Shown piece after piece: positions 1-64,000 of a stretch of DNA of 64,000 bases. How positions within the stretch are numbered: position 1 is the stretch's first letter; the number at the start of each line of letters is the position of its first letter. Below the pieces are notes generated by a model. It ran no database searches. It saw nothing but the letters and a program-made list of their open reading frames with translations, and was not told the DNA's origin. This DNA is from an uncultured Lachnospiraceae bacterium (GTDB lineage Bacteria > Bacillota > Clostridia > Lachnospirales > Lachnospiraceae), in contig CACZJZ010000008.1 in assembly GCA_902781655.1 (NCBI GenBank), positions 45,109 through 109,108 on the forward strand, in the 5' to 3' direction. The translations under genes were made by a program, and so were the position numbers.

Positions 1-873
1 CGACGTGCCGATCAGCAGTCCCTCTGTTCCTGCCAGCTCTCTCGCGGTGGCAAACGCCTCCGCCGCACTGATGTCCACTGCCTCATCATAGTGGCTGTCC
101 CGGACAAAATCCGCTATGTCGCCATCCGGCACCCCCTCCACCGGCAGCACACCGTCAATAATCTGACAGTGCGGATTCTCTGCGCTCAGCCTCGACTCCT
201 CCGCCGGCTGCGCCACAATTACCCGGAGAGCAGGATTTTTCTTCCGCAGGTACATCGACAGCCCCAGTACCGTACCGCCCGTGCCCGCCATACACACCAG
301 CGCGTCCACTTTTCCGCCGGTCTGCTCCCACAGTTCCGGCCCCGTCGTCAAACTATGTGCTCTCGGGTTGTCGCGGTTCTCCGCCTGATTCAGAAAGAAA
401 TGCGGTTTTTTCTGTCGCCTGCAGTAAGCCTCGATTTCGGCAAGCGTCGCCTCCCGCTCAGGCTCCTGCCAGCCGGATTCCCGCTCAGCATCCGTCCGGA
501 TGCCCAGCGCGTCCCGATATGTCAGAAGTCTCACGCCGAAGGCCTCCAGCATCTCCCGTCGTTCGAGCGATGCCCCCCGTTCGAGGAAAATCTCCACCTG
601 ATAACCCATCGGTATGGCAAGCGCCGCGATCGCGATCCCGGTGTTCCCGCTCGTCTGCTCCACAATCGTATCTCCGGGCAGGATGTCTCCCCGCCTCTCG
701 GCCTCCCGGATCATCTGCAGCGCGGCGCGGTCCTTGATACTCCCGCTCGGATTATAACTCTCCAGCTTTGCCAGCAGATGTGCCGTGATGCCATGGACCG
801 CTTCATAGTTGACCAGTTCCATCAACGGCGTGTGGCCGACAAGCTGCGCGGTAGAATACACAATCTCACTCAT
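1..873 (-). CDS. cysK: cysteine synthase (O-acetylserine sulfhydrylase), 3' end cut by window
   Basis: PLP-dependent enzyme that makes L-cysteine from O-acetylserine and sulfide in the cytoplasm. The 291 codons present show the family signatures in order: HTPLMEL near the N-terminus, SGSIKDR with the Schiff-base lysine, the SGNTGIA substrate loop and the glycine-rich GTGGTVLG phosphate cup. The ATG at 873 has only a weak AAAGGG upstream. The C-terminal part lies beyond position 1, so the last residues are unseen. It appears to be a single-gene unit, because a terminator-like hairpin (1007-1049) separates it from the upstream HD gene. Cystathionine beta-synthase-like paralogues share these motifs, but length and order fit CysK best. 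Confidence 0.9.
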   Translation of the reverse strand, partial: MSEIVYSTAQLVGHTPLMELVNYEAVHGITAHLLAKLESYNPSGSIKDRAALQMIREAERRGDILPGDTIVEQTSGNTGIAIAALAIPMGYQVEIFLERGASLERREMLEAFGVRLLTYRDALGIRTDAERESGWQEPEREATLAEIEAYCRRQKKPHFFLNQAENRDNPRAHSLTTGPELWEQTGGKVDALVCMAGTGGTVLGLSMYLRKKNPALRVIVAQPAEESRLSAENPHCQIIDGVLPVEGVPDGDIADFVRDSHYDEAVDISAAEAFATARELAGTEGLLIGTS

Positions 874-887
874 ACGCCAACCCTTTT

Positions 888-914
888 CTACATTTCTGAT
901 GCGGAACGAATCAT
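888..914 (-). other. possible 8-residue upstream ORF in the cysK leader
   Basis: An ATG at 914 follows a much better Shine-Dalgarno (GAGGAGAAGGCG) than cysK itself. It encodes MIRSASEM and stops 14 bases before the cysK ATG. It could couple ribosomes to cysK or be chance. It has no cysteine codons, so a classical cysteine attenuator peptide is unlikely. Confidence 0.2.
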
Positions 915-1006
915 CGCCTTCTCCTCGTTAGTCCGGCTTATATCATAGTATTTATATATGATTTATAATGAATGACTATACGTCCGTCTTCCCTGTCTGT
1001 CAAGCC

Positions 1007-1049
1007 AGAAAAAATTCCGGCAGGCGTGCTGAGCATCACGTCCTGCCGG
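1007..1049 (-). terminator. rho-independent terminator or cysK attenuator
   Basis: A hairpin with arms CCGGCAGGCGTG and CACG-T-CCTGCCGG (one bulged T, 8-base loop) is followed on the minus strand by six T residues. It ends the HD-domain transcript, or acts as an attenuator about 130 bases ahead of cysK. Confidence 0.65.
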
Positions 1050-1207
1050 TTAAAAAGAAGGAGAAATATTGGTTTGCGTTAGAGCAATATTTGATTAGTT
1101 ATCTCTAACTGTTGATAGGGTACCATACCTTGCAGAGAAATTCAACGCCAAAGTTAGATTATTTTAACTCTGCTTTTCATTCAGATGCACTCCGAAGTGC
1201 TGTTCCT
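1050..1207. other. intergenic region with two competing small stems
   Basis: No gene is seen. AAATATTG...CAATATTT and GTTAGAG...CTCTAAC (about 1065-1108) share the same middle bases, so the two stems exclude each other. TTAGTTATCTCTAA also resembles an operator. Nothing identifies a regulator. Confidence 0.25.
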
Positions 1208-1687
1208 TCAGCGATGCCCCGCGCCGCTTCCGCGCTCGAACAACGTCTCCCGGGCAGAACAGATTTTATCCGCCAGAGTCACCAGCCACGCTTCCCGCGA
1301 GGTCGGCACATGAAAGAGAGTCAGCGGCCACATATGGGACCGAATGATTTTCTGAGTCCGCGCACTGACCCGGAAGTCCCGTCCCGCGTTCTCCGCCGCA
1401 ATGCGGGGATGATGATACCCATGCAGACGATCCCCGTGTGTGTGCCAGTCATAGAGAAAATAGTCATGCAGGAACGCAGCGGTGATCAGCCGCCTCTCAT
1501 CGGCACCCGCATGCCATTCCCGGTTCAGGCGGAACGCCTCCCGCGCCACATTCATGCTGTGCTCATACGTGGTGATCCGACCATGCTGAATAAAACGCTT
1601 CATGCGCTGGCAGCGCGGATCCGCGGCCAGCGGCCGGATCTCCCTGTCAAAATCCCGTTCCTCATCCTTCGATAATGATATCGTCAT
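1208..1687 (-). CDS. HD-domain metal-dependent phosphohydrolase-like protein
   Basis: About 159 residues. The core resembles an HD domain: a histidine in TTYEHSMNVAREAF, then AAFLHDYFLYDW with the HD metal-ligand pair, a further HHPR element, and a late aspartate in VTLADKICSARE. Such proteins hydrolyse phosphate esters of nucleotides or similar molecules, but the substrate cannot be told from sequence. The frame is open upstream, yet the ATG at 1687 has AGAGGCG in front and begins just before the conserved region, so it is preferred. It lies 56 bases downstream of the membrane-protein gene and is probably co-transcribed with it. Confidence 0.75.
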   Translation of the reverse strand: MTISLSKDEERDFDREIRPLAADPRCQRMKRFIQHGRITTYEHSMNVAREAFRLNREWHAGADERRLITAAFLHDYFLYDWHTHGDRLHGYHHPRIAAENAGRDFRVSARTQKIIRSHMWPLTLFHVPTSREAWLVTLADKICSARETLFERGSGAGHR

Positions 1688-1743
1688 GCACAAACGCCTC
1701 TTCAGAACCAGAATTGCACCGTTGCCATGCGGCCGGCCTGTCT

Positions 1744-2661
1744 CTATCCTTTTCTCTCCACATGCCGGTCCTCCGGCGTGGATGCCCATTTCTGCAGTGC
1801 GGCAAAGAGACGTCCGGAGCGCTCTGATGCCGCCTTTGTCATGGGATGACCCGGCCGGTAGCCGCGGATATTCCGCAGATGGTAGCGTTCCCGGTCCGAC
1901 AGGCCGTCCATGACAGATTTTGCGGCCTCCTGAATACTCTGACCCGCCTGAGATGCCTTCTCCTTAGCGGCATCCCCCGCCAGCATAGCGGCAATTGCGG
2001 CGCTCTCCCCAGCGCTCTGCGCCGCTCTGCCGGCCGCGTCGAGCGCTGCCGCCGGCCCCTGCTGCAGCACGCGATACCCGCTCTCTACCCGCGCGTTGAA
2101 CTGCTGCTCCGCGGCGTCCATTCTCTCCACAATTCTGGTCAGACTGGCCACTGTGAGCGCCAGATCCACACCGAGTCCGAACGCAAGCAGCAGGCTCACC
2201 GCCTCTGTGGCGAGCGGATTGCGCGGCGAGGCCGCCTCAAGCATCTCCATCCAGGGGAACACCCAGCCGACGATCACCACCCCGGCTGCACCGAATCCCA
2301 GCGATGCCGGCAGACAGATCCGCCCCTGAATATTGAACGGGATATTGCTGTAATCCCACCACACGGCATGAAAGCATTTTTCGAGAATCACCGATGTTAC
2401 AAATTCCAGCACCGCGCTTCCCGCCATACTGATCAGAAACACCTGCCACAGCGGGAAACGAACGTCTCCCGTCGCCGCCGGAACCAGCTGAAACAAAATC
2501 AGTGCACCCACCACAGCGATTCCGTAAATCGGGCAGATCGGACCGAATAAAAATCCCCGGTTCTGCCACCGCTTCTCCCGAACCGTGCAGTAGGTGCACT
2601 CATAGATCCAGCCGATAAAGCTGAACACAATAAACAGATTAAAATAATGGGAAACAATCAT
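1744..2661 (-). CDS. putative ABC-transporter type IV (CmpB-like) membrane protein
   Basis: About 305 residues. The N-terminal half has four or five hydrophobic segments starting at residue 5. It carries the family-typical stretch WIYECTYCTVRE...RGFLFGPICPIYG, then a segment with WWDYS and FNIQGRICL. This matches the clostridial membrane family PF06541 (putative ABC-transporter type IV), whose real role is unknown. The C-terminal third is soluble, alanine-rich and probably helical (AAAIAAMLAGDAAKEK). The ATG at 2661 is chosen because GGAGCAGG precedes it. A 14-bp inverted repeat lies immediately upstream. Confidence 0.7.
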   Translation of the reverse strand: MIVSHYFNLFIVFSFIGWIYECTYCTVREKRWQNRGFLFGPICPIYGIAVVGALILFQLVPAATGDVRFPLWQVFLISMAGSAVLEFVTSVILEKCFHAVWWDYSNIPFNIQGRICLPASLGFGAAGVVIVGWVFPWMEMLEAASPRNPLATEAVSLLLAFGLGVDLALTVASLTRIVERMDAAEQQFNARVESGYRVLQQGPAAALDAAGRAAQSAGESAAIAAMLAGDAAKEKASQAGQSIQEAAKSVMDGLSDRERYHLRNIRGYRPGHPMTKAASERSGRLFAALQKWASTPEDRHVERKG

Positions 2662-2684
2662 CGCCTGCTCCGTCCTCATCCATG

Positions 2685-2725
2685 CCGCAGAGGCAAAACC
2701 GCACTCACGAATTTTGCCTCTGCGG
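2685..2725 (-). repeat. perfect 14-bp inverted repeat in the 5' leader
   Basis: CCGCAGAGGCAAAA and its exact complement flank a 13-base loop in the gap between the HPr-LDH stop (2777) and the membrane-protein start (2661). No T-run follows on either strand, so it is not a standard terminator. It could be an mRNA-stabilising or processing hairpin, or an operator. Confidence 0.6.
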
Positions 2726-2776
2726 AGTTTCAGAACCGGAATTATCATACCACATCAGACAGGCGGCCCGCCTTAC

Positions 2777-4075
2777 TCATTTCACCTCCGCGTTCCCATA
2801 CGGATATCCCTCGTTGAAATTGCGCGCGTTTTCCATCGTGACCGCAGCGATGGCCTGCAGCGCCTCTCTGGTGAAGAAAGCCTGATGAGAGGTCAGAATC
2901 AGCTGTGGGAAGCTGAGCAGTCTCGCCGTGATGTCATTGGTCAGCGGCTCATCAGAGCGATCCGTATAGACATTATCATCCTCTCCCTCGTAGACATCGA
3001 GCGCCACCGCATGGAACTTGCCCTGCTTCATGGCCGCGATCAGCGCCTCCGTGTCGATAAGGCCGCCGCGCGAGGTGTTCACCAGCATGCACGAATCCTT
3101 CATCAGAGAGATCGCCTTCCCGTCGATCAGGTGGTAGGTTCCGTTCTCTCCCATGATAAGCGGCGCATGCAGCGAGATCAGATCCGCCTTCCGGAGCAGT
3201 TCCTCCTTTGAGACATATGTCAGCAGTCCTTCCTCCTCCAGCGCCTTGTTCGGATAGGCGTCCCAGCCGAGCACGGTCATGCCATACCCCTTGCAGATGC
3301 GCGCCATGCACTGCCCGATCCGGCCCGTCCCGACGATACCGGCGACCTTGTTGTGCAGGTCCAGCCCCAGCAGCCCGCTGAGGGCAAAATTATTGTCCTT
3401 GACCTTGAAATATGCCTTGTGAATCCGGCGGTTCGCCGCCTGAAGGATCGTCATCGCGTGTTCCGCCACCGCATACGGAGAATAAGCCGGTACGCGCAGC
3501 ACAGTGATGCCATATTCCTCCGCCGCCTTCAGATCCACATTGTTAAAGCCCGCGCAGCGCAGCAAAATCAGTTTCACGCCGCCGTTGTGCAGTGTCTCAA
3601 TGACTTCCCGCGGCGCCTCGTCGTTCACAAAGATACATACCGCGTCGAATCCGTTTGCGAGATGCGCCGTCTCGGGCGTCAGCCGGCTCGTAAAATACCG
3701 GATATCTGTATTGTAGGTACCCTCTCCCTTGTCCTTGGACAGCTCGCTGAAGAACAGTCTGTCGTAATCCTTCGTGCCGAAGAACGCCACCTTCAGAACG
3801 GACACCTTCCGATCCTTCGGCGCGATCTCCTTCAGGACCTCCTGCAGCTTTGCCGCCGCAGTTTCCTCGTCCGGACCCTCCACGGTAAACTTCAGAAGGG
3901 TGCCCTTCACAGCCTGAAGCTTCAGAATCTGCAGAACATTGCTTCCGCCTGCCGTCTCTCCATTCGCCTCCAGCGTCACGGCACTTTTGAATTCCGTGCA
4001 TGCCTGCGCAATCAGCGCAGCCGGGCGTGCATGAATGCCGAGTGCATTCTTGACATGATATTCAAAGGTTTTCAT
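2777..4075 (-). CDS. fusion of HPr phosphocarrier domain and D-lactate dehydrogenase
   Basis: A 432-residue single frame with two full domains. Residues 1-90 are HPr: GIHARPAA places the EI-phosphorylated histidine at His15 with Arg17, and GGSNVLQILKL aligns with the HPr-kinase Ser46 site (Ser45 here). Residues 95-432 are a D-2-hydroxyacid dehydrogenase of the D-lactate type: N-terminal KVAFFGTKDYDRLFF, NAD loop GTGRIG (249-254), catalytic Arg336 in NTSRGG, Glu363 in DVYEGE, His397 in TSHQAFF. The ATG at 4075 follows AGGAGAGGAGGAGC. It lies 37 bases after the DUF438 gene, probably in one operon. The dehydrogenase should reduce pyruvate to D-lactate with NADH. A PTS-linked control of it through the HPr part is inference. 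Confidence 0.9.
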   Translation of the reverse strand: MKTFEYHVKNALGIHARPAALIAQACTEFKSAVTLEANGETAGGSNVLQILKLQAVKGTLLKFTVEGPDEETAAAKLQEVLKEIAPKDRKVSVLKVAFFGTKDYDRLFFSELSKDKGEGTYNTDIRYFTSRLTPETAHLANGFDAVCIFVNDEAPREVIETLHNGGVKLILLRCAGFNNVDLKAAEEYGITVLRVPAYSPYAVAEHAMTILQAANRRIHKAYFKVKDNNFALSGLLGLDLHNKVAGIVGTGRIGQCMARICKGYGMTVLGWDAYPNKALEEEGLLTYVSKEELLRKADLISLHAPLIMGENGTYHLIDGKAISLMKDSCMLVNTSRGGLIDTEALIAAMKQGKFHAVALDVYEGEDDNVYTDRSDEPLTNDITARLLSFPQLILTSHQAFFTREALQAIAAVTMENARNFNEGYPYGNAEVK

Positions 4076-4112
4076 GATAAAGCTCCTCCTCTCCTTCTGC
4101 GGTTTAACACCA

Positions 4113-5510
4113 TCAATCTTCGAAGCTCTGCGGCGCGGTTTTTGCAAAATGCTCCTTCGCCGCGTCCATATTCTGGACGTACTCCATCGAACCGACGAAA
4201 GCGCCCTGTTTGTCCCGAACCGCCATGTAGCGGACAAGATAAGTATGCCCGTTTTTCTCAGTCCAGACGTCCACGCTGTCCCGTTTCCCTTCCTTGAACG
4301 AGGTAAGGATCATCCGGACCATCTCCTCCACCTTGGGCGGATGGCAATAGTATACCTCACGGTCGAGCGCCTGCAGCGGGCGTTTGAACGCCTTTGGCCC
4401 CTCCCCGCGGTTGAAATAACGGTTGATATCGTCCGCGTCGATGAACGAAATCTCGCCTGGAATCGTATCAAGCATCGCCGTCAGCTGCGATTTTGTCAGA
4501 TGTCCGGACGGAAATACCACCTCATCGTCCCCCGCTGCGCCGCCGTCCGCCTGTGTCTGCGCCCCCGGCTTCCGCTCCTTCCGCGGCGCGGCGGCCTGTC
4601 CGGGCTGCTCCATGTCCCGGTCAGTCTGACCAGACTGCGTTCCCTTCCATTCCGGCGAATCCTTCCAGACCGGCGCATTCTCCGCAAGCTTCCACAGGGG
4701 CTGTCTCCCGATCAGGCACGGCTCATAATCCTGCAGGTCCATCGCCATCTGCACCCACTCCGCACGAGTCAGATTCTGAATGCAGATCGGATACAGGATG
4801 TTTCTCTCCTTGTAGATCATCTCCTGAACCCGGGTGATCAGCTTCAGCGCCCGGTCCTTCCACTGCTCATCTGTCAGGACAGTTCCTGTACCGCCGCTGA
4901 GATTGCGGATTTCCGCCCGGATCTCGTCATCGACGCCCCACATCACATCCGACGGACCGGATACATCATGCTTCGATTTGAGAAGCGGATAGATCAGATC
5001 TCCCTTTGCGGCATAGTGGAGACTGACCGCACGCAGGACACGGAACTCCTTTTTGGCCGCATCCATCGAAGCCTCCCCCGGCACCGCGTTCTCCAGCAGT
5101 TCCTTTACTCTGCCTGCCTCCTCCTCAATGGCGTCGTCCTCCTTCATGAAGACACTGAGCGGATGCCCCGGGATCGCAGCCAGCTTCTGCAGCTGGCTTT
5201 TCGCCAGCTCACGCATATTTCTTCCCATCCCCGGCGCCTGCCGCTCCGCAGCTGTGGATACCGCGATCTTCTCCTCGTTCGTCGCTCCATGGAAGAGAGC
5301 CGAGTGCACATCGCACAGCTTCTGCACCTTCTGATAGGACACTCCGGCCTGCATCAGCGCCTGCTCCGCTTTCATGATCTCCGATGCATCCACATCCTTG
5401 AAATGTGCGACAAAATCCTTCCTGACCTGCTCCAGGTCCTCTCCTGCCGACAGCCGCTCCACATAACTTCTGAGCAGCTCCTGCCTCTCCTCATCTCTGT
5501 TCTGAATCAT
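4113..5510 (-). CDS. DUF438 / hemerythrin-like / PAS domain protein
   Basis: 465 residues. The N-terminal 20-85 region (EDLEQVRKDFVAHFKDVDASEIMKAEQ type) matches DUF438. Residues about 95-240 form a hemerythrin-like helical bundle with GHPLSVFMKEDDAI, LHYAAKGDLIYPLL and MIYKERNILYPIC, giving His and Glu candidates for a di-iron site. A charged low-complexity linker (about 265-315) leads to a PAS-like domain (about 325-460, FIDADDINRYFN...DREVYYCHPPK...GSMEYVQN). Members of this family are thought to sense redox state or oxygen, but no function is proven. There is no membrane segment. The ATG at 5510 has AGGAGG at good spacing. It directly precedes the HPr-lactate dehydrogenase gene. Confidence 0.85.
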   Translation of the reverse strand: MIQNRDEERQELLRSYVERLSAGEDLEQVRKDFVAHFKDVDASEIMKAEQALMQAGVSYQKVQKLCDVHSALFHGATNEEKIAVSTAAERQAPGMGRNMRELAKSQLQKLAAIPGHPLSVFMKEDDAIEEEAGRVKELLENAVPGEASMDAAKKEFRVLRAVSLHYAAKGDLIYPLLKSKHDVSGPSDVMWGVDDEIRAEIRNLSGGTGTVLTDEQWKDRALKLITRVQEMIYKERNILYPICIQNLTRAEWVQMAMDLQDYEPCLIGRQPLWKLAENAPVWKDSPEWKGTQSGQTDRDMEQPGQAAAPRKERKPGAQTQADGGAAGDDEVVFPSGHLTKSQLTAMLDTIPGEISFIDADDINRYFNRGEGPKAFKRPLQALDREVYYCHPPKVEEMVRMILTSFKEGKRDSVDVWTEKNGHTYLVRYMAVRDKQGAFVGSMEYVQNMDAAKEHFAKTAPQSFED

Positions 5511-5591
5511 GGGACTTTCCTCCTGTGGACTCCTGCGCCAACCCGCGTCATTGTGTTAATTACAGCCAATCTCTTCTTTTCTTCCTTACGC

Positions 5592-6377
5592 TCATGATGA
5601 TATCAGTCTGCCCGGAGAAAATGTGTTGCATTTGCAACGTATCTTGCTTCTATGCAGCGCCCGCACCGTTTTTCTCTCCTCGCCCTGAATCTGCCTTGAT
5701 TCCAGAATTTTCCGGATTGCCCTGGCATAAGTATCATCATCCAACCGGCTGTGCGCCAGATATTCCTTCATTTGCCGCGGATGTCTGACATACAGCTTCG
5801 ATACCGCCCAGGCCACCGCCATGCTGGCGTAATACGGCTGATCAGACAGCTGATCCAGTTCCATCAGATCTCGTTCGAGATCATCTGTCTCCGTGTAATA
5901 ATTCAGCAGCATCACGCAGGCAAAACGCACCGCATACTCTTCCCCGGAGTGAAAATACGTTTGAAGGAAGTGCCAGACACGTTCTTTATTCTGCGAGTTT
6001 TCCGCCGTGAACCGCAGCCCCGCGCAGAAGCTGTCGCAGACCGACCAGTTATGGATCAGCGGTATAAAATCGCGGATATAGGAGAACCTATCCCCGAGAC
6101 CACACCGAAGATATCCGATCACCATACCGTGCAGCATGACCTCTTCAAAATACGGCTCCTCGCGTTCAGAGAAGATATCTTGCCAGTCTTTATCCGCCGC
6201 AAGGCTCCTTGCAATCTTCCGGAGAACCGGCAGCCGCACGCCGAGCACATGCTCGTCCGGAGGAAGAAGATGCGCTGAAAACTTCTGATAATCCGGTTCC
6301 GCCAGTTTTACCAGTTCCGCTCTCAGACTGCGCTGCGTCCAGCGGACGTTCTCCCTTTCATCACCGTTCCTGTCCAT
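5592..6377 (-). CDS. AlkD-like DNA alkylation repair protein
   Basis: 261 residues of all-helical HEAT-like repeats of the DNA alkylation repair family (PF08713). Supporting stretches are YQKFSAHLLPPDEHVLGVRLPVLRKIA, then FEEVMLHGMVIGYLR, NWSVCDSFCAGLRF, AVRFACVMLLNYY and YYASMAVAWAVSKLYVRHP. AlkD relatives excise positively charged alkylated bases by a non-base-flipping mechanism. The WSVCD motif carries the family aspartate. The ATG at 6377 has AGAGGGATCAGG in front. The C-terminus is slightly extended and basic. It is separated by about 80 bases from DUF438 and 70 from hypF, so operon membership is unclear. Confidence 0.85.
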   Translation of the reverse strand: MDRNGDERENVRWTQRSLRAELVKLAEPDYQKFSAHLLPPDEHVLGVRLPVLRKIARSLAADKDWQDIFSEREEPYFEEVMLHGMVIGYLRCGLGDRFSYIRDFIPLIHNWSVCDSFCAGLRFTAENSQNKERVWHFLQTYFHSGEEYAVRFACVMLLNYYTETDDLERDLMELDQLSDQPYYASMAVAWAVSKLYVRHPRQMKEYLAHSRLDDDTYARAIRKILESRQIQGEERKTVRALHRSKIRCKCNTFSPGRLISS

Positions 6378-6446
6378 CCTGATCCCTCTGCTTCGTTCTC
6401 CGCACTACCCGCGGGAGTATCACCCGGACCTCAGCACCCGGCTCGC

Positions 6447-8897
6447 TCATAACCTCCGGCAGCTCCCGTACAACGCCTGCCCGAGGGCGATCCCTCCGTC
6501 ATTTGGCGGCACAAGATGATGACGGAGCACGTTATATCCCGCCTTCTCCAGTTTCTCCGTCATGAGCTCCGTGAGCAGCGTGTTTTGAAAACATCCTCCG
6601 GAAAGCGCCACTGTTCCAGGCAGCGACGGATCCTCCGCTGCGCACAGGCGAATCAGCCTGACCGCCGATTCCGCCAGTGCTTCATGAAAATAAAGTGCCA
6701 GCCTTCCAGAATCCTCCCCGGCCAATCTGCGGAGAAGAATATCACGGACCAGCCGATCGGTCCGGAGGATATGCCGCGCACGGTCTCCTGCCTTTCCTCT
6801 TTCCTCTCCCAGGCTGCGATCCTTATATTCTCCCGCTTCCCACAGGCCGCGCTCCCCACCATTCCGCTTTTCCCGCAGACTGCAGCCCTCGCCATTCCAG
6901 AGCACTTCCTGTACCGGAATACCGCTCTGCCCGCATCGCCGATGGTACTCCATTGCCCGGAACATCAGGGCTGTGGAGGCCTCCCCTTCAAAGGTTGAGA
7001 CGCGCCGCACTCCGAGAATCGCGCTGACCGCATCGAAGATTCGCCCGCAGCTGGTCGATTTGACCGCATAGATCCCGGCATCGTGCATACGGTGCAGCAC
7101 ATGTGCCTCCTGCGCGCCGCACAGCCCGAGCGCCGTCATCATGCGCTCGCAGGCCGGTGCCCCCTCATTCTGCTCCTGCGCGTAGAAATCGCAGAGCATG
7201 GAGGCGGCGATCCGCCAGCCCTCCCTCGCAGCCGCATCTCCGCCTACCTGCAGGAACGGCGCCACACTCCCCAGCCGTCGGAATCCCTGCGTATCCGCGA
7301 GCAGAATTTCGCCGCCCCAGACCGTGCCGTCTTCCCCATATCCGGTCCCGTCAAAGGAAAGCCCGATCACCGGTTCCATCCGGTCATTTTCCGCCATACA
7401 GGACAAAATATGGGCATAGTGATGCTGCACAGGTACCACCGGAACGCCCGCCCTCGCCGCCAGCGCATGGGCAATCGCCGTGGAACGGTACCGCGGATGC
7501 AGATCGCAGACCACAAGTTCCGGCCTTGCCTCGAGCAGTGTCTCAAACCGGCGGATCGTCTCCTCCAGTGCCGCGCCGCTCCGCGCGTCCCCGAGATCTC
7601 CGATGTATGAGGACGGATAGAACAAATTCCCTCTGCCGATACAGAACGTATTCTTGAGTTCTCCGCCCACGGCAAGTACCGTGCGTCCCTCCGGGATTCT
7701 CCGCTCCGGATCAGACAGCAGATATGGAAGCGGCGCATATCCCCTCGACCGGCGGATCATGTACGGCTCCCCCTGACAGAAATCCATCACAGAATCGTCG
7801 CAGCGGGTCAGAATCTGCCGGTTGTTTGACAGGAAAATATCAGCCAGTCCGCTGAGTTCCGCCTGTGCCTCCCCGTCGTCCCGGCAGATCGGTGCGCCGC
7901 TCACGTTGCCGCTCGTCATAATCAGCATCGGCGGCACCGTTACCTCATCGTCATATTGAAACAGCAGCACCTGCACGGGCGCATACGGCAGCATCACGCC
8001 GATCTTCGGATTGTCCGGCGCGGCGGCAGGCGATACTCTCCCGCCCGCCCGCCGTTCTAGCAGCAGGATGGGCTTCTGGTGCCCGGTCAGAATTTTGCGC
8101 TGCGCCTCCGTCAGAATACATTCTTCCCGCACTGTCTGTTCATCCCGCATCATGACCGCAAACGGCTTGGCAGGCCGATGTTTTCTCTCCCGCAGCCGAT
8201 TGACCGTCCCCGTGTCATCCGCCCGGCAGCACAGATGGAATCCGCCGATGCCCTTGACCGCCGCGATTCCACCCTCCGCGAGGACGCGCCTCACCGCCCG
8301 GATCGCATCCCGCCCGTGCTCGGCTCTCCCGATGAGATAAACCTCCGGACCGCATGCGTTGCAGCACACCGGCTGCGCATCATAGCGCCGCGAGGACGGC
8401 GTCACATATTCCTCATGGCAGGCATGGCACATCGGAAACATCTTCATCGAAGTTCGCACCCGGTCGTAGGGGAGACCTTCGAGGATCGTCAGCCGCGGAC
8501 CGCAAGATGTACAGTTGATGAACGGATGCAGATAGCGGCGGTTATCCGGATCAAGCAGCTCCCGCCGGCAGTCGTCGCAGAGCGCGATATCCGGCGGAAT
8601 GAAAATTTCTCCCTCCTCCCGCGAACTCTCCACGATCGAGAATCCCGTGCAGACAGGAGCGCCAGATATCTCCTTACTATCCATTTTCAGAATCACGGCG
8701 CGCGCCGGCGGCTCCTCCTCAAGAAGACGCAGAAAAGCCGCAATCTGCCTCTCCTCTCCCTGCGCCGTCACCTCGACAAACGAGCCCTTATTACATACCG
8801 TGCCTGCGATTCCAGACCGTTCCGCCAGCCTCACCGCCGTCGGACGAAACCCGACTCCCTGCACAATTCCGTAAATCCGAATCCTCTTTGTGATCAA
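6447..8897 (-). CDS. hypF: carbamoyltransferase HypF, [NiFe]-hydrogenase maturation
   Basis: 816 residues with the full domain series: acylphosphatase (1-90, GIVQGVGFRP), two zinc-finger pairs (CDDC...CTSC and CHAC...CNAC, about 105-180), a YrdC-like domain (KGIGGFHLCCRAD, KHRPAKPFAVM) and a Kae1-like domain (HHYAHILSCMAEN, LSFDGTGYGEDG, LSGGCFQN). It makes the carbamoyl-AMP precursor of the hydrogenase cyanide ligand and passes it to HypE. The start is a TTG at 8897 behind GGAGGAGC, since no ATG fits. A charged insertion of about 45 residues lies near residues 660-705. No hypA-E or hydrogenase gene is in the window, so it stands alone here. Confidence 0.95.
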   Translation of the reverse strand: MITKRIRIYGIVQGVGFRPTAVRLAERSGIAGTVCNKGSFVEVTAQGEERQIAAFLRLLEEEPPARAVILKMDSKEISGAPVCTGFSIVESSREEGEIFIPPDIALCDDCRRELLDPDNRRYLHPFINCTSCGPRLTILEGLPYDRVRTSMKMFPMCHACHEEYVTPSSRRYDAQPVCCNACGPEVYLIGRAEHGRDAIRAVRRVLAEGGIAAVKGIGGFHLCCRADDTGTVNRLRERKHRPAKPFAVMMRDEQTVREECILTEAQRKILTGHQKPILLLERRAGGRVSPAAAPDNPKIGVMLPYAPVQVLLFQYDDEVTVPPMLIMTSGNVSGAPICRDDGEAQAELSGLADIFLSNNRQILTRCDDSVMDFCQGEPYMIRRSRGYAPLPYLLSDPERRIPEGRTVLAVGGELKNTFCIGRGNLFYPSSYIGDLGDARSGAALEETIRRFETLLEARPELVVCDLHPRYRSTAIAHALAARAGVPVVPVQHHYAHILSCMAENDRMEPVIGLSFDGTGYGEDGTVWGGEILLADTQGFRRLGSVAPFLQVGGDAAAREGWRIAASMLCDFYAQEQNEGAPACERMMTALGLCGAQEAHVLHRMHDAGIYAVKSTSCGRIFDAVSAILGVRRVSTFEGEASTALMFRAMEYHRRCGQSGIPVQEVLWNGEGCSLREKRNGGERGLWEAGEYKDRSLGEERGKAGDRARHILRTDRLVRDILLRRLAGEDSGRLALYFHEALAESAVRLIRLCAAEDPSLPGTVALSGGCFQNTLLTELMTEKLEKAGYNVLRHHLVPPNDGGIALGQALYGSCRRL

Positions 8898-8930
8898 AGC
8901 TCCTCCAGCCCGTTCTCATGCCTGCGTGCG

Positions 8931-9899
8931 CTATTTCGAGGCTGCGCTGCGCGCACCTCCCGTCACTGCCCGGTAAGCCAGCGCCGCTGCAAAATACGCG
9001 CTCACTCCTGCCAGAATCTCCAGCGGATACAGCACCAGCGCCTGCTCCGGCGCAAGATACGCCAGCAGCATCGCCGCTCCGGCCGGCGGAAGAAACAGCC
9101 GCATCCGGAATAAAATAAAGAGAAATAGTAGTCCGGACATGGCCACACTCAGAGGGAGCAGCGAAAGCGCGATCCGAACCGCCACGATTTCGCGGACCCA
9201 TGCGCCTGCTGCCGCGCTGAGAGACATCAGCAGAATGGCCTTCCCGGGATGCGCCAGCGCTCTGCTGCCGGGCGATGTCAATTCTGTGAAAAGGACCAGA
9301 ATCGGAGGTGCAGCCATAAAGGTCCATCCCGTTGACAGTGCCGTCGCGATCATGATAGATGCAAACACCGCCCGGAAGATGGTGAGCGCCGGCGAAGCAG
9401 TCTCCGAAGATGCCGCCGGATGGAACGGCTCGCGCTGCAGCAGGCCGGCGTGCTCCAGCATTTTCCGCAGGCCGATGAGCAGCGCCGTGAATGTCACCAG
9501 AGAAATCAGATACCACACGGATTTTGTCTGGAGCAGAATCGGAAGCACCAGGGCCGAAACCATCGGTGCAAACGTCGTACCTGATAACATCAGAATCAAG
9601 AGAGCGAGAAGATAGCCGAGGCTCATCTGCACCGCGACGTCTCCCGGCACAAACCGCACGATTCCCATGCCTAGCACACCACAGAGCAGGAGCAGCAAAA
9701 AAATGCGTCTGCAGTTCACCCGCCAGGACAGCCGCGGCGCGAGAAACAGTCCTGTGGCAATCGCCCCGATCTCCGGGAAAATGATCTCCTGTTCCCCTAT
9801 CGCGGCCGCCGCGCCGACCATCAGGATGACAGGGACAAGAAACGTCACTGATTTCAGAATGATCTCCGATCGCTTTTCCATAAACCTCATCTCAGGCAT
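8931..9899 (-). CDS. polytopic membrane protein, HPP-like
   Basis: 322 residues with roughly nine hydrophobic segments spread along the whole length. The stretches PPILVLFTELTSPGSRALAHPGKAILL and LFLPPAGAAMLLAYLAPE resemble the HPP integral membrane family, which is of uncertain function (some members transport nitrite). The match is by eye and not firm. ATGs at 9899, 9890 and 9881 are all possible and none has a clear ribosome site, so the longest is given. It ends 33 bases before hypF starts, so the two may be co-transcribed. Confidence 0.55.
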   Translation of the reverse strand: MPEMRFMEKRSEIILKSVTFLVPVILMVGAAAAIGEQEIIFPEIGAIATGLFLAPRLSWRVNCRRIFLLLLLCGVLGMGIVRFVPGDVAVQMSLGYLLALLILMLSGTTFAPMVSALVLPILLQTKSVWYLISLVTFTALLIGLRKMLEHAGLLQREPFHPAASSETASPALTIFRAVFASIMIATALSTGWTFMAAPPILVLFTELTSPGSRALAHPGKAILLMSLSAAAGAWVREIVAVRIALSLLPLSVAMSGLLFLFILFRMRLFLPPAGAAMLLAYLAPEQALVLYPLEILAGVSAYFAAALAYRAVTGGARSAASK

Positions 9900-10059
9900 C
9901 TACTTTTCATACGAACCCGCTATCCACCCTCAGATTCGCCGCAAACGTTTACAGACCGTTCACATTTCCGTCAAGCATCGTTCAAGTTTGATTTTTATGA
10001 TAAGAAACATCAGAGACAGCGAAGCAACTGCTGCCAGAGTTCTCGCGCCGAACCCATTC

Positions 10060-10095
10060 GGAAACGTCTTTGATAAACTTTTTCATAACGTTTCC
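10060..10095. promoter_or_regulatory. inverted repeat in the upstream region of the HPP-like gene
   Basis: GGAAACG and CGTTTCC are separated by 22 AT-rich bases. The spacing suits a two-site operator, but no regulator can be named. Otherwise the 9900-10130 stretch shows no gene. Confidence 0.3.
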
Positions 10096-10132
10096 CTGAC
10101 CGGTATGGCCGGGAAACACCTCCCTTTAGAAG

Positions 10133-10160
10133 AAAGTCTCCGGTCCGCGGAGGCTTTTTC
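10133..10160 (-). terminator. bidirectional terminator after the MATE gene
   Basis: AAAGTCTCCG and CGGAGGCTTT pair around a 5-base loop, with T-rich flanks on both strands. It begins about 26 bases after the stop of the MATE gene. Confidence 0.6.
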
Positions 10161-10185
10161 TATTTCTCCCCATTTCATTGATCAT

Positions 10186-11547
10186 TCATACCATCTCTCT
10201 GGTCAGATTTTTCACCCATTTGTATTTCCGGAACCGGATCATCACCCACGGAATTTTGCCGACCTCGTCGAGACAGGTGCATGCATAAACCGCAAGCGGA
10301 GACCAGTGCCACAAAAACGCGCCGCAGAGAGCAAGCGGGATTGCGATACACCACATGCACACGATGAGACTGTACATATCAAAAATCGTATCTCCGCCGC
10401 CGTCCAGCACACCGTTGATCGTGACCGTATTGACGCAGCGGCCGATCATGTAGACCGCCATAATGATCATCATCCCTGTGAGGTAGCCTCGTGCTCTGTC
10501 GGTCAGAATCACGAAGCGGACGACGCCCGGAGTCAGCGCCAGAACCACGCCTGTGGAGAAAAATCCGATCACAAAGGAGAGATTCCGGAGCTTCCTTCCG
10601 ATTGCCCTGCCCCGCTCCAGGCGGCCCGCTCCAAGCTCGTTGCCGATCATGATGGCTGCCGCGCTGCCAATACCATTGCAGACGCAGCAGATCAGGTCAC
10701 GGACCACCGCGGCGACGGAGCTCGCTGCCGCCGCGTCCGTACCCATGTGTCCCATGATCGCAGTGTAGGAGGTGAATCCAATCCCCCAGCACAGCGATCC
10801 GCCGAGCAGCGGAAGACACTGCCGCATGAAATCCTTCACCAGAAGCCCAGGCGTCTTCAGAAACCGCCGGAACGCAGGGCGCACATAGGCTGCCCCCGCC
10901 GAAATCGAAATGCAGAGAATAAATTCTATGACACGCGAAATCGTGGTGGCGAGTGCAGCGCCGCGCACCTCCATGCGTGGCGCACCGAGCAGCCCGTAAA
11001 TAAAGACCGCGTTGAATCCGATATTCATGAGAACGGCGCCGGAACTGATCAAGGCACATGGCTTCACATGATCCGTCACTTTCATGATTGTCTCATAGCA
11101 CTGGGACAGTCCGGTGATCAGATACGACCACCCCGCGATGCGCAGATACGATACGCCGATGGCAATGATATCCGCGTCAGAGCTGAAAATGTGCATGAGC
11201 GGTCCCGGAATCAGTTCGCAGGCGAGAAAGAATACAATGGAGATGAGCCCGCAGTACCGCAGGATCAGATTGAAAATATCCTCCATGGTATGCCTGTCCC
11301 CCTTGCCCCAGTACTGTGCGCCGAGAATAGACCCCGCTCCGGTCGCCGCCGCCAGAAACATATTCTCGACAAACTGAATCTGCGTGGCCAGCGACACCGC
11401 CGTCATCTGATCCTGCGCGACCCGGCCCAGCATCAGCGCATCCGCGGCCGCCACTGACGCCAGCATCAGACTCTGCAGTGCGATCGGCCCCGCCAGACGA
11501 AGCAGAGACCTGTAAAACTCCTTCTTGTCCATTTCCTGTGTCGACAT
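10186..11547 (-). CDS. MATE family multidrug/sodium antiporter
   Basis: 453 residues with about 12 hydrophobic segments in two similar halves. The first half begins LLRLAGPIALQSLMLASVAAADALMLGRVAQDQMTAVSLATQI, typical of MATE transporters. The second half begins FMRQCLPLLGGSLCWGIGFTSYTAIMGHMGTDAAAA. MATE proteins export cationic organic compounds against a proton or sodium gradient, but the substrate is unknown here. The ATG at 11547 is preferred over an upstream one because GGGGAG lies seven bases before it. The gene is 46 bases from the AI-2E-type gene and may share its transcript. Confidence 0.9.
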   Translation of the reverse strand: MSTQEMDKKEFYRSLLRLAGPIALQSLMLASVAAADALMLGRVAQDQMTAVSLATQIQFVENMFLAAATGAGSILGAQYWGKGDRHTMEDIFNLILRYCGLISIVFFLACELIPGPLMHIFSSDADIIAIGVSYLRIAGWSYLITGLSQCYETIMKVTDHVKPCALISSGAVLMNIGFNAVFIYGLLGAPRMEVRGAALATTISRVIEFILCISISAGAAYVRPAFRRFLKTPGLLVKDFMRQCLPLLGGSLCWGIGFTSYTAIMGHMGTDAAAASSVAAVVRDLICCVCNGIGSAAAIMIGNELGAGRLERGRAIGRKLRNLSFVIGFFSTGVVLALTPGVVRFVILTDRARGYLTGMMIIMAVYMIGRCVNTVTINGVLDGGGDTIFDMYSLIVCMWCIAIPLALCGAFLWHWSPLAVYACTCLDEVGKIPWVMIRFRKYKWVKNLTREMV

Positions 11548-11593
11548 ACTGACTCCCCTGCACTCCAATGATTACTTCTTCCCCCGGCTCACT

Positions 11594-12793
11594 TCACTGC
11601 CTCTTTTCTCCGTCATCTTCCCCGTCACGACCCGTGCCGGGCCGGACATTTCCGTCCGCAGCCCCGGATTTTGCATGGCGCCTCTGCAGCCTCGTCAGAA
11701 TATAATCATGATAAATAAAGTCAAGGATGGCGGCGAGCGGGATCGACAGCAGAATGCCTGCGACGCCCCACATCCGGCCGAACACGATGATACAGATCAG
11801 AATCCACAGACCCGGCACTCCCAGCGTGCCGCCGAACAGCTTCGGCTTGAGAATATAGCCATCGACGGTCTGCAGACAAATCGTGAAGATCAGGAACGCC
11901 AGGGCATACCAGGGATTGACCAGCAGCAGAATGAAGGCTCCGATCACCGCGCCCACCAGCGGTCCGAAGGTCGGCGCGAGATTCGTCACACCTACCACCA
12001 CGGAAATCAATGCATTGTACGGCATCCCGGCAATCATCATGAAGACGCAGTTTGCGAGACCGATGATCAGACCGTCGATGATATCGAACCCGATGAAACG
12101 CGTGCAGATATCATTGCAGCGGCTCCAGAACACAAAGCCCTCGTTAAAATGCTTCTCTGACATAATCAGACGGTTAAATCGGCCCGCGCCCTTCATCAGC
12201 CGCTCCTTGTCCAGCAGAAAATAAATCGACAGAATGAAGCCGATGACGCCGTTCATGACGCCGCTGCCTACGACCTGGACCGTGCCGAGAACACCTCCGG
12301 AGTTCTTCGTCAGATACGTCGAAATTGTGTCAAGAATCTTCTGCCCGAAGGAAGTGATGCCAGACACGTCGATGTTGTGCTGCGACGCTGAGTGCGTCAG
12401 ATTGTTCAGAAGACCGTCGAGCTGTTCGACATATAGTCCAATATTGCCCATGAACTCCCCGATGCTCTTGATCACCTGCGGAATCAGTGCCACCAGCAGC
12501 AGAACCAGCAGAACAATGACCAGGATGATGGTCACCGCCACAGAGGCGCCCCACGCCGCCTTCGGCCGTTTCATCCCGCGCAGGAGCGATTTTCTGATCA
12601 GCCTGACCAGCGGATTCAGAATATAGGCGATCACCAGACCGATAAAAACCGGATAAGTCACCTTCCAGATCTGTCCGATTGCAATGAACAGCAGATTGAT
12701 ATGAGAAAGGCAGACATAAAACAAAACCGCTGCACATAGTGAAAGAGTGATCCTGACCCACTGACGGTCAAACAGCTCTTTGTGAATCTTCAT
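11594..12793 (-). CDS. AI-2E family transporter
   Basis: 399 residues with eight predicted membrane segments and the PF01594 pattern: two N-terminal helices, PVFIGLVIAYILNPLVRLI, a long soluble loop (residues about 95-190), then FILSIYFLLDKERL, a helix pair with FIGFDIIDGLIIGLANCVFM, and NLAPTFGPLVGAVIGAFILLL near the end. The family includes proposed autoinducer-2 exporters and Na+/H+ antiporters, so the substrate stays open. The ATG at 12793 follows AGGAGGAG by 12 bases. A four-codon ORF (ATG GTA ATT ATA TGA) fills this gap and overlaps the start, which may be translational coupling or chance. The C-terminus is basic and cytoplasmic. Confidence 0.88.
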   Translation of the reverse strand: MKIHKELFDRQWVRITLSLCAAVLFYVCLSHINLLFIAIGQIWKVTYPVFIGLVIAYILNPLVRLIRKSLLRGMKRPKAAWGASVAVTIILVIVLLVLLLVALIPQVIKSIGEFMGNIGLYVEQLDGLLNNLTHSASQHNIDVSGITSFGQKILDTISTYLTKNSGGVLGTVQVVGSGVMNGVIGFILSIYFLLDKERLMKGAGRFNRLIMSEKHFNEGFVFWSRCNDICTRFIGFDIIDGLIIGLANCVFMMIAGMPYNALISVVVGVTNLAPTFGPLVGAVIGAFILLLVNPWYALAFLIFTICLQTVDGYILKPKLFGGTLGVPGLWILICIIVFGRMWGVAGILLSIPLAAILDFIYHDYILTRLQRRHAKSGAADGNVRPGTGRDGEDDGEKRQ

Positions 12794-12821
12794 ATAATTA
12801 CCATGCTCCTCCTGCTTTTTC

Positions 12822-13229
12822 CTATCGAAGGACCTGATACCCCTTTGCCTCGAGGCACTCCTCCACAATATCCTGCTCCGCGGTCTTCATGACCGCGATC
12901 GGAGCCGCGCTGCTCCGGTCAAAGGAGATGTAAAGATACTCTATATTGATATTGCTCTGGTCAAGCGCCCCGAGAATATCATTCAGACAACCCGGCCTGT
13001 CCACCATATAGACCGCGATCACCTGCTCCTTGCGGCACATGTATCCGGCACGGTGAAATTCCTCCGCCGCCTTGTCCGGATCGTCCACGATCATGCGGAT
13101 CGTGCCGAACTCCGGACTGTCATTCGACAGCATGGATACAATATTCAGCTGATTGTCTGCCAGAATTCCCGTCAGCGCCCGCATCGCGCCCTTTTTATTT
13201 TCCGTAAAAATCGAAACCTGTGTGATCAT
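12822..13229 (-). CDS. tandem ACT-domain regulatory protein
   Basis: 135 residues made of two ACT domains: 1-68 (QVSIFTENKKGAMRALTGILADNQLNI...) and 69-135 (VIAVYMVDRPGCLNDILGALDQSNINIEYLY). Such stand-alone double ACT proteins bind small ligands, often amino acids, and in clostridia often sit beside phenylacetate-CoA ligase genes. None is present here. The ATG at 13229 has AAGGGA upstream. The frame is open for 40 further codons upstream, but these are low-quality and lack a ribosome site. The stop is 28 bases from the AI-2E-type gene, so the two likely form an operon. Confidence 0.85.
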   Translation of the reverse strand: MITQVSIFTENKKGAMRALTGILADNQLNIVSMLSNDSPEFGTIRMIVDDPDKAAEEFHRAGYMCRKEQVIAVYMVDRPGCLNDILGALDQSNINIEYLYISFDRSSAAPIAVMKTAEQDIVEECLEAKGYQVLR

Positions 13230-13440
13230 CTCTGCATCCCTTCTTTCCCTCATCGGGTCTCCCGGGCTTCTTTCCCTCGCACTGGCCCGTATCCCGTATC
13301 GCGCGCCCGCCGTCTGCTGCAGACCTTCCGCCAGGCGCCACTCCTCCATAATAACAGAAGTCCCCGGTCCGCTTCACAATAATCTGTATACCGGTTCTTC
13401 CTGAACGTATATTTGTAGCAAATTTCTCACCAACTTCCGG

Positions 13441-13469
13441 TTGACACCCCGGCCAGTCTTTGCTATTAT
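13441..13469 (+). promoter_or_regulatory. promoter of tRNA-Gly
   Basis: A perfect TTGACA, 17 bases, then TATTAT. Transcription would start near 13476, about 65 bases before the tRNA. Confidence 0.8.
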
Positions 13470-13541
13470 ACTACTTGCGCACGGGGCAGCACACAGAGAC
13501 AAATCTGATGCAGAACATGAAAGTGCGTACTATATGAGAAT

Positions 13542-13614
13542 GCGATAGTAGCTTAGCTGGTAAAGCGCCACCTTGCCAAGGTGGAGACCACGGGTTCGAA
13601 TCCCGCCTGTCGCT
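13542..13614 (+). tRNA. tRNA-Gly (GCC anticodon)
   Basis: A 73-base cloverleaf. The acceptor stem GCGATAG pairs with CTGTCGC (one G-U). The D arm contains GCTTAGCTGGTAAAGC. The anticodon loop TTGCCAA gives GCC, and the T loop is TTCGAAT. The T stem ends in an A-C mismatch. CCA is not encoded. It stands alone with its own promoter and terminator, facing the minus-strand genes on both sides. Confidence 0.97.
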
Positions 13615-13618
13615 CTGG

Positions 13619-13650
13619 ACAGTCAGATGATTTCATCTGACTGTTTTTTT
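13619..13650 (+). terminator. terminator of tRNA-Gly
   Basis: ACAGTCAGATGA and TCATCTGACTGT form a 12-bp stem with a two-base loop, followed by seven T residues. Confidence 0.95.
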
Positions 13651-13660
13651 GTGCCTGATA

Positions 13661-13703
13661 AGTTAGCCAGTGCGGGACAAAAATTGTCCCGCACTGGCTA
13701 AAC
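13661..13703. repeat. palindromic element A (double, diverged)
   Basis: Arms 13663-13680 and 13684-13701 pair perfectly (18 bp) around AAA. The centre GGGACAAAAATTGTCCC and the outer GTTAGC/GCTAAAC match the other elements of this family. The middle (CAGTGC) differs. It ends 6 bases after the stop of the GH2 gene on the minus strand. Confidence 0.9.
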
Positions 13704-13708
13704 ATGTT

Positions 13709-15517
13709 TTAACGATGCATGGCGGTCCGTCTCCCGTTGACCTCAGCAAACTGCTCCGGCGGCAGCTTGAATCTGCGGTCGCCGGTCATGATTCCATTCA
13801 CCTCCTGCTGTACATCCGACACCTGTGTATAACAATAGCCGACAATATAGGGGACGTCCTGGATTGCCTCCGTGATCTTCCGGAATCGCGCCAGATACTC
13901 CGCCTGATCCTTCACGCTGCCTCCGTATCCCCACTGTCCTTCCTGTTTCTGTGAAAATGCGATGCCACCATACTCGCTGATGATCACAGGCTGTCCGTGG
14001 TACGCGAATCCGTCCGCGAACGCCGGCCGGTCGAGACACGGGAAGACATCCCCGGACACAATCTGTGCCAGGTCGGCATACCGTTCCGCAAAGTGTTCTC
14101 CGAATTCCTCATAATCGTGCAGCGTCAGAATATCCGACACCGTGTGCTCCCATCCGTCATTGCAGATCACCGGGCGCATCGGATCCACTGCCTTTGTCAG
14201 ATGATAGATTGCCTCCGTGAACGCCTGCTGCTCTCTGGAGGTCCGGATCTCCGGAACACCCCAGGATTCATTGAACGGCGTCCAGGTGACGATGCAGGGA
14301 TGGCTGTAGTTTTGCTTTACCACCTGCATCCACTCCTCCGTGAACTGACGCACCGCGCTGTCCGTGAACTCATACGCCGCCGCCATCTCGCTCCAGACAA
14401 GCATTCCCTTCCTGTCGCACCAGTACAGAAACCGCTCGTCCTCCACCTTCATGTGCTTGCGCAGTCCGTTGAAGCCGGCGGCATGAATTTTGTCGATGTC
14501 CTCTACAAGAGCATCCGCCGACGGCGGTGTCAGACCGGACTGCGGCCAATATCCCTGGTCCAGAATCAGCTTCTGATAAATCGGTCTCCCGTTCAGCAGA
14601 ACTTTTCCATTCCGGATGCCAATCTCCCGCATGCCAAAATACGACTGCACTTCATCGATCGCCGCAGCATTCTGACCGTCTTTTTTCACCAGTACCAGCC
14701 GCAGGTCATACAGCGCCGGATTCTCCGGGCTCCAGCAGATCGGCCCGAATGCAAACCGCACGTCTCCTTCCCGCACCGTTCCGGCCTCGAGTACCGCCCT
14801 GCCGCCGCGCACCGACCCTTCAGCAGTGCTCACGCAGGTGCCGTCATAGCTCACCTCCGCCTGCAGCATCCACTCCGTCAGCTCTTCAGAAGGAATCGTG
14901 AGGTCAGCTTCGATCCGGATCACGCCGTGTCCCAGATCCGGCGTCAGCTTCAGCCCGTCAATATAGCCCTCAGGAACCGTCTCCATCCAGACTGTTTTCC
15001 ATATTCCGGTCGTCTGGACATACCAGCATGCAAAATTTTCCGGCACCCAGCGCTGCTTCCCGCGCGGCTGGCTTAGACTATTCGAGTCAATCACGCGGAC
15101 TGCGACCTGGTTTTCCCCTTCCCTGGCCGCGTCCGTGATGTCGAATGTAAACCGCTCATACGCGCCCTTGTGACTTCCAACAAAACAGCCGTTTACCCAG
15201 ACCTCCGTCTCAAAATCGCTCCCCTCGAAATGGAGCAGGAGATGCCCCGCAAGGTCAGATTTTGACAGTTCCACCTGACGGCTGTATACGACACACGGAT
15301 GAAATGCTTCCTCATGGATGCCGCTCATCTCCGTCTCATATGTGAACGGCACCTCAATCACGCGGTTCATCCTGCTTTCCTCCGGGCACCCCGCTTTGGC
15401 GCCGTTCCATGCGTCGTCAAAGGCGAACTTCCATTTTCCGTCCAGATTCTTCCACGTTTTCCGGACCATCTGCGGTCTTGGATACGCTTTCTCAACCGTG
15501 CTGTACATTGCCCCCAT
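13709..15517 (-). CDS. glycoside hydrolase family 2 (beta-galactosidase/beta-glucuronidase type)
   Basis: 602 residues. An N-terminal jelly-roll sugar-binding domain (about 10-185: W..LDGKWKFAFD, FEGSDFETEVWVNG) precedes an immunoglobulin-like domain (about 190-300) and a TIM barrel (about 300-590). The barrel carries the acid/base glutamate in TPFNESWGVPE and the nucleophile in ISEYGG. The compact size and lack of C-terminal domains fit small GH2 enzymes acting on plant or host glycans; the exact sugar is not predictable. No signal peptide is seen, so it is cytoplasmic. The ATG at 15517 has AGGAGG eight bases upstream and overlaps the end of the DNA glycosylase gene by 26 bases, so translation is probably coupled. 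Confidence 0.9.
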   Translation of the reverse strand: MGAMYSTVEKAYPRPQMVRKTWKNLDGKWKFAFDDAWNGAKAGCPEESRMNRVIEVPFTYETEMSGIHEEAFHPCVVYSRQVELSKSDLAGHLLLHFEGSDFETEVWVNGCFVGSHKGAYERFTFDITDAAREGENQVAVRVIDSNSLSQPRGKQRWVPENFACWYVQTTGIWKTVWMETVPEGYIDGLKLTPDLGHGVIRIEADLTIPSEELTEWMLQAEVSYDGTCVSTAEGSVRGGRAVLEAGTVREGDVRFAFGPICWSPENPALYDLRLVLVKKDGQNAAAIDEVQSYFGMREIGIRNGKVLLNGRPIYQKLILDQGYWPQSGLTPPSADALVEDIDKIHAAGFNGLRKHMKVEDERFLYWCDRKGMLVWSEMAAAYEFTDSAVRQFTEEWMQVVKQNYSHPCIVTWTPFNESWGVPEIRTSREQQAFTEAIYHLTKAVDPMRPVICNDGWEHTVSDILTLHDYEEFGEHFAERYADLAQIVSGDVFPCLDRPAFADGFAYHGQPVIISEYGGIAFSQKQEGQWGYGGSVKDQAEYLARFRKITEAIQDVPYIVGYCYTQVSDVQQEVNGIMTGDRRFKLPPEQFAEVNGRRTAMHR

Positions 15518-16475
15518 TGCCTTTTCCTCCTTCTCTTGCCGCCATAAACAGATACTGCTGCATCAGTCCGGCGCACGGACTGTATCTCTTTGGATCAAAT
15601 CCCTCCGGATAGTGCTCCGCCAGGGTTCGCTGCATCCAGACATCGATCGGGAACGCATCCATGCGATGATACCCGAACAGCATTGTGCAGGAGGCGACCT
15701 TGATTCCCACTCCCCGAATCCGGCGCAGCTCCTCCTGCAGCGCCTCATCGGACAGGGAAGCTTCGAACGCGCCGCCGTCCCTTCCAAGCAGCTCCGGATG
15801 GTTCAGCGCCCACTGCGCCGCCGCGTAGAGATATGGCAGCCGATATCCAAGACTGCAGGTATCCATCCCCCGGAGATGATAGGCGCAGTCCGGCGAATCG
15901 CCCGGATCCATCTCCGTACAGCCAATCTGCATCACCTGCTCCGGAGAGGGAAAGGCATAAAATTCTGTCCCATCCTCTTCGGATATTTTGTTTCCCACCG
16001 CCGCGCAGAGCTTTTCCACGCACTGCCGGATCGCTGGAATATTCTTTCGCTGCGACAAAATAAACGTAGCCAGCGTCTCCCATGGATCCTGACGCAAAAT
16101 CCGTACGCCCGCCTCTGTCTCTGCTGCCCGCCGGAGATACCTGTCCCCCGCCGGAATGCCGGCCCGAAGCTGACGATAATCTTCATCCAGATCAAAATAA
16201 GAATGCCAAAACTCGTGGAATTCCTTCTCCGTGCAGGACAGCCCGAATACACCTCCGTGCGTTCCGCTGGATCCCGTCCGCCTGGAACTATCCCCTTCCT
16301 TCCGGATGTGCAGAATTCTCCCTGAAGCGATGATCCGATAGCCGCCGTCCGCCTCCTTCTTCCAGCGGAAGCACTGACCGCTGCCGGCTATTTTGTCGAG
16401 GTCGAAATCATCCTCCGTCTCGAAGCGCATTCCTCCAAATCTCCCGTCCGCACGGTCAATGCAGGGCTGTGCCAT
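15492..16475 (-). CDS. ogg: 8-oxoguanine DNA glycosylase (OGG1-like)
   Basis: 327 residues of the eukaryote-like OGG family, common in clostridia. The N-terminal domain has FDLDKIAGSGQCFRW. The helical core has PWETLATFILSQRKNIPAIRQCVEKL. The helix-hairpin-helix RRIRGVGIKVASCTMLFG carries the catalytic lysine in GIK, and AFPIDVWMQ gives the catalytic aspartate. It removes 8-oxoguanine from DNA. The ATG at 16475 overlaps the nagB stop by one base (TGATG), with GGGAG ten bases upstream. This is classic translational coupling, although sharing an operon with a sugar enzyme makes no obvious functional sense. Confidence 0.9.
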   Translation of the reverse strand: MAQPCIDRADGRFGGMRFETEDDFDLDKIAGSGQCFRWKKEADGGYRIIASGRILHIRKEGDSSRRTGSSGTHGGVFGLSCTEKEFHEFWHSYFDLDEDYRQLRAGIPAGDRYLRRAAETEAGVRILRQDPWETLATFILSQRKNIPAIRQCVEKLCAAVGNKISEEDGTEFYAFPSPEQVMQIGCTEMDPGDSPDCAYHLRGMDTCSLGYRLPYLYAAAQWALNHPELLGRDGGAFEASLSDEALQEELRRIRGVGIKVASCTMLFGYHRMDAFPIDVWMQRTLAEHYPEGFDPKRYSPCAGLMQQYLFMAAREGGKGNGGNVQHG

Positions 16476-17209
16476 CAGCAAAGATCTCCCATCGCCGCCT
16501 CATCTCCCACGACGTATACACAGGGATGGAGCTGCAGTGCAGAGGCCGGCACCTGCGGTGTAATCGGACCGTGGAACGCCTTTGTGATGATCTCACGCTT
16601 GTCCGCCCCACACGCCATGATAAGAATTCTCCGTGCGCTCATCACGGTTGCGATGCCCATCGTGACAGCCTGCTTCGGAACCTTACTCTCATCGCCGTCC
16701 CAGAACCTGGAGTTGGCACGGATTGTTGACTCCTGCAGGTCTGCCAGATGCGTGCCCCTGTCAAAGCTGTCCCCTGGTTCATTGAACCCGATGTGGCCGT
16801 CATGTCCGATTCCGAGAAGCTGCAGGTCCGCACCCCCGACCGATGCCACAATCTCATCATATTCCCTGCACGCCGCCTGGATGTCATCCGCAAGCCCGTT
16901 CGGCACATGTGTCCTTGTCTTATCAATATTGACATGATCAAACAATTGATGATTCATGAAATAGCGATAGCTCTGCTCATCATTGCCGCCAAGGCCGACA
17001 TACTCGTCCAGATTGCAGGTTGAGACCTCCGAGAAATCGATCAGTCCAGCCTGATTCATCCGGATCAGCTCCTGATATGCGCCGATCGGAGTAGACCCTG
17101 TCGCCAGTCCCAGTACACAATCCGGCTTCAGAATCATCTGCGCCGCAATGATGTCTGCCGCGATCTTGCTCGCGCTGTCATAGTTTTTCCCTTTGTAAAA
17201 ACGAATCAC
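16475..17209 (-). CDS. nagB: glucosamine-6-phosphate deaminase
   Basis: 244 residues converting glucosamine-6-phosphate to fructose-6-phosphate and ammonia. Seen: the phosphate-binding LGLATGSTPIGAY, catalytic STCNLDEYVGL, and GIGHDGHIGFNEPGDSF with the ring-opening histidine. It starts with GTG at 17209, six bases after AGGAGG. It is the first gene of the nagB-ogg-GH2 operon, where NagB and the GH2 enzyme would fit amino-sugar or glycan use. No nagA is near. Confidence 0.95.
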   Translation of the reverse strand: MIRFYKGKNYDSASKIAADIIAAQMILKPDCVLGLATGSTPIGAYQELIRMNQAGLIDFSEVSTCNLDEYVGLGGNDEQSYRYFMNHQLFDHVNIDKTRTHVPNGLADDIQAACREYDEIVASVGGADLQLLGIGHDGHIGFNEPGDSFDRGTHLADLQESTIRANSRFWDGDESKVPKQAVTMGIATVMSARRILIMACGADKREIITKAFHGPITPQVPASALQLHPCVYVVGDEAAMGDLC

Positions 17210-17299
17210 TGCAAACCTCCTCTTATTTCCCCTCTTATTGCTTCCATACTACCATGGAAACGACCCGCGAAATAGACGTTTTCTACTCTCTTCCTTCGC

Positions 17300-17339
17300 A
17301 AAAAAAGCACCCGCAGTCCCTTGCAAGACTGCAGATGCT
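17300..17339 (-). terminator. second terminator of the met operon
   Basis: AGCATCTGCAGTC and GACTGCGGGTGCT pair (with small mismatches) and are followed by seven T on the minus strand. Confidence 0.85.
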
Positions 17340-17397
17340 CCCTCTGCTGCGTTTTTCGTTATTAATACCCTGCAGGTTTCGCACCGCGAAACTTGCG

Positions 17398-17424
17398 TTT
17401 TTCGGCGGCCCCGCCGCCGAAAAA
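17398..17424 (-). terminator. first terminator of the met operon
   Basis: TTTTTCGGCGGC, CCC loop, GCCGCCGAAAAA: a perfect 12-bp stem starting 4 bases after the metQ stop. It works in both directions by symmetry. Confidence 0.9.
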
Positions 17425-17427
17425 CCA

Positions 17428-18384
17428 TTACTGGGCTCCGTCGTACGGAACAACTGCTCCGTCATACGTGTCATTGATGTACTTCACAATCGTATCGCTG
17501 TGCAGCGCATCGGTCAGAGCCTTGATCTTCGGAAGATCTTCATTTCCCTCCTTGACGGCAATGATATTGACATACTGCTGAATCGCGTCGCCATCAGCAG
17601 CCTCTGTCACAAGGGCATCATCCTTGACGCTCAGGCCGTTCTCCAGCGCATAGTTGCCATTGATCACGCCGAACGCAACGGACGGAAGCTGCTTCGGAAC
17701 CTGCGCAGCCTCAACCTCAACCAGCTTCAGATTGTGCGGATTGTCCTTGACATCATTCACGGTTGCCGTGACGCCCACGCCGTCGTTCAGCGTGATCAAA
17801 CCAGCCTGCTGAAGCAGAAGCAGCGCTCTTGCCTCGTTGGTAGTGTCATTCGGAATTGCGATCGCGTCGCCGTCAGCGATTTCGTCGAGGCTCTTCTTCG
17901 TGCCGCCGTAGATGCCAAACGGCTCGTAATGGATTTTGCCGTTGGTGGCAACGACAAGATGCGTGCCGTTCTCTTCATTGAAGGAATTGAGATAGTTGAC
18001 ATGCTGGAAATAGTTCGCGTCAAAATCTCCGGACTCGACGACGTTGTTCGGCTGGACATAATCCTCGAACACCGTGTACTCAAGATCGTAGCCCTGTGCC
18101 TCCAGAACCGCCTTTGCCTGCTCCAGGATCTCGGAGTGCGGGGTCTGCGAGCAAGCGACCGTGATCTTGTTGTCGCCATCTGCCGGCGCTGCTGCAGATG
18201 CCTGTGTATCTGCTGCGGTGGAAGCTGCGGCTGCCGTCTGCGTGGATGCATCCTGCGCCGCCTCTGTCTGGGCAGAAGCTGCTGCGCTCGTCCCGGCCGT
18301 GCTGGCGGTACTGCTGCCGCATCCTGCGAGGACACCCGCCGCAAGTACTGCTGCCGATGCTGCTGCTACAAACTGTTTTTTCAT
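17428..18384 (-). CDS. metQ: methionine ABC transporter substrate-binding lipoprotein
   Basis: 318 residues. A signal peptide ends in the lipobox VLAGCG (Cys near 21). A threonine/alanine-rich linker (about 25-75) follows, then the NLPA/MetQ domain beginning ITVACSQTPHSEILEQAKAVLE with FEDYVQPNNVVESGDFDANYFQH. It binds methionine outside the membrane for MetNI. The ATG at 18384 has GAGAGGAG seven bases before. It is the last gene of metN-metI-metQ and is set off by a 250-base gap that contains strong hairpins. Confidence 0.93.
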   Translation of the reverse strand: MKKQFVAAASAAVLAAGVLAGCGSSTASTAGTSAAASAQTEAAQDASTQTAAAASTAADTQASAAAPADGDNKITVACSQTPHSEILEQAKAVLEAQGYDLEYTVFEDYVQPNNVVESGDFDANYFQHVNYLNSFNEENGTHLVVATNGKIHYEPFGIYGGTKKSLDEIADGDAIAIPNDTTNEARALLLLQQAGLITLNDGVGVTATVNDVKDNPHNLKLVEVEAAQVPKQLPSVAFGVINGNYALENGLSVKDDALVTEAADGDAIQQYVNIIAVKEGNEDLPKIKALTDALHSDTIVKYINDTYDGAVVPYDGAQ

Positions 18385-18426
18385 AATAATGCTCCTCTCT
18401 TGCTGCGCTGACCGCGCTCCTTGGAA

Positions 18427-18477
18427 AGTTACCCTGACTGGTCCGCGGCGCATGCTGCGAAGGTGGAATCAGGGTCT
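18427..18477 (-). other. imperfect hairpin before metQ
   Basis: ACCCTGA and TCAGGGT bound a 50-base fold (inner CTGATTCC/GGACCAG on the minus strand). It lies just upstream of the metQ ribosome site and could set MetQ levels relative to MetNI. Confidence 0.35.
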
Positions 18478-18513
18478 CTTTCACAACTTCGGGGAAGTTC
18501 CCCATCTTTTTAT

Positions 18514-18543
18514 TTACAACAGCGGCTCTGCCGCTGATTGTAA
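18514..18543 (-). repeat. intercistronic hairpin between metI and metQ
   Basis: TTACAA-CAGCGGC and GCCGCTG-TTGTAA pair around TCT with one bulged base. No T-run follows on the minus strand. It is probably an mRNA-processing or stability hairpin that lets metQ be made in excess, as is usual for binding proteins. Confidence 0.5.
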
Positions 18544-18634
18544 CAACTGCCGCCCGCCTGTCGTCCTGTCCCGGACCGCCGGGTCATTACATCAGGCCGA
18601 TTTCCTGCCGATTTCCGGAAAAACACCCGGAATA

Positions 18635-19294
18635 TCAGTTGTGCCGCTTATCCATCTTCACAGAAATCATGGTGCCGATGAACTGGAAGAGCTGGACCAG
18701 AAGAACCAGCAGAATGACGGTCGTCCAGAGAATGTTCGCCTGGTAACGGTAGTATCCATATCGGATGGCAATGTCGCCCAGTCCGCCTCCGCCGATCGTG
18801 CCGGCCATTGCGGAATAACCCAGAATCGTCCCCACCGTGATCGTCGCTCCGGAAATCAGAGAAACCCTGGCCTCACCCAGCAGCACACGAAAAATGATCT
18901 GCAGGTTGCTCGCTCCGGCTGACTGAGCCGCCTCAATGACGCCGTGATCCACTTCATTGAGAGAGGATTCCACCATGCGGGCGATCAGCGGAGCCGCGGA
19001 AATCACGAGCGGGACAATCGTCGCGGTCGAGCCGTAGGTTTTGCCAACCAGAAGCATGGTCAGCGGCATCACCAGAATCAGCATAATCAGGAACGGAACC
19101 GACCGCATGATATTGGCAAACACATCCAGCACGCGGTATACGCCCCGGTTCGGATGAAGCCCCTCCTGGCCGGTGACCGTGAGGGCGATTCCCCACGGAA
19201 GCCCGATCAGATAGCCGATCAGCGTGGAAACAAGCGTCATATACACGGTCTGCCAGACACCTGCGATAATCATATTGATTTCATTTGATGTCAT
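18635..19294 (-). CDS. metI: methionine ABC transporter permease
   Basis: 219 residues with five membrane segments and the permease EAA-type loop VESSLNEVDHGVIEAAQSAGASNLQIIFRVLL, which contacts the ATPase. The N-terminus (IIAGVWQTVYMTLVSTLIGYLIGLPWG) is typical of MetI. It starts one base after the metN stop (TGA-G-ATG), so translation is coupled. Confidence 0.95.
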   Translation of the reverse strand: MTSNEINMIIAGVWQTVYMTLVSTLIGYLIGLPWGIALTVTGQEGLHPNRGVYRVLDVFANIMRSVPFLIMLILVMPLTMLLVGKTYGSTATIVPLVISAAPLIARMVESSLNEVDHGVIEAAQSAGASNLQIIFRVLLGEARVSLISGATITVGTILGYSAMAGTIGGGGLGDIAIRYGYYRYQANILWTTVILLVLLVQLFQFIGTMISVKMDKRHN

Positions 19295-19295
19295 C

Positions 19296-20369
19296 TCAGT
19301 TCACCCCCGCTTCCGCCGCAATGTCCGTGATGTCCTCGACTGCCAGTCCACGCTCCTCCAGATACGCAATCTGCCGGTCGGAAATTCCCTTGTCCGTGGA
19401 CAGCCCGAGAATCATCTCTCCTCTGGCGACGCCGCCCACATCCTTGGTATCGGCCTTCAGAATATTGACTGGTTCCTGGAACGTCAGAATCATGTTGGCG
19501 ATCACCGGCTCATAGGATGAATTCTTTGTAAATACGATGCGAATCCGCCGATGCTCATGCAACTCCGGAACCGTGCTCCCATGCGCAGCGGTCTTTTCCT
19601 GTTCCTTCTCCCACTGATCCGGATCTTTCCCCTCGATGATCAGACGTCTCGCTGCTCTGGATTTCGGATGCGTGAAAATTTCCTCGACCAGTCCCTGCTC
19701 TACGATCTCCCCGTTCTCCACAATCGCCACATTGTGGCAAATCTCCCGGACGACATTCATGGAATGCGTGATAATGACAATCGTAATGCCGGTTTCCCGG
19801 TTGATCTTCCGCAGAAGCTCCAGTATCTGCTGCGTTGTCTGCGGATCGAGAGCGCTCGTCGCCTCATCGCACAGCAAAATCCGCGGGTCGCACGCGAGTG
19901 CTCTGGCAATTGCTACCCTCTGCCGCTGCCCGCCGGAGAGCTGCGCCGGATATGCCTTCGCCTTGCTGGACAGGCCGACCGTCTCAAGCAGCTTCTCCGC
20001 CCTTTTCCGTGCCTCTGCCTTCGGTGTGCCGTGGATCAGCAGCGGAAAGCAGATATTGTCTATCACGGTGCTCTGCATCAGCAGATTGAAATTTTGAAAG
20101 ATCATCCCGATCTTGCTGCGCAGCTCCCGGAGCTCGGACGACGTCAGCGCCGCGAGGTCCTTCCCGCCGATCAGCACCGTTCCCTTCGTAGGGACCTCCA
20201 GATAATTCAGACATCGCACCAGCGTGCTCTTTCCCGCGCCGGACATGCCAATAATGCCGAACACATCTCCCTCCTCTATTTGAAGGGATATATCCTTCAG
20301 CGCCTCGACCGTGGCGTCCTTTGTCTGGAAGGTTTTGTACAAATCCTTCACTTCAATAATGGCTGCCAT
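19296..20369 (-). CDS. metN: methionine ABC transporter ATP-binding protein
   Basis: 357 residues: Walker A GMSGAGKST (about 41-49), Q-loop FQNFNLL, signature LSGGQRQRVAIARAL, Walker B ILLCDEATSALD and switch histidine IITHSM. A C-terminal NIL domain (about 275-350, VFTKNSSYEPVIANMI...) senses methionine to inhibit transport. AGGAGAGGGAG precedes the ATG. It heads the operon behind a leader of about 255 bases with a terminator. Confidence 0.95.
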   Translation of the reverse strand: MAAIIEVKDLYKTFQTKDATVEALKDISLQIEEGDVFGIIGMSGAGKSTLVRCLNYLEVPTKGTVLIGGKDLAALTSSELRELRSKIGMIFQNFNLLMQSTVIDNICFPLLIHGTPKAEARKRAEKLLETVGLSSKAKAYPAQLSGGQRQRVAIARALACDPRILLCDEATSALDPQTTQQILELLRKINRETGITIVIITHSMNVVREICHNVAIVENGEIVEQGLVEEIFTHPKSRAARRLIIEGKDPDQWEKEQEKTAAHGSTVPELHEHRRIRIVFTKNSSYEPVIANMILTFQEPVNILKADTKDVGGVARGEMILGLSTDKGISDRQIAYLEERGLAVEDITDIAAEAGVN

Positions 20370-20625
20370 GAAATTTCTCCCTCTCCTTACATATAAAAAA
20401 GCAGCTGCACATCTCTGTATGCAGCTGCTCCCACTTCCTCAGGTACTGATCCCCGGGCCCGTTGCCATTGCCCTGCCGCCCAGCGGCCAAAAAAACATGA
20501 AGCGGAACGATTGCACACAGCTTATTCTGTGAGATACCGATACATCATACAGCACATTGGGGAACACATCATCTTCATAGTATTTTAGTCAATTCCTACT
20601 TGTTTGCTATGTTATTGCGTTGTTG
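20370..20625 (-). promoter_or_regulatory. structured metN leader of unknown class
   Basis: No gene of normal size lies here. The minus-strand RNA would contain GCCGC-TGG-GCGGC, then GGGC...GCCC, then a strong terminator 25 bases before metN. A 19-codon frame (MFFWPLGGRAMATGPGIST) with no clear ribosome site ends a few bases before the terminator stem. The signatures of the SAM-I riboswitch and the T-box GGTGG-ACCGCG were looked for and are absent. Confidence 0.5.
20395..20428 (-). terminator. leader terminator of metNIQ
   Basis: GCAGCTGCA and TGCAGCTGC form a 9-bp stem followed by six T on the minus strand, 25 bases before the metN ATG. Its place inside the leader suggests transcription attenuation. 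Confidence 0.9.
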
Positions 20626-20631
20626 CTACGT

Positions 20632-20660
20632 ACTTTACTCTAACAGTCCCGGAATGTCAA
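20632..20660 (-). promoter_or_regulatory. promoter of metNIQ
   Basis: TTGACA, 17 bases, TAAAGT on the minus strand, in an AT-rich stretch. Confidence 0.6.
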
Positions 20661-20751
20661 ACATTTTATGCGCCAAATATCAAAAACCGACATATATTTC
20701 TATGAGCAAGATTCCCGGGTGCCGGCGGCGCAGTGATAGACACTCACTGTC

Positions 20752-22062
20752 TCAGCGCTCACATTTCCAGAAATAAGCACTGTATGCCGGCAGGTCGGAG
20801 CCTCCGCCGAAATCGTGCTTCTCCCCGCTGATCAAATCAACCGCCTGCCCGCACTCCGCATTAAAATCCGCATGGTACGGAGCTGCATCCGCATTGACCG
20901 CCACCAGCACGCGTTCATGCTCACTCTTCCGTTCAAAAATGCACTGCCGGTTTGTAAGCAGAACGCTCCGGAATCCGCCCTCCGTCAGCGCCTCGGAATG
21001 CTTCTTTGCCGCGGCGAGCCTTGCAATCCAGTCCGTGAGCGCATTCCACTCCGGTTTCTCCACCGCTGGCCGCAGCGCATGATCGCCGTCCCTCTTGTCT
21101 CCCGGGATACCCCACTCACTGCCATAATAAATGCAGGGAATGCCCGGCATCCCGAACGCCAGCGCATAGATCAGCGGCAGATGCTTCGGATTTTGCAGAA
21201 TGCTCGCCACCCTCGTGACATCGTGGTTGTCGACAAAGGTCAGCAGATGATATCCGCGATACAGACACCAGGGATCCGACCCGAACTGGCGCATCAGCGA
21301 GTGATTGATTTCGAACAGATTCATCGAATTGAAGCTGGAATACAGCCCCTTGTAGCATTCGTAATTGGTTGCGGAATCGAACAATCCGTCTCCGCAGACC
21401 GTTTTATAATCGCCCCCGAGGATTTCGCCCACCGTCCAGAAATCCGGCTTCAGCTCTTTTCCAAACGATTCCAGCCTCCGGATGAAATTCCGGTCGAGAC
21501 AGTACGCCACATCAAGCCGCAGTCCGTCGATCCCGAACTCATCCACCCACCACTTCACGGTGTCCAGCAGATAGCGGACCACATCCTCATTCTGCAGATT
21601 CAGCTTCACCAGTTCATAGTGGCCTTCCCAGCCCTCATACCAGAAGCCGTCATTCCAGGCGTCATTCCCGTCAAAATTAATGTGAAACCAGTCCCGGTAC
21701 GCAGAAGCCTGACGCTTCTCCTGGACATCGCGGAAACCGAAGAATCCACGCCCGACATGATTGAACACACCGTCGAAAATTACCCGCATGCCAGCCTCGT
21801 GCAGAGCGCCGCATACCCTTCTCAGATCCTCTGCCGTCCCAAGCCGCACGTCTACCATTCGATAATCTTCCGTGTCATAGCCGTGCGCATCCGACTGAAA
21901 AAGAGGTCCGAAGTAGACTGCATTCACGCCCAGCTTCTGCAGATGTGGAATCCAGTCCAGCACCCTCAGAATCCTGTGCTCCAGCCTGCCGTCATTCTCC
22001 CATGGCGCGCCGCACATGCCGAGCGGATAGATTTGATAAAACACGCTTTGATCAGCCCACAT
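20752..22062 (-). CDS. GH13 alpha-amylase family protein
   Basis: 436 residues of the catalytic barrel with a short C-terminal domain. GH13 regions in order: GMRVIFDGVFNHVG, GIDGLRLDVAYCLD (nucleophile Asp), FWTVGEILGGD (acid/base Glu) and LTFVDNHDVTRV (third Asp). There is no signal peptide, so it works inside the cell on maltodextrins or similar alpha-glucans. It resembles the neopullulanase/cyclomaltodextrinase group but lacks their N-terminal domain. AGGAGG lies eight bases before the ATG. No sugar transporter is adjacent. Confidence 0.9.
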   Translation of the reverse strand: MWADQSVFYQIYPLGMCGAPWENDGRLEHRILRVLDWIPHLQKLGVNAVYFGPLFQSDAHGYDTEDYRMVDVRLGTAEDLRRVCGALHEAGMRVIFDGVFNHVGRGFFGFRDVQEKRQASAYRDWFHINFDGNDAWNDGFWYEGWEGHYELVKLNLQNEDVVRYLLDTVKWWVDEFGIDGLRLDVAYCLDRNFIRRLESFGKELKPDFWTVGEILGGDYKTVCGDGLFDSATNYECYKGLYSSFNSMNLFEINHSLMRQFGSDPWCLYRGYHLLTFVDNHDVTRVASILQNPKHLPLIYALAFGMPGIPCIYYGSEWGIPGDKRDGDHALRPAVEKPEWNALTDWIARLAAAKKHSEALTEGGFRSVLLTNRQCIFERKSEHERVLVAVNADAAPYHADFNAECGQAVDLISGEKHDFGGGSDLPAYSAYFWKCER

Positions 22063-22235
22063 TGCCTCGTCCTCCTTTCAAACTCCGGCCTATTGTAGCA
22101 CACGCCCCCGCGCCCTGCCACCGCGCCGGTCAGTCTGCAGCCGACGACGCATACGGCACAAGTGATATTTCCTGCTCCCTCCATGGTAGGTGTATGTGCC
22201 GGGTGTTGGGAGGACGTACTGCGTGCTTTTAATAT

Positions 22236-22250
22236 TGACTCTACGAGTCA
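22236..22250. promoter_or_regulatory. operator-like palindrome
   Basis: TGACTC-TAC-GAGTCA, perfect 6-bp arms, flanked by AT-rich sequence about 175 bases upstream of the GH13 start. The size fits a dimeric repressor site. Confidence 0.35.
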
Positions 22251-22357
22251 TAAATGGTATTTCGTTCCTGTTTTTCTGCGTTCCTTCCGGTCAATATCCC
22301 CGCTTTCCACCATTCGCACCGGTCAATAATTCGCGGAAATCCCCAAAATCCACAGAG

Positions 22358-22366
22358 TTATCCACA
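22358..22366 (+). promoter_or_regulatory. DnaA-box consensus match
   Basis: TTATCCACA is an exact DnaA-box consensus, with a partial ATCCACAG seven bases before. One full box without dnaA or clustered repeats is not an origin. It could titrate DnaA or be chance. Confidence 0.35.
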
Positions 22367-22442
22367 TTTTTTGTGATTTTGGCCGCGTTTTTTCTTTAAG
22401 TTTTCTGAATACAGAACGTATTTTCATTATGAATAGTTCAAT

Positions 22443-24920
22443 TCACTTTCCGTACAGCCATCCACTCCAGAACAAATCCGCCTGCTTCCCGAGCTCCGAA
22501 CTCGGTACAGCCTTCCAGTCCGCCCACTCCCGCGGGAACAGACGTATATATTGATCAGACAGAAACCGTTCATCCAACAGAACCACCAGCCCCAGGTCCT
22601 TCTTCGTACGAATGACACGCCCCGCCGCCTGCAGCACCTTATTCATTCCAGGAAACCGGTAGGCATAGTCATATCCATTCATCCCGCGTTCCTCAAAATA
22701 CTGCCTGAGAAGCTCTCTCTCTGTGCCCACCTGCGGAATTCCCGTCCCGACAATCATGGCTCCGATGAGACTGTCCTGCCGCAGATCAATTCCCTCGGAA
22801 AAGATACCGCCCAGAACACAGAAGCCGACCAGACTGTGCTCCTCCGAGTTCTGGGCAAAGTTTGCCAGAAATGCGGCACGGTCAGCCTCCTCCATCCCCG
22901 GTTCCTGCCGGATGACCGTGACGCGCGCCGGATCGCAGAAGTCCTGCCCGAAAATATCCGCCACCGCTTTGAGAAAGGAATAGGATGGGAAGAACACCAG
23001 ATAGTTTCCGTGCCTGCCGGAAATCGCCCCCTGAATCGCTGCCGCAATCCGCCGGTATTCTGTTTCCCCCCGGCGGGTATAGCGGCTGGTCACATCATTG
23101 GCGATCAACAGCGCACGCCGTGCCGGATCAAAGACAGAGTGGGCATAGACCTCATAATCCTCCGGCCGGCCTCCAAGCAGCTGCTTGTAGTACTGAATCG
23201 GCAGAAGCGTCGCAGAAAACAGAATGGAGGAAACCGCCCGGTCCATGCACAGTCCGAGATTCCTGCCCGGATCCATGCAGAACAGCCGGATCCGAAGATC
23301 CTGCCCTGCAGTTTCCGAATAAATCCGGTAGTGCTCGTCCATGCTCTCCTGAATCATGACAAAATCCGACACAGCAAAATAGAATTGCAGTATTTTATCC
23401 TGCAGTGCACGGGTACTGGCAGAAGCTCTGCGCTTTCTCCTGCGGTCACGCCGTCTCTCCCGGTCCAGCAGTGAACCGAGATACTGATACAAAGCGGAAA
23501 CCGTGTCGCAGAAAGCGGAGAATTGCCGCTCCTCCGGCTGCCATACGCGCACAGCAGACCGGCCAGAGGACCCCTGTTCTTTCGTATCCAGCGCCTGCAG
23601 TGCCCGGGCGCAGCGCTCAATTTCCTCCGCGAGCTGCGGACGTCTCTTTCCCACACTGGCAGCAGTCTGCCGCAGCGTCTCCATCGTAAGCTCCGCGCTG
23701 TACATCGCACGGCCGCGATCAACCAGATTGTGCGCCTCATCAATCAGAAACAGATATTTGTTACCCGCCGCACCTTCCCCGAAAAAGCGGCGCAGATAGG
23801 CGTGCGGATCGAAGACATAATTGTAATCGCCGATGATCACATCGGCGAACAGAGACAGATCCAGAGACAGCTCGAACGGGCAGACCGCATACTGCTCCGC
23901 TGCGCGCAGAATTGCCTCCCGGTTCAGATTGTCTATATGAGTCAAAGTCTCATACAGGGCCCGGTTTATCCGGTCATAATGCCCCGCCGCGCGGGGACAG
24001 GCCTCCGGATTGCACTCCGGTTTTTCCAATATGCATACCTTTTCGCGCGCCGTCAGGACAACACTGCGAATCCGCAGGCCGCGGAGGCGCATCAGGTCCA
24101 GCGTATCCTCTGCCACCGACGAGGCGGCCGTCTTCGCCGTGAGATAGAAGATCCTGTCCGCCTTCCCCTCCCCCATCGCCTTGACGGCAGGAAACAGCGT
24201 CGCGATCGTCTTTCCTGTCCCGGTTGGCGCCTCCAGAAACAGACGGCGGCCGTGCACAATCGTCCGGTAAACATCCGCTGCCAGCTCCTTCTGACCTTCC
24301 CGGTAGGGGTATGGAAAAACAAGGGCACGAATGGCATCCGTGCGCGTGATATTCCACTGCACAGCAAATTCGGCCCATTTGCGGTATTCCCGCATCAGTG
24401 CCGTGAACCAGTTCCAGAGCGCAGTGCGCTCCATCTTTTCATAGAAATAGTGAATATCCTCAGAATCGAGGTTGACGTATGTCAGGCGGATGTAGGCAAA
24501 CGGCTGCGCATGCTGCTCGCAGTACATGACCGCATAGCATCTGGCCTGCGCCAGATGCACCGGATCCGGCGCATCCATCCGCGACAGATTGCGATAGGTC
24601 GTCTTGATCTCATCGATAACCGGGCCGCGCGGGCTTTTCGGGTCGTCCGGCAGATTTCCATGGAAAATACCGTCTGCCCGCCCCTCGACGACCACAGAGA
24701 AGCCTGCACCGCCTGCCGTAAGCCCGTCAAAATGATACCGGATCTGCAGAGGGACCTCCGCCTGGTAATCCTCCCCCTGTGCCTGCTGCAGGCGCCGGTG
24801 CATGCGCGAGCCTTCCAGCATGGCGCTTTCCGGCGCAGGCACCGCCCGATTGTCCAGGTCGCCGCTGCGGAGCAGAAACTCCACAAGCTGGCGGACCGAA
24901 ATGTGCATCTCTACCGCCAT
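22443..24920 (-). CDS. ATP-dependent helicase (DinG/XPD type) with N-terminal PD-(D/E)XK nuclease-like domain
   Basis: About 825 residues. The N-terminal 170 hold a nuclease-like core (VVEGRADGIF, then VIDEIKTTYR). Residues about 205-820 are a superfamily 2 helicase: Walker A EAPTGTGKT, four cysteines spaced as in Fe-S helicases (VCILEKPECNPEACP and YAVCPFEL), DEAH box FLIDEAHNLVD, and motif VI AAGRVIRTKKDLG. It probably unwinds 5'-tailed or looped DNA in repair. The ATG at 24920 is chosen over a TTG at 24932; neither has a strong ribosome site. It follows asnA by 35 bases. Confidence 0.88.
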   Translation of the reverse strand: MAVEMHISVRQLVEFLLRSGDLDNRAVPAPESAMLEGSRMHRRLQQAQGEDYQAEVPLQIRYHFDGLTAGGAGFSVVVEGRADGIFHGNLPDDPKSPRGPVIDEIKTTYRNLSRMDAPDPVHLAQARCYAVMYCEQHAQPFAYIRLTYVNLDSEDIHYFYEKMERTALWNWFTALMREYRKWAEFAVQWNITRTDAIRALVFPYPYREGQKELAADVYRTIVHGRRLFLEAPTGTGKTIATLFPAVKAMGEGKADRIFYLTAKTAASSVAEDTLDLMRLRGLRIRSVVLTAREKVCILEKPECNPEACPRAAGHYDRINRALYETLTHIDNLNREAILRAAEQYAVCPFELSLDLSLFADVIIGDYNYVFDPHAYLRRFFGEGAAGNKYLFLIDEAHNLVDRGRAMYSAELTMETLRQTAASVGKRRPQLAEEIERCARALQALDTKEQGSSGRSAVRVWQPEERQFSAFCDTVSALYQYLGSLLDRERRRDRRRKRRASASTRALQDKILQFYFAVSDFVMIQESMDEHYRIYSETAGQDLRIRLFCMDPGRNLGLCMDRAVSSILFSATLLPIQYYKQLLGGRPEDYEVYAHSVFDPARRALLIANDVTSRYTRRGETEYRRIAAAIQGAISGRHGNYLVFFPSYSFLKAVADIFGQDFCDPARVTVIRQEPGMEEADRAAFLANFAQNSEEHSLVGFCVLGGIFSEGIDLRQDSLIGAMIVGTGIPQVGTERELLRQYFEERGMNGYDYAYRFPGMNKVLQAAGRVIRTKKDLGLVVLLDERFLSDQYIRLFPREWADWKAVPSSELGKQADLFWSGWLYGK

Positions 24921-24955
24921 ATCAGAATACAAAGAACAGAATCTGTTTCAGCGCA

Positions 24956-25966
24956 TCAGAGCAGATGAATGCCATTTTTCTCGCACGTCTCAGCCACATC
25001 GTCCGGCCACAGCGAGCACTGCACCTCTCCGATGTGTGCCTTCCGCAGGAAGAACATACAGATACGCGACTGACCGATTCCACCGCCGATGCTGCAGGGC
25101 AGTTCATTGTTGAGAATTGCTTTTTGAAACGGAAGCTCTGCCCGCTCTTCACAACCAGCTTTTTTGAGCTGCTCCCGGAGAGAAGCCGCATCCACACGGA
25201 TTCCCATGCTCGACAATTCCAGTGCAATATCAAGCACCGGGTAATAGACGAGAATATCCGCATTCAGCTTCCAGTCGTCATAGTCCGGCGCGCGTCCGTC
25301 GTGCGGCTTGCCGTCCAGAAGCTCGTCCCCGATCTGCTCGATGCAGACAGCGCCCTTCGCCTTGGCAATAAAATATTCCCGCTCCTTCGGCGTGTTGTCC
25401 GGAAACATTTCCTCCAGCTCTGAGGTTGTCACAAAGAAAATATCCTTCGGCAGGATCTCCTCGATATAGTCATAGCAGATCGTCATGTACTTCTCGGTCT
25501 TGCGAAGCACACGATAGACATCCCGGACGACATCCTCCAGGGTCTCCATATTCCGCTCATCCGGATCGATGACCTTTTCCCAGTCCCACTGATCGACATA
25601 GATCGAGTGTATGTTATCCGTGATCTCATCACGGCGGATGGCGCTCATATCCGTGTATAGTCCCTCCCCGTGGTGGAAACCATACTTCTTCAGAGCATAA
25701 CGTTTCCATTTGGCAAGAGACTGCACCACCTCCGCGGTGCGGCCAGGCTGATCGGCGATATCAAAGCGGACCGGTCTCTCCACGCCGTTGAGGTTATCAT
25801 TCAGCCCGGATTCCGGCGTCACAAAAAGCGGCGCTGAAACACGCAGCAGATTGAGGCGTTCTGCCAGAAGATCCTGAAAACAATCCTTGACTGTCTTGAT
25901 TGCGATCTGCGTCTCATGAAGACTCAGCGCTGATTCATAATGCTTCGGTATTTTAAGTTCAGACAT
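24956..25966 (-). CDS. asnA: aspartate--ammonia ligase (asparagine synthetase A)
   Basis: 336 residues making asparagine from aspartate, ammonia and ATP. It has the AsnA hallmarks of a class II synthetase fold: LLRVSAPLFVTPESGLNDNLNGVERPV, KWKRYALKKYGFHHGEGLYTDMSAIRRDE, and IGGGIGQSRICMFFL near the end. AGGTGGGTGA precedes the ATG. No asparagine T-box is visible in the upstream 450 bases. It probably shares a transcript with the helicase downstream. Confidence 0.97.
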   Translation of the reverse strand: MSELKIPKHYESALSLHETQIAIKTVKDCFQDLLAERLNLLRVSAPLFVTPESGLNDNLNGVERPVRFDIADQPGRTAEVVQSLAKWKRYALKKYGFHHGEGLYTDMSAIRRDEITDNIHSIYVDQWDWEKVIDPDERNMETLEDVVRDVYRVLRKTEKYMTICYDYIEEILPKDIFFVTTSELEEMFPDNTPKEREYFIAKAKGAVCIEQIGDELLDGKPHDGRAPDYDDWKLNADILVYYPVLDIALELSSMGIRVDAASLREQLKKAGCEERAELPFQKAILNNELPCSIGGGIGQSRICMFFLRKAHIGEVQCSLWPDDVAETCEKNGIHLL

Positions 25967-26272
25967 ACAAAATCACCCACCTGAGGCCGCCGGCGCGGCT
26001 GTAATGACTGCTTGGCAACATGCCTATTTTGTGCCTTTTGCCCCGTTAATGCAAGGACGAAGTTTGCGCCGGATAGTCCGGTATCCTGTCTCATCGGAAT
26101 ATTATCCCTGTATGATCGGGCGATAATTGTTTCAATTCCTGTTTCAATATCAAAAGTGCAGATTTCCAGTGGAACTCACTGTAGTTTTATCATTTTCAGA
26201 ATAATAGACACGGATCTTGGCAGAATTATGCCTTCTGTCACACAAGGATGCGCTTGAAAACAAATATTCGTT
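25967..26272. other. divergent intergenic region
   Basis: Separates asnA (minus) from the HPr-like gene (plus). AT-rich around 26130-26240, with no gene and no clear riboswitch. A weak minus-strand promoter could be drawn in several ways, none convincing. Confidence 0.4.
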
Positions 26273-26273
26273 C

Positions 26274-26301
26274 TTTACTTTCACGGAAAATCGGATATAA
26301 T
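26274..26301 (+). promoter_or_regulatory. promoter of the HPr-like gene
   Basis: A perfect TATAAT at 26296-26301 with a weak -35 (TTTACT) 16 bases upstream. The leader to the ATG is about 105 bases. Confidence 0.6.
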
Positions 26302-26414
26302 ACAATGGAAACCGGGAGAAAACGATTTCCGTAATCCCTGACACGTGGATATTCGCACCCCGGATATTTGATCCATTGATATGCGAATGCGATTCGCGGA
26401 AAGTGAGGCACGAT

Positions 26415-26654
26415 ATGACAGTACATAAGCTGGTCAGACTGACCAGGGAGAGTGCCGCGGATTTTGTACGCGTCGCTTCCCACTGCGATTTTGACATTGA
26501 TATTGCTAATGCAGACGTTACCAGCTACACAGTGGACGCCAAATCCATGCTCGGTGTGATGGGACTCAACTTCAGAAGGCCGATGATGGTTTCTTACAGC
26601 GGCTATAACAGAGATTTGGAAGAGTTCCTCTCCGACAACGCGGCGGTCGCATAA
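26415..26654 (+). CDS. HPr-like (Crh-type) protein lacking the phospho-histidine
   Basis: 79 residues. The region VDAKSMLGVMGLNFRRPMMVSYSG aligns with the Ser46 region of Firmicute HPr (LKSIMGVMSL...). The N-terminal part, where HPr has the G-HARP loop with His15, reads TRESAADFVRVAS and has no histidine there. It therefore cannot carry PTS phosphate but could be a substrate of HPr kinase and act as a CcpA corepressor, as Crh does in Bacillus. That role is inference. The ATG at 26415 has GTGAGG six bases before. It has its own promoter and a strong terminator. Confidence 0.8.
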   Translation: MTVHKLVRLTRESAADFVRVASHCDFDIDIANADVTSYTVDAKSMLGVMGLNFRRPMMVSYSGYNRDLEEFLSDNAAVA

Positions 26655-26731
26655 GCATTTGTGCCGCGTCCATGATACAGCCTGAACCGCGGATCCCCCC
26701 GCGTTTCAGAATATACCCTCCCCCTTGAGAT

Positions 26732-26772
26732 GGCTCCGAAAGTTCATGAGAACTTCCGGAGCCGCTTTTTTT
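26732..26772 (+). terminator. terminator of the HPr-like gene
   Basis: GGCTCCG-A-AAGTTC and GAACTT-C-CGGAGCC form a 14-bp stem with an ATGA loop, then seven T. Confidence 0.95.
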
Positions 26773-26795
26773 GCTCTCGCAGCAGCTTTGAACCA

Positions 26796-26845
26796 GCACG
26801 AAAAAGGACTCCGGCCGGATTCCCGGCCGAAGCCCTTTTTCGTGC
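26796..26845 (-). terminator. long bidirectional terminator hairpin after gdhA
   Basis: GCACGAAAAAGG...CGGCCGG pairs with CCGGCCG...CCTTTTTCGTGC (23-base arms, two mismatches) around ATTC. T-runs lie inside both arms, so it can stop transcription from either side. It is about 90 bases after the gdhA stop. Confidence 0.85.
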
Positions 26846-26933
26846 TTCATCTGAAACATATCCTGATCGGGATATCCGAAAGAAATCTCACTGCGTCTCC
26901 GGACCATCTCATCTTATTTGAGGCCATCTCTTA

Positions 26934-28271
<1,338 letters not shown>

Positions 28272-28292
28272 CTATTTCCTCCTTTGGAAATG

Positions 28293-28344
28293 TTTAGCGC
28301 GACACTTCGCTAAAAATCATAGCACCTTAAAAACCTGCACACAA
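28293..28344 (-). promoter_or_regulatory. gdhA promoter with operator-like repeat
   Basis: TTGTGT, 17 bases, TATGAT on the minus strand, followed directly by the inverted repeat TTTAGCG-N8-CGCTAAA (28293-28314), which covers the expected start site. A repressor site there would block initiation. Confidence 0.5.
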
Positions 28345-28345
28345 G

Positions 28346-28406
28346 AAAAAATGCTCCGCTGCAGTCGGGCAAATGTACAGCACAGATGCACAGCCGGCAG
28401 CGGAGC
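28346..28406 (-). terminator. terminator of the second MATE gene
   Basis: GCTCCGCTGC and GCAGCGGAGC (10-bp perfect stem, 34-base loop), followed by a run of six T on the minus strand; starts 24 bases after the MATE stop. Confidence 0.75.
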
Positions 28407-28430
28407 TTTTACCTGACATCTCCGATGTCC

Positions 28431-29807
28431 TCAGTTTTTCTCTGCGACGATGTGATGCTTTCGCACGAAATACTCATAGTAAGCCACGAAGGCCGCCGAG
28501 GAGATCACCCACGAAATCGGGTAGCTCATCATGACCGTGCGCATGGTGCGGAATCTTGGCAGCACGGTGTAAAGCCAGACAACACGTATCCCGCATACTC
28601 CCAGGACCGTTATGACCGTGGGCATCAGCGCGTCCCCGCAGCCACGCAGGGAATCCGCCATGACCTCAATCGCGATATACGTGATATAAATAGGTGCCAT
28701 GAATTCAAGCATGCCGATTGCGTTCCGGATGACCGCCGGATCATTCGTGAACACATGGCAGAACGGATACCGCAGCAGAAGCAGCAGACCTGCGATGACA
28801 ACGCAGAATCCGCACAGAATCGCCATCGCCTGCCGGACGGCACTCCTCACGCGGCGATACCGCCCTGCGCCAAAATTCTGCCCGACGACGGTGGTGGTAG
28901 CAAGGCCGAAAGAGTTCACCACCATCCAGTAGACCAGATCCATCTTGCTGTACACCGTCCAGCCCGCCACAGTATCCGTGCCGAATCCATCGATCGCAGT
29001 CTGGATGAGCACATTGGAGAACGAATACATGAGAGACTGCACTGCCGCCGGAACACCGATCCGCAGTATGCGGAACAGAAATTCCGGATCGACCCGATGT
29101 GGCTTCCTGTCGAGACGAATTGCGCCGTCCTCCCGCAGCAGACAGACAAGCACGCAGGCCGCGCTCACATACTGAGACACAATGGTGGCGATGGCGACGC
29201 CGGCCACGCCCCAGTGCAGTACGACGACCATCAGCAGATCCAGAACCACATTGGTCATCGTGCCCGCAGCCAGATACAGGAAGGGCCGCCTCGAATCCCC
29301 CGCGCCGCGCAGTATGGAGGCGCCCATGTTGTATATCATATTGCCGGTCATCCCGAGCGCATAAATACGCAGATAGGTAATCGAAAGCTCCAGCGTGTCC
29401 GCAGGCGTATCCATTGCCTCGAGCATCGGCCGCGCCGCGCCGCCGACTGCCGCAGTCAGAAGAAGCCCTCCCGCGACCGCCAGCACGATTCCGGTATAAA
29501 CGGCTTCCTTCACCTCCCGGAACTTCCTGGCGCCATAAAACTGCGAGATCACAACCGTCTCTCCGGACGTGATCCCGACAAACAGCCCCACGAATACATT
29601 GATCAGCGTCGCCGCCGGCCCGCCGACTGCGGACAGCGCCTCCTTGCCGACAAAACGACCGACCACAATCGTATCCACTGTGTTGTACAGCAGCTGAAAA
29701 AATGTCCCGCCCAGCAGCGGCAGAAAAAACAGCAGAAGCTGCTGCCAGATCACACCGGTCAGAATTTCATTATTCGCGCCATTTTTCTCCCGATTCATAC
29801 CGGCCAT
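28431..29807 (-). CDS. MATE family efflux transporter
   Basis: 458 residues with 12 membrane segments, beginning LLFFLPLLGGTFFQLLYNTVDTIVVGRFVGKEALSAVGGPAATL; this is the form common in clostridial MATE pumps (NorM/DinF-like). Second half: ILRIGVPAAVQSLMYSFSNVLIQTAIDGFG. The substrate is unknown. The ATG at 29807 is chosen (GGAGG nine bases before); 29798 is also possible. The frame is open to 29873, which would overlap the peptidase gene. It lies 47 bases after the peptidase stop, probably in one operon. Confidence 0.9.
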   Translation of the reverse strand: MAGMNREKNGANNEILTGVIWQQLLLFFLPLLGGTFFQLLYNTVDTIVVGRFVGKEALSAVGGPAATLINVFVGLFVGITSGETVVISQFYGARKFREVKEAVYTGIVLAVAGGLLLTAAVGGAARPMLEAMDTPADTLELSITYLRIYALGMTGNMIYNMGASILRGAGDSRRPFLYLAAGTMTNVVLDLLMVVVLHWGVAGVAIATIVSQYVSAACVLVCLLREDGAIRLDRKPHRVDPEFLFRILRIGVPAAVQSLMYSFSNVLIQTAIDGFGTDTVAGWTVYSKMDLVYWMVVNSFGLATTTVVGQNFGAGRYRRVRSAVRQAMAILCGFCVVIAGLLLLLRYPFCHVFTNDPAVIRNAIGMLEFMAPIYITYIAIEVMADSLRGCGDALMPTVITVLGVCGIRVVWLYTVLPRFRTMRTVMMSYPISWVISSAAFVAYYEYFVRKHHIVAEKN

Positions 29808-29854
29808 TCCTCTGCGCCTCCGCGCGCACATTTCTCCCCCGGAGAAACTGCCCT

Positions 29855-30946
29855 TCAGCCCACAACCTTCCAATGCTTGTCCATGTGATTCAGCACCTCA
29901 CAGCCGTCCTCCGTCACCAGTACCAGATCCTCAACACGCACGCCGAATCTTCCCGTCAGATAGACGCCCGGCTCGATGGAGAAAATCATCCCCGGCTTTG
30001 CCACTGCCGTGTTCGTCCGGCTCACGTCTCCCTGCTCATGGTCCGTCTGCCCGATAAAATGTCCGAGGCGATGATTAAACTGCGGTCCGTAGCCCGCCGC
30101 CCCGATCAGATCCCGCGCTGCCGCGTCAATATCGCACAGCCGCACGCCAGGTTTAATCATGCTCTCCGCCTTCTCATTGGCGCTCCGGACGAGGTCATGC
30201 ACCTTTGCAAAATCCGGATCGGCCTCCCCAAGTCCTCCGCACACGAAGGTTCTTGTCATATCCGAGCAGTACCGGTCCCTGATGCACCCCATATCGAAGA
30301 GCACGCAGTCTCCCTGTTTCAGAACTGTGTCGTCCGGCTCATGATGCGGATCCGCCGCGTTGGCGCCGAAGGATACGATAGTCTGGAAGGATGGTCCCTG
30401 TGCCCCCTCCTCCAGATAACACCGCTCGATATAGGCGGCCACCTCCTTCTCCGTCATGCCCGCGCGGACATAGGCTGACGCCTTCTCGCACACCACGTCA
30501 TTGATCCGGGACGCCTCCCGCATCAGCATCTGCTCCGCCGCATCCTTCACAGCGCGGCAGTCATCCACACAGTCAGAGGCAAGCACCGGCTGGATATCCT
30601 TCCTGCGCTCCAGCAGAGGAAGAAGAAACCGGGCAGGCCAGACCTTGTCAATACCCAATTCACCCGCATCCACATGCGCCGCGATCATGCCAATCGAATC
30701 GTCTGTGTCTGAGAACCAGACCTCCTCATACTGCTGCTGACTGACCGAAAAGAGCCGGTTGAGAAACAGGACATGATGTCCGTCCGCGCGCAGCAGAAGC
30801 GCAAACAGCCGCTCATACGGATCCACATCGACTCCTGTCAGATACCAGATACTCTTCGGATCCGCCACAATCAGCTGACTAAGCTGCCGTTCCTTCATTT
30901 TATCAAGTACCCTGCTCACACGGTTCTGAAACATCTCCTGATTCAT
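29855..30946 (-). CDS. M24 family Xaa-Pro aminopeptidase
   Basis: 363 residues. The N-terminal creatinase-like domain (1-125) is followed by a pita-bread domain with the metal ligands in order: VLFDMGCIRDRYCSDMTRTF (two Asp), LGHFIGQTDHEQG (His), FSIEPGVYLTG (Glu) and GVRVEDLVLVT (Glu). It removes N-terminal residues before proline. AAGGAG precedes the ATG. It lies just after the tRNA-Trp terminator, so it must have its own promoter or use read-through. Confidence 0.92.
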   Translation of the reverse strand: MNQEMFQNRVSRVLDKMKERQLSQLIVADPKSIWYLTGVDVDPYERLFALLLRADGHHVLFLNRLFSVSQQQYEEVWFSDTDDSIGMIAAHVDAGELGIDKVWPARFLLPLLERRKDIQPVLASDCVDDCRAVKDAAEQMLMREASRINDVVCEKASAYVRAGMTEKEVAAYIERCYLEEGAQGPSFQTIVSFGANAADPHHEPDDTVLKQGDCVLFDMGCIRDRYCSDMTRTFVCGGLGEADPDFAKVHDLVRSANEKAESMIKPGVRLCDIDAAARDLIGAAGYGPQFNHRLGHFIGQTDHEQGDVSRTNTAVAKPGMIFSIEPGVYLTGRFGVRVEDLVLVTEDGCEVLNHMDKHWKVVG

Positions 30947-30970
30947 CTCTCCGCACTCCTTTCTGCACAG

Positions 30971-31007
30971 AAAAACCCCAAACCTGCGGAATCACGCAGA
31001 TCTGGGG
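30971..31007 (-). terminator. terminator of tRNA-Trp
   Basis: CCCCAGATCTGCG and CGCAGGTTTGGGG pair around TGATTC, followed by TTTTT on the minus strand. Confidence 0.9.
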
Positions 31008-31010
31008 TAG

Positions 31011-31082
31011 CAGAGGAAGAGGGATTCGAACCCCCATTGGCGGTTTTGGAGACCGCAGTCTTAGCCATTGGACGATTCCTCT
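31011..31082 (-). tRNA. tRNA-Trp (CCA anticodon)
   Basis: A 72-base cloverleaf. Acceptor AGAGGAA/TTCCTCT, anticodon stem GCGGT/ACCGC with loop CTCCAAA giving CCA, T arm GGGGG-TTCGAAT-CCCTC with one mismatch. The discriminator is G, and the 3' CCA is not encoded. Confidence 0.97.
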
Positions 31083-31088
31083 ATTCGG

Positions 31089-31125
31089 CACTTCACTTCG
31101 CGTCAACGTTCGTAGCCGCTTCGCG
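31089..31125 (-). repeat. direct repeat in the tRNA-Trp leader
   Basis: Two copies of CGTTGACGCGAAG lie 24 bases apart between the promoter and the tRNA. The role is unknown. Confidence 0.45.
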
Positions 31126-31137
31126 TCAACGAAAAGG

Positions 31138-31166
31138 ATTATACCATAGGCCAAAACTCGATTCAA
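31138..31166 (-). promoter_or_regulatory. promoter of tRNA-Trp
   Basis: TTGAAT, 17 bases, perfect TATAAT on the minus strand. Confidence 0.8.
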
Positions 31167-31175
31167 GCAGATTTA

Positions 31176-32576
31176 TCATCCCATCGCAGCGTCGATGGCT
31201 TCCCCCAGTCCCGCCACGCCGATGATTTCGACGCCCTCCGGCCGGTGCATTCCGCGCAGATTGGCGCGCGGCATAATCACCGTTGTGAAGCCGAGTTTTG
31301 CGGCCTCCTGGACGCGGTGCTCCGCCTGGCTCACCGCGCGAATCTCCCCGGAAAGGCCTATCTCGCCGAACGCCATCAGTTTGTCGTCGATCGGCCTGTT
31401 CCGGTAGCTCGAGACCACCGCGAGCGCAATACCGAGGTCGAGTGCCGGCTCCGATTGCCGGATGCCGCCGGCCAGATTCACATAGGCGTCCTGCTGCCCG
31501 AGCGGAAGCCCGAGCCGCTTCTCCATCACCGCCATCAGGAGACTCACCCGGTTGTAGTCCGTGCCCGTCGCCTGCCGCTTTGGATACCCGAAATTTGTCT
31601 CGTTGAGCAGCGCCTGGACCTCGACGAGAAGCGGCCTCGTCCCCTCCATGGAGCAGGTCACCACCGAACCTGACGCGCCGAGTGGCCGCCCGGCCAGCAT
31701 ATATTCCGACGGATTCTCCACCTGCAGCAGTCCTTCCTGCCGCATTTCAAACAGCCCGATCTCATTCGTCGAGCCGAACCGGTTCTTCGTTCCGCGGAGC
31801 ACCCGGTACGACGCGTACCGGTCCCCTTCAAAATACAGTACGGTATCCACCATGTGTTCGAGGACCCTCGGTCCTGCCACCGTCCCTTCCTTCGTGACAT
31901 GGCCGACGATAAAAATGGTGATGCCCTGCTCCTTTGCGAGCCGCAGCAGCACACCGGTCGCCTCTCTCACCTGGGATACGCTGCCCGGCGCCGCCGCCAC
32001 GGCAGGGTTGAACATCGTCTGGATCGAGTCGATCACGCAGACCTCCGGCTTCTCCGCGAGCGCCGCATCCGTGATGACATCAAGATCCGTCTCGCAGAAA
32101 AATTTCAGATTCTCCCCGGCGCCGCCGATGCGTCTTGCCCGAAGGCCGATCTGGCGGAGCGACTCCTCCCCGGACACATAGAGGACCCGGTGTCCGCCCT
32201 GCGAGAGATTTCTGGTGACCTGAAGAAGCAGCGTCGACTTGCCGATGCCCGGATCTCCTCCCACCAGAAGGAGCGACCCCTTTACAATACCGCCGCCGAG
32301 CACCCGGTCGAGCTCCGAATACCCGGTGGAGATTCTGGGTTCCTCCGAGAGATCCGCATCGCTCAGCGTCACCGGCCGGTGCGCGGTACTGCCTGTGCCG
32401 GCCAGGCTGCCGCCCGACAGTCCTCCGCCGCTCCGTCCGGGCGAGACAATCCGCACCGGCTCCTCCACCATCGTGTTCCAGGCGTGACAGGAGGGGCACT
32501 GGCCCATCCATTTGGCCGACTCATACCCGCACTCCTGGCAGAAAAATGCTGTCTTTTTCTTTGCTCCAGCCGCCAA
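31176..32576 (-). CDS. radA: DNA repair protein RadA
   Basis: 466 residues. Zinc finger CQECGYESAKWMGQCPSC, RecA-like ATPase with Walker A GGDPGIGKST, the RadA-specific KNRFG motif (RGTKNRFGSTNEIG), and a C-terminal Lon-like domain (about 285-466). It drives branch migration in recombination. The start is set at the TTG at 32576, seven bases after a perfect AGGAGG. An ATG at 32600 lies ahead of that ribosome site and would add residues absent from the family. The gene is 31 bases downstream of clpC. Confidence 0.95.
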   Translation of the reverse strand: MAAGAKKKTAFFCQECGYESAKWMGQCPSCHAWNTMVEEPVRIVSPGRSGGGLSGGSLAGTGSTAHRPVTLSDADLSEEPRISTGYSELDRVLGGGIVKGSLLLVGGDPGIGKSTLLLQVTRNLSQGGHRVLYVSGEESLRQIGLRARRIGGAGENLKFFCETDLDVITDAALAEKPEVCVIDSIQTMFNPAVAAAPGSVSQVREATGVLLRLAKEQGITIFIVGHVTKEGTVAGPRVLEHMVDTVLYFEGDRYASYRVLRGTKNRFGSTNEIGLFEMRQEGLLQVENPSEYMLAGRPLGASGSVVTCSMEGTRPLLVEVQALLNETNFGYPKRQATGTDYNRVSLLMAVMEKRLGLPLGQQDAYVNLAGGIRQSEPALDLGIALAVVSSYRNRPIDDKLMAFGEIGLSGEIRAVSQAEHRVQEAAKLGFTTVIMPRANLRGMHRPEGVEIIGVAGLGEAIDAAMG

Positions 32577-32607
32577 TGAAATTCCTCCTGTATTGCACAA
32601 TGTGACG

Positions 32608-35046
32608 TTATCCCTCCGTGAACGTCACCTTTCCGTGGCTCACGCCGACCGTCACCGAGCCGCCCTCCCGGACCTCTCCGGACAGAATTTTATCCGACAG
32701 CGGGTCCTCGATTACCGTCTGCACAGCACGCTTGAGCGGGCGCGCGCCCATCTTGGGATCCGCGTATTTGTCCACGAGATACTTCTTCATATTCGGCGTC
32801 ACCTTCACGGTGATATTCTTCAGCTGCTTCGACCGCTTTGCGAGATCGTCGCAGATCAGGCCCGCGATCTGCACCAGCTCCTCGTGCGTCAGCGGATGGA
32901 ACACGAGCATCTCGTCGATGCGGTTGATGAATTCCGGTTTGAAAATCTTCTTCACCTCATCCATGACGCCGCTCTTCATCCGCTCATAGGATTGCTGCGC
33001 CGTCGGCTTCGCGCCGAATCCGAGAATTTTGGGATCGACGATTTTCAGGGCGCCGACGTTCGAGGTCATGATGATGATCGTATTCTTGAAGTTCACCGTG
33101 TGCCCCTGGGAATCCGTGATGCGGCCGTCGTCCAGAATCTGCAGCAGCACGTTGAACACATCCGGGTGCGCCTTCTCGATCTCGTCGAACAGCACGACGG
33201 AATACGGGTGCCGCCGCACCTGCTCCGAGAGCTGACCGCCCTCCTCGTATCCCACATATCCGGGCGCGGAACCGATCATCTTCGAGACCGCATACTGCTC
33301 CATGTACTCGGACATATCCACACGGATCATGTCGCGGTCAGATCCGAACAGCGCCTCTGCAAGCGCCTTGGAGAGCTCCGTCTTGCCGACGCCGGTAGGG
33401 CCAAGGAACAGGAATGACCCGATCGGCCGGTTCGGATCCTGCAGTCCGACTCTGCCCCTCCGGATCGCCCGCGCCACCGCGCGCACCGCGTCCTCCTGTC
33501 CGATGACCCGCCTGTGCAGCGTATCCTCGAGCCGCAGCAGTCTGTCGCTCTCCTTCTCCGTGAGCTGCGTCACCGGCACCTTCGCCCAGGTGGAAATCAC
33601 CTGCGCGACATCCTTCTCCGTTACAACAGGCCTTTCCGTCTCCGCGCGCTTTGCGGCGGCCTCCCGGTGCCGTTTCAGTTTGCGCAGCAGCTTATCCTGC
33701 TCAAACCGTGCCTTCTTTGCCGATTCCAGGTCCCCGTTTTTCACATGCTCCGCCATCGCGCGGTCGAGATCGCGGATCTGCCCCTCCAGCTTCTGCACCG
33801 TGTCATCCGCCTTCGATCCCGCGAGCCGCACCGCCGCGCAGGCCTCATCGATGACATCGATGGCCTTGTCCGGAAGGTTCCGCTCATTGATATACCGCGT
33901 GCTGAGGCGCACCGCCGCATCGATGGCCTCGTCTGAGATGGTGACGCCGTGATGCTCCTCATATTTTCCGGCGATGCCGTGAAGTATCTTCACGGTCTCC
34001 TCCCCTGTCGGCTCCTCGACCGTCACCGGCTGGAACCGCCGCTCCAGCGCCGCATCGCGCTCCACATACTTGTGATATTCGTTGATCGTCGTCGCGCCGA
34101 TGAGCTGAATCTCCCCTCTCGCAAGGGACGGCTTCAAAATATTCGATGCATCGATGGCGCCCTCCGCGCCTCCCGCGCCGATGATGGTGTGCATCTCATC
34201 GAGAAACAGGATCACATCCCCCGCCGCGGTCACCTCGCTGATGAGCTTTTTCATACGCTCCTCAAATTCGCCACGGTATTTCGAGCCGGCAATCATGCCC
34301 GGCAGATCCATCGTGAACAGACGCTTTCCCTGCACGGTCTCCGGCACGCTGCCCTCCACGATACGCTGCGCGAGTCCCTCCACGATCGCGGTCTTGCCGA
34401 CGCCGGGTTCTCCGATGAGACACGGATTGTTCTTGGTCCTCCTCGACAAAATCTGTACCATTCGGCTGATTTCTTTTTCTCTGCCGATCACCGGATCCAG
34501 GCGGCCCTCCTCCGCGAGCGCGGTGAGATCCCGTCCGTATTGAACCAGCATGCTTTCGCTGCCGTTTCCTCTTCCGCCGGCGTGGGCGAGATCATAGCGA
34601 TGCTCCGCCGGATTCACGCCGATCGCCGCCAGCACCTCAAAGTATACCTGGGCCGGATTGACGCCCACGGATTCCAGAATTTTGATCGCGACGTTTTCCC
34701 CCTCCAGGATGAGAGCGAGCAGGATGTGCTCCGTTCCCACGCTCTTCTGACGATACCGCGCGGCCTGCTCCGCGGCGATGTCGAGCACCCGGCGACACCG
34801 CGGCGAGTACCCGTCCCTGTCCATCAGAGCGACCGGACCGCTCTCCACATTCAGCTGACTGATCAAATCTGTCACCCGTTCGTCGGTCAGTCCGTGCGCC
34901 TGCAGCATTTTTGCCGCGACGCCGGTGTTCTCCCGGATCAGCCCAAGCAGCAGATGCTCCGTTCCGATATAATTCTGTTTTTGTTGCTTCGAGATGCGTG
35001 CGGCGAGTTTCAGAGCTGCCGCTGCACTCGGTGTGTAATTCGTCAT
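32608..35046 (-). CDS. clpC: Clp protease ATP-binding subunit ClpC
   Basis: 812 residues, a Hsp100 unfoldase that feeds ClpP. Two N-terminal Clp repeats (1-145: QNYIGTEHLLLGLIRENTGVAAKML and SVGTEHILLALI), first AAA domain (GEPGVGKTAIVEGLAQ, DEMHTIIGAGG), a helical middle domain with UVR-like DLESAKKARFEQDKLLRKL, and second AAA domain (GPTGVGKTELSKALAE, FDEIEKAHPDVFN). The usual ctsR, mcsA and mcsB genes are missing. Instead a GntR regulator sits 28 bases upstream. The ATG at 35046 has AGGAGCAGG in front. Confidence 0.96.
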   Translation of the reverse strand: MTNYTPSAAAALKLAARISKQQKQNYIGTEHLLLGLIRENTGVAAKMLQAHGLTDERVTDLISQLNVESGPVALMDRDGYSPRCRRVLDIAAEQAARYRQKSVGTEHILLALILEGENVAIKILESVGVNPAQVYFEVLAAIGVNPAEHRYDLAHAGGRGNGSESMLVQYGRDLTALAEEGRLDPVIGREKEISRMVQILSRRTKNNPCLIGEPGVGKTAIVEGLAQRIVEGSVPETVQGKRLFTMDLPGMIAGSKYRGEFEERMKKLISEVTAAGDVILFLDEMHTIIGAGGAEGAIDASNILKPSLARGEIQLIGATTINEYHKYVERDAALERRFQPVTVEEPTGEETVKILHGIAGKYEEHHGVTISDEAIDAAVRLSTRYINERNLPDKAIDVIDEACAAVRLAGSKADDTVQKLEGQIRDLDRAMAEHVKNGDLESAKKARFEQDKLLRKLKRHREAAAKRAETERPVVTEKDVAQVISTWAKVPVTQLTEKESDRLLRLEDTLHRRVIGQEDAVRAVARAIRRGRVGLQDPNRPIGSFLFLGPTGVGKTELSKALAEALFGSDRDMIRVDMSEYMEQYAVSKMIGSAPGYVGYEEGGQLSEQVRRHPYSVVLFDEIEKAHPDVFNVLLQILDDGRITDSQGHTVNFKNTIIIMTSNVGALKIVDPKILGFGAKPTAQQSYERMKSGVMDEVKKIFKPEFINRIDEMLVFHPLTHEELVQIAGLICDDLAKRSKQLKNITVKVTPNMKKYLVDKYADPKMGARPLKRAVQTVIEDPLSDKILSGEVREGGSVTVGVSHGKVTFTEG

Positions 35047-35074
35047 GATACCTGCTCCTGTCGGTCTTTCGTTC

Positions 35075-35578
35075 TTATTGCTGCGGCAGACCGTCCCCGC
35101 TCTCCCGCGGATCGAAGGCCCGAGCCTCCTGATTACTGCGCTGTTTACCGCCAATGGATGGGCCGTTTTCCTCCGGATTACCTCCATCCGGTTTCTCCGG
35201 TTCGTCCACGGCACCGTATTCTGCGTAAATGCGATCGATCATGTCATGCACATCAGACCTTGGCACCCCGCGGCAGATTGCTTCCGCGAGAATTACGCGG
35301 AGATCCTGCTCACAGTCCGCTTTGGCCCGGAGTTCATCCGCATCCACGGCCACCACACAACCTCTTCTGCGATCCACCTTGATGAATCCCTCCTGCTTCA
35401 GAAGCGTGTACGTTTTGTTGACTGTGTGCATATTGATGCCAATATCGTCCGCCAATTGCCGCACCGACGGCAGAACCTGCCCCTCCGTCAGCGTCGAGGT
35501 CGCAATCCCGAGAATAATCTGATCGCGCAGCTGCTGATAAATCGCCTCATCGCTATTAAAATCTATTTCAACATACAT
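35075..35578 (-). CDS. GntR family regulator, YtrA type
   Basis: 167 residues. The N-terminal winged helix (DEAIYQQLRDQIILGIATSTLTEGQVLPSVRQLADDIGINMHTVNKTYTLLKQEGFI, about 10-65) is clear. The C-terminal part is short, as in the YtrA subfamily, and ends in a charged disordered tail (GGNPEENGPSIGGKQRSNQE). GGAGG is five bases before the ATG. The frame is open another 65 codons upstream, but the promoter position argues against using them. It probably represses its own operon with clpC and radA through the palindrome at 35766-35804. Confidence 0.9.
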   Translation of the reverse strand: MYVEIDFNSDEAIYQQLRDQIILGIATSTLTEGQVLPSVRQLADDIGINMHTVNKTYTLLKQEGFIKVDRRRGCVVAVDADELRAKADCEQDLRVILAEAICRGVPRSDVHDMIDRIYAEYGAVDEPEKPDGGNPEENGPSIGGKQRSNQEARAFDPRESGDGLPQQ

Positions 35579-35765
35579 CACAACCTCCATGCAGCTGACC
35601 CGGATTCCGATCTTCCCATTGACAGACAATGCAGATGAAGACACGGGCGGCGGCCCTGCCGTTCCCCTCGTGCTGCCTGTAGACGAGTCCGCGGGAAAGC
35701 TGCTGTCAGCAGGCAGGTCTGCCATCCCGCACGGCTCTGTCATTGCGGCCTTGTGCAGGCGCAGA

Positions 35766-35813
35766 AACGCCACCTGTTATACGTATAGTATAACAGGTGG
35801 CGTTGAATGTCAA
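35766..35813 (-). promoter_or_regulatory. promoter and operator of gntR-clpC-radA
   Basis: On the minus strand TTGACA (35808-35813), 17 bases, then TACTAT. A perfect inverted repeat with 17-bp arms (AACGCCACCTGTTATAC, 5-base centre) covers the -10 region (35766-35804). Long AT-centred palindromes over the promoter are typical of YtrA-type autoregulation. Confidence 0.8.
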
Positions 35814-35891
35814 TTGCGCTGCCTTCCGCGAATATCGGCTGCATACGCAGCTCTGATTTCTGCTTCCGCACAGTCGCGTCGCGATGCCGGC

Positions 35892-37478
35892 TCAGTTGTC
35901 CATATTCAGAAACTGCAGATCGTCGTCATCGTCCACATCGGCAAAATTCTGCGCGCTCGCATCTGCCTGCGCTCTTTCACGCGCCGGCGCACTCTCCTGC
36001 GCCGGTCTGCGGCGGCTGTCGCCTCTCATCGAGCGGCCGGCCTCTCCCGCCCTGCGGACATCCGCGTCCACATCAGCGGCGTCCCGCTCCGGAACAGCCG
36101 GTCGGCGCGGCTGGCGCATGTCCTGTCCGCCGCGGGCTCTCTGTTCCTCGTCAAGCCTTCTTCTTGTCGGATACGGCTGCTCTCCTGCCGCGCCTCTGCC
36201 TGCAGCAGGACGGGCGGCTCTTGCGTCTCTGCCGGCTGCCGGACGGGTGCGATCCGGTGACTGTCCTTCTCCCTCTCTCGCCGCGAGCCGGCGTTCCTCC
36301 AAGCGTCTCGCCGGGCGCGGCATTTCCTCTGGAGCAGCGTGCGCTCCCTCCCTGCGGGTTCTCTCCTGGCGCTGACGGCTCTTCATCAGATCAATCTCAC
36401 CGCTCTCCGCATCCGCGCGCCGCAGATTCAAAACAAGCGCGACAATCGCAGCCAGACATGCGAGCAGCAGCACACCGAGCGCAAGAATGAGCAGCTTCAT
36501 CTTGTGAAGGCTTGCCTTGGCTTCCGTCACAACCTGATTGGACTCCGTGATGGCATCCTCCATCTTGGAGATTTCCTTGCGGGTTCCGGTCTTGTAATTA
36601 TACAGATACCAGACCTTTGTCCCGCTGCCGGTGCCGTCGTCGGCGTAGACAGCCTCATACTCCTTGTCTCCGGACGAGGTGTCCTCGGAGGCATCCGCAT
36701 CCGAATTTTCCGTGGAGGTATCCGCCGGTGCCGCAGTTTGAACCGGGTCGCCCAGCGTCACATAATCATATCTGGCAAAGCCGATCATCTGCTGATCAGT
36801 TCCTGTCGTATAGAACTGATACCAGATGTCGCCGGCGTCATCCTTTGCCTGTCCGATGACAACCAGGTTGGTTCCGGCAGTCAGTGATCCGATCTTGGTG
36901 TAACTGGTCCCGGCGCCGCTGCGGATATTGACATCGGAGGAAATCGTCGCATTTGTGGGCGTCATGGACGCCGCATAGCCTTCCGCCTGAGCAGTCGGCA
37001 CATCGGCGCTTGTATCTGCCGTAGAAGCCCCCTCTGCGGAGGAATCTCCTGCTGCCGCAGAATCGCCTGTGGCTGCGCTGTCGCCTGTGGCTGCGCTGTC
37101 GCCTGTGGCTGCGCTGTCGCCTGCCGCCGCGCTGTCTCCGGTCGATGCCGCGGCGCCGTCTCCCGCGGCGGCGTTATCCGTCTGCCCGCCGTCCGTGATA
37201 TTCAGCAGATTCGACTTGATATATCCCTGCGTCCCGTCCGACAGCGTCACCGGATACCAGGTCTCCCCCGCGTCATTCGTCACCGCATCTCCGATCGTCA
37301 CCGTCGCGCCGGCCGCCGCGGAACCCACTGCATTCGAAGTGGAACTCGCCTCGCTGCGGACATTGCTCGCATCGATCACCGTTGCGGACGCCGCCTGCAG
37401 GCTCATCGGTGCAACTCCGGTCAGAACCAGCGCCGTCCCGAAGGCTGCCGCCAGCATTCTCAAACTCTTTCTTTTCAT
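35892..37478 (-). CDS. surface protein with two SH3b domains, one TM segment and an Arg-rich cytoplasmic tail
   Basis: 528 residues. Signal peptide (1-30, ends SLQAA), SH3b domain (about 33-95: VRSEASSTSNAVG...GYIKSNLL), a low-complexity linker with repeated GDSAAT, second SH3b (about 175-245: VNIRSGAGTSYTKIG), acidic linker, a short region WYLYNYKTGTRKEI, TM helix (about 329-352), then about 175 arginine- and alanine-rich residues closing with an acidic tail DVDDDDDLQFLNMDN. The outside part probably binds cell wall. The role of the basic tail is unknown. AAGGAG precedes the ATG. It is read from its own side of the gntR promoter, after purD. Confidence 0.75.
   Translation of the reverse strand: MKRKSLRMLAAAFGTALVLTGVAPMSLQAASATVIDASNVRSEASSTSNAVGSAAAGATVTIGDAVTNDAGETWYPVTLSDGTQGYIKSNLLNITDGGQTDNAAAGDGAAASTGDSAAAGDSAATGDSAATGDSAATGDSAAAGDSSAEGASTADTSADVPTAQAEGYAASMTPTNATISSDVNIRSGAGTSYTKIGSLTAGTNLVVIGQAKDDAGDIWYQFYTTGTDQQMIGFARYDYVTLGDPVQTAAPADTSTENSDADASEDTSSGDKEYEAVYADDGTGSGTKVWYLYNYKTGTRKEISKMEDAITESNQVVTEAKASLHKMKLLILALGVLLLACLAAIVALVLNLRRADAESGEIDLMKSRQRQERTRREGAHAAPEEMPRPARRLEERRLAAREGEGQSPDRTRPAAGRDARAARPAAGRGAAGEQPYPTRRRLDEEQRARGGQDMRQPRRPAVPERDAADVDADVRRAGEAGRSMRGDSRRRPAQESAPARERAQADASAQNFADVDDDDDLQFLNMDN
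37060..37140. repeat. 18-bp tandem repeat inside the SH3b gene
   Basis: Three to four near-identical units of TGTCGCCTGTGGCTGCGC, coding for GDSAAT. Repeat number may vary between strains. Confidence 0.85.
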
Positions 37479-37508
37479 TCCTGTCTGCTCCTTGCGTATA
37501 TGAAACCG

Positions 37509-38792
37509 TCAGATGTCATCAATTGCCCTTCCGATATCGGATCTCATATACTTATTTTCAAAATTCACCCAGCCGGTCGCCTCGTAGGCGTTCGCCCGGG
37601 CTTCCTTCAGCGTCCTGCCCTTGGCAGTGACGCCCAGAACACGGCCTCCGTTCGTGATCACATGGCCGTTCCCGTCAAGTTTTGTTCCCGCGTGGAAACA
37701 GTAATATCCGTCCTTTTCCCTGCCGCGGAACTTTTCGAGTCCGGTGATGATCTTTCCCTTCTCGTACTTCACCGGATATCCCCGGGATGCGAGGACGACG
37801 CAGACCGCCGCGTTGTCCTCGAATTCGAGATGGATCCGGTCCAGCGTCCCATCGATGACCGCTTCGAACACGTCAAGAATGTCCGTCTTCATGCGGGGCA
37901 GAATGACCTGGGTCTCCGGATCTCCGAATCTGGTATTGTATTCTACCACTTTTGGCCCATCCTGTGTCATCATGAGGCCAAAATAGAGCACACCCTTGAA
38001 GGGTCTCCCCTCCGCGTTCATCGCGTCGACCGTCTTCTGATAGATCCGTTCCCTTGCCTGCCGGTCGATCTCCGCCGTGTAGAAGGGACTTGGCGAGAAG
38101 GTACCCATGCCGCCGGTATTGAGCCCCGTGTCGCCATCGCCCGCCCGTTTGTGGTCCTGCGCAGATGTCATCAGCTGGATATGTTTCCCGTCCACAAAGG
38201 CAAGCACCGATACCTCGCGGCCCGTCATGAATTCCTCGATGATCATCTCGTTGCCCGCCGCGCCGAACTTGTGATCCTCCATGATCGTGCGCACACCGGC
38301 CTCGGCCTCCTCAAGGTTCTGGCAGATGAGGACGCCCTTTCCAAGGGCAAGTCCGTCTGCCTTCAGGACAGTCGGGAATTTTGCCTTCGTCCGGAGGTAC
38401 GAGATCGCTGCCGCCGGATCCGTAAATGTCTCATAGGCAGCGGTCGGAATGCCGTACTTCTTCATCAGATTCTTGGAAAACGCCTTGCTTCCTTCGATAA
38501 TCGCGGCGTTTTTCCGGGTGCCGAAGACGCGCAGTCCCGCGGCCTCCAACGTGTCAACCAGCCCGGCGCACAGCGGATCGTCCTGGCTGCACACCACCAG
38601 ATCAATGCCGTGCTCCTTCGCAAATGCGGCCTGCCGGTCGAATTCCATCACACCGATCGGTACACACTCCGCGATCTGCGCGATACCGGCATTGCCCGGC
38701 GCACAGTACAGCTTCTCACACCGCGGACTTCTCACAATTGCCTCTGCAATGGCGTGCTCCCGGCCGCCTCCGCCGATCAGAAGAACCTTCAT
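37509..38792 (-). CDS. purD: phosphoribosylamine--glycine ligase
   Basis: 427 residues, ATP-grasp enzyme making GAR, the second purine step. N-terminus MKVLLIGGGGREHAIAEAI, ATP site TVLKADGLALGKGV, and the family loop NTGGMGTFSPSPFY. AAGGAGGAAGC precedes the ATG. It is the last of purE-purM-purN-purD. Confidence 0.97.
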   Translation of the reverse strand: MKVLLIGGGGREHAIAEAIVRSPRCEKLYCAPGNAGIAQIAECVPIGVMEFDRQAAFAKEHGIDLVVCSQDDPLCAGLVDTLEAAGLRVFGTRKNAAIIEGSKAFSKNLMKKYGIPTAAYETFTDPAAAISYLRTKAKFPTVLKADGLALGKGVLICQNLEEAEAGVRTIMEDHKFGAAGNEMIIEEFMTGREVSVLAFVDGKHIQLMTSAQDHKRAGDGDTGLNTGGMGTFSPSPFYTAEIDRQARERIYQKTVDAMNAEGRPFKGVLYFGLMMTQDGPKVVEYNTRFGDPETQVILPRMKTDILDVFEAVIDGTLDRIHLEFEDNAAVCVVLASRGYPVKYEKGKIITGLEKFRGREKDGYYCFHAGTKLDGNGHVITNGGRVLGVTAKGRTLKEARANAYEATGWVNFENKYMRSDIGRAIDDI

Positions 38793-38855
38793 GCTTCCTC
38801 CTTTTGATATGTCTCACTGCGGCGCGCCTCTTACGGCGCCTGCGTCATGTCCGGA

Positions 38856-39503
38856 TCATGCCATGCCTTGCGTGCCGTCCGGCAGAATATGTGTCACATT
38901 TCCTTCCACGCGCACCCGGCCGGCCGCGATCAGTCTGATCGCCTCCGGCAGGATTTTCCACTCCGCCTGCTCCATCACCCGCCTCTGCAGAACCTCAGGT
39001 GTATCTCCCTCCTGAATTTCCACTGCCTTCTGCAAAATAATCGGTCCGGAGTCCATTCCCTCGTCCACGAAATGCACGGTCGCGCCTGTGACCTTCACGC
39101 CCCGCCCGAGAACCCGCTCATGGACATGAATACCGTAATATCCCTTGCCGCAGAAGCTCGGTATGAGAGAAGGATGAATATTGATGATCCGGTTTGGAAA
39201 TGCCCTGATCATCTCCGGCGGAATTGCCACCAGAAACCCGGCGAGCACCACCAGATCCGGCGCCGCCTCCTTCACGCAGTCCACCAGAGCCATGTAAAAA
39301 GCGTCCCTTGTCTCAAACTCCCTCGGGGATACGCAGGCAGCCTCAATCCCGGCTTTCTTCGCACGCTCCAGTGCGAAGGCTCCCGGATTGTTGGAAATCA
39401 CGCGCGAGATGGACACACCAGCAAGCGTACCGTCCGCAATGCGGTCGATGATATGCTGCAGATTCGTTCCACCGCCGGAGACACAGACAACCAGATGAAA
39501 CAT
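38856..39503 (-). CDS. purN: phosphoribosylglycinamide formyltransferase
   Basis: 215 residues transferring formyl from 10-formyl-THF to GAR. VSGGGTNLQHIID at the start, catalytic NIHPSLIPSFCGKG (Asn, His), then GATVHFVDEGMDSGPII with the catalytic aspartate. AGGAGG is five bases before the ATG. It lies 12 bases after purM. Confidence 0.96.
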   Translation of the reverse strand: MFHLVVCVSGGGTNLQHIIDRIADGTLAGVSISRVISNNPGAFALERAKKAGIEAACVSPREFETRDAFYMALVDCVKEAAPDLVVLAGFLVAIPPEMIRAFPNRIINIHPSLIPSFCGKGYYGIHVHERVLGRGVKVTGATVHFVDEGMDSGPIILQKAVEIQEGDTPEVLQRRVMEQAEWKILPEAIRLIAAGRVRVEGNVTHILPDGTQGMA

Positions 39504-39515
39504 AACAGCCTCCTT

Positions 39516-40541
39516 CTAGTGCAGTGTGACCGTCTTGTCCCCCGCCGTCACGCTGCCGATGACATAGCCGGCATCGCCCGTGCTCCGGATCGCGGCGAGC
39601 GTCCGCTCCACGTCCTCCGGTGCCACAGCAAGGCACATGCCGATGCCCATGTTGAACGTATTGTACATGACATGCTCATCGACCTGCCCCGTCTTTGCCA
39701 TGAGCGGGAAGATGGGAGGGATCGGATAGCTGTCCTTCCGGATCTCCACCGCCGTTCCGTCCGGCAGCATTCTCGGGATATTCTCATAGAACCCGCCGCC
39801 CGTGATGTGAGAGCAGCCCTTCACCGTGACGCCGGCGTCCCGGACCGCCTTCATCATTCTGACATAGATGCGCGTGGGCGTGAGCAGACACTCGCCGAGC
39901 GTCATGCCGAGTTCCGGATAGAACCGCTTCAGATTCTCCTCATTGATGTCAAATATTTTGCGGACCAGGGAAAAGCCGTTTGAATGCACGCCGGTCGAAG
40001 CCACGCCGATCAGCGCATCGCCGGGGCGGATGGTCTCGCCCGTGATCATCTTCTTCCTCTCCACAACGCCCACGGCAAAGCCCGCGACGTCGTATTCGTC
40101 CTCCGGCATCAGGCCGGGATGCTCCGCCGTCTCCCCGCCGATCAGCGCGGCGCCGGACTGACGGCAGCCCTCGGCGACGCCCTTCACGATCGCTGCGATT
40201 TTGTCCGGATAATTCCGGCCGCAGGCAATATAGTCAAGGAAGAACAGCGGTTCGCCGCCGGCGCAGGCCACATCGTTCACACACATCGCGACGGCGTCAA
40301 TGCCGATCGTATCATGCCGGTTCATCAGAAACGCCAGCTTGATCTTGGTGCCAACGCCGTCCGTGCCGGACAGGAGAACCGGATCCTCCATCTTCTGGAT
40401 CTCCGAGAGAGAGAACGCGCCGGAGAACCCGCCGATCCCGCCGAGTACCTCCGGGCGCATCGTCCCCTCCACATATTTCTTCATCAGCCGGACCGACTCA
40501 TATCCGGCCTCGATATCGACTCCTGAGGATTTGTAATCCAT
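39516..40541 (-). CDS. purM: phosphoribosylformylglycinamidine cyclo-ligase
   Basis: 341 residues making AIR. Motifs: SGTDGVGTKIKLAF, GIDAVAMCVNDVACAGGEPLFFLDY, GGETAEHPG and HITGGGFYENIPRML. GGGAAGGGAAG precedes the ATG. It follows purE by 44 bases. Confidence 0.97.
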   Translation of the reverse strand: MDYKSSGVDIEAGYESVRLMKKYVEGTMRPEVLGGIGGFSGAFSLSEIQKMEDPVLLSGTDGVGTKIKLAFLMNRHDTIGIDAVAMCVNDVACAGGEPLFFLDYIACGRNYPDKIAAIVKGVAEGCRQSGAALIGGETAEHPGLMPEDEYDVAGFAVGVVERKKMITGETIRPGDALIGVASTGVHSNGFSLVRKIFDINEENLKRFYPELGMTLGECLLTPTRIYVRMMKAVRDAGVTVKGCSHITGGGFYENIPRMLPDGTAVEIRKDSYPIPPIFPLMAKTGQVDEHVMYNTFNMGIGMCLAVAPEDVERTLAAIRSTGDAGYVIGSVTAGDKTVTLH

Positions 40542-40585
40542 ACGACTTCCCTTCCCGGCACACTGCCGTGTGCCGCGCCACTCCC

Positions 40586-41092
40586 TTATTTTGCATAATT
40601 CCGGCAGCCAGTTTCCTGCAGCACCGCGTCCTTTGCCTCAACCTCTTCCTTCATCCGCTCCGAGTACGCCTTGAGTTTCTCCAGCAGCGCGGAATCGGAT
40701 ACGGCGAGAATCTTCGCCGCGAGTATGCCGGCGTTCTTGCCTCCGCCGATCGCGACCGTCGCGACCGGAATGCCGCCCGGCATCTGTACAATGGAATAGA
40801 GGGAATCACGACCGCCGAGCGCGGTTGTGGGCATCGGCACACCGATGACCGGGAGCGGGAACAGGGCGGCGCACATGCCCGGCAGATGCGCGGCCATGCC
40901 TGCCCCGGCGATGATGACCTTCACACCGTTCTTCTCACAGCTCTTCGCCCATTCGAAGAACACGTCTGGCTCGCGATGCGCCGAGATAATGTGACACTCG
41001 TAGTCAATGCCGAACTCGTCCAGCACTTCCGCAGCCTTGCTCATAACTGCCATATCGGAGTCCGAGCCCATTACAATACCGACCTTTGCCAT
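40586..41092 (-). CDS. purE: N5-carboxyaminoimidazole ribonucleotide mutase
   Basis: 168 residues, class I PurE: IVMGSDSDMAVM, ISAHREPD and GAGMAAHLPG, then GGRDSLYSIVQMPGGIPVATVAIG. It shifts the carboxyl group of N5-CAIR to CAIR. AAGGAGG precedes the ATG. It is first in the purEMND operon. purK, purC, purF, purL and purH are not in the window. Confidence 0.97.
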   Translation of the reverse strand: MAKVGIVMGSDSDMAVMSKAAEVLDEFGIDYECHIISAHREPDVFFEWAKSCEKNGVKVIIAGAGMAAHLPGMCAALFPLPVIGVPMPTTALGGRDSLYSIVQMPGGIPVATVAIGGGKNAGILAAKILAVSDSALLEKLKAYSERMKEEVEAKDAVLQETGCRNYAK

Positions 41093-41170
41093 GCGATCCT
41101 CCTTCGCCGCTCCCGCAGAAAAACAGCCGCGAAGACATGCGGATCCTCCCGGCGGGCCGCGGAACCTATA

Positions 41171-41219
41171 CCTGTTTCATTGACAGGCTAAGTGTACCCG
41201 AAACGACCTGGCCATTCAA
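41171..41219 (-). promoter_or_regulatory. pur promoter with operator-like repeat
   Basis: TTGAAT, 17 bases, TACACT on the minus strand (41191-41219). CCTGT-N7-ACAGG (41171-41187) covers the expected start site. No purine riboswitch core is seen. Confidence 0.5.
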
Positions 41220-41231
41220 CATAATAATTCC

Positions 41232-43328
41232 TCACTCCTCCGCGAACGGCTTGTTCAGTGCCTCCGTCCCCGGCAGTACGAACCGCCCGTCCCGGATGAT
41301 CGGAATCCTGCTTCCGTCCGCGCGCACCGCCGTATACTCCCCGAGTTCATCGTAAGGAATCGTAATATCCGTGTGACAGCCAAAATACGCGCCTTCCGGA
41401 TCCTCTTTTCTCCGGCAGGAGACAGAATTCTCCTTCGCTACAATCTCCTTTCCGTCCGGATTGAAGGTGCGGTTGTCCTCCTCATTCGAATAGCAGGTGT
41501 CCCCGACTGCAAAATGCGGCCCGGTCTTCTCCGCGATCAGAATCGGCAGCTTAGCTTCCATGCCGTATTTCCGCGCCAGCACAAACGCCGTTGTGTTCGT
41601 GCCGATTGCGCACTCTCCCATCGGCAGTCCCGTGTGATGGAACAGAATATTCTCCTCAATGTATCTCCGCCCCTGCGCCGGGTCGGTAAAATTCGCGCAG
41701 CCGTAATCGGTCACACGCCCGTCCTCGAAACGAAGCCACAGGTCCTCGAACCGCAGACCCTCCAGATACACGCTGCTCACCTGCAGCAGTCCGTGCGTTC
41801 CCTCCAGCACCGGTGTGGTAAAAACCTCCCCCACCGGAATATTCACATCCGCAACGCAATTCTCGAAAATGGCCTGATGCTCCGGATCGGTCAGCGGGAA
41901 CAGCTTCACCACAAGATCCGTCCGGTTTCCGCGGCAGCCCTTCACCTCTACGTGATCCGCTTCATTCAGCGCATCGATGAGCCGCGCCTGCATCTCCTGA
42001 TACTGATGATAATCCAGCGTGTTGATCCGGATCACCGCGTCAAAAACATCCGCATAGCGCGCCGGTGTGTCCGCGATCGAAGGCAGAGGAAAATCTATGA
42101 TCGTGAAACTCCGCTCCTCCGCTACCACGGCCTTTGCGTAGAGCATATAGGCCTTCGTATTGAACGACGCAGAAATTCCGGTCTGCGTTTCATCGTATGA
42201 AATCCGGCCGGGAACATCAGCCGGCGTGAACGGCGCCCCGCCGAACACCTCCAGCACTGCCGGACCCGCGTAGTATTTTGCATCCGGGAGGTGCTCATAT
42301 GCCGCGGCGAGCGCCTCAATCCGCCGCCCTGCGAGCGCGCGGTCCAGAACCAGCGCGTCGTCCTCCCGATGATCGAAGCGCAGCTGCGGATTCGCATCCG
42401 CCCCCGCCCATCCGACCCGGTCGGAGCGATGACGCCGAAACAACGTCGGCACCTCGAATGGCGTCGCCGTGCGCAGCCCCATCCGGTCAAAATTCTCAAA
42501 CGCCCGCCGCATCATCCGCTCAAAGCCCAGATGATAATACACACTGCAGAACCGCTTCTTAGACAGATCCTTCCCCGTCACAGCAAAGCCCGTCCGATAC
42601 CCCTCTGTAAACGTATCGGCGCAGAGCGCAAGCCGCTCCTCCGGCAGATCGCGCAGGAAAGACGCAGCGCCCGTCTCATCCGCAGTGACATACTCCCCGT
42701 ATGCGTAAAGATAACGCGGATTCGACAGATCCGCCTCCCGCACAATACGGCAGGCAAGCGAATCATCGTCCAGAAGACTCATCCTCTGCTCATATTCACT
42801 CTCATACTCCGCGTAATCAGACAGATAATCCCGCAGCCTCCCCCGCAGATCCTTCTCCGCCGGAAGCGCCGGAGCCGCCGCCGTGAACGCCCCGTACATC
42901 TCCAGAAACAACTCATACCGGATCAGCGCATGCGCCGCCGCCCCCTGATACAACAGTGAAACCACCGACCGCATCTCATACGCAACCGCGCAGAGCACCG
43001 GCCCGTACTCACCGCCAAGCTTCTCCGCCGCATACTCCGGATTCACAAAACTCTCCCCATAATGCTCCGGCAGCACATCCTCGTACAGCGCCCGGTTCCT
43101 CGCCGCAAGCTCTCCCTCCTCCGCCGCGTCCTGCCCGCCGCGCGCCAGAAAATCCCGCTCCTCCAGCGCCATAACCAGAAACTGCGCCGTCCTGCGGAAA
43201 TACTCCGCAAACACCGGCGCAGCCTCCAGCCTCTCCACACACTCCTCAGGAACCTCCCGGATCCTCTCACTGGCGAGCGCGAACCGCTCCGCCTCCACCT
43301 CATCCATTCCATCTTCCCTGTAAAACAT
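41232..43328 (-). CDS. M29-like aminopeptidase with long N-terminal extension
   Basis: 698 residues. The C-terminal half resembles thermophilic M29 metallopeptidases: TDLVVKLFPL, NIPVGEVFTTPVLEGTHG, LPMGECAIGTN and HFAVGDTCYSNEEDNR supply the Glu/His/Asp metal ligands. M29 enzymes are about 400 residues; here about 300 extra residues of unrecognised, mostly helical sequence come first. It is cytoplasmic. The ATG at 43328 has AGGAGG five bases before, just after palindromic element B. The nearest gene upstream is the small membrane protein. Confidence 0.8.
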   Translation of the reverse strand: MFYREDGMDEVEAERFALASERIREVPEECVERLEAAPVFAEYFRRTAQFLVMALEERDFLARGGQDAAEEGELAARNRALYEDVLPEHYGESFVNPEYAAEKLGGEYGPVLCAVAYEMRSVVSLLYQGAAAHALIRYELFLEMYGAFTAAAPALPAEKDLRGRLRDYLSDYAEYESEYEQRMSLLDDDSLACRIVREADLSNPRYLYAYGEYVTADETGAASFLRDLPEERLALCADTFTEGYRTGFAVTGKDLSKKRFCSVYYHLGFERMMRRAFENFDRMGLRTATPFEVPTLFRRHRSDRVGWAGADANPQLRFDHREDDALVLDRALAGRRIEALAAAYEHLPDAKYYAGPAVLEVFGGAPFTPADVPGRISYDETQTGISASFNTKAYMLYAKAVVAEERSFTIIDFPLPSIADTPARYADVFDAVIRINTLDYHQYQEMQARLIDALNEADHVEVKGCRGNRTDLVVKLFPLTDPEHQAIFENCVADVNIPVGEVFTTPVLEGTHGLLQVSSVYLEGLRFEDLWLRFEDGRVTDYGCANFTDPAQGRRYIEENILFHHTGLPMGECAIGTNTTAFVLARKYGMEAKLPILIAEKTGPHFAVGDTCYSNEEDNRTFNPDGKEIVAKENSVSCRRKEDPEGAYFGCHTDITIPYDELGEYTAVRADGSRIPIIRDGRFVLPGTEALNKPFAEE

Positions 43329-43340
43329 CCCTGCCTCCTG

Positions 43341-43413
43341 AATTGTCCCTGACAAGTTTAGCTTGTTTGGTACAAAAATTGTCCCGAACAAGCTAAACTT
43401 GTCAGGGACAATT
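43341..43413. repeat. palindromic element B (double)
   Basis: Two head-to-head units, each TTGTCCC-N3-CAAG-N5-CTTG-N3-GGGACAA-like, joined by AAA. Whole-element arms (43341-43375 and 43379-43413) pair over 33 of 35 bases. It starts 4 bases after the stop of the small membrane protein and ends just before the peptidase ribosome site. Confidence 0.95.
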
Positions 43414-43417
43414 CCCT

Positions 43418-43744
43418 TTACCGCAGCCCCAGATACATCACTCCCGCGCCAGCCAGCAGCACCGCGCCGTTCAGCGTCATTCCGAGATACGAAAAGAAAT
43501 AATAAACATCCCGCTCCTTGCGCGACAGAATCGCAATAATCAGCCCCACTAACGCCATGACGATGCACAGGAAAAAGGCCGTCGCATACCGCGGCGTTGC
43601 CTGCCCGCCGTTCCGGAACGTGAGATACACCGTCACGCACGTGAACGTCGCTGCAATCGCCCCGAGGCAGTCGCTCATCAGCGCCCGCATCGACATTTTT
43701 TTGCTCGTAAAAAGATGCTTCTTCCGCTTGACTGGCTGAACCAC
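43418..43744 (-). CDS. small membrane protein, DUF6142-like
   Basis: 108 residues with three hydrophobic segments (about 27-43, 54-72, 82-103) after a basic N-terminus (KRKKHLFTSKKMSMRALMSDCLGAIA). It looks like the small DUF6142 family of clostridial membrane proteins, of unknown function. It starts with GTG at 43744, eight bases after AGGAG. It lies between pyrE and the peptidase, flanked by palindromic elements on both sides. Confidence 0.65.
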   Translation of the reverse strand: MVQPVKRKKHLFTSKKMSMRALMSDCLGAIAATFTCVTVYLTFRNGGQATPRYATAFFLCIVMALVGLIIAILSRKERDVYYFFSYLGMTLNGAVLLAGAGVMYLGLR

Positions 43745-43763
43745 GTTCTACACTCCTGTGGGT

Positions 43764-43778
43764 TTTGTCCCTGACAAG
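43764..43778. repeat. palindromic element F (half unit)
   Basis: TTTGTCCCTGACAAG matches one arm of the family exactly, without the second arm, 3 bases after the pyrE stop. It is probably a decayed copy. Confidence 0.6.
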
Positions 43779-43781
43779 TCC

Positions 43782-44462
43782 TCACGCCTTCGCGCCGTAC
43801 TCCCCATAGTAGGCATCCAGCGCCGCATTCATCTTCTCATCGATCAGCAGTTCCCCGTCGACGGGATTCTTCGACAGATATTCCCGCACCTCAGCCATCG
43901 TCACGATCGCGTGCGCCGGGAACCCGTACCTGTCCCGGATGTCCTCAAGCGCGCTCTTCTCCGTGTCGATGCCCTTCTCCTGGCGGTCGAGCGAAACCAT
44001 CAGCCCAAGAATGTCTACATCCGCCTGCGCCCGCAGAATCGGAACAGTTTCCGCCATGGAGGCGCCGGAAGTCGTCACATCCTCGATAATCACGACACGG
44101 TCCCCGTCGTGCAGCCTGCTGCCGAGCAAAATCCCCCTGTCGCCGTGATCCTTCACTTCCTTCCGGTTCGCACAATACCGGATGTCAGCGCCGTACAGCG
44201 TGCTGAGCGCCATAACCGTCGCCACCGCCAGTGGAATTCCCTTGTAAGCCGGTCCGAACAGCACGTCAAACTCCAGCCCGTATGTGTCGTGAATCGCCCG
44301 CGCATAAAATTCCCCGAGCCTCGCGAGCTGGAATCCGCTCTGATACAGCCCCGCATTCATGAAGATCGGCGACTTCCTCCCGCTCTTCAGCGTAAACTCC
44401 CCGAACCGTAGGACATCGCTGTCCACCATGAACCTGATGAACTCCTGCTTGTAATTTTCCAT
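43782..44462 (-). CDS. pyrE: orotate phosphoribosyltransferase
   Basis: 226 residues. PRPP-binding motif VVIIEDVTTSGASMAE, substrate region FGPAYKGIPLAVATV, and LKSGRKSPIFMNAG near the start. It joins orotate to PRPP. The ATG at 44462 (MENYKQEF) is chosen over a longer open frame, with GGGGAATAGAG before it. It follows pyrF by 65 bases. Confidence 0.96.
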   Translation of the reverse strand: MENYKQEFIRFMVDSDVLRFGEFTLKSGRKSPIFMNAGLYQSGFQLARLGEFYARAIHDTYGLEFDVLFGPAYKGIPLAVATVMALSTLYGADIRYCANRKEVKDHGDRGILLGSRLHDGDRVVIIEDVTTSGASMAETVPILRAQADVDILGLMVSLDRQEKGIDTEKSALEDIRDRYGFPAHAIVTMAEVREYLSKNPVDGELLIDEKMNAALDAYYGEYGAKA

Positions 44463-44527
44463 CTCTATTCCCCGTGCCGCCCTTCCGGCGTCATCCGTTC
44501 CACTCAATTCCCGTCAAAATTTCCGCT

Positions 44528-45493
44528 TCACCGGATCTCGATGCCAGCGCCGCGCAGCGCTCCCTGAATATCCTCAATCATATCCGCCGCGGCGGCACGC
44601 GCGGCCTCCGCAAACCGATCCGGTCCGAATTTGCTGTATGCGTCCTTCTTGTACGCGGCAATGATTCCGCGCGAGGAATTCACAATCGCGCCGAGTCCGT
44701 CCTCGCGGAAGAAATGCACCAGGTCAGACCCTTTGCCGCCCTGCGCGCCGTAGCCCGGCACCAGAATATAGGCGTGCGGCATAATTTTGCGGAGCGCCCT
44801 GCCCTGTTCCGGATATGTCGCGCCGACAACCGCGCCGACATTGCTGAATTCTCCGTCCATCGACAGGCGGCCCCACTCCTCGACCTTTTCGCCCACGACC
44901 TCATACAGCGGGCGGCCATCCTCCATTTTCAGATCCTGGAATTCGCCGCTGCTCGGATTCGAGGTCTTCACCAGCACGAAAATGCCGCGGTCATTCTGAT
45001 TGCAGACTTCAATGAACGGCTTCACGCCGTCGCTTCCGAGATACGGATTCACAGTGGCAAAATCCTCGTCGAACACGCGGCTGCTGCTCCCCTCGACCTC
45101 AATCCGCCCCAGATGCGCGATTGCATAAGACGCCGAAGTCGAGCCGATATCGCCGCGCTTCACGTCGCCGATCACGACCAGCCCCTTCTCGTGCGCATAC
45201 CGGACCGTGCGCCAAAATGCCTTCAGTCCGGGAATGCCGAACTGCTCGTACATCGCAATCTGCGGCTTCACCGCAGGAACCAGATCCGCCACCGCATCGA
45301 TGATATCCTTGTTGAAGTGCCAGACCGCCTCCGCTGCGATCTCCAGATCGTCCTCGTACACTGCGTCGCGGTTTCTCACAGCCTGTCCGGCTTCCTCAAG
45401 CAGCTCCTGCGGGATAAAACTCAGGTTCGGGTCGAGGCCGACCACCACAGGCGCTCCGGTCCGGCGGATTCCATCAATCAACTTCTGAATCAT
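44528..45493 (-). CDS. pyrF: orotidine 5'-phosphate decarboxylase, long type
   Basis: 321 residues, the longer PyrF subfamily: GLDPNLSFIP, catalytic VIGDVKRGDIGSTSASYA (Asp/Lys pair), VNPYLGSDGVKPF, and ILVPGYGAQGGKGSDL for phosphate binding. It makes UMP in the last pyrimidine step. GGAGG is four bases before the ATG. It is in operon order pyrF-pyrE. Confidence 0.96.
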   Translation of the reverse strand: MIQKLIDGIRRTGAPVVVGLDPNLSFIPQELLEEAGQAVRNRDAVYEDDLEIAAEAVWHFNKDIIDAVADLVPAVKPQIAMYEQFGIPGLKAFWRTVRYAHEKGLVVIGDVKRGDIGSTSASYAIAHLGRIEVEGSSSRVFDEDFATVNPYLGSDGVKPFIEVCNQNDRGIFVLVKTSNPSSGEFQDLKMEDGRPLYEVVGEKVEEWGRLSMDGEFSNVGAVVGATYPEQGRALRKIMPHAYILVPGYGAQGGKGSDLVHFFREDGLGAIVNSSRGIIAAYKKDAYSKFGPDRFAEAARAAAADMIEDIQGALRGAGIEIR

Positions 45494-45538
45494 ATTGCCT
45501 CCAAAAAAAGATTTTATCAGTTCCAGATGCCCTGTCCA

Positions 45539-46615
45539 TCATGTTCCGGCACCGCGCCGCGTCCGCAGGAAGATTGCCTCCCGCTGCGCCTCCGTATCCT
45601 CAGGATACTGCTTCAAATACGACTCGATCAGCGTCGCCGCCTTCTCAAAATCGCCGAGCCTTTCATAGGCGACGATCTCATTGAACCGCAGGCTCTGCAT
45701 GATCGCGTTTCCGGTGATCTTCTCTCCCGTCTGGAACGCCGTCAGCGCCGCCTTCGGATTGTTCAGCTGAAGCCGGCACAGCCCCAGCTGATTATAAATC
45801 TCCGCGTGCGTCTGGTCGCCTGCCAGATACTTCTCGTACGTGTCCGCCGCGTAATCGTGGGACCCCAGCGCCTCGTACGTCTGCCCGAGCAGCAGCGTCG
45901 TGCGGTAGCTCCCGTTCTCCGACTTGCCCGCCTTCTCCAGACTCGCCTTGGCACTGTCGTAATCGCCGAGATAATAGTACATACGCCCTTTGTCATAGTC
46001 GGACATCGAGGCCGGCTTGTCCAGCGCCTCCTTCAGATACGCCTGCCCCTTCTCCTCCTGTCCGTACGACTTCATCGTCTCGTAGGCCGTGATCATCCCG
46101 TCAAAATCCGTGGGCGCGAGTTCAATGGCTTTCCGGAAATCCGCGTCCGCGGCATCCGCATCTCCCTCCGCGAGATCCACCGTCGCCCGGAGCCGGTGTC
46201 CCTCCACGCTCTCCGGCCGCATCGCCAGAATCGCGTTGTACACATCCCTCGCGTCCTCATTGCGCCCGAGCTTGAAGTAACACGACGCGAGATAAAAGTT
46301 AATGTCAAAATCACAGTCGTCCGGGATCCCGGAGCTCTTTGTGAGCGCCTTCTCCAGATACCCCGCGGCGCTCTCATAATCTCCCATTCCCATCTCGGCG
46401 ATGCCGAGCGCCCGGAACAGGCTCCGCGAATGCTCACCGTCCTTCTCCGCCGCCTCGAGTGTCTTCACCGCCCCCTCGAAGTCACGGTCCCCAATGGCAA
46501 GCATCGCGTTCGACACTGCATCCGACTCCCGCACACCGGCACAGCCCGACAGCAAGACCATCGCCCCGAGCAGCACCGCCGCGGCACACAACCCGCGTCT
46601 GCCTCTTCCCGTCAT
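45539..46615 (-). CDS. TPR-repeat lipoprotein
   Basis: 358 residues. A signal peptide ends in lipobox LLSGCAG (Cys about 25), then eight or nine tetratricopeptide repeats (FRALGIAEMGMGDYESAAGYLEKAL, FYLASCYFKLGRNEDARDVYNAIL and so on). It probably scaffolds other proteins on the outer face of the membrane. The ATG at 46615 has GGGAGG seven bases before. It lies 45 bases before pyrF and may share its transcript. Confidence 0.85.
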   Translation of the reverse strand: MTGRGRRGLCAAAVLLGAMVLLSGCAGVRESDAVSNAMLAIGDRDFEGAVKTLEAAEKDGEHSRSLFRALGIAEMGMGDYESAAGYLEKALTKSSGIPDDCDFDINFYLASCYFKLGRNEDARDVYNAILAMRPESVEGHRLRATVDLAEGDADAADADFRKAIELAPTDFDGMITAYETMKSYGQEEKGQAYLKEALDKPASMSDYDKGRMYYYLGDYDSAKASLEKAGKSENGSYRTTLLLGQTYEALGSHDYAADTYEKYLAGDQTHAEIYNQLGLCRLQLNNPKAALTAFQTGEKITGNAIMQSLRFNEIVAYERLGDFEKAATLIESYLKQYPEDTEAQREAIFLRTRRGAGT

Positions 46616-46652
46616 CCGCTCACCTCCCATCACCGTCTCACTGCAATCCCAC

Positions 46653-47564
46653 TCACCGCACCGCCGCGGCTTTCTTCCTTCCGATCGGAATCTGGGCAAA
46701 AATCGTCGCAAGAAACATCAGCGCGCAGCCCAGTCCCTCCTGCACCGACAGCGCCTGATGCAGAATCAGCCAGCCCGAAATCACCGAGATCACTGACTCC
46801 AGCGACATAATCAGCGATGCCACCGTCGGATCCTGTCCCTTCTGCCCGACAATCTGCAGCGTGTACGCCACACCGCTCGAGAGAATCCCCGCGTAGAAAA
46901 GCGGGAACCACCCCTCAAGAATCCCGCCGATCTCAGGCTTCTCAAACACAAAACTCAGAATCACCGAGATCGCTGTCGTCGTGACAAACTGCATCAGCGA
47001 CAGCTCCACGCCGTCGCAGAACCTGCAGAAATAATCCACGCAAGTAATCTGACAGGCGAAGAAGAACGCGCACAGAATCAAAATCAGATCATACCTTCCG
47101 ATCTCCACGGTTCCGCCGAAGCAGAGAAAATACAGTCCCAGCGCCGCGATCAGCACGCTGATCCAGATCCGCAGACTCGACTTGCCCGTCAGAAAGAAGG
47201 CGAGCACCGGGACAAGCACAATATACAGATCCGTGAGAAATCCGCTCTTTCCGACATCCGTTCCCACAAGACCGATCTGCTGCAGCGTGGATGCTGCCGT
47301 CAGAAATGCTCCCGTGCAGAGTCCGCCGAGCAGCAGCTTGCCCCTGCTGTAAACCGGCACATTCCGGTCCCCGTCCGCGCGCCGCCTGTCCCGCGCGCGC
47401 TTTCGCACCAGCACCAGCGGCAGAAGAAACAGAACCGCCAGGACACTCCGGGCCGCCTGGAACGTGACCGGACCCATATAATGATTTCCCTCACTCTGTG
47501 CCACAAATGCGGTGCCCCAGATCAGTGCTCCCAGACACAGATACAATGCATTCCTCAGCCTCAT
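46653..47564 (-). CDS. EamA/DMT family transporter
   Basis: 303 residues, ten membrane segments in two EamA halves. It starts NALYLCLGALIWGTAFVAQSEG, and the second half ends with SGVAYTLQIVGQKGQDPTVASLIMSLESVISVISGWLILHQAL. These carry metabolites, often amino acids, out of the cell; the substrate is unknown. It starts 3 bases after the stop of the 81-residue gene, which supplies AGGCGG as ribosome site. Confidence 0.9.
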   Translation of the reverse strand: MRLRNALYLCLGALIWGTAFVAQSEGNHYMGPVTFQAARSVLAVLFLLPLVLVRKRARDRRRADGDRNVPVYSRGKLLLGGLCTGAFLTAASTLQQIGLVGTDVGKSGFLTDLYIVLVPVLAFFLTGKSSLRIWISVLIAALGLYFLCFGGTVEIGRYDLILILCAFFFACQITCVDYFCRFCDGVELSLMQFVTTTAISVILSFVFEKPEIGGILEGWFPLFYAGILSSGVAYTLQIVGQKGQDPTVASLIMSLESVISVISGWLILHQALSVQEGLGCALMFLATIFAQIPIGRKKAAAVR

Positions 47565-47567
47565 GCC

Positions 47568-47813
47568 CTACCGCCTCGGCTCCTCCTCGTCAAACACCGC
47601 GGTCACATAATACCCTCGCTCATTCTCACGCACGTCCGTCACCACGCCTTCCCGCGATTTCAATCGCTGGTTCAGCGGAATATTCCCGCTCATCGCGAGC
47701 GACGGCGCGATCGTGTAATAATAATTGGACGGAAGCACCCCCTCCGTGATCTGAACCTTCTGTCCCTTATGGAGCAGTCCTTCCCGCTCCATCTTGAATT
47801 CAAGCGTTCTCAT
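47568..47813 (-). CDS. small conserved-looking protein of unknown function
   Basis: 81 residues, no membrane segment, beta-rich: GQKVQITEGVLPSNYYYTIAPSLAMSGNIPLNQRL, then GVVTDVRENERGYYVTAVFDE. It could be a small OB- or KOW-like fold, but I do not recognise the family. The ATG at 47813 is one of several possible starts, none with a strong ribosome site. It sits tightly against the EamA transporter, so the two are likely made together. Confidence 0.65.
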   Translation of the reverse strand: MRTLEFKMEREGLLHKGQKVQITEGVLPSNYYYTIAPSLAMSGNIPLNQRLKSREGVVTDVRENERGYYVTAVFDEEEPRR

Positions 47814-47942
47814 ACTCCGATATACCTGCAAAACAACTTATTTCACCGCGTGCCTGATTCTTCATTGCTTGTCTCATGATACCACAATCCGGCATGTCCG
47901 GCCTGCGGCCAGTTCCGCTCCTTCCCGCCAATGCCGGACTCA

Positions 47943-49313
47943 TCATCCCTGTGCCGCACTGACATCTATTGTTCCGCCATCCGCCGCGCCGCCATCTGCC
48001 GCTTCAGCCGTAGTCTGGATCCCCCGCGTCAGCAGAAACGCGTGCCACTTCTCATATTCCGATGCGTACAGATGAATGCCGTCCCCGGTCATATCCGCCT
48101 GCAGATTGCCATCTGCGTCACACAGAACCGAATTCATATCGATGTAGAAAATATCGTGCCCGTTCGCGAGCGTCGCCACCGCGCCGTTCCGCTGTACCAC
48201 GATCGTGTTGGAGAACACATTGCTCGTTGAACTCAGCTTCTCAGACACATGCATCATCCCCTCGATGAAAATCAGCGCATCCGGCTGTGCCTTCCTTATT
48301 TTTGCCAGAATCTCCCGGTAACTTTCGTAATACTTCTTCGTCGTCCCGATACCGAGCTCATTGATTCCAAGCGAGATGTATATTTTGCCGAATGACCGTC
48401 CCGCAAGAACCTCGTCCATGGATTTCTTTGCGGCGTCCTCCCCCGGCTCATAATAATTCACTCCCTTATCCCAGAAATTATAGACCGACAGTCCCTCCTT
48501 CGAGGCAAAATACGTGCTCTTCTGCATCGATGTGAATCCGTGCAGTCCCTCCGTTCTCGAGTCGCCGATGATGAGCGCATCCGCCAGATACGAGTCATCC
48601 ACGTCTGTGAAGAGATAATAATCCCCGTTCTGCGCAAAAATCCCCTCTGTATCTGTGTTGTAGACCGTGTCGTCCGGCGACAGATAATTTTTATCGGCAA
48701 GCCCGTAATCCTTCGCCCCCACGACCTTGTCATTCACCTCTGCCGGCATGTGGTCGGCATGAATATAGGTCGGATTGCTCTCCTTCGCCTTCTGCAATGC
48801 CGCTGCGGCTGCATCCCCGTCTTCCGCCGTCGCTCCTGTCGCGTCGGCTGCGTCCCCGTCTTCTGTCGCCGCACCTGCCGCTCCGGCTGCGTCCCCATCT
48901 TCTGTCGCCGCACCTGCCGCTCCGGCTGCGTCCCCATCTTCCGCCGTCGAAGCCTCCGCTGCGCCAGAGCCTGCTGCGTCCAGCGAGTCTCCCGCTGCGC
49001 CGCTTTGCTGCACTGCCGTTTCGCTGCTGCCATCGCTGCCAAAGGCTCCGTTCCGGCCTTCTTCTCCGGCTTCTCCGTTCCCGTCCTGCTCCGTTTCCTT
49101 TGCATATGCCTGCCATGGCCAGACACCGTCGTGAATTCGTTCCATCCCGGTGAGCAGCAGCGGCTCCTCCACCGGATTCCAGTCCGAGACATCATAAATT
49201 CCGCCGATGCCCGGAATCATCAGCGCCACGAACAGCGCCTCCGAAATCACGAGCAGCAGCACAAGCGGAGTGCGCCGCATCCCGCGGAATAATTTGCGAA
49301 AACGATTCTTCAT
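47943..49313 (-). CDS. membrane-anchored SGNH hydrolase (AlgJ/DltD-like context)
   Basis: 456 residues. An N-terminal membrane anchor (about 14-38), a long alanine/glycine/acidic linker with repeated EDGDAAGAAGAAT (about 75-175), then an SGNH esterase domain: block I ALIIGDSRTEGL, block III SLGINELGIG, and block V TGDGIHLYASEY with Asp and His. It probably handles acetyl groups on a cell-surface polymer together with the MBOAT protein just upstream (6 bases). The polymer is unknown. The ATG at 49313 is used. Confidence 0.85.
   Translation of the reverse strand: MKNRFRKLFRGMRRTPLVLLLVISEALFVALMIPGIGGIYDVSDWNPVEEPLLLTGMERIHDGVWPWQAYAKETEQDGNGEAGEEGRNGAFGSDGSSETAVQQSGAAGDSLDAAGSGAAEASTAEDGDAAGAAGAATEDGDAAGAAGAATEDGDAADATGATAEDGDAAAAALQKAKESNPTYIHADHMPAEVNDKVVGAKDYGLADKNYLSPDDTVYNTDTEGIFAQNGDYYLFTDVDDSYLADALIIGDSRTEGLHGFTSMQKSTYFASKEGLSVYNFWDKGVNYYEPGEDAAKKSMDEVLAGRSFGKIYISLGINELGIGTTKKYYESYREILAKIRKAQPDALIFIEGMMHVSEKLSSTSNVFSNTIVVQRNGAVATLANGHDIFYIDMNSVLCDADGNLQADMTGDGIHLYASEYEKWHAFLLTRGIQTTAEAADGGAADGGTIDVSAAQG
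48820..48960. repeat. tandem repeat inside the SGNH gene
   Basis: Three to four copies of a unit of about 39 bases coding for EDGDAAGAAGAAT-like residues in the extracellular linker. Length variation between strains is likely. Confidence 0.75.
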
Positions 49314-49319
49314 ATGCCC

Positions 49320-50768
49320 TCAATAGCTGAAATACATGAACGCGTTCGACCCGCTGTTCGCGCTGACGTAAACCGACATCCAGAACAGAGCGAGCAGCAG
49401 CACAAGCATCGCCGGGTGCTTCCGGTGCTTCCAGAACCACTCCGACACCGCCGGGACGCACAGCACTGCGGAAGCAAGAAAGAGTGGCCATGTCAGCTTC
49501 GCGTACTTCACGAAGTCCCCGCTCTCCATGCCCGCCGCCCGGGCATGCACCAGAAACGGAAACAGCCGGCCGAAATAGATCCGCAGCTGCGTCAGATCCG
49601 GGATGGCGAAGATCACCCAGGTCAGCGGAATGAACAGAAAGACGTGAAGATGTCCGAGGAACGGAAACCGCCGCAGCAGTCCCCTGACCGCAAACTTTTC
49701 CCACACGATCAGCGCGAACAGGACGAGTCCCCAGATCACATAATTCAGCGTGCCGCCGTGCCACAGCCCCGTGACCAGCCACACCAGGAACAGATTGAAG
49801 ATCGTCCGGCCCGTCCCGCCGCGGCTCCCGCCGAGCGGAATATACAGATAGTCGCGGAACCAGGCGCCGAGCGTCACATGCCAGTCCCGATAGAACGATG
49901 TGATATTCGGACTCGCGTACGGGTGGGCAAAATTCCGTACAAACGGAAATCCCAGCATCATGCCGACGCCCGCGGCCATCATCGAATATCCCCAGAAGTC
50001 AAAATACAGCCGGAACGTGTAAGCATACGCCCCCATCCACGCGAGCGGCGTCGATATACTCGCATACCCGATCGTCGAAAGTGCGTTCCAGAGGTACTCA
50101 ATGCGGTCCGCCAGCAGCACCTTCATCGATAGTCCGATGATAAAACAGATCAGCCCGTCCTCAATGCCGTCCGCGTGCACCCGCCGCCCGTGTCCGACAA
50201 TATCGCTGTGCCCGACGACATCCGCCGGCACCGCATGCCGCGGCCGGTGTGCGTGCGACGCATGCCCCGGTATCAGCTCCCCGCCGACCCGGTCCGTGAA
50301 CCCGTCGCTGTAGCGCATAATCGGTCCCTCGGTCACCTGCGGAAACATCGTAAAATACGCCGCCGCGTCGATGAACGCCGGAGAACGCGGAATCACGCCG
50401 CGGTACAGGTCCGCTTCATACGAAAGCATCTTGAATATGTAGAATGACAGCCCCAGCGGGAGCAGAGACGCGTCCACCGTGAGCGAGGCGATTTTGCAGC
50501 CGACCAGGACGCCGCCATTCAGCAGAATGGCGAGAAACAGCCAGACCGCGCCCGCGCGCCCTTTCTTCCCTATCTGCCTCCCGATGAGCCAGTCCGCCAC
50601 CGTGAAGAAAAGCAGCAGCACAATAAAATGCGGTTCCCCTACGGCATAAAAAACCATGCTGCCGAGAAAGAGAATCGCATTCCGGTACTCTGCCGGAGTG
50701 ACATAATACAGAACGAGAAAGACCGGGAGAAAACGAAATATAAATTCAAGGCCGGAAAAAACGACCAT
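49320..50768 (-). CDS. MBOAT family O-acyltransferase with histidine-rich insertion
   Basis: 482 residues, about 11 membrane segments, AlgI/DltB-like. SYEADLYRG, FPQVTEGPIMRYSD, then FYRDWHVTLGAWFRDYLYIPLGGSRGG and the catalytic histidine in GLWHGGTLNYVIWG. It should pass acyl groups across the membrane to a surface polymer, working with the adjacent SGNH protein. A stretch at about residues 169-198 carries seven histidines (GHASHAHRPRH, VGHSDIVGHGRRVH) where relatives have a short loop. The ATG at 50768 is chosen from MVVFSGLEF, the usual family start. Confidence 0.9.
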   Translation of the reverse strand: MVVFSGLEFIFRFLPVFLVLYYVTPAEYRNAILFLGSMVFYAVGEPHFIVLLLFFTVADWLIGRQIGKKGRAGAVWLFLAILLNGGVLVGCKIASLTVDASLLPLGLSFYIFKMLSYEADLYRGVIPRSPAFIDAAAYFTMFPQVTEGPIMRYSDGFTDRVGGELIPGHASHAHRPRHAVPADVVGHSDIVGHGRRVHADGIEDGLICFIIGLSMKVLLADRIEYLWNALSTIGYASISTPLAWMGAYAYTFRLYFDFWGYSMMAAGVGMMLGFPFVRNFAHPYASPNITSFYRDWHVTLGAWFRDYLYIPLGGSRGGTGRTIFNLFLVWLVTGLWHGGTLNYVIWGLVLFALIVWEKFAVRGLLRRFPFLGHLHVFLFIPLTWVIFAIPDLTQLRIYFGRLFPFLVHARAAGMESGDFVKYAKLTWPLFLASAVLCVPAVSEWFWKHRKHPAMLVLLLALFWMSVYVSANSGSNAFMYFSY

Positions 50769-50790
50769 TCTTCTCGCGTGCTCCTTCCTG

Positions 50791-52371
50791 TCAGTTGCCG
50801 CCCGCACTGGCCGTGCCGCCGGCCGTGCTCCGTCCCGTTCCGGAGGAACCGCCGGACGCGCTGTTGCTGTCTGTCTTCTCCGACTGATTCTTCAGCAGAG
50901 AAATTTCCTGAATCCTCGTCTCCGCGTTGGAAGCGTATGACGTCCTTACAAAATCCGTCTGCACCTCGCTGAAGTACTGCTGCGCCTTCGTCAGATTGTC
51001 CTCGTACTTGCTCTTGTCCGCCTCGTCCGCGTCGCGATACTGCAGATAATACGAGTCAGCCAGGTAGTAGAGTGACGCCGGATAGCTCTCGTCATTCTCC
51101 TTGTCCCCGTACCGGATCGCAAGCGCGAGGTTCGTGATCGCCGTGTCAAAATCCTGCCCTTCGTAGGCCTGATATCCCGTCCGGTAATAATGCTGTACCA
51201 GCGACGGCCGGACGATCCCGATCAGCGTCCCGTACAGATTCTTGTACTCCTCGCTGGCCGTCTTCTGCTCCGTGTCATAATCAATATCGGCAAAACACTG
51301 CCCGATGGTGTCAAGATCGCTTGCGTTCGTCAGATACGCATTGGCCGCCTTGAAGAGCTCGTCGCTCGCCGTCAGCGAATCCGACGCCTCCTTATAGGTT
51401 TTGACCTTGTCCTCCAGAGCCTCGTTCTTGCTCGTGAGATCGTCAATCTGCTGCTTCTGCTCGCTGATCGTCGCCGTCTTGTTGTCAGACTGCTCGGAGA
51501 CAATCTTGAGCTGTGCCGCCGCATCCCCGCGGACCTTCTGGACCTGCGCCGGCAGCACGAAAAAGCCCACCACTGCGGCGCCGACCAGAAGACCGATGCC
51601 GATGTTGAGAAGCGTCATCGGGAGCGACGCGCCCGCCGGCTCCAGCGAAGGGCTGCGCCCGTTCGACGGCTGAATGATCGTCTCGTTTCCGTCGCGGTAC
51701 ATCACCACACCGCTGCCCTGCTCCGGCTCTGGTTTCTTCTGCTCCTGCTCCTCCGGAAGCCTCCGCTCCTGAATCTCCGCCTGATACCGCAGCGTCGTCG
51801 GATTGCCCACATCCTGTCTGGCGCAGTAGGCAAGCTCCTTCTCCGCCCTGCCATACTCTCCCGCTTCTATATAAAGGAGCGCAAGCAGCTGCCGGGCGCG
51901 CAGATATTTTGCATTGTACTGCAGTACCTTCTTGAGCTGAATCACCGCCAGGTCAAGGCTGCCGTTCTGGCAATATTCCAGCGACTTATTGTACTTGCGG
52001 ATCGCCGTATCATACGCCTTGAGCCGGTTCTGGTCGCTCTGCACTTCCTTGATATACGAGACCGCGCGGTTCTGCTTGTCCTGCAGATTCGAGCTGATCA
52101 CCCACTCTGCGAGCGCCTGCGCCACCTCTCCCGTCTCAAAATAAATAAGTCCGAGCAGATTCCGGGCGTCGATATTGTATTTGTTAAATGCAAGACTCTG
52201 GCGCAGCACATCCGCCGCACTTCCGAGATTCCGGACCCGCGCAAAATCCACCCCCTCGTTATACAGTCGGTTTGACGCATAAATAATCTTCTTATATTTG
52301 CGGACATCCGCACCGCAGTTCGGACATACATCCGCCGATGTAAGCTCGCTGTCGCAGTTATAGCAGAACAT
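50791..52371 (-). CDS. zinc-ribbon and TPR membrane protein
   Basis: 526 residues. The N-terminal zinc ribbon CYNCDSEL...CPNCGAD (3-20) is followed by cytoplasmic TPR repeats (about 35-200), a proline/glutamate linker, one TM helix (about 250-272), a coiled coil (about 285-340), outside TPR-like repeats (about 350-480) and a Ser/Gly-rich tail. It looks like a scaffold spanning the membrane; the partners are unknown. GGGAGAG precedes the ATG at 52371. It ends 22 bases before the MBOAT gene, so an operon with the acylation pair is likely. Confidence 0.8.
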   Translation of the reverse strand: MFCYNCDSELTSADVCPNCGADVRKYKKIIYASNRLYNEGVDFARVRNLGSAADVLRQSLAFNKYNIDARNLLGLIYFETGEVAQALAEWVISSNLQDKQNRAVSYIKEVQSDQNRLKAYDTAIRKYNKSLEYCQNGSLDLAVIQLKKVLQYNAKYLRARQLLALLYIEAGEYGRAEKELAYCARQDVGNPTTLRYQAEIQERRLPEEQEQKKPEPEQGSGVVMYRDGNETIIQPSNGRSPSLEPAGASLPMTLLNIGIGLLVGAAVVGFFVLPAQVQKVRGDAAAQLKIVSEQSDNKTATISEQKQQIDDLTSKNEALEDKVKTYKEASDSLTASDELFKAANAYLTNASDLDTIGQCFADIDYDTEQKTASEEYKNLYGTLIGIVRPSLVQHYYRTGYQAYEGQDFDTAITNLALAIRYGDKENDESYPASLYYLADSYYLQYRDADEADKSKYEDNLTKAQQYFSEVQTDFVRTSYASNAETRIQEISLLKNQSEKTDSNSASGGSSGTGRSTAGGTASAGGN

Positions 52372-52448
52372 CAATCTCTCTCCCTGAATGGATGATATGC
52401 TTCTTCCCTCTGAGACGCACCGCCCTGTGCCGTCTCTGCATCTCTCCT

Positions 52449-52619
52449 TCACGCATGATGTGAGGAAGACGACCTCTTCGCGCTCTTTTTATCATCCTTC
52501 ATGATCCCGAGCACCACATCCGCCATATCCGTGAAGTCCTGATTATAGATCGCGTCCGCCGACTCACCGATCTCCAGGCTCTTCTTATAGTTCTTGATTT
52601 CCTCGTCAAATTTTATCAT
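52449..52619 (-). CDS. 56-residue small protein of unknown function
   Basis: A short gene: ATG at 52619 with GGGAG seven bases before, stop at 52449. It begins MIKFDEEIKNYKKSLEIGES, continues with a helical acidic middle (TDMADVVLGIMKDD) and ends basic and Ser/His-rich (KRSSSSHHA). It is highly charged, with no membrane segment. It lies between folC and the zinc-ribbon/TPR gene, 42 bases after folC, and is probably translated as part of that operon. I do not recognise the family. Confidence 0.7.
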   Translation of the reverse strand: MIKFDEEIKNYKKSLEIGESADAIYNQDFTDMADVVLGIMKDDKKSAKRSSSSHHA

Positions 52620-52661
52620 CGGTACACTCCCACCGCTGTTTTCTAATACACTGACACCAGG

Positions 52662-54110
52662 TTATTGACTTACCCGCCCGCACAGCTCTTTAATCATTCC
52701 GACAAGATACAGCGACCCCGCCGCAAATGCCAGGTCCTCCGGCCGCTTCTCCGCGAGCAGCGCCCGGAATCCGTCCGGCACACTCTCCCGCATCGCCACG
52801 CCGCACCCGGCAGAATACCCGTCAGCTGCTCCGCGTTTTGTCGCAGCGCCGTCCGATTCGCCTCCGACCTTCCCAGCGCTGCCGGCGCCCTGCACATTCT
52901 GAAGTATCTGCCCGAGCTGCTCCGCGGAAAGCCCTCTCTCATTCTGCATCGGAACCGCCGTGATCTGCGCAAACAGCCCGGAATCCAGAATCTCCTTCGC
53001 CATCGCGCCGACCTGCTTGTCGGATACCGCTGAGAACAGCAGCAGTCTCCGGCCACCCGCCGGAAGCGGCACCGCTGCGACGCTCCGCAGAAATGCGCCA
53101 ATCCCATCCGGATTATGTCCGCCGTCAAGGAAAACGCCCGGAAGAATCTCCTCCATACGCCCTTCCCAGAATGCCTCCGAGACCCCGCGCGCCATCGTCT
53201 GCTCCGACAGCGGAGCTCTATTCCCGCCACAGAACGCATCTCGTCCGCCGCGGAACAGCCCGGCCGCCACCAGCGCCAGGGACGCATTCTCGCCCTGATA
53301 CAGCGCCGGCGTCCTCAGCCTTGCGTCAATCCGAAGCTCCGCCGCGCCTTCCCCGGGAAAGTCTTTACAATCATAGCGATAACGCAGGGAAAAATCAATG
53401 CTCCGCCCGTCCGCCGGACAGGCTGAAAAATCCCCCGGCTTCACCACGAAAAGCGGACAAGACAGCGCCCGCGCCCGCGTCTCGAACACCTTCCGCGCCT
53501 CCTCCGGCTCCGACAGAACCACCGCCGGCACGCCTGCCCGCAGGATCCCCGCCTTCTCCCCGGCGATCGCCGCCACCGTACTCCCGAGATACTGCATATG
53601 ATCCAGTCCGATCCGCGTGATCACGCACACATCCTTGTGCCGCACCACATTCGTCGCATCGAGCCGCCCACCGAGCCCCGTCTCCAGAACCACCACATCC
53701 GGCCTCTGCTCCGCGAACCACAGCTCCGCGATCAGAAAGAGCGTCTCGAAATATGTCGGACCCGCCTCACCGCTTCCCGCCTTCTCCCGGACCGTCTCCA
53801 ACAATCGGCAGAACGCCTCCTCCGGTATCTCCTCCCGATCGAACCGAATCCGCTCCCTGGTATCCACCAGATGCGGCGAAGTGAACAACGCCACATGCGC
53901 CCCTGCCGCGAGAAACATCTCCGACAGATACTGACACACACTCCCCTTTCCGTTCGTCCCCGCGACATGCGCCACCAGCGTCCCCTGCTCCGCCATCCGC
54001 TCATCCGGTGCGCCCAGCCGATCCAGAAACACCCGCGTCTGCTCCAGCCCATGCTTCCTCGTAAACCGCGGAAGCTCCTCCAGATACTTCACTGCCTCAG
54101 AATATTTCAT
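52662..54110 (-). CDS. folC: folylpolyglutamate synthase/dihydrofolate synthase
   Basis: 482 residues, Mur-ligase-like. P-loop HVAGTNGKGSVCQYLS, FTSPHLVDTRERIRF, VVLETGLGGRLDATN, RIGLDHMQYLG, and the C-domain FLDGGHNPDG. It adds glutamates to folates. A glycine/alanine-rich insertion (about 408-450) is unusual. The ATG at 54110 is chosen by family start (MKYSEAVKYLEEL). Its ribosome site GGGG lies at the edge of palindromic element C; the open frame running through the element is an artefact. Confidence 0.95.
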   Translation of the reverse strand: MKYSEAVKYLEELPRFTRKHGLEQTRVFLDRLGAPDERMAEQGTLVAHVAGTNGKGSVCQYLSEMFLAAGAHVALFTSPHLVDTRERIRFDREEIPEEAFCRLLETVREKAGSGEAGPTYFETLFLIAELWFAEQRPDVVVLETGLGGRLDATNVVRHKDVCVITRIGLDHMQYLGSTVAAIAGEKAGILRAGVPAVVLSEPEEARKVFETRARALSCPLFVVKPGDFSACPADGRSIDFSLRYRYDCKDFPGEGAAELRIDARLRTPALYQGENASLALVAAGLFRGGRDAFCGGNRAPLSEQTMARGVSEAFWEGRMEEILPGVFLDGGHNPDGIGAFLRSVAAVPLPAGGRRLLLFSAVSDKQVGAMAKEILDSGLFAQITAVPMQNERGLSAEQLGQILQNVQGAGSAGKVGGESDGAATKRGAADGYSAGCGVAMRESVPDGFRALLAEKRPEDLAFAAGSLYLVGMIKELCGRVSQ

Positions 54111-54118
54111 CGCGCCAA

Positions 54119-54187
54119 TTGCCCCTGACGAGTTTAGCTTGATTGGGACAAAAATTGTCCCAATCAAGCTAAACTCGTCAGGGACAA
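54119..54187. repeat. palindromic element C (double)
   Basis: Arms 54119-54151 and 54155-54187 pair over 32 of 33 bases around AAA. Each half is itself a hairpin (GAGTTTAGCTTG centre). The single mismatch changes TTGTCCC to TTGCCCC and, on the minus strand, yields the GGGG in front of folC. Confidence 0.95.
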
Positions 54188-54218
54188 ACCCCCGGAAGAT
54201 TGCTCTCCCGGGGGTCTC
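54188..54218 (-). terminator. terminator of valS
   Basis: CCCCCGG and CCGGGGG pair around 12 bases, about 25 bases after the valS stop. A short T-run leads directly into palindromic element C. Confidence 0.7.
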
Positions 54219-54240
54219 TCTCCTATCCTCATTTCTAGAA

Positions 54241-56916
54241 TTACTTCTTCAGCGCGGCGAGTCTCTCTTTCACGCCCGCCATCAGCTGCTCGTACTTTGC
54301 CTGCTTTTCCTTCTCTTCCTCGATCTTGGCCACCGGTGCCTTCGACAGGAATTTTTCGTTGCTCAGCATGTGTGCGCTGCGCGACAGCTCTCCCTCAAGC
54401 CGCTTCTGCTCCTTCTCAAGCCGCTGAATCTCCGCCCCGATGTCGACCAGCTCCGCCAGCGGAATGTATACCGTGGCGCCCGGCACAACCACCGATACCG
54501 CATCGTCTCCGATGCCGTTCTTGTCCGCCTGCACATGCACCTCGCTGCCGCCGCCGAGCGTCGCAAAGAACAGCTGATTCTCCGTGAAGATGCGGCGTGT
54601 CTCCGCGTCGTCGCTCACCACGTACAGATCGACCCGCTTCGATGGCGCGACATTCATCTCCGTGCGCACATTCCGGATTCCGCGGACCGCCTCGCGGATG
54701 ATTCCAATCTCCTTCTCTTCCTTCGGGAAGGCAAAATCCTCGCGGTAAACCGGCCAGCTGGAAATCATGATCGACTCTTCCTTCGACTGAATCGACTGGA
54801 AGATCTCCTCTGTGATGAACGGCATGTACGGATGCAGCAGCTTGAGCGACCCGATCAGCACCGTCTGCAGCGTCCACAGCGCGGCGTTTCTGCTCGCGGC
54901 ACCGCTCTCTTCCTTATTGTAGAGCCGCGGCTTCACCATCTCAATATACCAGTCGCAGAACTCGTCCCACAGGAAATCGTGGATCTTTTGCACCGCCACA
55001 CCGAGTTCGTACTTCTCCATGTTCTCGGTGACATCCCGAATGACGCCATTGTACTCCGACAAAATCCACTTGTCCGCCGGCTCAAGTCCCGCCGGCATCG
55101 CCGCCGTGTCCGCCTCCTGCGTCTCATCCATGTTCATCATGATAAAGCGCGAGGCGTTCCAGACCTTGTTCGCAAAATTTCTGGAGTTCTCGACCTTCTG
55201 GTCGGAGTAACGCATGTCGTTGCCGGGTGCGTTGCCGGTGATCAGCGTGAGCCGCAGCGCATCGGCGCCGTACTTTCCGATCACCTCGAGCGGATCGATG
55301 CCGTTGCCGAGGGACTTGCTCATCTTGCGCCCCTGCTCATCGCGGACAAGGCCGTGGAAAAGCACCGTCTTGAACGGCCTCTCGCCCATCTGCTCATAGC
55401 CCGAGAAAATCATACGGATGACCCAGAAGAAGATGATGTCATATCCCGTGACCAGCACATCCGTTGGATAGAAATACTTGAGATCTTCAGTCTGTTCCGG
55501 CCATCCCAGCGTCTCAAACGGCCACAGCGCCGAACTGAACCACGTATCCAGCGTATCCGGATCCTGATGCAGATGCGTGCTGCCACACTTCGGACACTTG
55601 TCCGGTGCCGTGCGGGCGACAATCGTCTCCCCGCAGTCGTCACAGTACCAGGCCGGGATCCGGTGTCCCCACCACAGCTGACGGGAGATGCACCAGTCCT
55701 TGATATTATTCGTCCAGTTGAAATACGTCTTCTTCATGGAGTCCGGGATGAGCTGAATCTCTCCTTCCTCCACGGCACGGATGGCCGGCTTGATGAGCTC
55801 GTCCATCTTCACGAACCACTGCTCCTTGACAAGCGGCTCGACCGTCGTCCCGCACCGGTCGTGCGTTCCGACATTGTGCGTCAGATCCTCGATCCCGACG
55901 AGCAGCCCCATCTCATCCAGTTCCTTTACAATGGCCTCGCGGGCTGCATAGCGGTCCATCCCCTGATACTTGCCGCCGTTCTCATTGATCGTCGCATCAT
56001 CGTTCATGATGTTGATCACCGGCAGATTGTGACGCTGTCCCACTTCAAAATCGTTGGGATCGTGCGCAGGCGTAATCTTGACAACACCCGTTCCCTCCGT
56101 CGGGTCCGCGTGCTCATCCGCAACAATCGGAATCGGGCGATTCATGATCGGCAGCATCACCTGCCGCCCGATCAGGCTCCTGTACCGCTCATCCTCAGGA
56201 TTCACCGCGAGCGCCGTATCGCCAAGCATCGTCTCCGGACGCGTCGTCGCAAATTCCAGGAACTGCGTCGTCGACACCGTCCCGTCCTCATTGATCAGCG
56301 GATACTTGATGTGCCAAAAATGACTCTTCTGTTCCTGATACACCACTTCCGCATCGGAAATCGAAGTCTGGCACTTCGGGCACCAGTTCACAATCCGGCT
56401 TCCCTTGTAAATCCAGCCCTTCTCATGCATTTTGACGAAAACTTCCGTGACCGCCCGATTGCAGCCCTCGTCCATCGTGAACCGTTCCCGGTCCCAGTCG
56501 CACGACGCGCCCAGTTTCTTCAGCTGCGACACAATCCGGTGGCCATACACGTCCCGCCACTCCCAGCACTTTTTCAGAAACCCCTCGCGGCCGAGGTCCG
56601 CCTTTGTGATCCCCTGCTTCTTCAGCTCATTGATCACCTTCACCTCCGTCGCGATCGAGGCGTGATCCGTGCCCGGCTGCCACAGCGTCTCATACCCCTG
56701 CATCCTCCGGAACCGGATAATGATATCCTGCATCGTCTCGTCCAGAGCATGCCCCATGTGCAGCTGCCCCGTGATATTCGGCGGCGGGATCACAATCGTG
56801 AACGGCTGCTTGCTGTGATCCACCACAGCGTGAAAATACTTCTTATCCTCCCAGTTCCGATAGATCCGGTCCTCAATCCCGCTCGGATCATACACCTTAT
56901 CCAGCTCTCTGCGCAT
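54241..56916 (-). CDS. valS: valine--tRNA ligase
   Basis: 891 residues, class I synthetase. HIGH motif as PPPNITGQLHMGHAL, editing domain with TTRPETMLGD, WCISRQLWWGHRIPAWY, KMSKS as GRKMSKSLGNG, anticodon-binding domain and a C-terminal coiled coil (about 825-890). The ATG at 56916 follows AAGGATGAT. The frame is open further up, but that is the T-box terminator. It is regulated by the valine T-box upstream. Confidence 0.98.
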   Translation of the reverse strand: MRRELDKVYDPSGIEDRIYRNWEDKKYFHAVVDHSKQPFTIVIPPPNITGQLHMGHALDETMQDIIIRFRRMQGYETLWQPGTDHASIATEVKVINELKKQGITKADLGREGFLKKCWEWRDVYGHRIVSQLKKLGASCDWDRERFTMDEGCNRAVTEVFVKMHEKGWIYKGSRIVNWCPKCQTSISDAEVVYQEQKSHFWHIKYPLINEDGTVSTTQFLEFATTRPETMLGDTALAVNPEDERYRSLIGRQVMLPIMNRPIPIVADEHADPTEGTGVVKITPAHDPNDFEVGQRHNLPVINIMNDDATINENGGKYQGMDRYAAREAIVKELDEMGLLVGIEDLTHNVGTHDRCGTTVEPLVKEQWFVKMDELIKPAIRAVEEGEIQLIPDSMKKTYFNWTNNIKDWCISRQLWWGHRIPAWYCDDCGETIVARTAPDKCPKCGSTHLHQDPDTLDTWFSSALWPFETLGWPEQTEDLKYFYPTDVLVTGYDIIFFWVIRMIFSGYEQMGERPFKTVLFHGLVRDEQGRKMSKSLGNGIDPLEVIGKYGADALRLTLITGNAPGNDMRYSDQKVENSRNFANKVWNASRFIMMNMDETQEADTAAMPAGLEPADKWILSEYNGVIRDVTENMEKYELGVAVQKIHDFLWDEFCDWYIEMVKPRLYNKEESGAASRNAALWTLQTVLIGSLKLLHPYMPFITEEIFQSIQSKEESIMISSWPVYREDFAFPKEEKEIGIIREAVRGIRNVRTEMNVAPSKRVDLYVVSDDAETRRIFTENQLFFATLGGGSEVHVQADKNGIGDDAVSVVVPGATVYIPLAELVDIGAEIQRLEKEQKRLEGELSRSAHMLSNEKFLSKAPVAKIEEEKEKQAKYEQLMAGVKERLAALKK

Positions 56917-57004
56917 ATCATCCTTCCCGCCGCGGCCGCCCGCAGCCCACTGCTCTGCCGCGCGCGGAAGACTCCTACTTCGCTCTCTTCGCGGCATCCC
57001 AACA

Positions 57005-57219
57005 TAAAACGCCCTCTGCGGAGCATCCACTCCGCAGAGGGCGTCAGACATAACGCGGTACCACCTCTGTTCACACAGATTCCCTGTGCCTCATTCAACC
57101 ACTGAGCTCAGAAACGACCTTCCCATCCCTCACCCGCGGGGCCTTCCAGCCGACGGACCCCTTCTCTTGCGCGGCGCTCCGAATGCTACTCCTCTTCCTC
57201 ACAGCTCACAAACTGGCTA
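57005..57219 (-). promoter_or_regulatory. T-box riboswitch, valine specific
   Basis: The minus-strand leader has the stem I AGTA motif, GAAG followed by GTC (57116-57118) as probable specifier for valine, the T-box GGTGGTACCGCG (57054-57065) and a strong terminator (CGCCCTCTGCGGAG stem, 57010-57043, then TTTT). Uncharged tRNA-Val should bind and let valS be read. Confidence 0.95.
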
Positions 57220-57225
57220 ACCATT

Positions 57226-57254
57226 ATCATACCATCCCAGGGTCTTCGAATCAA
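57226..57254 (-). promoter_or_regulatory. promoter of valS
   Basis: TTGATT, 17 bases, TATGAT on the minus strand, just downstream of palindromic element D. Confidence 0.7.
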
Positions 57255-57261
57255 TCCGGGA

Positions 57262-57296
57262 ATTGTCCCTGACAAGTTTGGCTTGTCAGGGACAAT
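57262..57296. repeat. palindromic element D (single)
   Basis: ATTGTCCCTGACAAG, TTTGG loop, exact complement: 15-bp perfect arms. It begins 7 bases after the stop of the glycosyltransferase gene. Confidence 0.95.
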
Positions 57297-57303
57297 CGCG
57301 ATT

Positions 57304-58113
57304 CTATCCAATTCTCCGGGAAGTCGCCCGAAAAGCCCAGGCAATCAGATGAAATATAGCCGGCATCGTATGGCATCCTGCTACATTTCGCAGTAAGTGC
57401 CAGAATCGTTTCACGGCGTTCCATTTGTTCGAAGACAGGGAATGGGGAGGGCGGCGATAGATCGCCAGAACACGGTCCAGGCCATGAGCAACCACTCCTG
57501 TCTTCAAAATCGTCCACCACAGCGCCGTGTCCTCCGATGCCATGTCCGGCATCTGGATCTGCGCCTTCGGCACAATCCTCGTGTCGAACATCACCGTTGA
57601 TGTAAAGATCACCGTCCGGCTCAGCGCGTGACGGAAATCCAGCCGGCTCGGCACATGCACCACCCGGCCAGTCGGCGTCGCCTCTTCATCGCCGAACTCA
57701 TATGATGTGAACGAAAACCCGATACCCTTCTGCCGCATGAACAGCAGCTGTTCCTCCAGCTTCGTCGGCAGCCATACATCGTCTGCGTCAAGAAACGCGA
57801 TATACCGTCCCCGCGCCTCCCGCACGCCGTGATTGCGGCTCTCCGCCGCGCCAAGATTCTTCGCATTTTTCACGATCCGAATCTGATCCCGGCAGGAAGA
57901 CGCCTCCCGCAGCTCCTGCATCAGTTCGAGGCTCCCGTCACCGCCGCAGTCGTCCACCAGAATAAGCTCCCACCCGTGGAACGTCTGCTCCTCCACACAG
58001 CGGATCGTCTGCGCAATATATTCCTTTGCATGATAGACAGGGACAATAATCGAAACCAGCGCCTCATCTCCTCCTGCTGCTGTATGACTCTTCCTGTCCT
58101 CCGAATTACCCAT
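57304..58113 (-). CDS. glycosyltransferase family 2
   Basis: 269 residues, GT-A fold. VSIIVPVYHAKEYIAQTIRCVEEQTFHGWELILVDDCGGDGS gives the nucleotide-sugar site, and AFLDADDVWLPTKLE carries the DXD metal motif. Catalytic SEDTALWWTIL (ED) follows. The C-terminal end is weakly hydrophobic. The acceptor is unknown; it probably works on surface polysaccharide. The ATG at 58113 has GGAG five bases before. It stands alone, with no cluster of sugar genes around it. Confidence 0.9.
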   Translation of the reverse strand: MGNSEDRKSHTAAGGDEALVSIIVPVYHAKEYIAQTIRCVEEQTFHGWELILVDDCGGDGSLELMQELREASSCRDQIRIVKNAKNLGAAESRNHGVREARGRYIAFLDADDVWLPTKLEEQLLFMRQKGIGFSFTSYEFGDEEATPTGRVVHVPSRLDFRHALSRTVIFTSTVMFDTRIVPKAQIQMPDMASEDTALWWTILKTGVVAHGLDRVLAIYRRPPHSLSSNKWNAVKRFWHLLRNVAGCHTMPAIFHLIAWAFRATSRRIG

Positions 58114-58359
58114 CTTTACTCCACTCACCACCAATCAACATCTGACAGCCTCAACAGCTCCGCTGGTGGATTTATGTCTGCTTCATTCATGAAATCCGTT
58201 TGCACACCTTACCCTGAATTATTCACCGAAATACGGTGATGGCAGCTGAAGGCCGCATAGCTGCTCTGGCGGCAGAAGAGGTAAAAACAAAAGCTATATT
58301 GTCTAACTCTTCCAATTTCCCCGAATTTCCCCGAATAATGGTCGATTGAAGGTGTCTTT
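58114..58359. other. intergenic region without a gene
   Basis: AT-rich in part. It contains a direct repeat TTTCCCCGAATTTCCCCGAA near 58316-58335. No frame, RNA gene or terminator is convincing. Confidence 0.4.
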
Positions 58360-58502
58360 TCACCCCCTGCGCCGGAACTGGTTGATTCCGGCGTCATACA
58401 CGAATCCTGCCGCCGTCATCAAGTCCAGGATCTCCTGCTCACCGATGTCAAGATCGTCGCAGAGTTGCTGTAAAGGATTGCCGGATCATTTGGCAGTGTC
58501 AT
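58360..58502 (-). pseudogene. broken DUF4250 gene
   Basis: An ATG at 58502 with GGGAGGACA before it codes for MTLPNDPAILYS, the usual DUF4250 start. A second frame then gives LQQLCDDLDIGEQEILDLM and FVYDAGINQFRR, the DUF4250 end, closing at 58360. About 14 residues are missing between them and the frame shifts (143 bases where about 175 are expected). An internal deletion is the simplest explanation; a sequencing error alone would not remove that much. Confidence 0.75.
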
Positions 58503-58678
58503 GGACTTGTCCTCCCTGATTTTTTTGCTTAAGATTGCCTCTTCGCTTCATTTTACCATGTTCACCAAAGTGTGCTACAATACCACACATTCCGGATGCC
58601 TGCCTTGTCAGGGCCATCCGCTGCGATGGTGACTTCAATTTGATTTCAATTGTTTTCAATTAAAGAAGGACTTCTATC

Positions 58679-59443
58679 ATGCACCAGCAAAATTCAATCG
58701 TTTCCGGTCGTTATCCGACCTTCGGCGATCACCGCGGCTGGATGCTCCGCGGCTTCCGCGACGGATTCCCGATCGCCATGGGGTATTTTGCCGTATCCTT
58801 TGCGCTCGGCATCGCCGCCCGGAATGTCGGCATGAACGCGGTGCAGGGCTTTCTGATGTCTCTCGGCATGGTGGCATCCGCCGGGGAATATGCCGCCATC
58901 ATGCTGATCGGTGCCGGCGCCGGCGTTCTCGAAATGATCGCGACAACCGTCGTGATCAACCTTCGCTACTTTCTCATGAGCTGCTCCCTCACGCAGAAGC
59001 TCGACCCGAAGACGCCGCTCTGGAAGCGGTTTCTCCTTGCCTACTGCGTGACCGATGAACTGTTTGGCATTTCCAGCGCGGTTCCCGGCTATCTGGATGT
59101 GGCCTACACCTATGCCGCGACCGCGGTCTCCGTCTCCGGCTGGTGTCTCGGCACTGTGCTCGGCGTCGTTGTCGGCAACATTCTTCCGGCAAGGGCGATG
59201 AGTGCGCTCAGCGTCGCCCTGTACGGGATGTTCCTCGCCATCATCATCCCGCCCGCGAAGCACAGCCGCTTCATGGGCTGCCTGGTGGCGCTCTCCATGG
59301 CCGCGAGCTGGATTTTCACTGCCGCCCCCGTCCTTCGGACGATCTCCTCCGGCTTCCGGGTCATCCTCCTCACCCTGGCTATCGCCGGTATCGCGGCCCT
59401 CGTCCGTCCTGTTGAACCCGACGGCACGCCGGCTAAATCATAG
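58679..59443 (+). CDS. azlC: AzlC family branched-chain amino acid exporter subunit
   Basis: 254 residues with about eight membrane segments. GFRDGFPIAMGYFAVSFALGIAARNVG, INLRYFLMSCSLTQKL, and AYCVTDELFGIS are AzlC hallmarks. With AzlD it exports branched-chain amino acids and analogues. GAAGGA precedes the ATG at 58679. It is the first gene of the plus-strand azlC-azlD pair. Confidence 0.93.
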   Translation: MHQQNSIVSGRYPTFGDHRGWMLRGFRDGFPIAMGYFAVSFALGIAARNVGMNAVQGFLMSLGMVASAGEYAAIMLIGAGAGVLEMIATTVVINLRYFLMSCSLTQKLDPKTPLWKRFLLAYCVTDELFGISSAVPGYLDVAYTYAATAVSVSGWCLGTVLGVVVGNILPARAMSALSVALYGMFLAIIIPPAKHSRFMGCLVALSMAASWIFTAAPVLRTISSGFRVILLTLAIAGIAALVRPVEPDGTPAKS

Positions 59444-59529
59444 TCCTTCCTGCGCCGTGTTCTCTGCGGCATGGCGCCATATTCCCGGCGTCATTCCCAA
59501 TTTATCCTGCAATGAAAGGAATCCTACCC

Positions 59530-59841
59530 ATGAGGCCTTCCATCCTTTTGTCACTGTTGATCATGTCCGCAACCGTATATGTAATCCGGGCGCTGCCGTT
59601 CGTCCTGCTCCGTCGCAACATCACCAATCCGTTCCTGCGCTCGTTCCTGTACTATGTACCCTACGTCACTCTGGCAGTCATGACCTTCCCGGCCATCATC
59701 ACCGCCACGGATTCCCCCTGGTCCGGACTTCTTGCGCTGATCGTCGGTGTTGTCGTCTCCCTCGTCCGCGGCGATCTCTTCACCGTCGCCCTCAGCTCCT
59801 GTGTGACGGTCTTTCTGAGCGAACTGTTCCTGGTGCACTGA
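59530..59841 (+). CDS. azlD: AzlD family branched-chain amino acid exporter subunit
   Basis: 103 residues, four membrane segments, partner of AzlC. SATVYVIRALPFVLLRR and FLYYVPYVTLAVMTFPAII are typical. The ATG at 59530 has AAGGA nine bases before; an in-frame ATG at 59512 lacks a ribosome site. It lies 86 bases after azlC. Confidence 0.92.
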   Translation: MRPSILLSLLIMSATVYVIRALPFVLLRRNITNPFLRSFLYYVPYVTLAVMTFPAIITATDSPWSGLLALIVGVVVSLVRGDLFTVALSSCVTVFLSELFLVH

Positions 59842-59899
59842 CAGACGCTGAGAGCCACTTTTTCTTTCCCTGACGGCATCCCCGGGACGCCGGAATTCC

Positions 59900-60919
59900 A
59901 TGCAAAATCTGATTTTCAGTCTGAACGCAACAATGCCCGTATTCCTTATGATGTGCCTCGGCTGGTTCCTGCGCCGCATCGGACTCCTCGACGACGTCTT
60001 TGCCTCCCGCATGAACCGGTTCGTCTTCCGCGTGGCGCTTCCGGTTCTCCTCTTCCAGGACCTCGCCACCGAAGACTTCTTCTCTGTCTGGGATCCCGGA
60101 TACGTCGCGTTCTGCTTCGCCGCCACCCTCCTCTCCATCCTGCTCGTCACGCTCTGTTCGCTGCCGATCCGGGACATCCCGGCGCGCGGCGAATTCATTC
60201 AGGCCTCTTACCGCAGCAGCGCCGCGCTTCTCGGCGCCGCCTATATTCAAAATATATACGGCAGCGCAGGCATGACGCCGCTCATGATCATCGGCGCGGT
60301 TCCGCTCTATAATATTGCGGCGGTCGTCATCCTGACCCTCACTGCACAGACCGCGCAATCAGAATTCCGGCAGATGTCCTCTGCCCCTGCGCAGCAGTCA
60401 ATTCCCGCCTCCGGATCGGCTGTTCTGCCCGAAGCGCATCGTTCTTCACTTATTCTCCGCACCGTGCGCTCCATCCTTACAAATCCTATCCTCATCGGCA
60501 TTGCGGTTGGCCTTTTCTGGTCTCTACTCCGTCTTCCTCTTCCTGCCATCCCCGCGAAGGTTGTCGGATACGTCTCCGCAACCGCCAGCCCGCTCGGCCT
60601 GATCGCCATGGGCACCAGCATCGATTTTCACAAAATCGGCGGTCAGATGCGCGCCTCTCTGACCGCGGTCTTCTTCAAGCTGATCGGCCTCGAGGCTCTT
60701 TTTCTCCCGCTGGCCATGGCCCTCGGATTCCGCGAGGAAAAGCTGGTCGCCATCCTCGTCATGCTCGGATCCCCGACCACCGTCACGAGCTTTGTCATGG
60801 CGAAGGAGATGGGCCACGATGGCGCGCTGTCGTCCGGCGCGGTCATGATCACGACCATCATCTCCGCCTTCACCCTGACCTTCTGGATCTGGCTCGCTCG
60901 AAGCCTCGGCATGATCTGA
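59900..60919 (+). CDS. AEC family transporter
   Basis: 339 residues with ten membrane segments in two halves: NATMPVFLMMCLGWFLRRIGLLDDVFASRMNRFVFRVALPVLLF at the start, and SPLGLIAMGTSIDF plus SPTTVTSFVMAKEMG in the second half. The family carries organic acids or auxin-like molecules. The middle loop (about 155-180) is longer than usual. Start at the ATG at 59900 with a weak GGA before it. It follows azlD by 58 bases. Confidence 0.9.
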   Translation: MQNLIFSLNATMPVFLMMCLGWFLRRIGLLDDVFASRMNRFVFRVALPVLLFQDLATEDFFSVWDPGYVAFCFAATLLSILLVTLCSLPIRDIPARGEFIQASYRSSAALLGAAYIQNIYGSAGMTPLMIIGAVPLYNIAAVVILTLTAQTAQSEFRQMSSAPAQQSIPASGSAVLPEAHRSSLILRTVRSILTNPILIGIAVGLFWSLLRLPLPAIPAKVVGYVSATASPLGLIAMGTSIDFHKIGGQMRASLTAVFFKLIGLEALFLPLAMALGFREEKLVAILVMLGSPTTVTSFVMAKEMGHDGALSSGAVMITTIISAFTLTFWIWLARSLGMI

Positions 60920-60965
60920 TTGCAAAATTTCGAAAATCAATGTGGAATCGCAGAAATAATCAGCC

Positions 60966-60994
60966 TTTACTTTTTGGGAATGCAAGGGTATGAT
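60966..60994 (+). promoter_or_regulatory. promoter of thrS
   Basis: TTTACT, 17 bases, TATGAT, about 45 bases after the AEC gene stop. The leader that follows is the T-box. Confidence 0.6.
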
Positions 60995-61000
60995 GGGGGC

Positions 61001-61300
61001 AATTCAAGAGAAAAACCGTTGATGAGACGAGTAAGTGGATCACGACGCCGCAGAGAGGAATACAGCCGGTGAAAGTATTCTGACAGACGATCCGCCGAAG
61101 ACCAGCTCGGAGGGGCCCCAATCAGGCACGGCGATTCCGTTATCATCATGAAGAAGAGGACCAGCTGCAAGGGTGCTGCGGTCCCGCGGACCGGTGGTCG
61201 GCGGCAGGCAGTGCGACAGCCGCCGGTCAAGCAGGGTGGAACCGCGCAGGAAGAATTCTTACGTCCCTGGTGCTGCTAAGGCAGTACCAGGGCGTTTTTT
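61001..61300 (+). promoter_or_regulatory. T-box riboswitch, threonine specific
   Basis: Stem I has AGTA (61030-61033) and CAGAGAGG. GAAG followed by ACC (61101-61103) is the probable threonine specifier. The T-box GGTGGAACCGCG lies at 61235-61246. The terminator pairs ACGTCCCTGGTGCTGC with GCAGTACCAGGGCG and ends in six T (61261-61300). Confidence 0.95.
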
Positions 61301-61402
61301 ATTTTGACCGTGCGGAGACAAAATCATCGTTCCGGATTTCCTGCGTTCCGGAACAGCCAATTTAGAGACGCCGCTGGTTGCGGCAGTCTAAAGGAGAACC
61401 TC
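61301..61402 (+). other. thrS 5' leader after the T-box
   Basis: Two small hairpins: GTTCCGG...CCGGAAC (about 61327-61352) and AGACGCCGC...GCGGCAGTCT (about 61366-61389), the latter directly before the ribosome site. No gene. Confidence 0.4.
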
Positions 61403-63190
61403 ATGGAACAGGAACAGTATTTACAGGTATATCGTCATTCTCTGGCTCATATCCTCGCCAAGGCAGTGCTTGAGCTGTACGGCAGCGATACCCAGTACGC
61501 GATCGGGCCGCAGATTGAGGACGGATTCTACTATGATTTTGTCCTTCCCGCGGGGAGGACGATCCAGGAATCCGATTTCAAAACCATTGAAAACAAAATG
61601 CGGGAGATTCTGAAGCGTAAGGAGAACTGGACCCGCAGGGAAGTCTCCAGACAGGAGGCGCTGGATATCTTCAAAAATCAGCGGTTCAAGACCGAGCTCA
61701 TCGAGGAGATGCCGGAGGACGAGACCATCACCGTTTATTACACCGGTGACGACTATGTCGACCTCTGCCGCGGGCCTCACGTTGACAATTCTCAGGAGCT
61801 GCTTTCCGCTGCGTTCGAGCTGCGCAGCGTCTCCGGTGCGTACTGGAGAGGCGATGAGCACCGCGACCAGATGACCCGTATCTATGCGTATGCGTTCCCG
61901 GACAAGGAACAGCTGAAGGCGCACAAGGACCTCATCCGCGAGGCGAAGGAGCGCGATCACAAGGTCATCGGCAAGCAGCTCGAGCTCTTCTATTTTGATC
62001 CCACCGCACCCGGCATGCCGTACTGGATGCCACGTGGATGGAGGCTGTTCAACGCTCTGCTCGCTTACTGGCGCCAGATTCACGACGAGCACGGCTACCA
62101 GGAAATCTCCGGCCCGGTCCTGTCCAAGAAGGAACTCTGGGAGACCTCCGGCCACTGGGGCCACTACCGCGACGGCATGTTCATCATTCCCGGACCGGAA
62201 GGCATCGATGACCCGGACACCATGGCCTTAAAGCCCATGAACTGCCCGAATGCCATCAAAATCTACCAGACCCAGAATCGTTCCTATAAGGATCTGCCGT
62301 TCCGCATCGCGCAGGTCGACGTCATCCACCGCAAGGAGAAGTCTGGTGAGCTGAACGGAATGTTCCGTGTCCAGCAGTTCCGCCAGGACGATGCGCACAT
62401 CCTCGTCTCCGAGGACCAGATTGCCTCCGAGATCGGCGATATCATGGACATTGCGACTGAGATCTACGGCACCTTCGGCCTGACCTACACCGCAGAACTC
62501 TCCACACGCCCGGATGATTACATGGGCGATATCAACGTCTGGAACAAAGCGGAGGCTGACCTGAAACAGATCCTGATCGACAAGTTCGGAGAGGGCGGCT
62601 TTGAGATCAATGAAGGCGACGGCGCTTTCTACGGCCCGAAGATCGACCTCAAGATGAAGGATGCGCTCGGCCGCGAATGGCAGATGGGTACCATCCAGCT
62701 CGACTTCCAACTGCCGCTGAATTTTGACATGAAGTACACCGCACAGGACGGAACCCAGAAGATGCCCGCAATGATCCACCGCGCGATCTTCGGTTCCATC
62801 GAACGTTTCGTCGGCATACTCACTGAGAACTTCAAGGGCAACTTCCCGTTCTGGCTCAGCCCCTACCAGGTCGCGATCGTCCCGATCCGCCCGGAGCACA
62901 ACGCATATGCGAAGAAGGTTGCCGACCTCTGCCGCAAGAACGGACTTCGCGTCGAGGCGGACTACTCCGACAACAACATGAAAACCAAGATCAAGAGATT
63001 TAAACAGTACAAAGACCCCTACATCCTCGTTCTCGGCGACAACGAGGCGGCGCAGAACACCGTCTCCGTCAACATCCGCGGCAACAAGCAGATGAACAAC
63101 GTCCCGATCGACCGCTTCCTCGACCTCTGCGATCAGATGGTGGAGGAACACAGCCTCGAACTCATCGACAGCGCAGACGAAAACGCCTGA
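61403..63190 (+). CDS. thrS: threonine--tRNA ligase, lacking the TGS domain
   Basis: 595 residues, class II synthetase. It starts directly in the N2 editing domain (YRHSLAHILAKAVLELYG), so the usual N-terminal TGS domain of about 60 residues is missing. Catalytic core: motif 2 FRIAQVDVIHRKEKSGELNGMFRVQQFRQDDAHI, zinc ligands in LKPMNCPNAIKIY, motif 3 PAMIHRAIFGSIERFVGIL. The anticodon domain follows, ending at 63190. AAGGAG is six bases before the ATG at 61403, and nothing upstream encodes TGS. Confidence 0.97.
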   Translation: MEQEQYLQVYRHSLAHILAKAVLELYGSDTQYAIGPQIEDGFYYDFVLPAGRTIQESDFKTIENKMREILKRKENWTRREVSRQEALDIFKNQRFKTELIEEMPEDETITVYYTGDDYVDLCRGPHVDNSQELLSAAFELRSVSGAYWRGDEHRDQMTRIYAYAFPDKEQLKAHKDLIREAKERDHKVIGKQLELFYFDPTAPGMPYWMPRGWRLFNALLAYWRQIHDEHGYQEISGPVLSKKELWETSGHWGHYRDGMFIIPGPEGIDDPDTMALKPMNCPNAIKIYQTQNRSYKDLPFRIAQVDVIHRKEKSGELNGMFRVQQFRQDDAHILVSEDQIASEIGDIMDIATEIYGTFGLTYTAELSTRPDDYMGDINVWNKAEADLKQILIDKFGEGGFEINEGDGAFYGPKIDLKMKDALGREWQMGTIQLDFQLPLNFDMKYTAQDGTQKMPAMIHRAIFGSIERFVGILTENFKGNFPFWLSPYQVAIVPIRPEHNAYAKKVADLCRKNGLRVEADYSDNNMKTKIKRFKQYKDPYILVLGDNEAAQNTVSVNIRGNKQMNNVPIDRFLDLCDQMVEEHSLELIDSADENA

Positions 63191-63194
63191 CAGC

Positions 63195-63233
63195 AAATTG
63201 TCCCAAACAAGTTTAGCTTGTTTGGGACAATTT
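63195..63233. repeat. palindromic element E (single), terminator of thrS
   Basis: AAATTGTCCCAAACAAG, loop TTTAG, exact complement: 17-bp perfect arms ending in TTT. It begins 4 bases after the thrS stop and is the only terminator candidate for thrS. Confidence 0.95.
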
Positions 63234-63236
63234 CGG

Positions 63237-63282
63237 GCTTGCAATAATGCTTGCAATAATACTTGCAATAAAGCCTTGCATT
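63237..63282. repeat. 12-bp tandem repeat
   Basis: 3.8 copies of GCTTGCAATAAT, with drift in the last ones, between element E and the next terminator. Not coding. Confidence 0.8.
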
Positions 63283-63284
63283 AA

Positions 63285-63332
63285 AGAAAGAGCAGATTTT
63301 GTTCAGGACAGCCCTGACAAATCTGCTCTTTC
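63285..63332 (-). terminator. terminator of the Rpn gene
   Basis: AGAAAGAGCAGATTT-GTTCAGG and CCTGAC-AAATCTGCTCTTTC form a long stem with small mismatches, with T-rich flanks on both strands. It starts a few bases after the Rpn stop. Confidence 0.8.
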
Positions 63333-63336
63333 TGCT

Positions 63337-64000
63337 TTATTCCACAATCGTGCTCAGCAGCTCCTTTGAGATTCCCGAGATCTCAATCGCATCCTGCTGC
63401 GACATTCCGCGATTCAGACAATTACGGTACACCATGAGCGTTGTCTTGGCCTGCCCTTCTTCCAGACCTTCTGCTTTTCCCTCCGCTCTTCCTTCCGCTC
63501 TTCCCTTGATCTCACCCTCCGCTCTTCCCTTGATCTCACCCTCCGCTCTTCCCTTGATCTCACCTTCCGCTCTGCCCTTGATCTCACCTTCCGCTCTTCC
63601 CTGCGTCAGCAGTTCTTCCTTCCATTCCTCTGCAGCCTTGCACATATCCACTGCCTCCTTCCCCGGCGGGATCCTCAGGCTCATCTTTGTCAGCGTCTGT
63701 ATCGTCACCGCCGCGTCATGATCCACTGACCGGAAGGATGGATCCTCCGTCAAGAGCTTTTGCAGCGCTTCCCGGTCGTTCTCTACCCGCACTGCCCTCA
63801 GCACCTGTTTCAGATCCGTCCGAAATACACTCAGGTCTTCCATCTCTCCCGGCGCCAGAATCGTAATCCGATAGTCCGGCACATGCCGCAGAATCTCCTT
63901 AGGCACTCCCGGCCCGAACATCTCATGCAGGCTCCGCGGCGCTGTCCACTTCTCCGGCCCCCAGTACACAACAACCGTGACAACCGGCATCAGCCGGTCT
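63337..64000 (-). CDS. Rpn/YhgA-type PD-(D/E)XK nuclease (recombination-promoting, transposase-like), 5' end cut
   Basis: At least 221 residues; the frame stays open to the window edge, so the N-terminus with the nuclease core is missing. MPVVTVVVYWGPEKWTAPRSLHEMF is the typical Rpn middle segment. The C-terminal part has four to five copies of GRAEGEIK before a terminal helical segment (MVYRNCLNRGMSQQDAIEISGIS). Family members promote RecA-independent recombination and are often present in many copies in clostridia. No insertion-sequence ends are seen. Confidence 0.85.
   Translation of the reverse strand, partial: DRLMPVVTVVVYWGPEKWTAPRSLHEMFGPGVPKEILRHVPDYRITILAPGEMEDLSVFRTDLKQVLRAVRVENDREALQKLLTEDPSFRSVDHDAAVTIQTLTKMSLRIPPGKEAVDMCKAAEEWKEELLTQGRAEGEIKGRAEGEIKGRAEGEIKGRAEGEIKGRAEGRAEGKAEGLEEGQAKTTLMVYRNCLNRGMSQQDAIEISGISKELLSTIVE
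63497..63603. repeat. 24-bp tandem repeat inside the Rpn gene
   Basis: Four to five units of CTTGATCTCACCCTCCGCTC type, coding GRAEGEIK. Likely to vary in number. Confidence 0.85.

What the first reader, a model, noticed from the sequence alone, without database searches (positions are those of the whole stretch)
2777..4075. HPr phosphocarrier fused to D-lactate dehydrogenase
One uninterrupted frame holds an HPr domain with the phospho-accepting His15 and Arg17 and a Ser in the HPr-kinase region, then a full D-lactate dehydrogenase with NAD loop and Arg/Glu/His triad intact. HPr is normally free and soluble. A covalent link would let the PTS phosphorylation state, or HPr kinase acting on fructose-1,6-bisphosphate, act directly on lactate formation. 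I know of no described enzyme with this layout. That makes it a candidate for direct coupling of sugar uptake to fermentation end-product choice.
Basis: partly seen in the sequence, partly recalled or inferred. Interest (0 to 1): 0.85.

Follow-up and report, generated by a model that had tools for sequence, protein, structure and literature searches.

The report
Lactate-making enzyme carrying a sugar-uptake phosphocarrier
In a group of gut and rumen bacteria, an enzyme that probably turns pyruvate into D-lactate is permanently joined to a small phosphate-carrying protein of the sugar-uptake system, which suggests a built-in switch linking the state of sugar metabolism to lactate production.

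Summary
Window 2777-4075, minus strand, is one 432-residue frame: an HPr domain (3-82), a linker of about 10 residues, and a complete LdhA-type D-lactate dehydrogenase (94-432). It is not an assembly error: 18 of 37 genomes of the genus carry it, and all 80 kept loci of a species-wide scan (partly the same genomes) encode it, including isolates of Mitsuokella, Selenomonas, Lactimicrobium, Floccifex and Eubacterium pyruvativorans. Both halves form single clades, so one fusion probably arose once and spread between families. The HPr halves drift to 29% identity, yet Gly13, His15, Ala16, Arg17 and Pro18 are identical in 81 of 81 with varied codons: the EI phosphorylation site is under strong selection. 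Best reading: EI phosphorylates the attached HPr and so reports PEP/pyruvate balance and PTS flux to the pyruvate-consuming enzyme. The regulatory effect and its direction are inferred, not shown. The open-literature searches listed no description. A new variant of known parts, worth testing at the bench.

The parts
2777..4075 (-). HPr-D-lactate dehydrogenase fusion gene, 432 aa plus stop
   Evidence: open frame; Pfam PTS-HPr, 2-Hacid_dh and 2-Hacid_dh_C in one chain; same fusion in 18 of 37 same-genus genomes and 80 of 80 kept loci
3830..4069 (-). HPr domain, residues 3-82; His15 and Arg17 in GIHARP
   Evidence: G13 H15 A16 R17 P18 invariant 81/81
3797..3829 (-). linker, about residues 83-93, poorly conserved sequence
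   Evidence: last HPr helix ends at 83 and the first LDH strand starts at 94 in the model; mean majority fraction 0.49 for 86-93
2780..3796 (-). LdhA-type D-lactate dehydrogenase domain, residues 94-432; NAD loop 249-254, Asp272, Arg336, Glu365, His397, Phe149, Tyr198
4076..4112 (-). 37-base gap to the upstream gene, with ribosome-binding sequence
4113..5510 (-). upstream neighbour: DUF438 + hemerythrin + PAS protein; context only, found beside the fusion in 1 of 80 loci (L037)

Best explanation
It is a fermentative D-lactate dehydrogenase with an on-board PTS phosphocarrier that serves as a regulatory sensor. Enzyme I, using PEP, phosphorylates His15 of the attached HPr domain. Because EI and HPr work reversibly with PEP and pyruvate, and because PTS sugar uptake drains phosphate from HPr, the phosphorylated fraction reports the PEP:pyruvate balance and PTS flux. 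The phosphorylation state then changes activity or pyruvate affinity of the dehydrogenase domain to which it is tethered by about 10 residues. Most likely the unphosphorylated form (low PEP:pyruvate, sugar flowing) favours lactate formation and the phosphorylated form restrains it. Shown: the fusion, its conservation, invariance of the EI site, integrity of the LDH site, genes for EI and for separate HPr proteins, absence of Ser46. Inferred: phosphorylation of this HPr by EI, its effect on LDH, and its direction.
For: Both domains over the Pfam cut-offs in one chain. Same fusion in 18 of 37 same-genus genomes and in 80 of 80 kept loci, none with an early stop. The HPr halves fall to 29% pairwise identity (median 53%), yet G13, H15, A16, R17 and P18 are 81/81, with 2 His, 4 Arg, 4 Ala, 4 Gly and 4 Pro codons in use (many rows are close kin, so 81 is not 81 independent cases). 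HPr positions of the EI/EII-binding face (18 positions, list recalled) are more conserved than the other 67: mean entropy 0.85 against 1.52, permutation p 0.003. EI N-domain in 26 of 29 fusion genomes. The window's genome has an EIIC frame, an HPr with His15 and EI within about 2.4 kb on contig C15, so phosphoryl donor and drain are present. LDH determinants are kept: Arg336, Asp272 81/81; Glu365 79/81; His397 80/81 with one gap; Phe149, Tyr198 37/37 sampled. Precedents: dephosphorylated HPr binds and stimulates pyruvate kinase A in Vibrio vulnificus (PMC5987630, passages); individual PTS steps are reversible and EI supports pyruvate-to-PEP flux in E. coli (PMC5290146, passages); tetrameric D-LDHs of this type are allosteric with physiological effectors uncertain (PMC4230899, passages).
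Against: No experiment or computation here shows that the HPr domain touches or regulates the LDH domain; coordinates and aligned error of the model were not available. A separate HPr-family match exists in 17 of 17 fusion genomes searched (17 of the 29), and one with His15 was read in 16 of them (not in G006), so this HPr is not needed for transport. EI is as common in non-fusion genomes of the genus (9 of 9 searched, of 19), so its co-occurrence adds little. One fusion genome, G006 (93% complete), has no PF02378 EIIC match; 16 of 17 fusion and 8 of 9 non-fusion genomes do. The linker is poorly conserved. The active-site stretch 363-368 is the least certain part of the model. No conserved neighbour gene points to PTS control. 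In Eubacterium pyruvativorans and one relative the LDH carries Thr at 249 and Gln at 365.
Confidence: 0.55

Rival explanations
1. Docking or channelling: the HPr domain recruits EI (or EII at the membrane) so that pyruvate made by EI is handed to LDH. Phosphorylation is part of the docking cycle, not an allosteric switch.
For: His15 and the recalled EI-binding face are conserved; EI makes pyruvate when it phosphorylates HPr (established PTS chemistry); LDH uses pyruvate.
Against: Pyruvate is abundant and diffusible, and much of it comes from other reactions (general knowledge); no sequence evidence of an EI-LDH interface beyond the HPr face.
Confidence: 0.16
2. Spare phosphocarrier: the HPr domain passes phosphate between EI and EIIA like ordinary HPr, and the LDH domain works independently; the tether only co-expresses two activities.
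For: Motif and carrier face intact; EIIC, HPr and EI genes side by side in the window's genome.
Against: A separate His15 HPr was read in 16 of 17 fusion genomes; the fused HPr clade sits on a long stem of 1.45 changes per column, which suggests a changed role but does not prove it; the fusion is kept across families.
Confidence: 0.13
3. Structural role: the HPr domain helps folding, solubility or oligomerisation of the LDH, and phosphorylation is irrelevant.
For: Other positions are also invariant (A23, A42, L53, G58 81/81).
Against: A purely structural domain would not need His15, Arg17 and Pro18 invariant while the rest drops to 29% identity; unfused LdhA relatives, up to 61% identical, do without it.
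Confidence: 0.09
4. HPr-kinase control: HPr kinase, stimulated by fructose-1,6-bisphosphate, phosphorylates a serine of the attached HPr and so sets LDH activity.
For: HPr kinase gene in 23 of 29 fusion genomes including the window's.
Against: Position 46 is Asn 78, Asp 2, Arg 1 of 81; Ser or Thr at 45 in only 6 of 81; kinase not found in four fusion genomes reached through named isolates, whose completeness was not told.
Confidence: 0.03

Closest known systems
Allosteric tetrameric LdhA-type D-lactate dehydrogenases (Fusobacterium nucleatum 5z21/6abi, Pseudomonas aeruginosa 5z20/6abj, Escherichia coli 5z1z/3wx0)
   Same: Best solved relatives by sequence and by fold (43-45% identity); same catalytic and pyruvate-selectivity residues as unfused members sampled.
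   Different: [quoted passage not shown] The fusion adds HPr at the N terminus and lies on its own branch (stem 0.72).
Free HPr (PtsH) of Firmicutes
   Same: Same Pfam family, HPr order of strands and helices, GIHARP motif with His15 and Arg17.
   Different: Fused to an enzyme; position 46 Asn rather than Ser. The window genome's own HPr beside EI also lacks Ser46: it has Lys.
Crh-type HPr-like regulators
   Same: Regulatory HPr relatives that need not transport sugar (recalled); the window's genome has a similar protein, Asp15 with Ser46, about 4 kb from HPr kinase.
   Different: The opposite choice of sites: the fusion keeps His15 and drops Ser46.
HPr-pyruvate kinase A regulation in Vibrio vulnificus
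   Same: Phosphorylation state of HPr at His15 tunes an enzyme of the pyruvate node (PMC5987630, passages).
   Different: There HPr is free and binds transiently; here the link is covalent and the partner is LDH.
Multidomain PTS proteins (FruB/FPr, EI-HPr-EIIA fusions) and transporters with EIIA tails such as LacS (recalled)
   Same: PTS phosphocarrier domains built into larger chains.
   Different: Those partners are PTS components, regulators or transporters; here it is a cytosolic redox enzyme.

Membership tests
LdhA-type D-lactate dehydrogenase (LDHD subfamily of 2-hydroxyacid dehydrogenases) | catalytic and NAD-binding domains over curated cut-offs | tested here: met
   PF00389 and PF02826. 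No NCBIfam equivalog cut-off for a D-LDH was reached among the 25 models listed (e.g. PRK12480 180.5 of 579 bits), so the curated models do not name it
LdhA-type D-lactate dehydrogenase (LDHD subfamily of 2-hydroxyacid dehydrogenases) | Arg/Glu/His catalytic residues | tested here: met
   Arg336 81/81, Glu365 79/81 (Gln in 2), His397 80/81 with 1 gap
LdhA-type D-lactate dehydrogenase (LDHD subfamily of 2-hydroxyacid dehydrogenases) | Asp in the cofactor loop (NADH preference) and Phe51/Tyr pyruvate-selectivity positions | tested here: met
   Asp272 81/81; Phe149 and Tyr198 37/37 fused and 33/33 unfused; roles from PMC6303947 passages; that Phe149 is E. coli Phe51 rests on my counting along the alignment
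LdhA-type D-lactate dehydrogenase (LDHD subfamily of 2-hydroxyacid dehydrogenases) | NADH-dependent reduction of pyruvate to D-lactate | not testable with these tools
   needs an assay
HPr (PTS-HPr, PF00381) | family profile over cut-off and HPr order of strands and helices | tested here: met
   74.9 bits against 23, TIGR01003 74.1 against 47.9; strand-helix-strand-strand-helix-strand-helix in the model, residues 2-83
HPr (PTS-HPr, PF00381) | phospho-accepting His15 with Arg17 | tested here: met
   81/81
HPr (PTS-HPr, PF00381) | phosphorylated by EI with PEP | not testable with these tools
   EI N-domain gene found in 26 of 29 fusion genomes, reaction not tested
Kinase-regulated HPr/Crh of Firmicutes (Ser46 target of HPr kinase) | Ser at position 46 | tested here: not met
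   Asn 78, Asp 2, Arg 1 of 81
Kinase-regulated HPr/Crh of Firmicutes (Ser46 target of HPr kinase) | HPr kinase in the same genome | tested here: inconclusive
   23 of 29 fusion genomes; not found in 4 reached through named isolates and in 2 incomplete ones

The most novel reading that the evidence does not exclude
A fermentation enzyme with a built-in PEP:pyruvate sensor: EI writes the PTS phosphorylation state onto a covalently attached HPr that has been stripped of HPr-kinase control, and this sets the flux from pyruvate to D-lactate. The module arose once and spread between unrelated gut and rumen anaerobes.
Probability: 0.45. Interest if true: 0.85.

Novelty: new variant of a known kind. 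Interest (0 to 1): 0.72.

Why it matters
The allosteric sites and physiological effectors of LdhA-type D-LDHs are described as uncertain (PMC4230899, passages). A phosphocarrier welded to the enzyme gives a concrete, testable candidate input and would tie the PTS to the choice of fermentation product without transcription. It occurs in cultured anaerobes from environments where D-lactate matters for rumen acidosis and cross-feeding (recalled), so the test can be done with strains that are at hand.

Tried and rejected
Sequencing or assembly artefact: rejected, many assemblies and several isolate genomes carry the fusion. Longer N terminus: the frame is open beyond 4237, but the stretch upstream of Met at 4075 overlaps the next gene and the ribosome-binding sequence sits at 4075. 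HPr-kinase control: rejected.

Conserved operon: a first neighbourhood clustering (48 of 80 loci plus the window) kept only the longest frame at each place, so antisense frames hid real genes, the window's DUF438 gene among them. I repeated it with all frames over 100 aa in 80 loci plus the window: no neighbour cluster occurs in more than 15 of 81, several clusters of 10-12 loci come from one largely shared group of loci, and the window's five nearest neighbours were each found in 1 of 80 loci (L037). Only 52 of the 81 have 2 kb or more on both sides, so rarer links can be missed.

EI co-occurrence as evidence: weak, since 9 of 9 non-fusion genomes searched also have EI. Fusion as the only LDH everywhere: no; the L-LDH profile matches in 12 of 17 fusion genomes (4 of 17 over the curated cut-off) and not in 5, the window's among them. 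Promoter/terminator scan: 4 promoter-like sites (2.1 expected) and 4 terminator-like sites (3.7 expected), no use made of them; Rfam: two tRNAs in the window.

Literature: nine searches of the open library. Seven were aimed at the fusion or at HPr-enzyme links, two at background. No title or abstract start in the lists shown describes the fusion; searches list only the best 20 of 36, 15 of 23, 10 of 12 and 10 of 68 papers. Four papers were read in passages (PMC6303947, PMC4230899, PMC5987630, PMC5290146), PMC13099321 as abstract and outline; the rest as listings. Subscription papers, preprints and domain databases such as InterPro were not searchable.

Full report
What is there. The minus strand of window 2777-4075 encodes 432 residues without a break. 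Pfam places PTS-HPr at 3-82, 2-Hacid_dh at 121-427 and 2-Hacid_dh_C at 210-399, all over their cut-offs. NCBIfam's HPr family model is over its cut-off, but none of the 25 of 37 models listed names the dehydrogenase half at its own cut-off. The start at 4075 follows a GGAGAGGAGGAG sequence. The closest solved proteins are D-lactate dehydrogenases of the LdhA type; 185 distinct solved sequences matched, and in the 60 shown the best stretch never starts before residue 90, so none covers the HPr part. An AlphaFold2 model from 65 fused sequences has mean pLDDT 85.3 and pTM 0.75, with HPr elements at 2-83 and the first LDH strand at 94; residues 363-368, which hold catalytic Glu365, fall below 50. 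Foldseek ranks the Pseudomonas, Salmonella, Fusobacterium and E. coli D-LDHs highest, and the 50 rows shown are enzymes of this superfamily. Coordinates and aligned-error data were not available, so I say nothing on how the two domains pack.

It is real and widespread. Of 37 genomes of the genus (own included), 18 carry the full fusion at 77-100% identity; none of the 24 genomes from other families of the order in the same call shows one. In 392 genomes of the order 3 have it, counting the window's; in 398 of the phylum 3, counting the window's (matches to E 1e-110 only). A scan of one genome per species found 109 relatives; the best 80 were kept and 29 were not seen. All 80 match over at least residues 6-431 at 70-98% identity. 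The two search peptides lie in the dehydrogenase half, near its start, so HPr was not asked for; but one of them contains an insertion seen mainly in fusions, so the scan leans towards them. None of the 80 has an early stop; 8 have TTG or GTG at the aligned start, and in one (L114) the aligned start is no start codon. L103, from a metagenome bin, lacks a stretch around His397. Isolates include Mitsuokella multacida, M. jalaludinii, Selenomonas montiformis, Lactimicrobium massiliense, Floccifex porci, [Clostridium] spiroforme, Lachnoclostridium sp. An131 and Eubacterium pyruvativorans, from several families.

One origin, then spread. In a tree of 70 LDH domains, 37 fused rows (the window, 34 of the 80 loci and 2) form one side of a branch against 33 unfused LdhA rows (34 loci fetched, L030 left out), SH-aLRT 100, stem 0.72. 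Lachnospiraceae and Erysipelotrichaceae rows interleave and Selenomonadaceae lie inside the group. The HPr halves also form one clade (23 rows, SH-aLRT 99, stem 1.45) against 20 free HPrs from 17 genomes; five further free HPr loci whose motif my script did not find were left out. Both are quick trees without bootstrap, the HPr tree on 87 columns. Family labels of metagenome bins can be wrong, but the named isolates alone span several families. Neighbouring genes are mostly not shared: no neighbour cluster occurs in more than 15 of 81 neighbourhoods, and the window's five neighbours were found in 1 of 80. The gene appears to travel alone.

What selection protects. Over 81 fusions (the window and 80 loci, many of them close kin) the HPr half is the more variable one: mean majority fraction 0.67 against 0.84 for LDH, pairwise identity down to 29%. 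Yet Gly13, His15, Ala16, Arg17 and Pro18 never change, while their codons do: CAT 57 and CAC 23 for His15, four codons for Arg17 (80 loci). The 18 positions of the EI/EII-binding face, a list I recalled, are more conserved than the other 67 (entropy 0.85 against 1.52; p 0.003 by permutation). In the LDH half Arg336 and Asp272 are 81/81, Glu365 79/81 and His397 80/81 with one gap. Phe149 and Tyr198, which I equate with residues said to restrict the pocket to pyruvate (PMC6303947, passages), are 37/37 in the sampled fusions and 33/33 in unfused relatives.

What is missing. The HPr-kinase serine. Position 46 is Asn in 78, Asp in 2 and Arg in 1 of 81; Ser or Thr stands at 45 in 6 of 81. The window's Ser45 is one of those 6 and is not the kinase position. 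HPr kinase was found in 23 of 29 fusion genomes and 9 of 9 non-fusion genomes searched. The six misses are all fusion genomes: the two Mitsuokella, S. montiformis and E. pyruvativorans, whose completeness was not told, and two that are 71% and 77% complete. In the window's genome the HPr beside EI also has Lys at 46, and a protein with Asp15 and Ser46 lies about 4 kb from HPr kinase, so kinase-type and EI-type duties appear split between proteins. Some other fusion hosts do keep a free HPr with Ser46, for example Mitsuokella and Lactimicrobium.

Setting. The EI N-domain was found in 26 of 29 fusion genomes (misses are 73-88% complete) and in 9 of 9 non-fusion genomes searched, out of 19 in the genus, so its presence is expected but not diagnostic. 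An EIIC of PF02378 was found in 16 of 17 fusion genomes, not in G006, and in 8 of 9 non-fusion ones. In the window's genome EIIC, HPr and EI lie within about 2.4 kb on contig C15. That EIIC is the only PF02378 match there; that it is fructose-specific would be my inference from the layout. Of 17 fusion genomes searched for HPr, all have a separate HPr-family match, and a separate HPr with His15 was read in 16. The window's genome has no match to the L-LDH profile, and its next 2-hydroxyacid dehydrogenase listed is 35% identical. The fusion is therefore probably its main NAD-dependent lactate dehydrogenase. Elsewhere it need not be: 12 of 17 fusion genomes have L-LDH profile matches, and G027 also has two unfused LdhA-type enzymes.

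How it most likely works. EI phosphorylates the attached HPr at His15 when PEP is high relative to pyruvate; PTS sugar uptake and pyruvate accumulation remove the phosphate. Individual PTS steps are known to be reversible, and EI supports pyruvate-to-PEP flux in E. coli (PMC5290146, passages). I propose that unphosphorylated HPr favours the active LDH form, by analogy with dephosphorylated HPr stimulating pyruvate kinase A in Vibrio vulnificus (PMC5987630, passages); the sign could be the reverse. The tetrameric D-LDHs of this type are allosteric, their physiological effectors are called uncertain, and they are said to have no additional domain (PMC4230899, passages). Shown here: architecture, conservation, site integrity, support for a single origin. 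Not shown: phosphorylation, inter-domain contact, any effect on catalysis.

Novelty. Both parts are known families and HPr is known to regulate enzymes by binding, so this is a new variant rather than a new kind. Seven searches of the open library aimed at the fusion or at HPr-enzyme links listed no paper describing it; subscription papers and domain databases were out of reach, and automated databases may already list the architecture.

Noticed in passing
window 26301-26651 (+): A second HPr-like protein in the same window (PF00381, 28.5 bits), lacking the GIHARP motif but with a Ser46-like DAKSMLGVMGL stretch; role unknown.
   Followed up: partly
window 4113-5510 (-): DUF438 + hemerythrin HHE + PAS protein 37 bases upstream of the fusion, possibly co-transcribed here; found beside the fusion in 1 of 80 loci (L037).
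   Followed up: partly
L099 7847-9145 and L109 8001-9293: In Eubacterium pyruvativorans and one relative the fused LDH has two changes at sites otherwise invariant among the 81 fusions, Thr at 249 in the NAD loop and Gln at 365 in place of the catalytic Glu, which may mean altered catalysis.
   Followed up: no
L002 (own genome, contig C20), L155, L158: HPr-like proteins with Asp in place of His15 and with Ser46, encoded about 4 kb from HPr kinase: Crh-like. The HPr beside EI in the window's genome has Lys at 46.
   Followed up: partly
L003 (own genome, contig C3): HPr-like protein with HLGP in place of HARP (Arg17 replaced by Gly) and with Ser46.
   Followed up: no
L103 8001-9203: Fusion from a Selenomonas bovis metagenome bin, 401 residues, lacking a stretch around His397 while staying in frame; assembly fault or a broken enzyme.
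   Followed up: no
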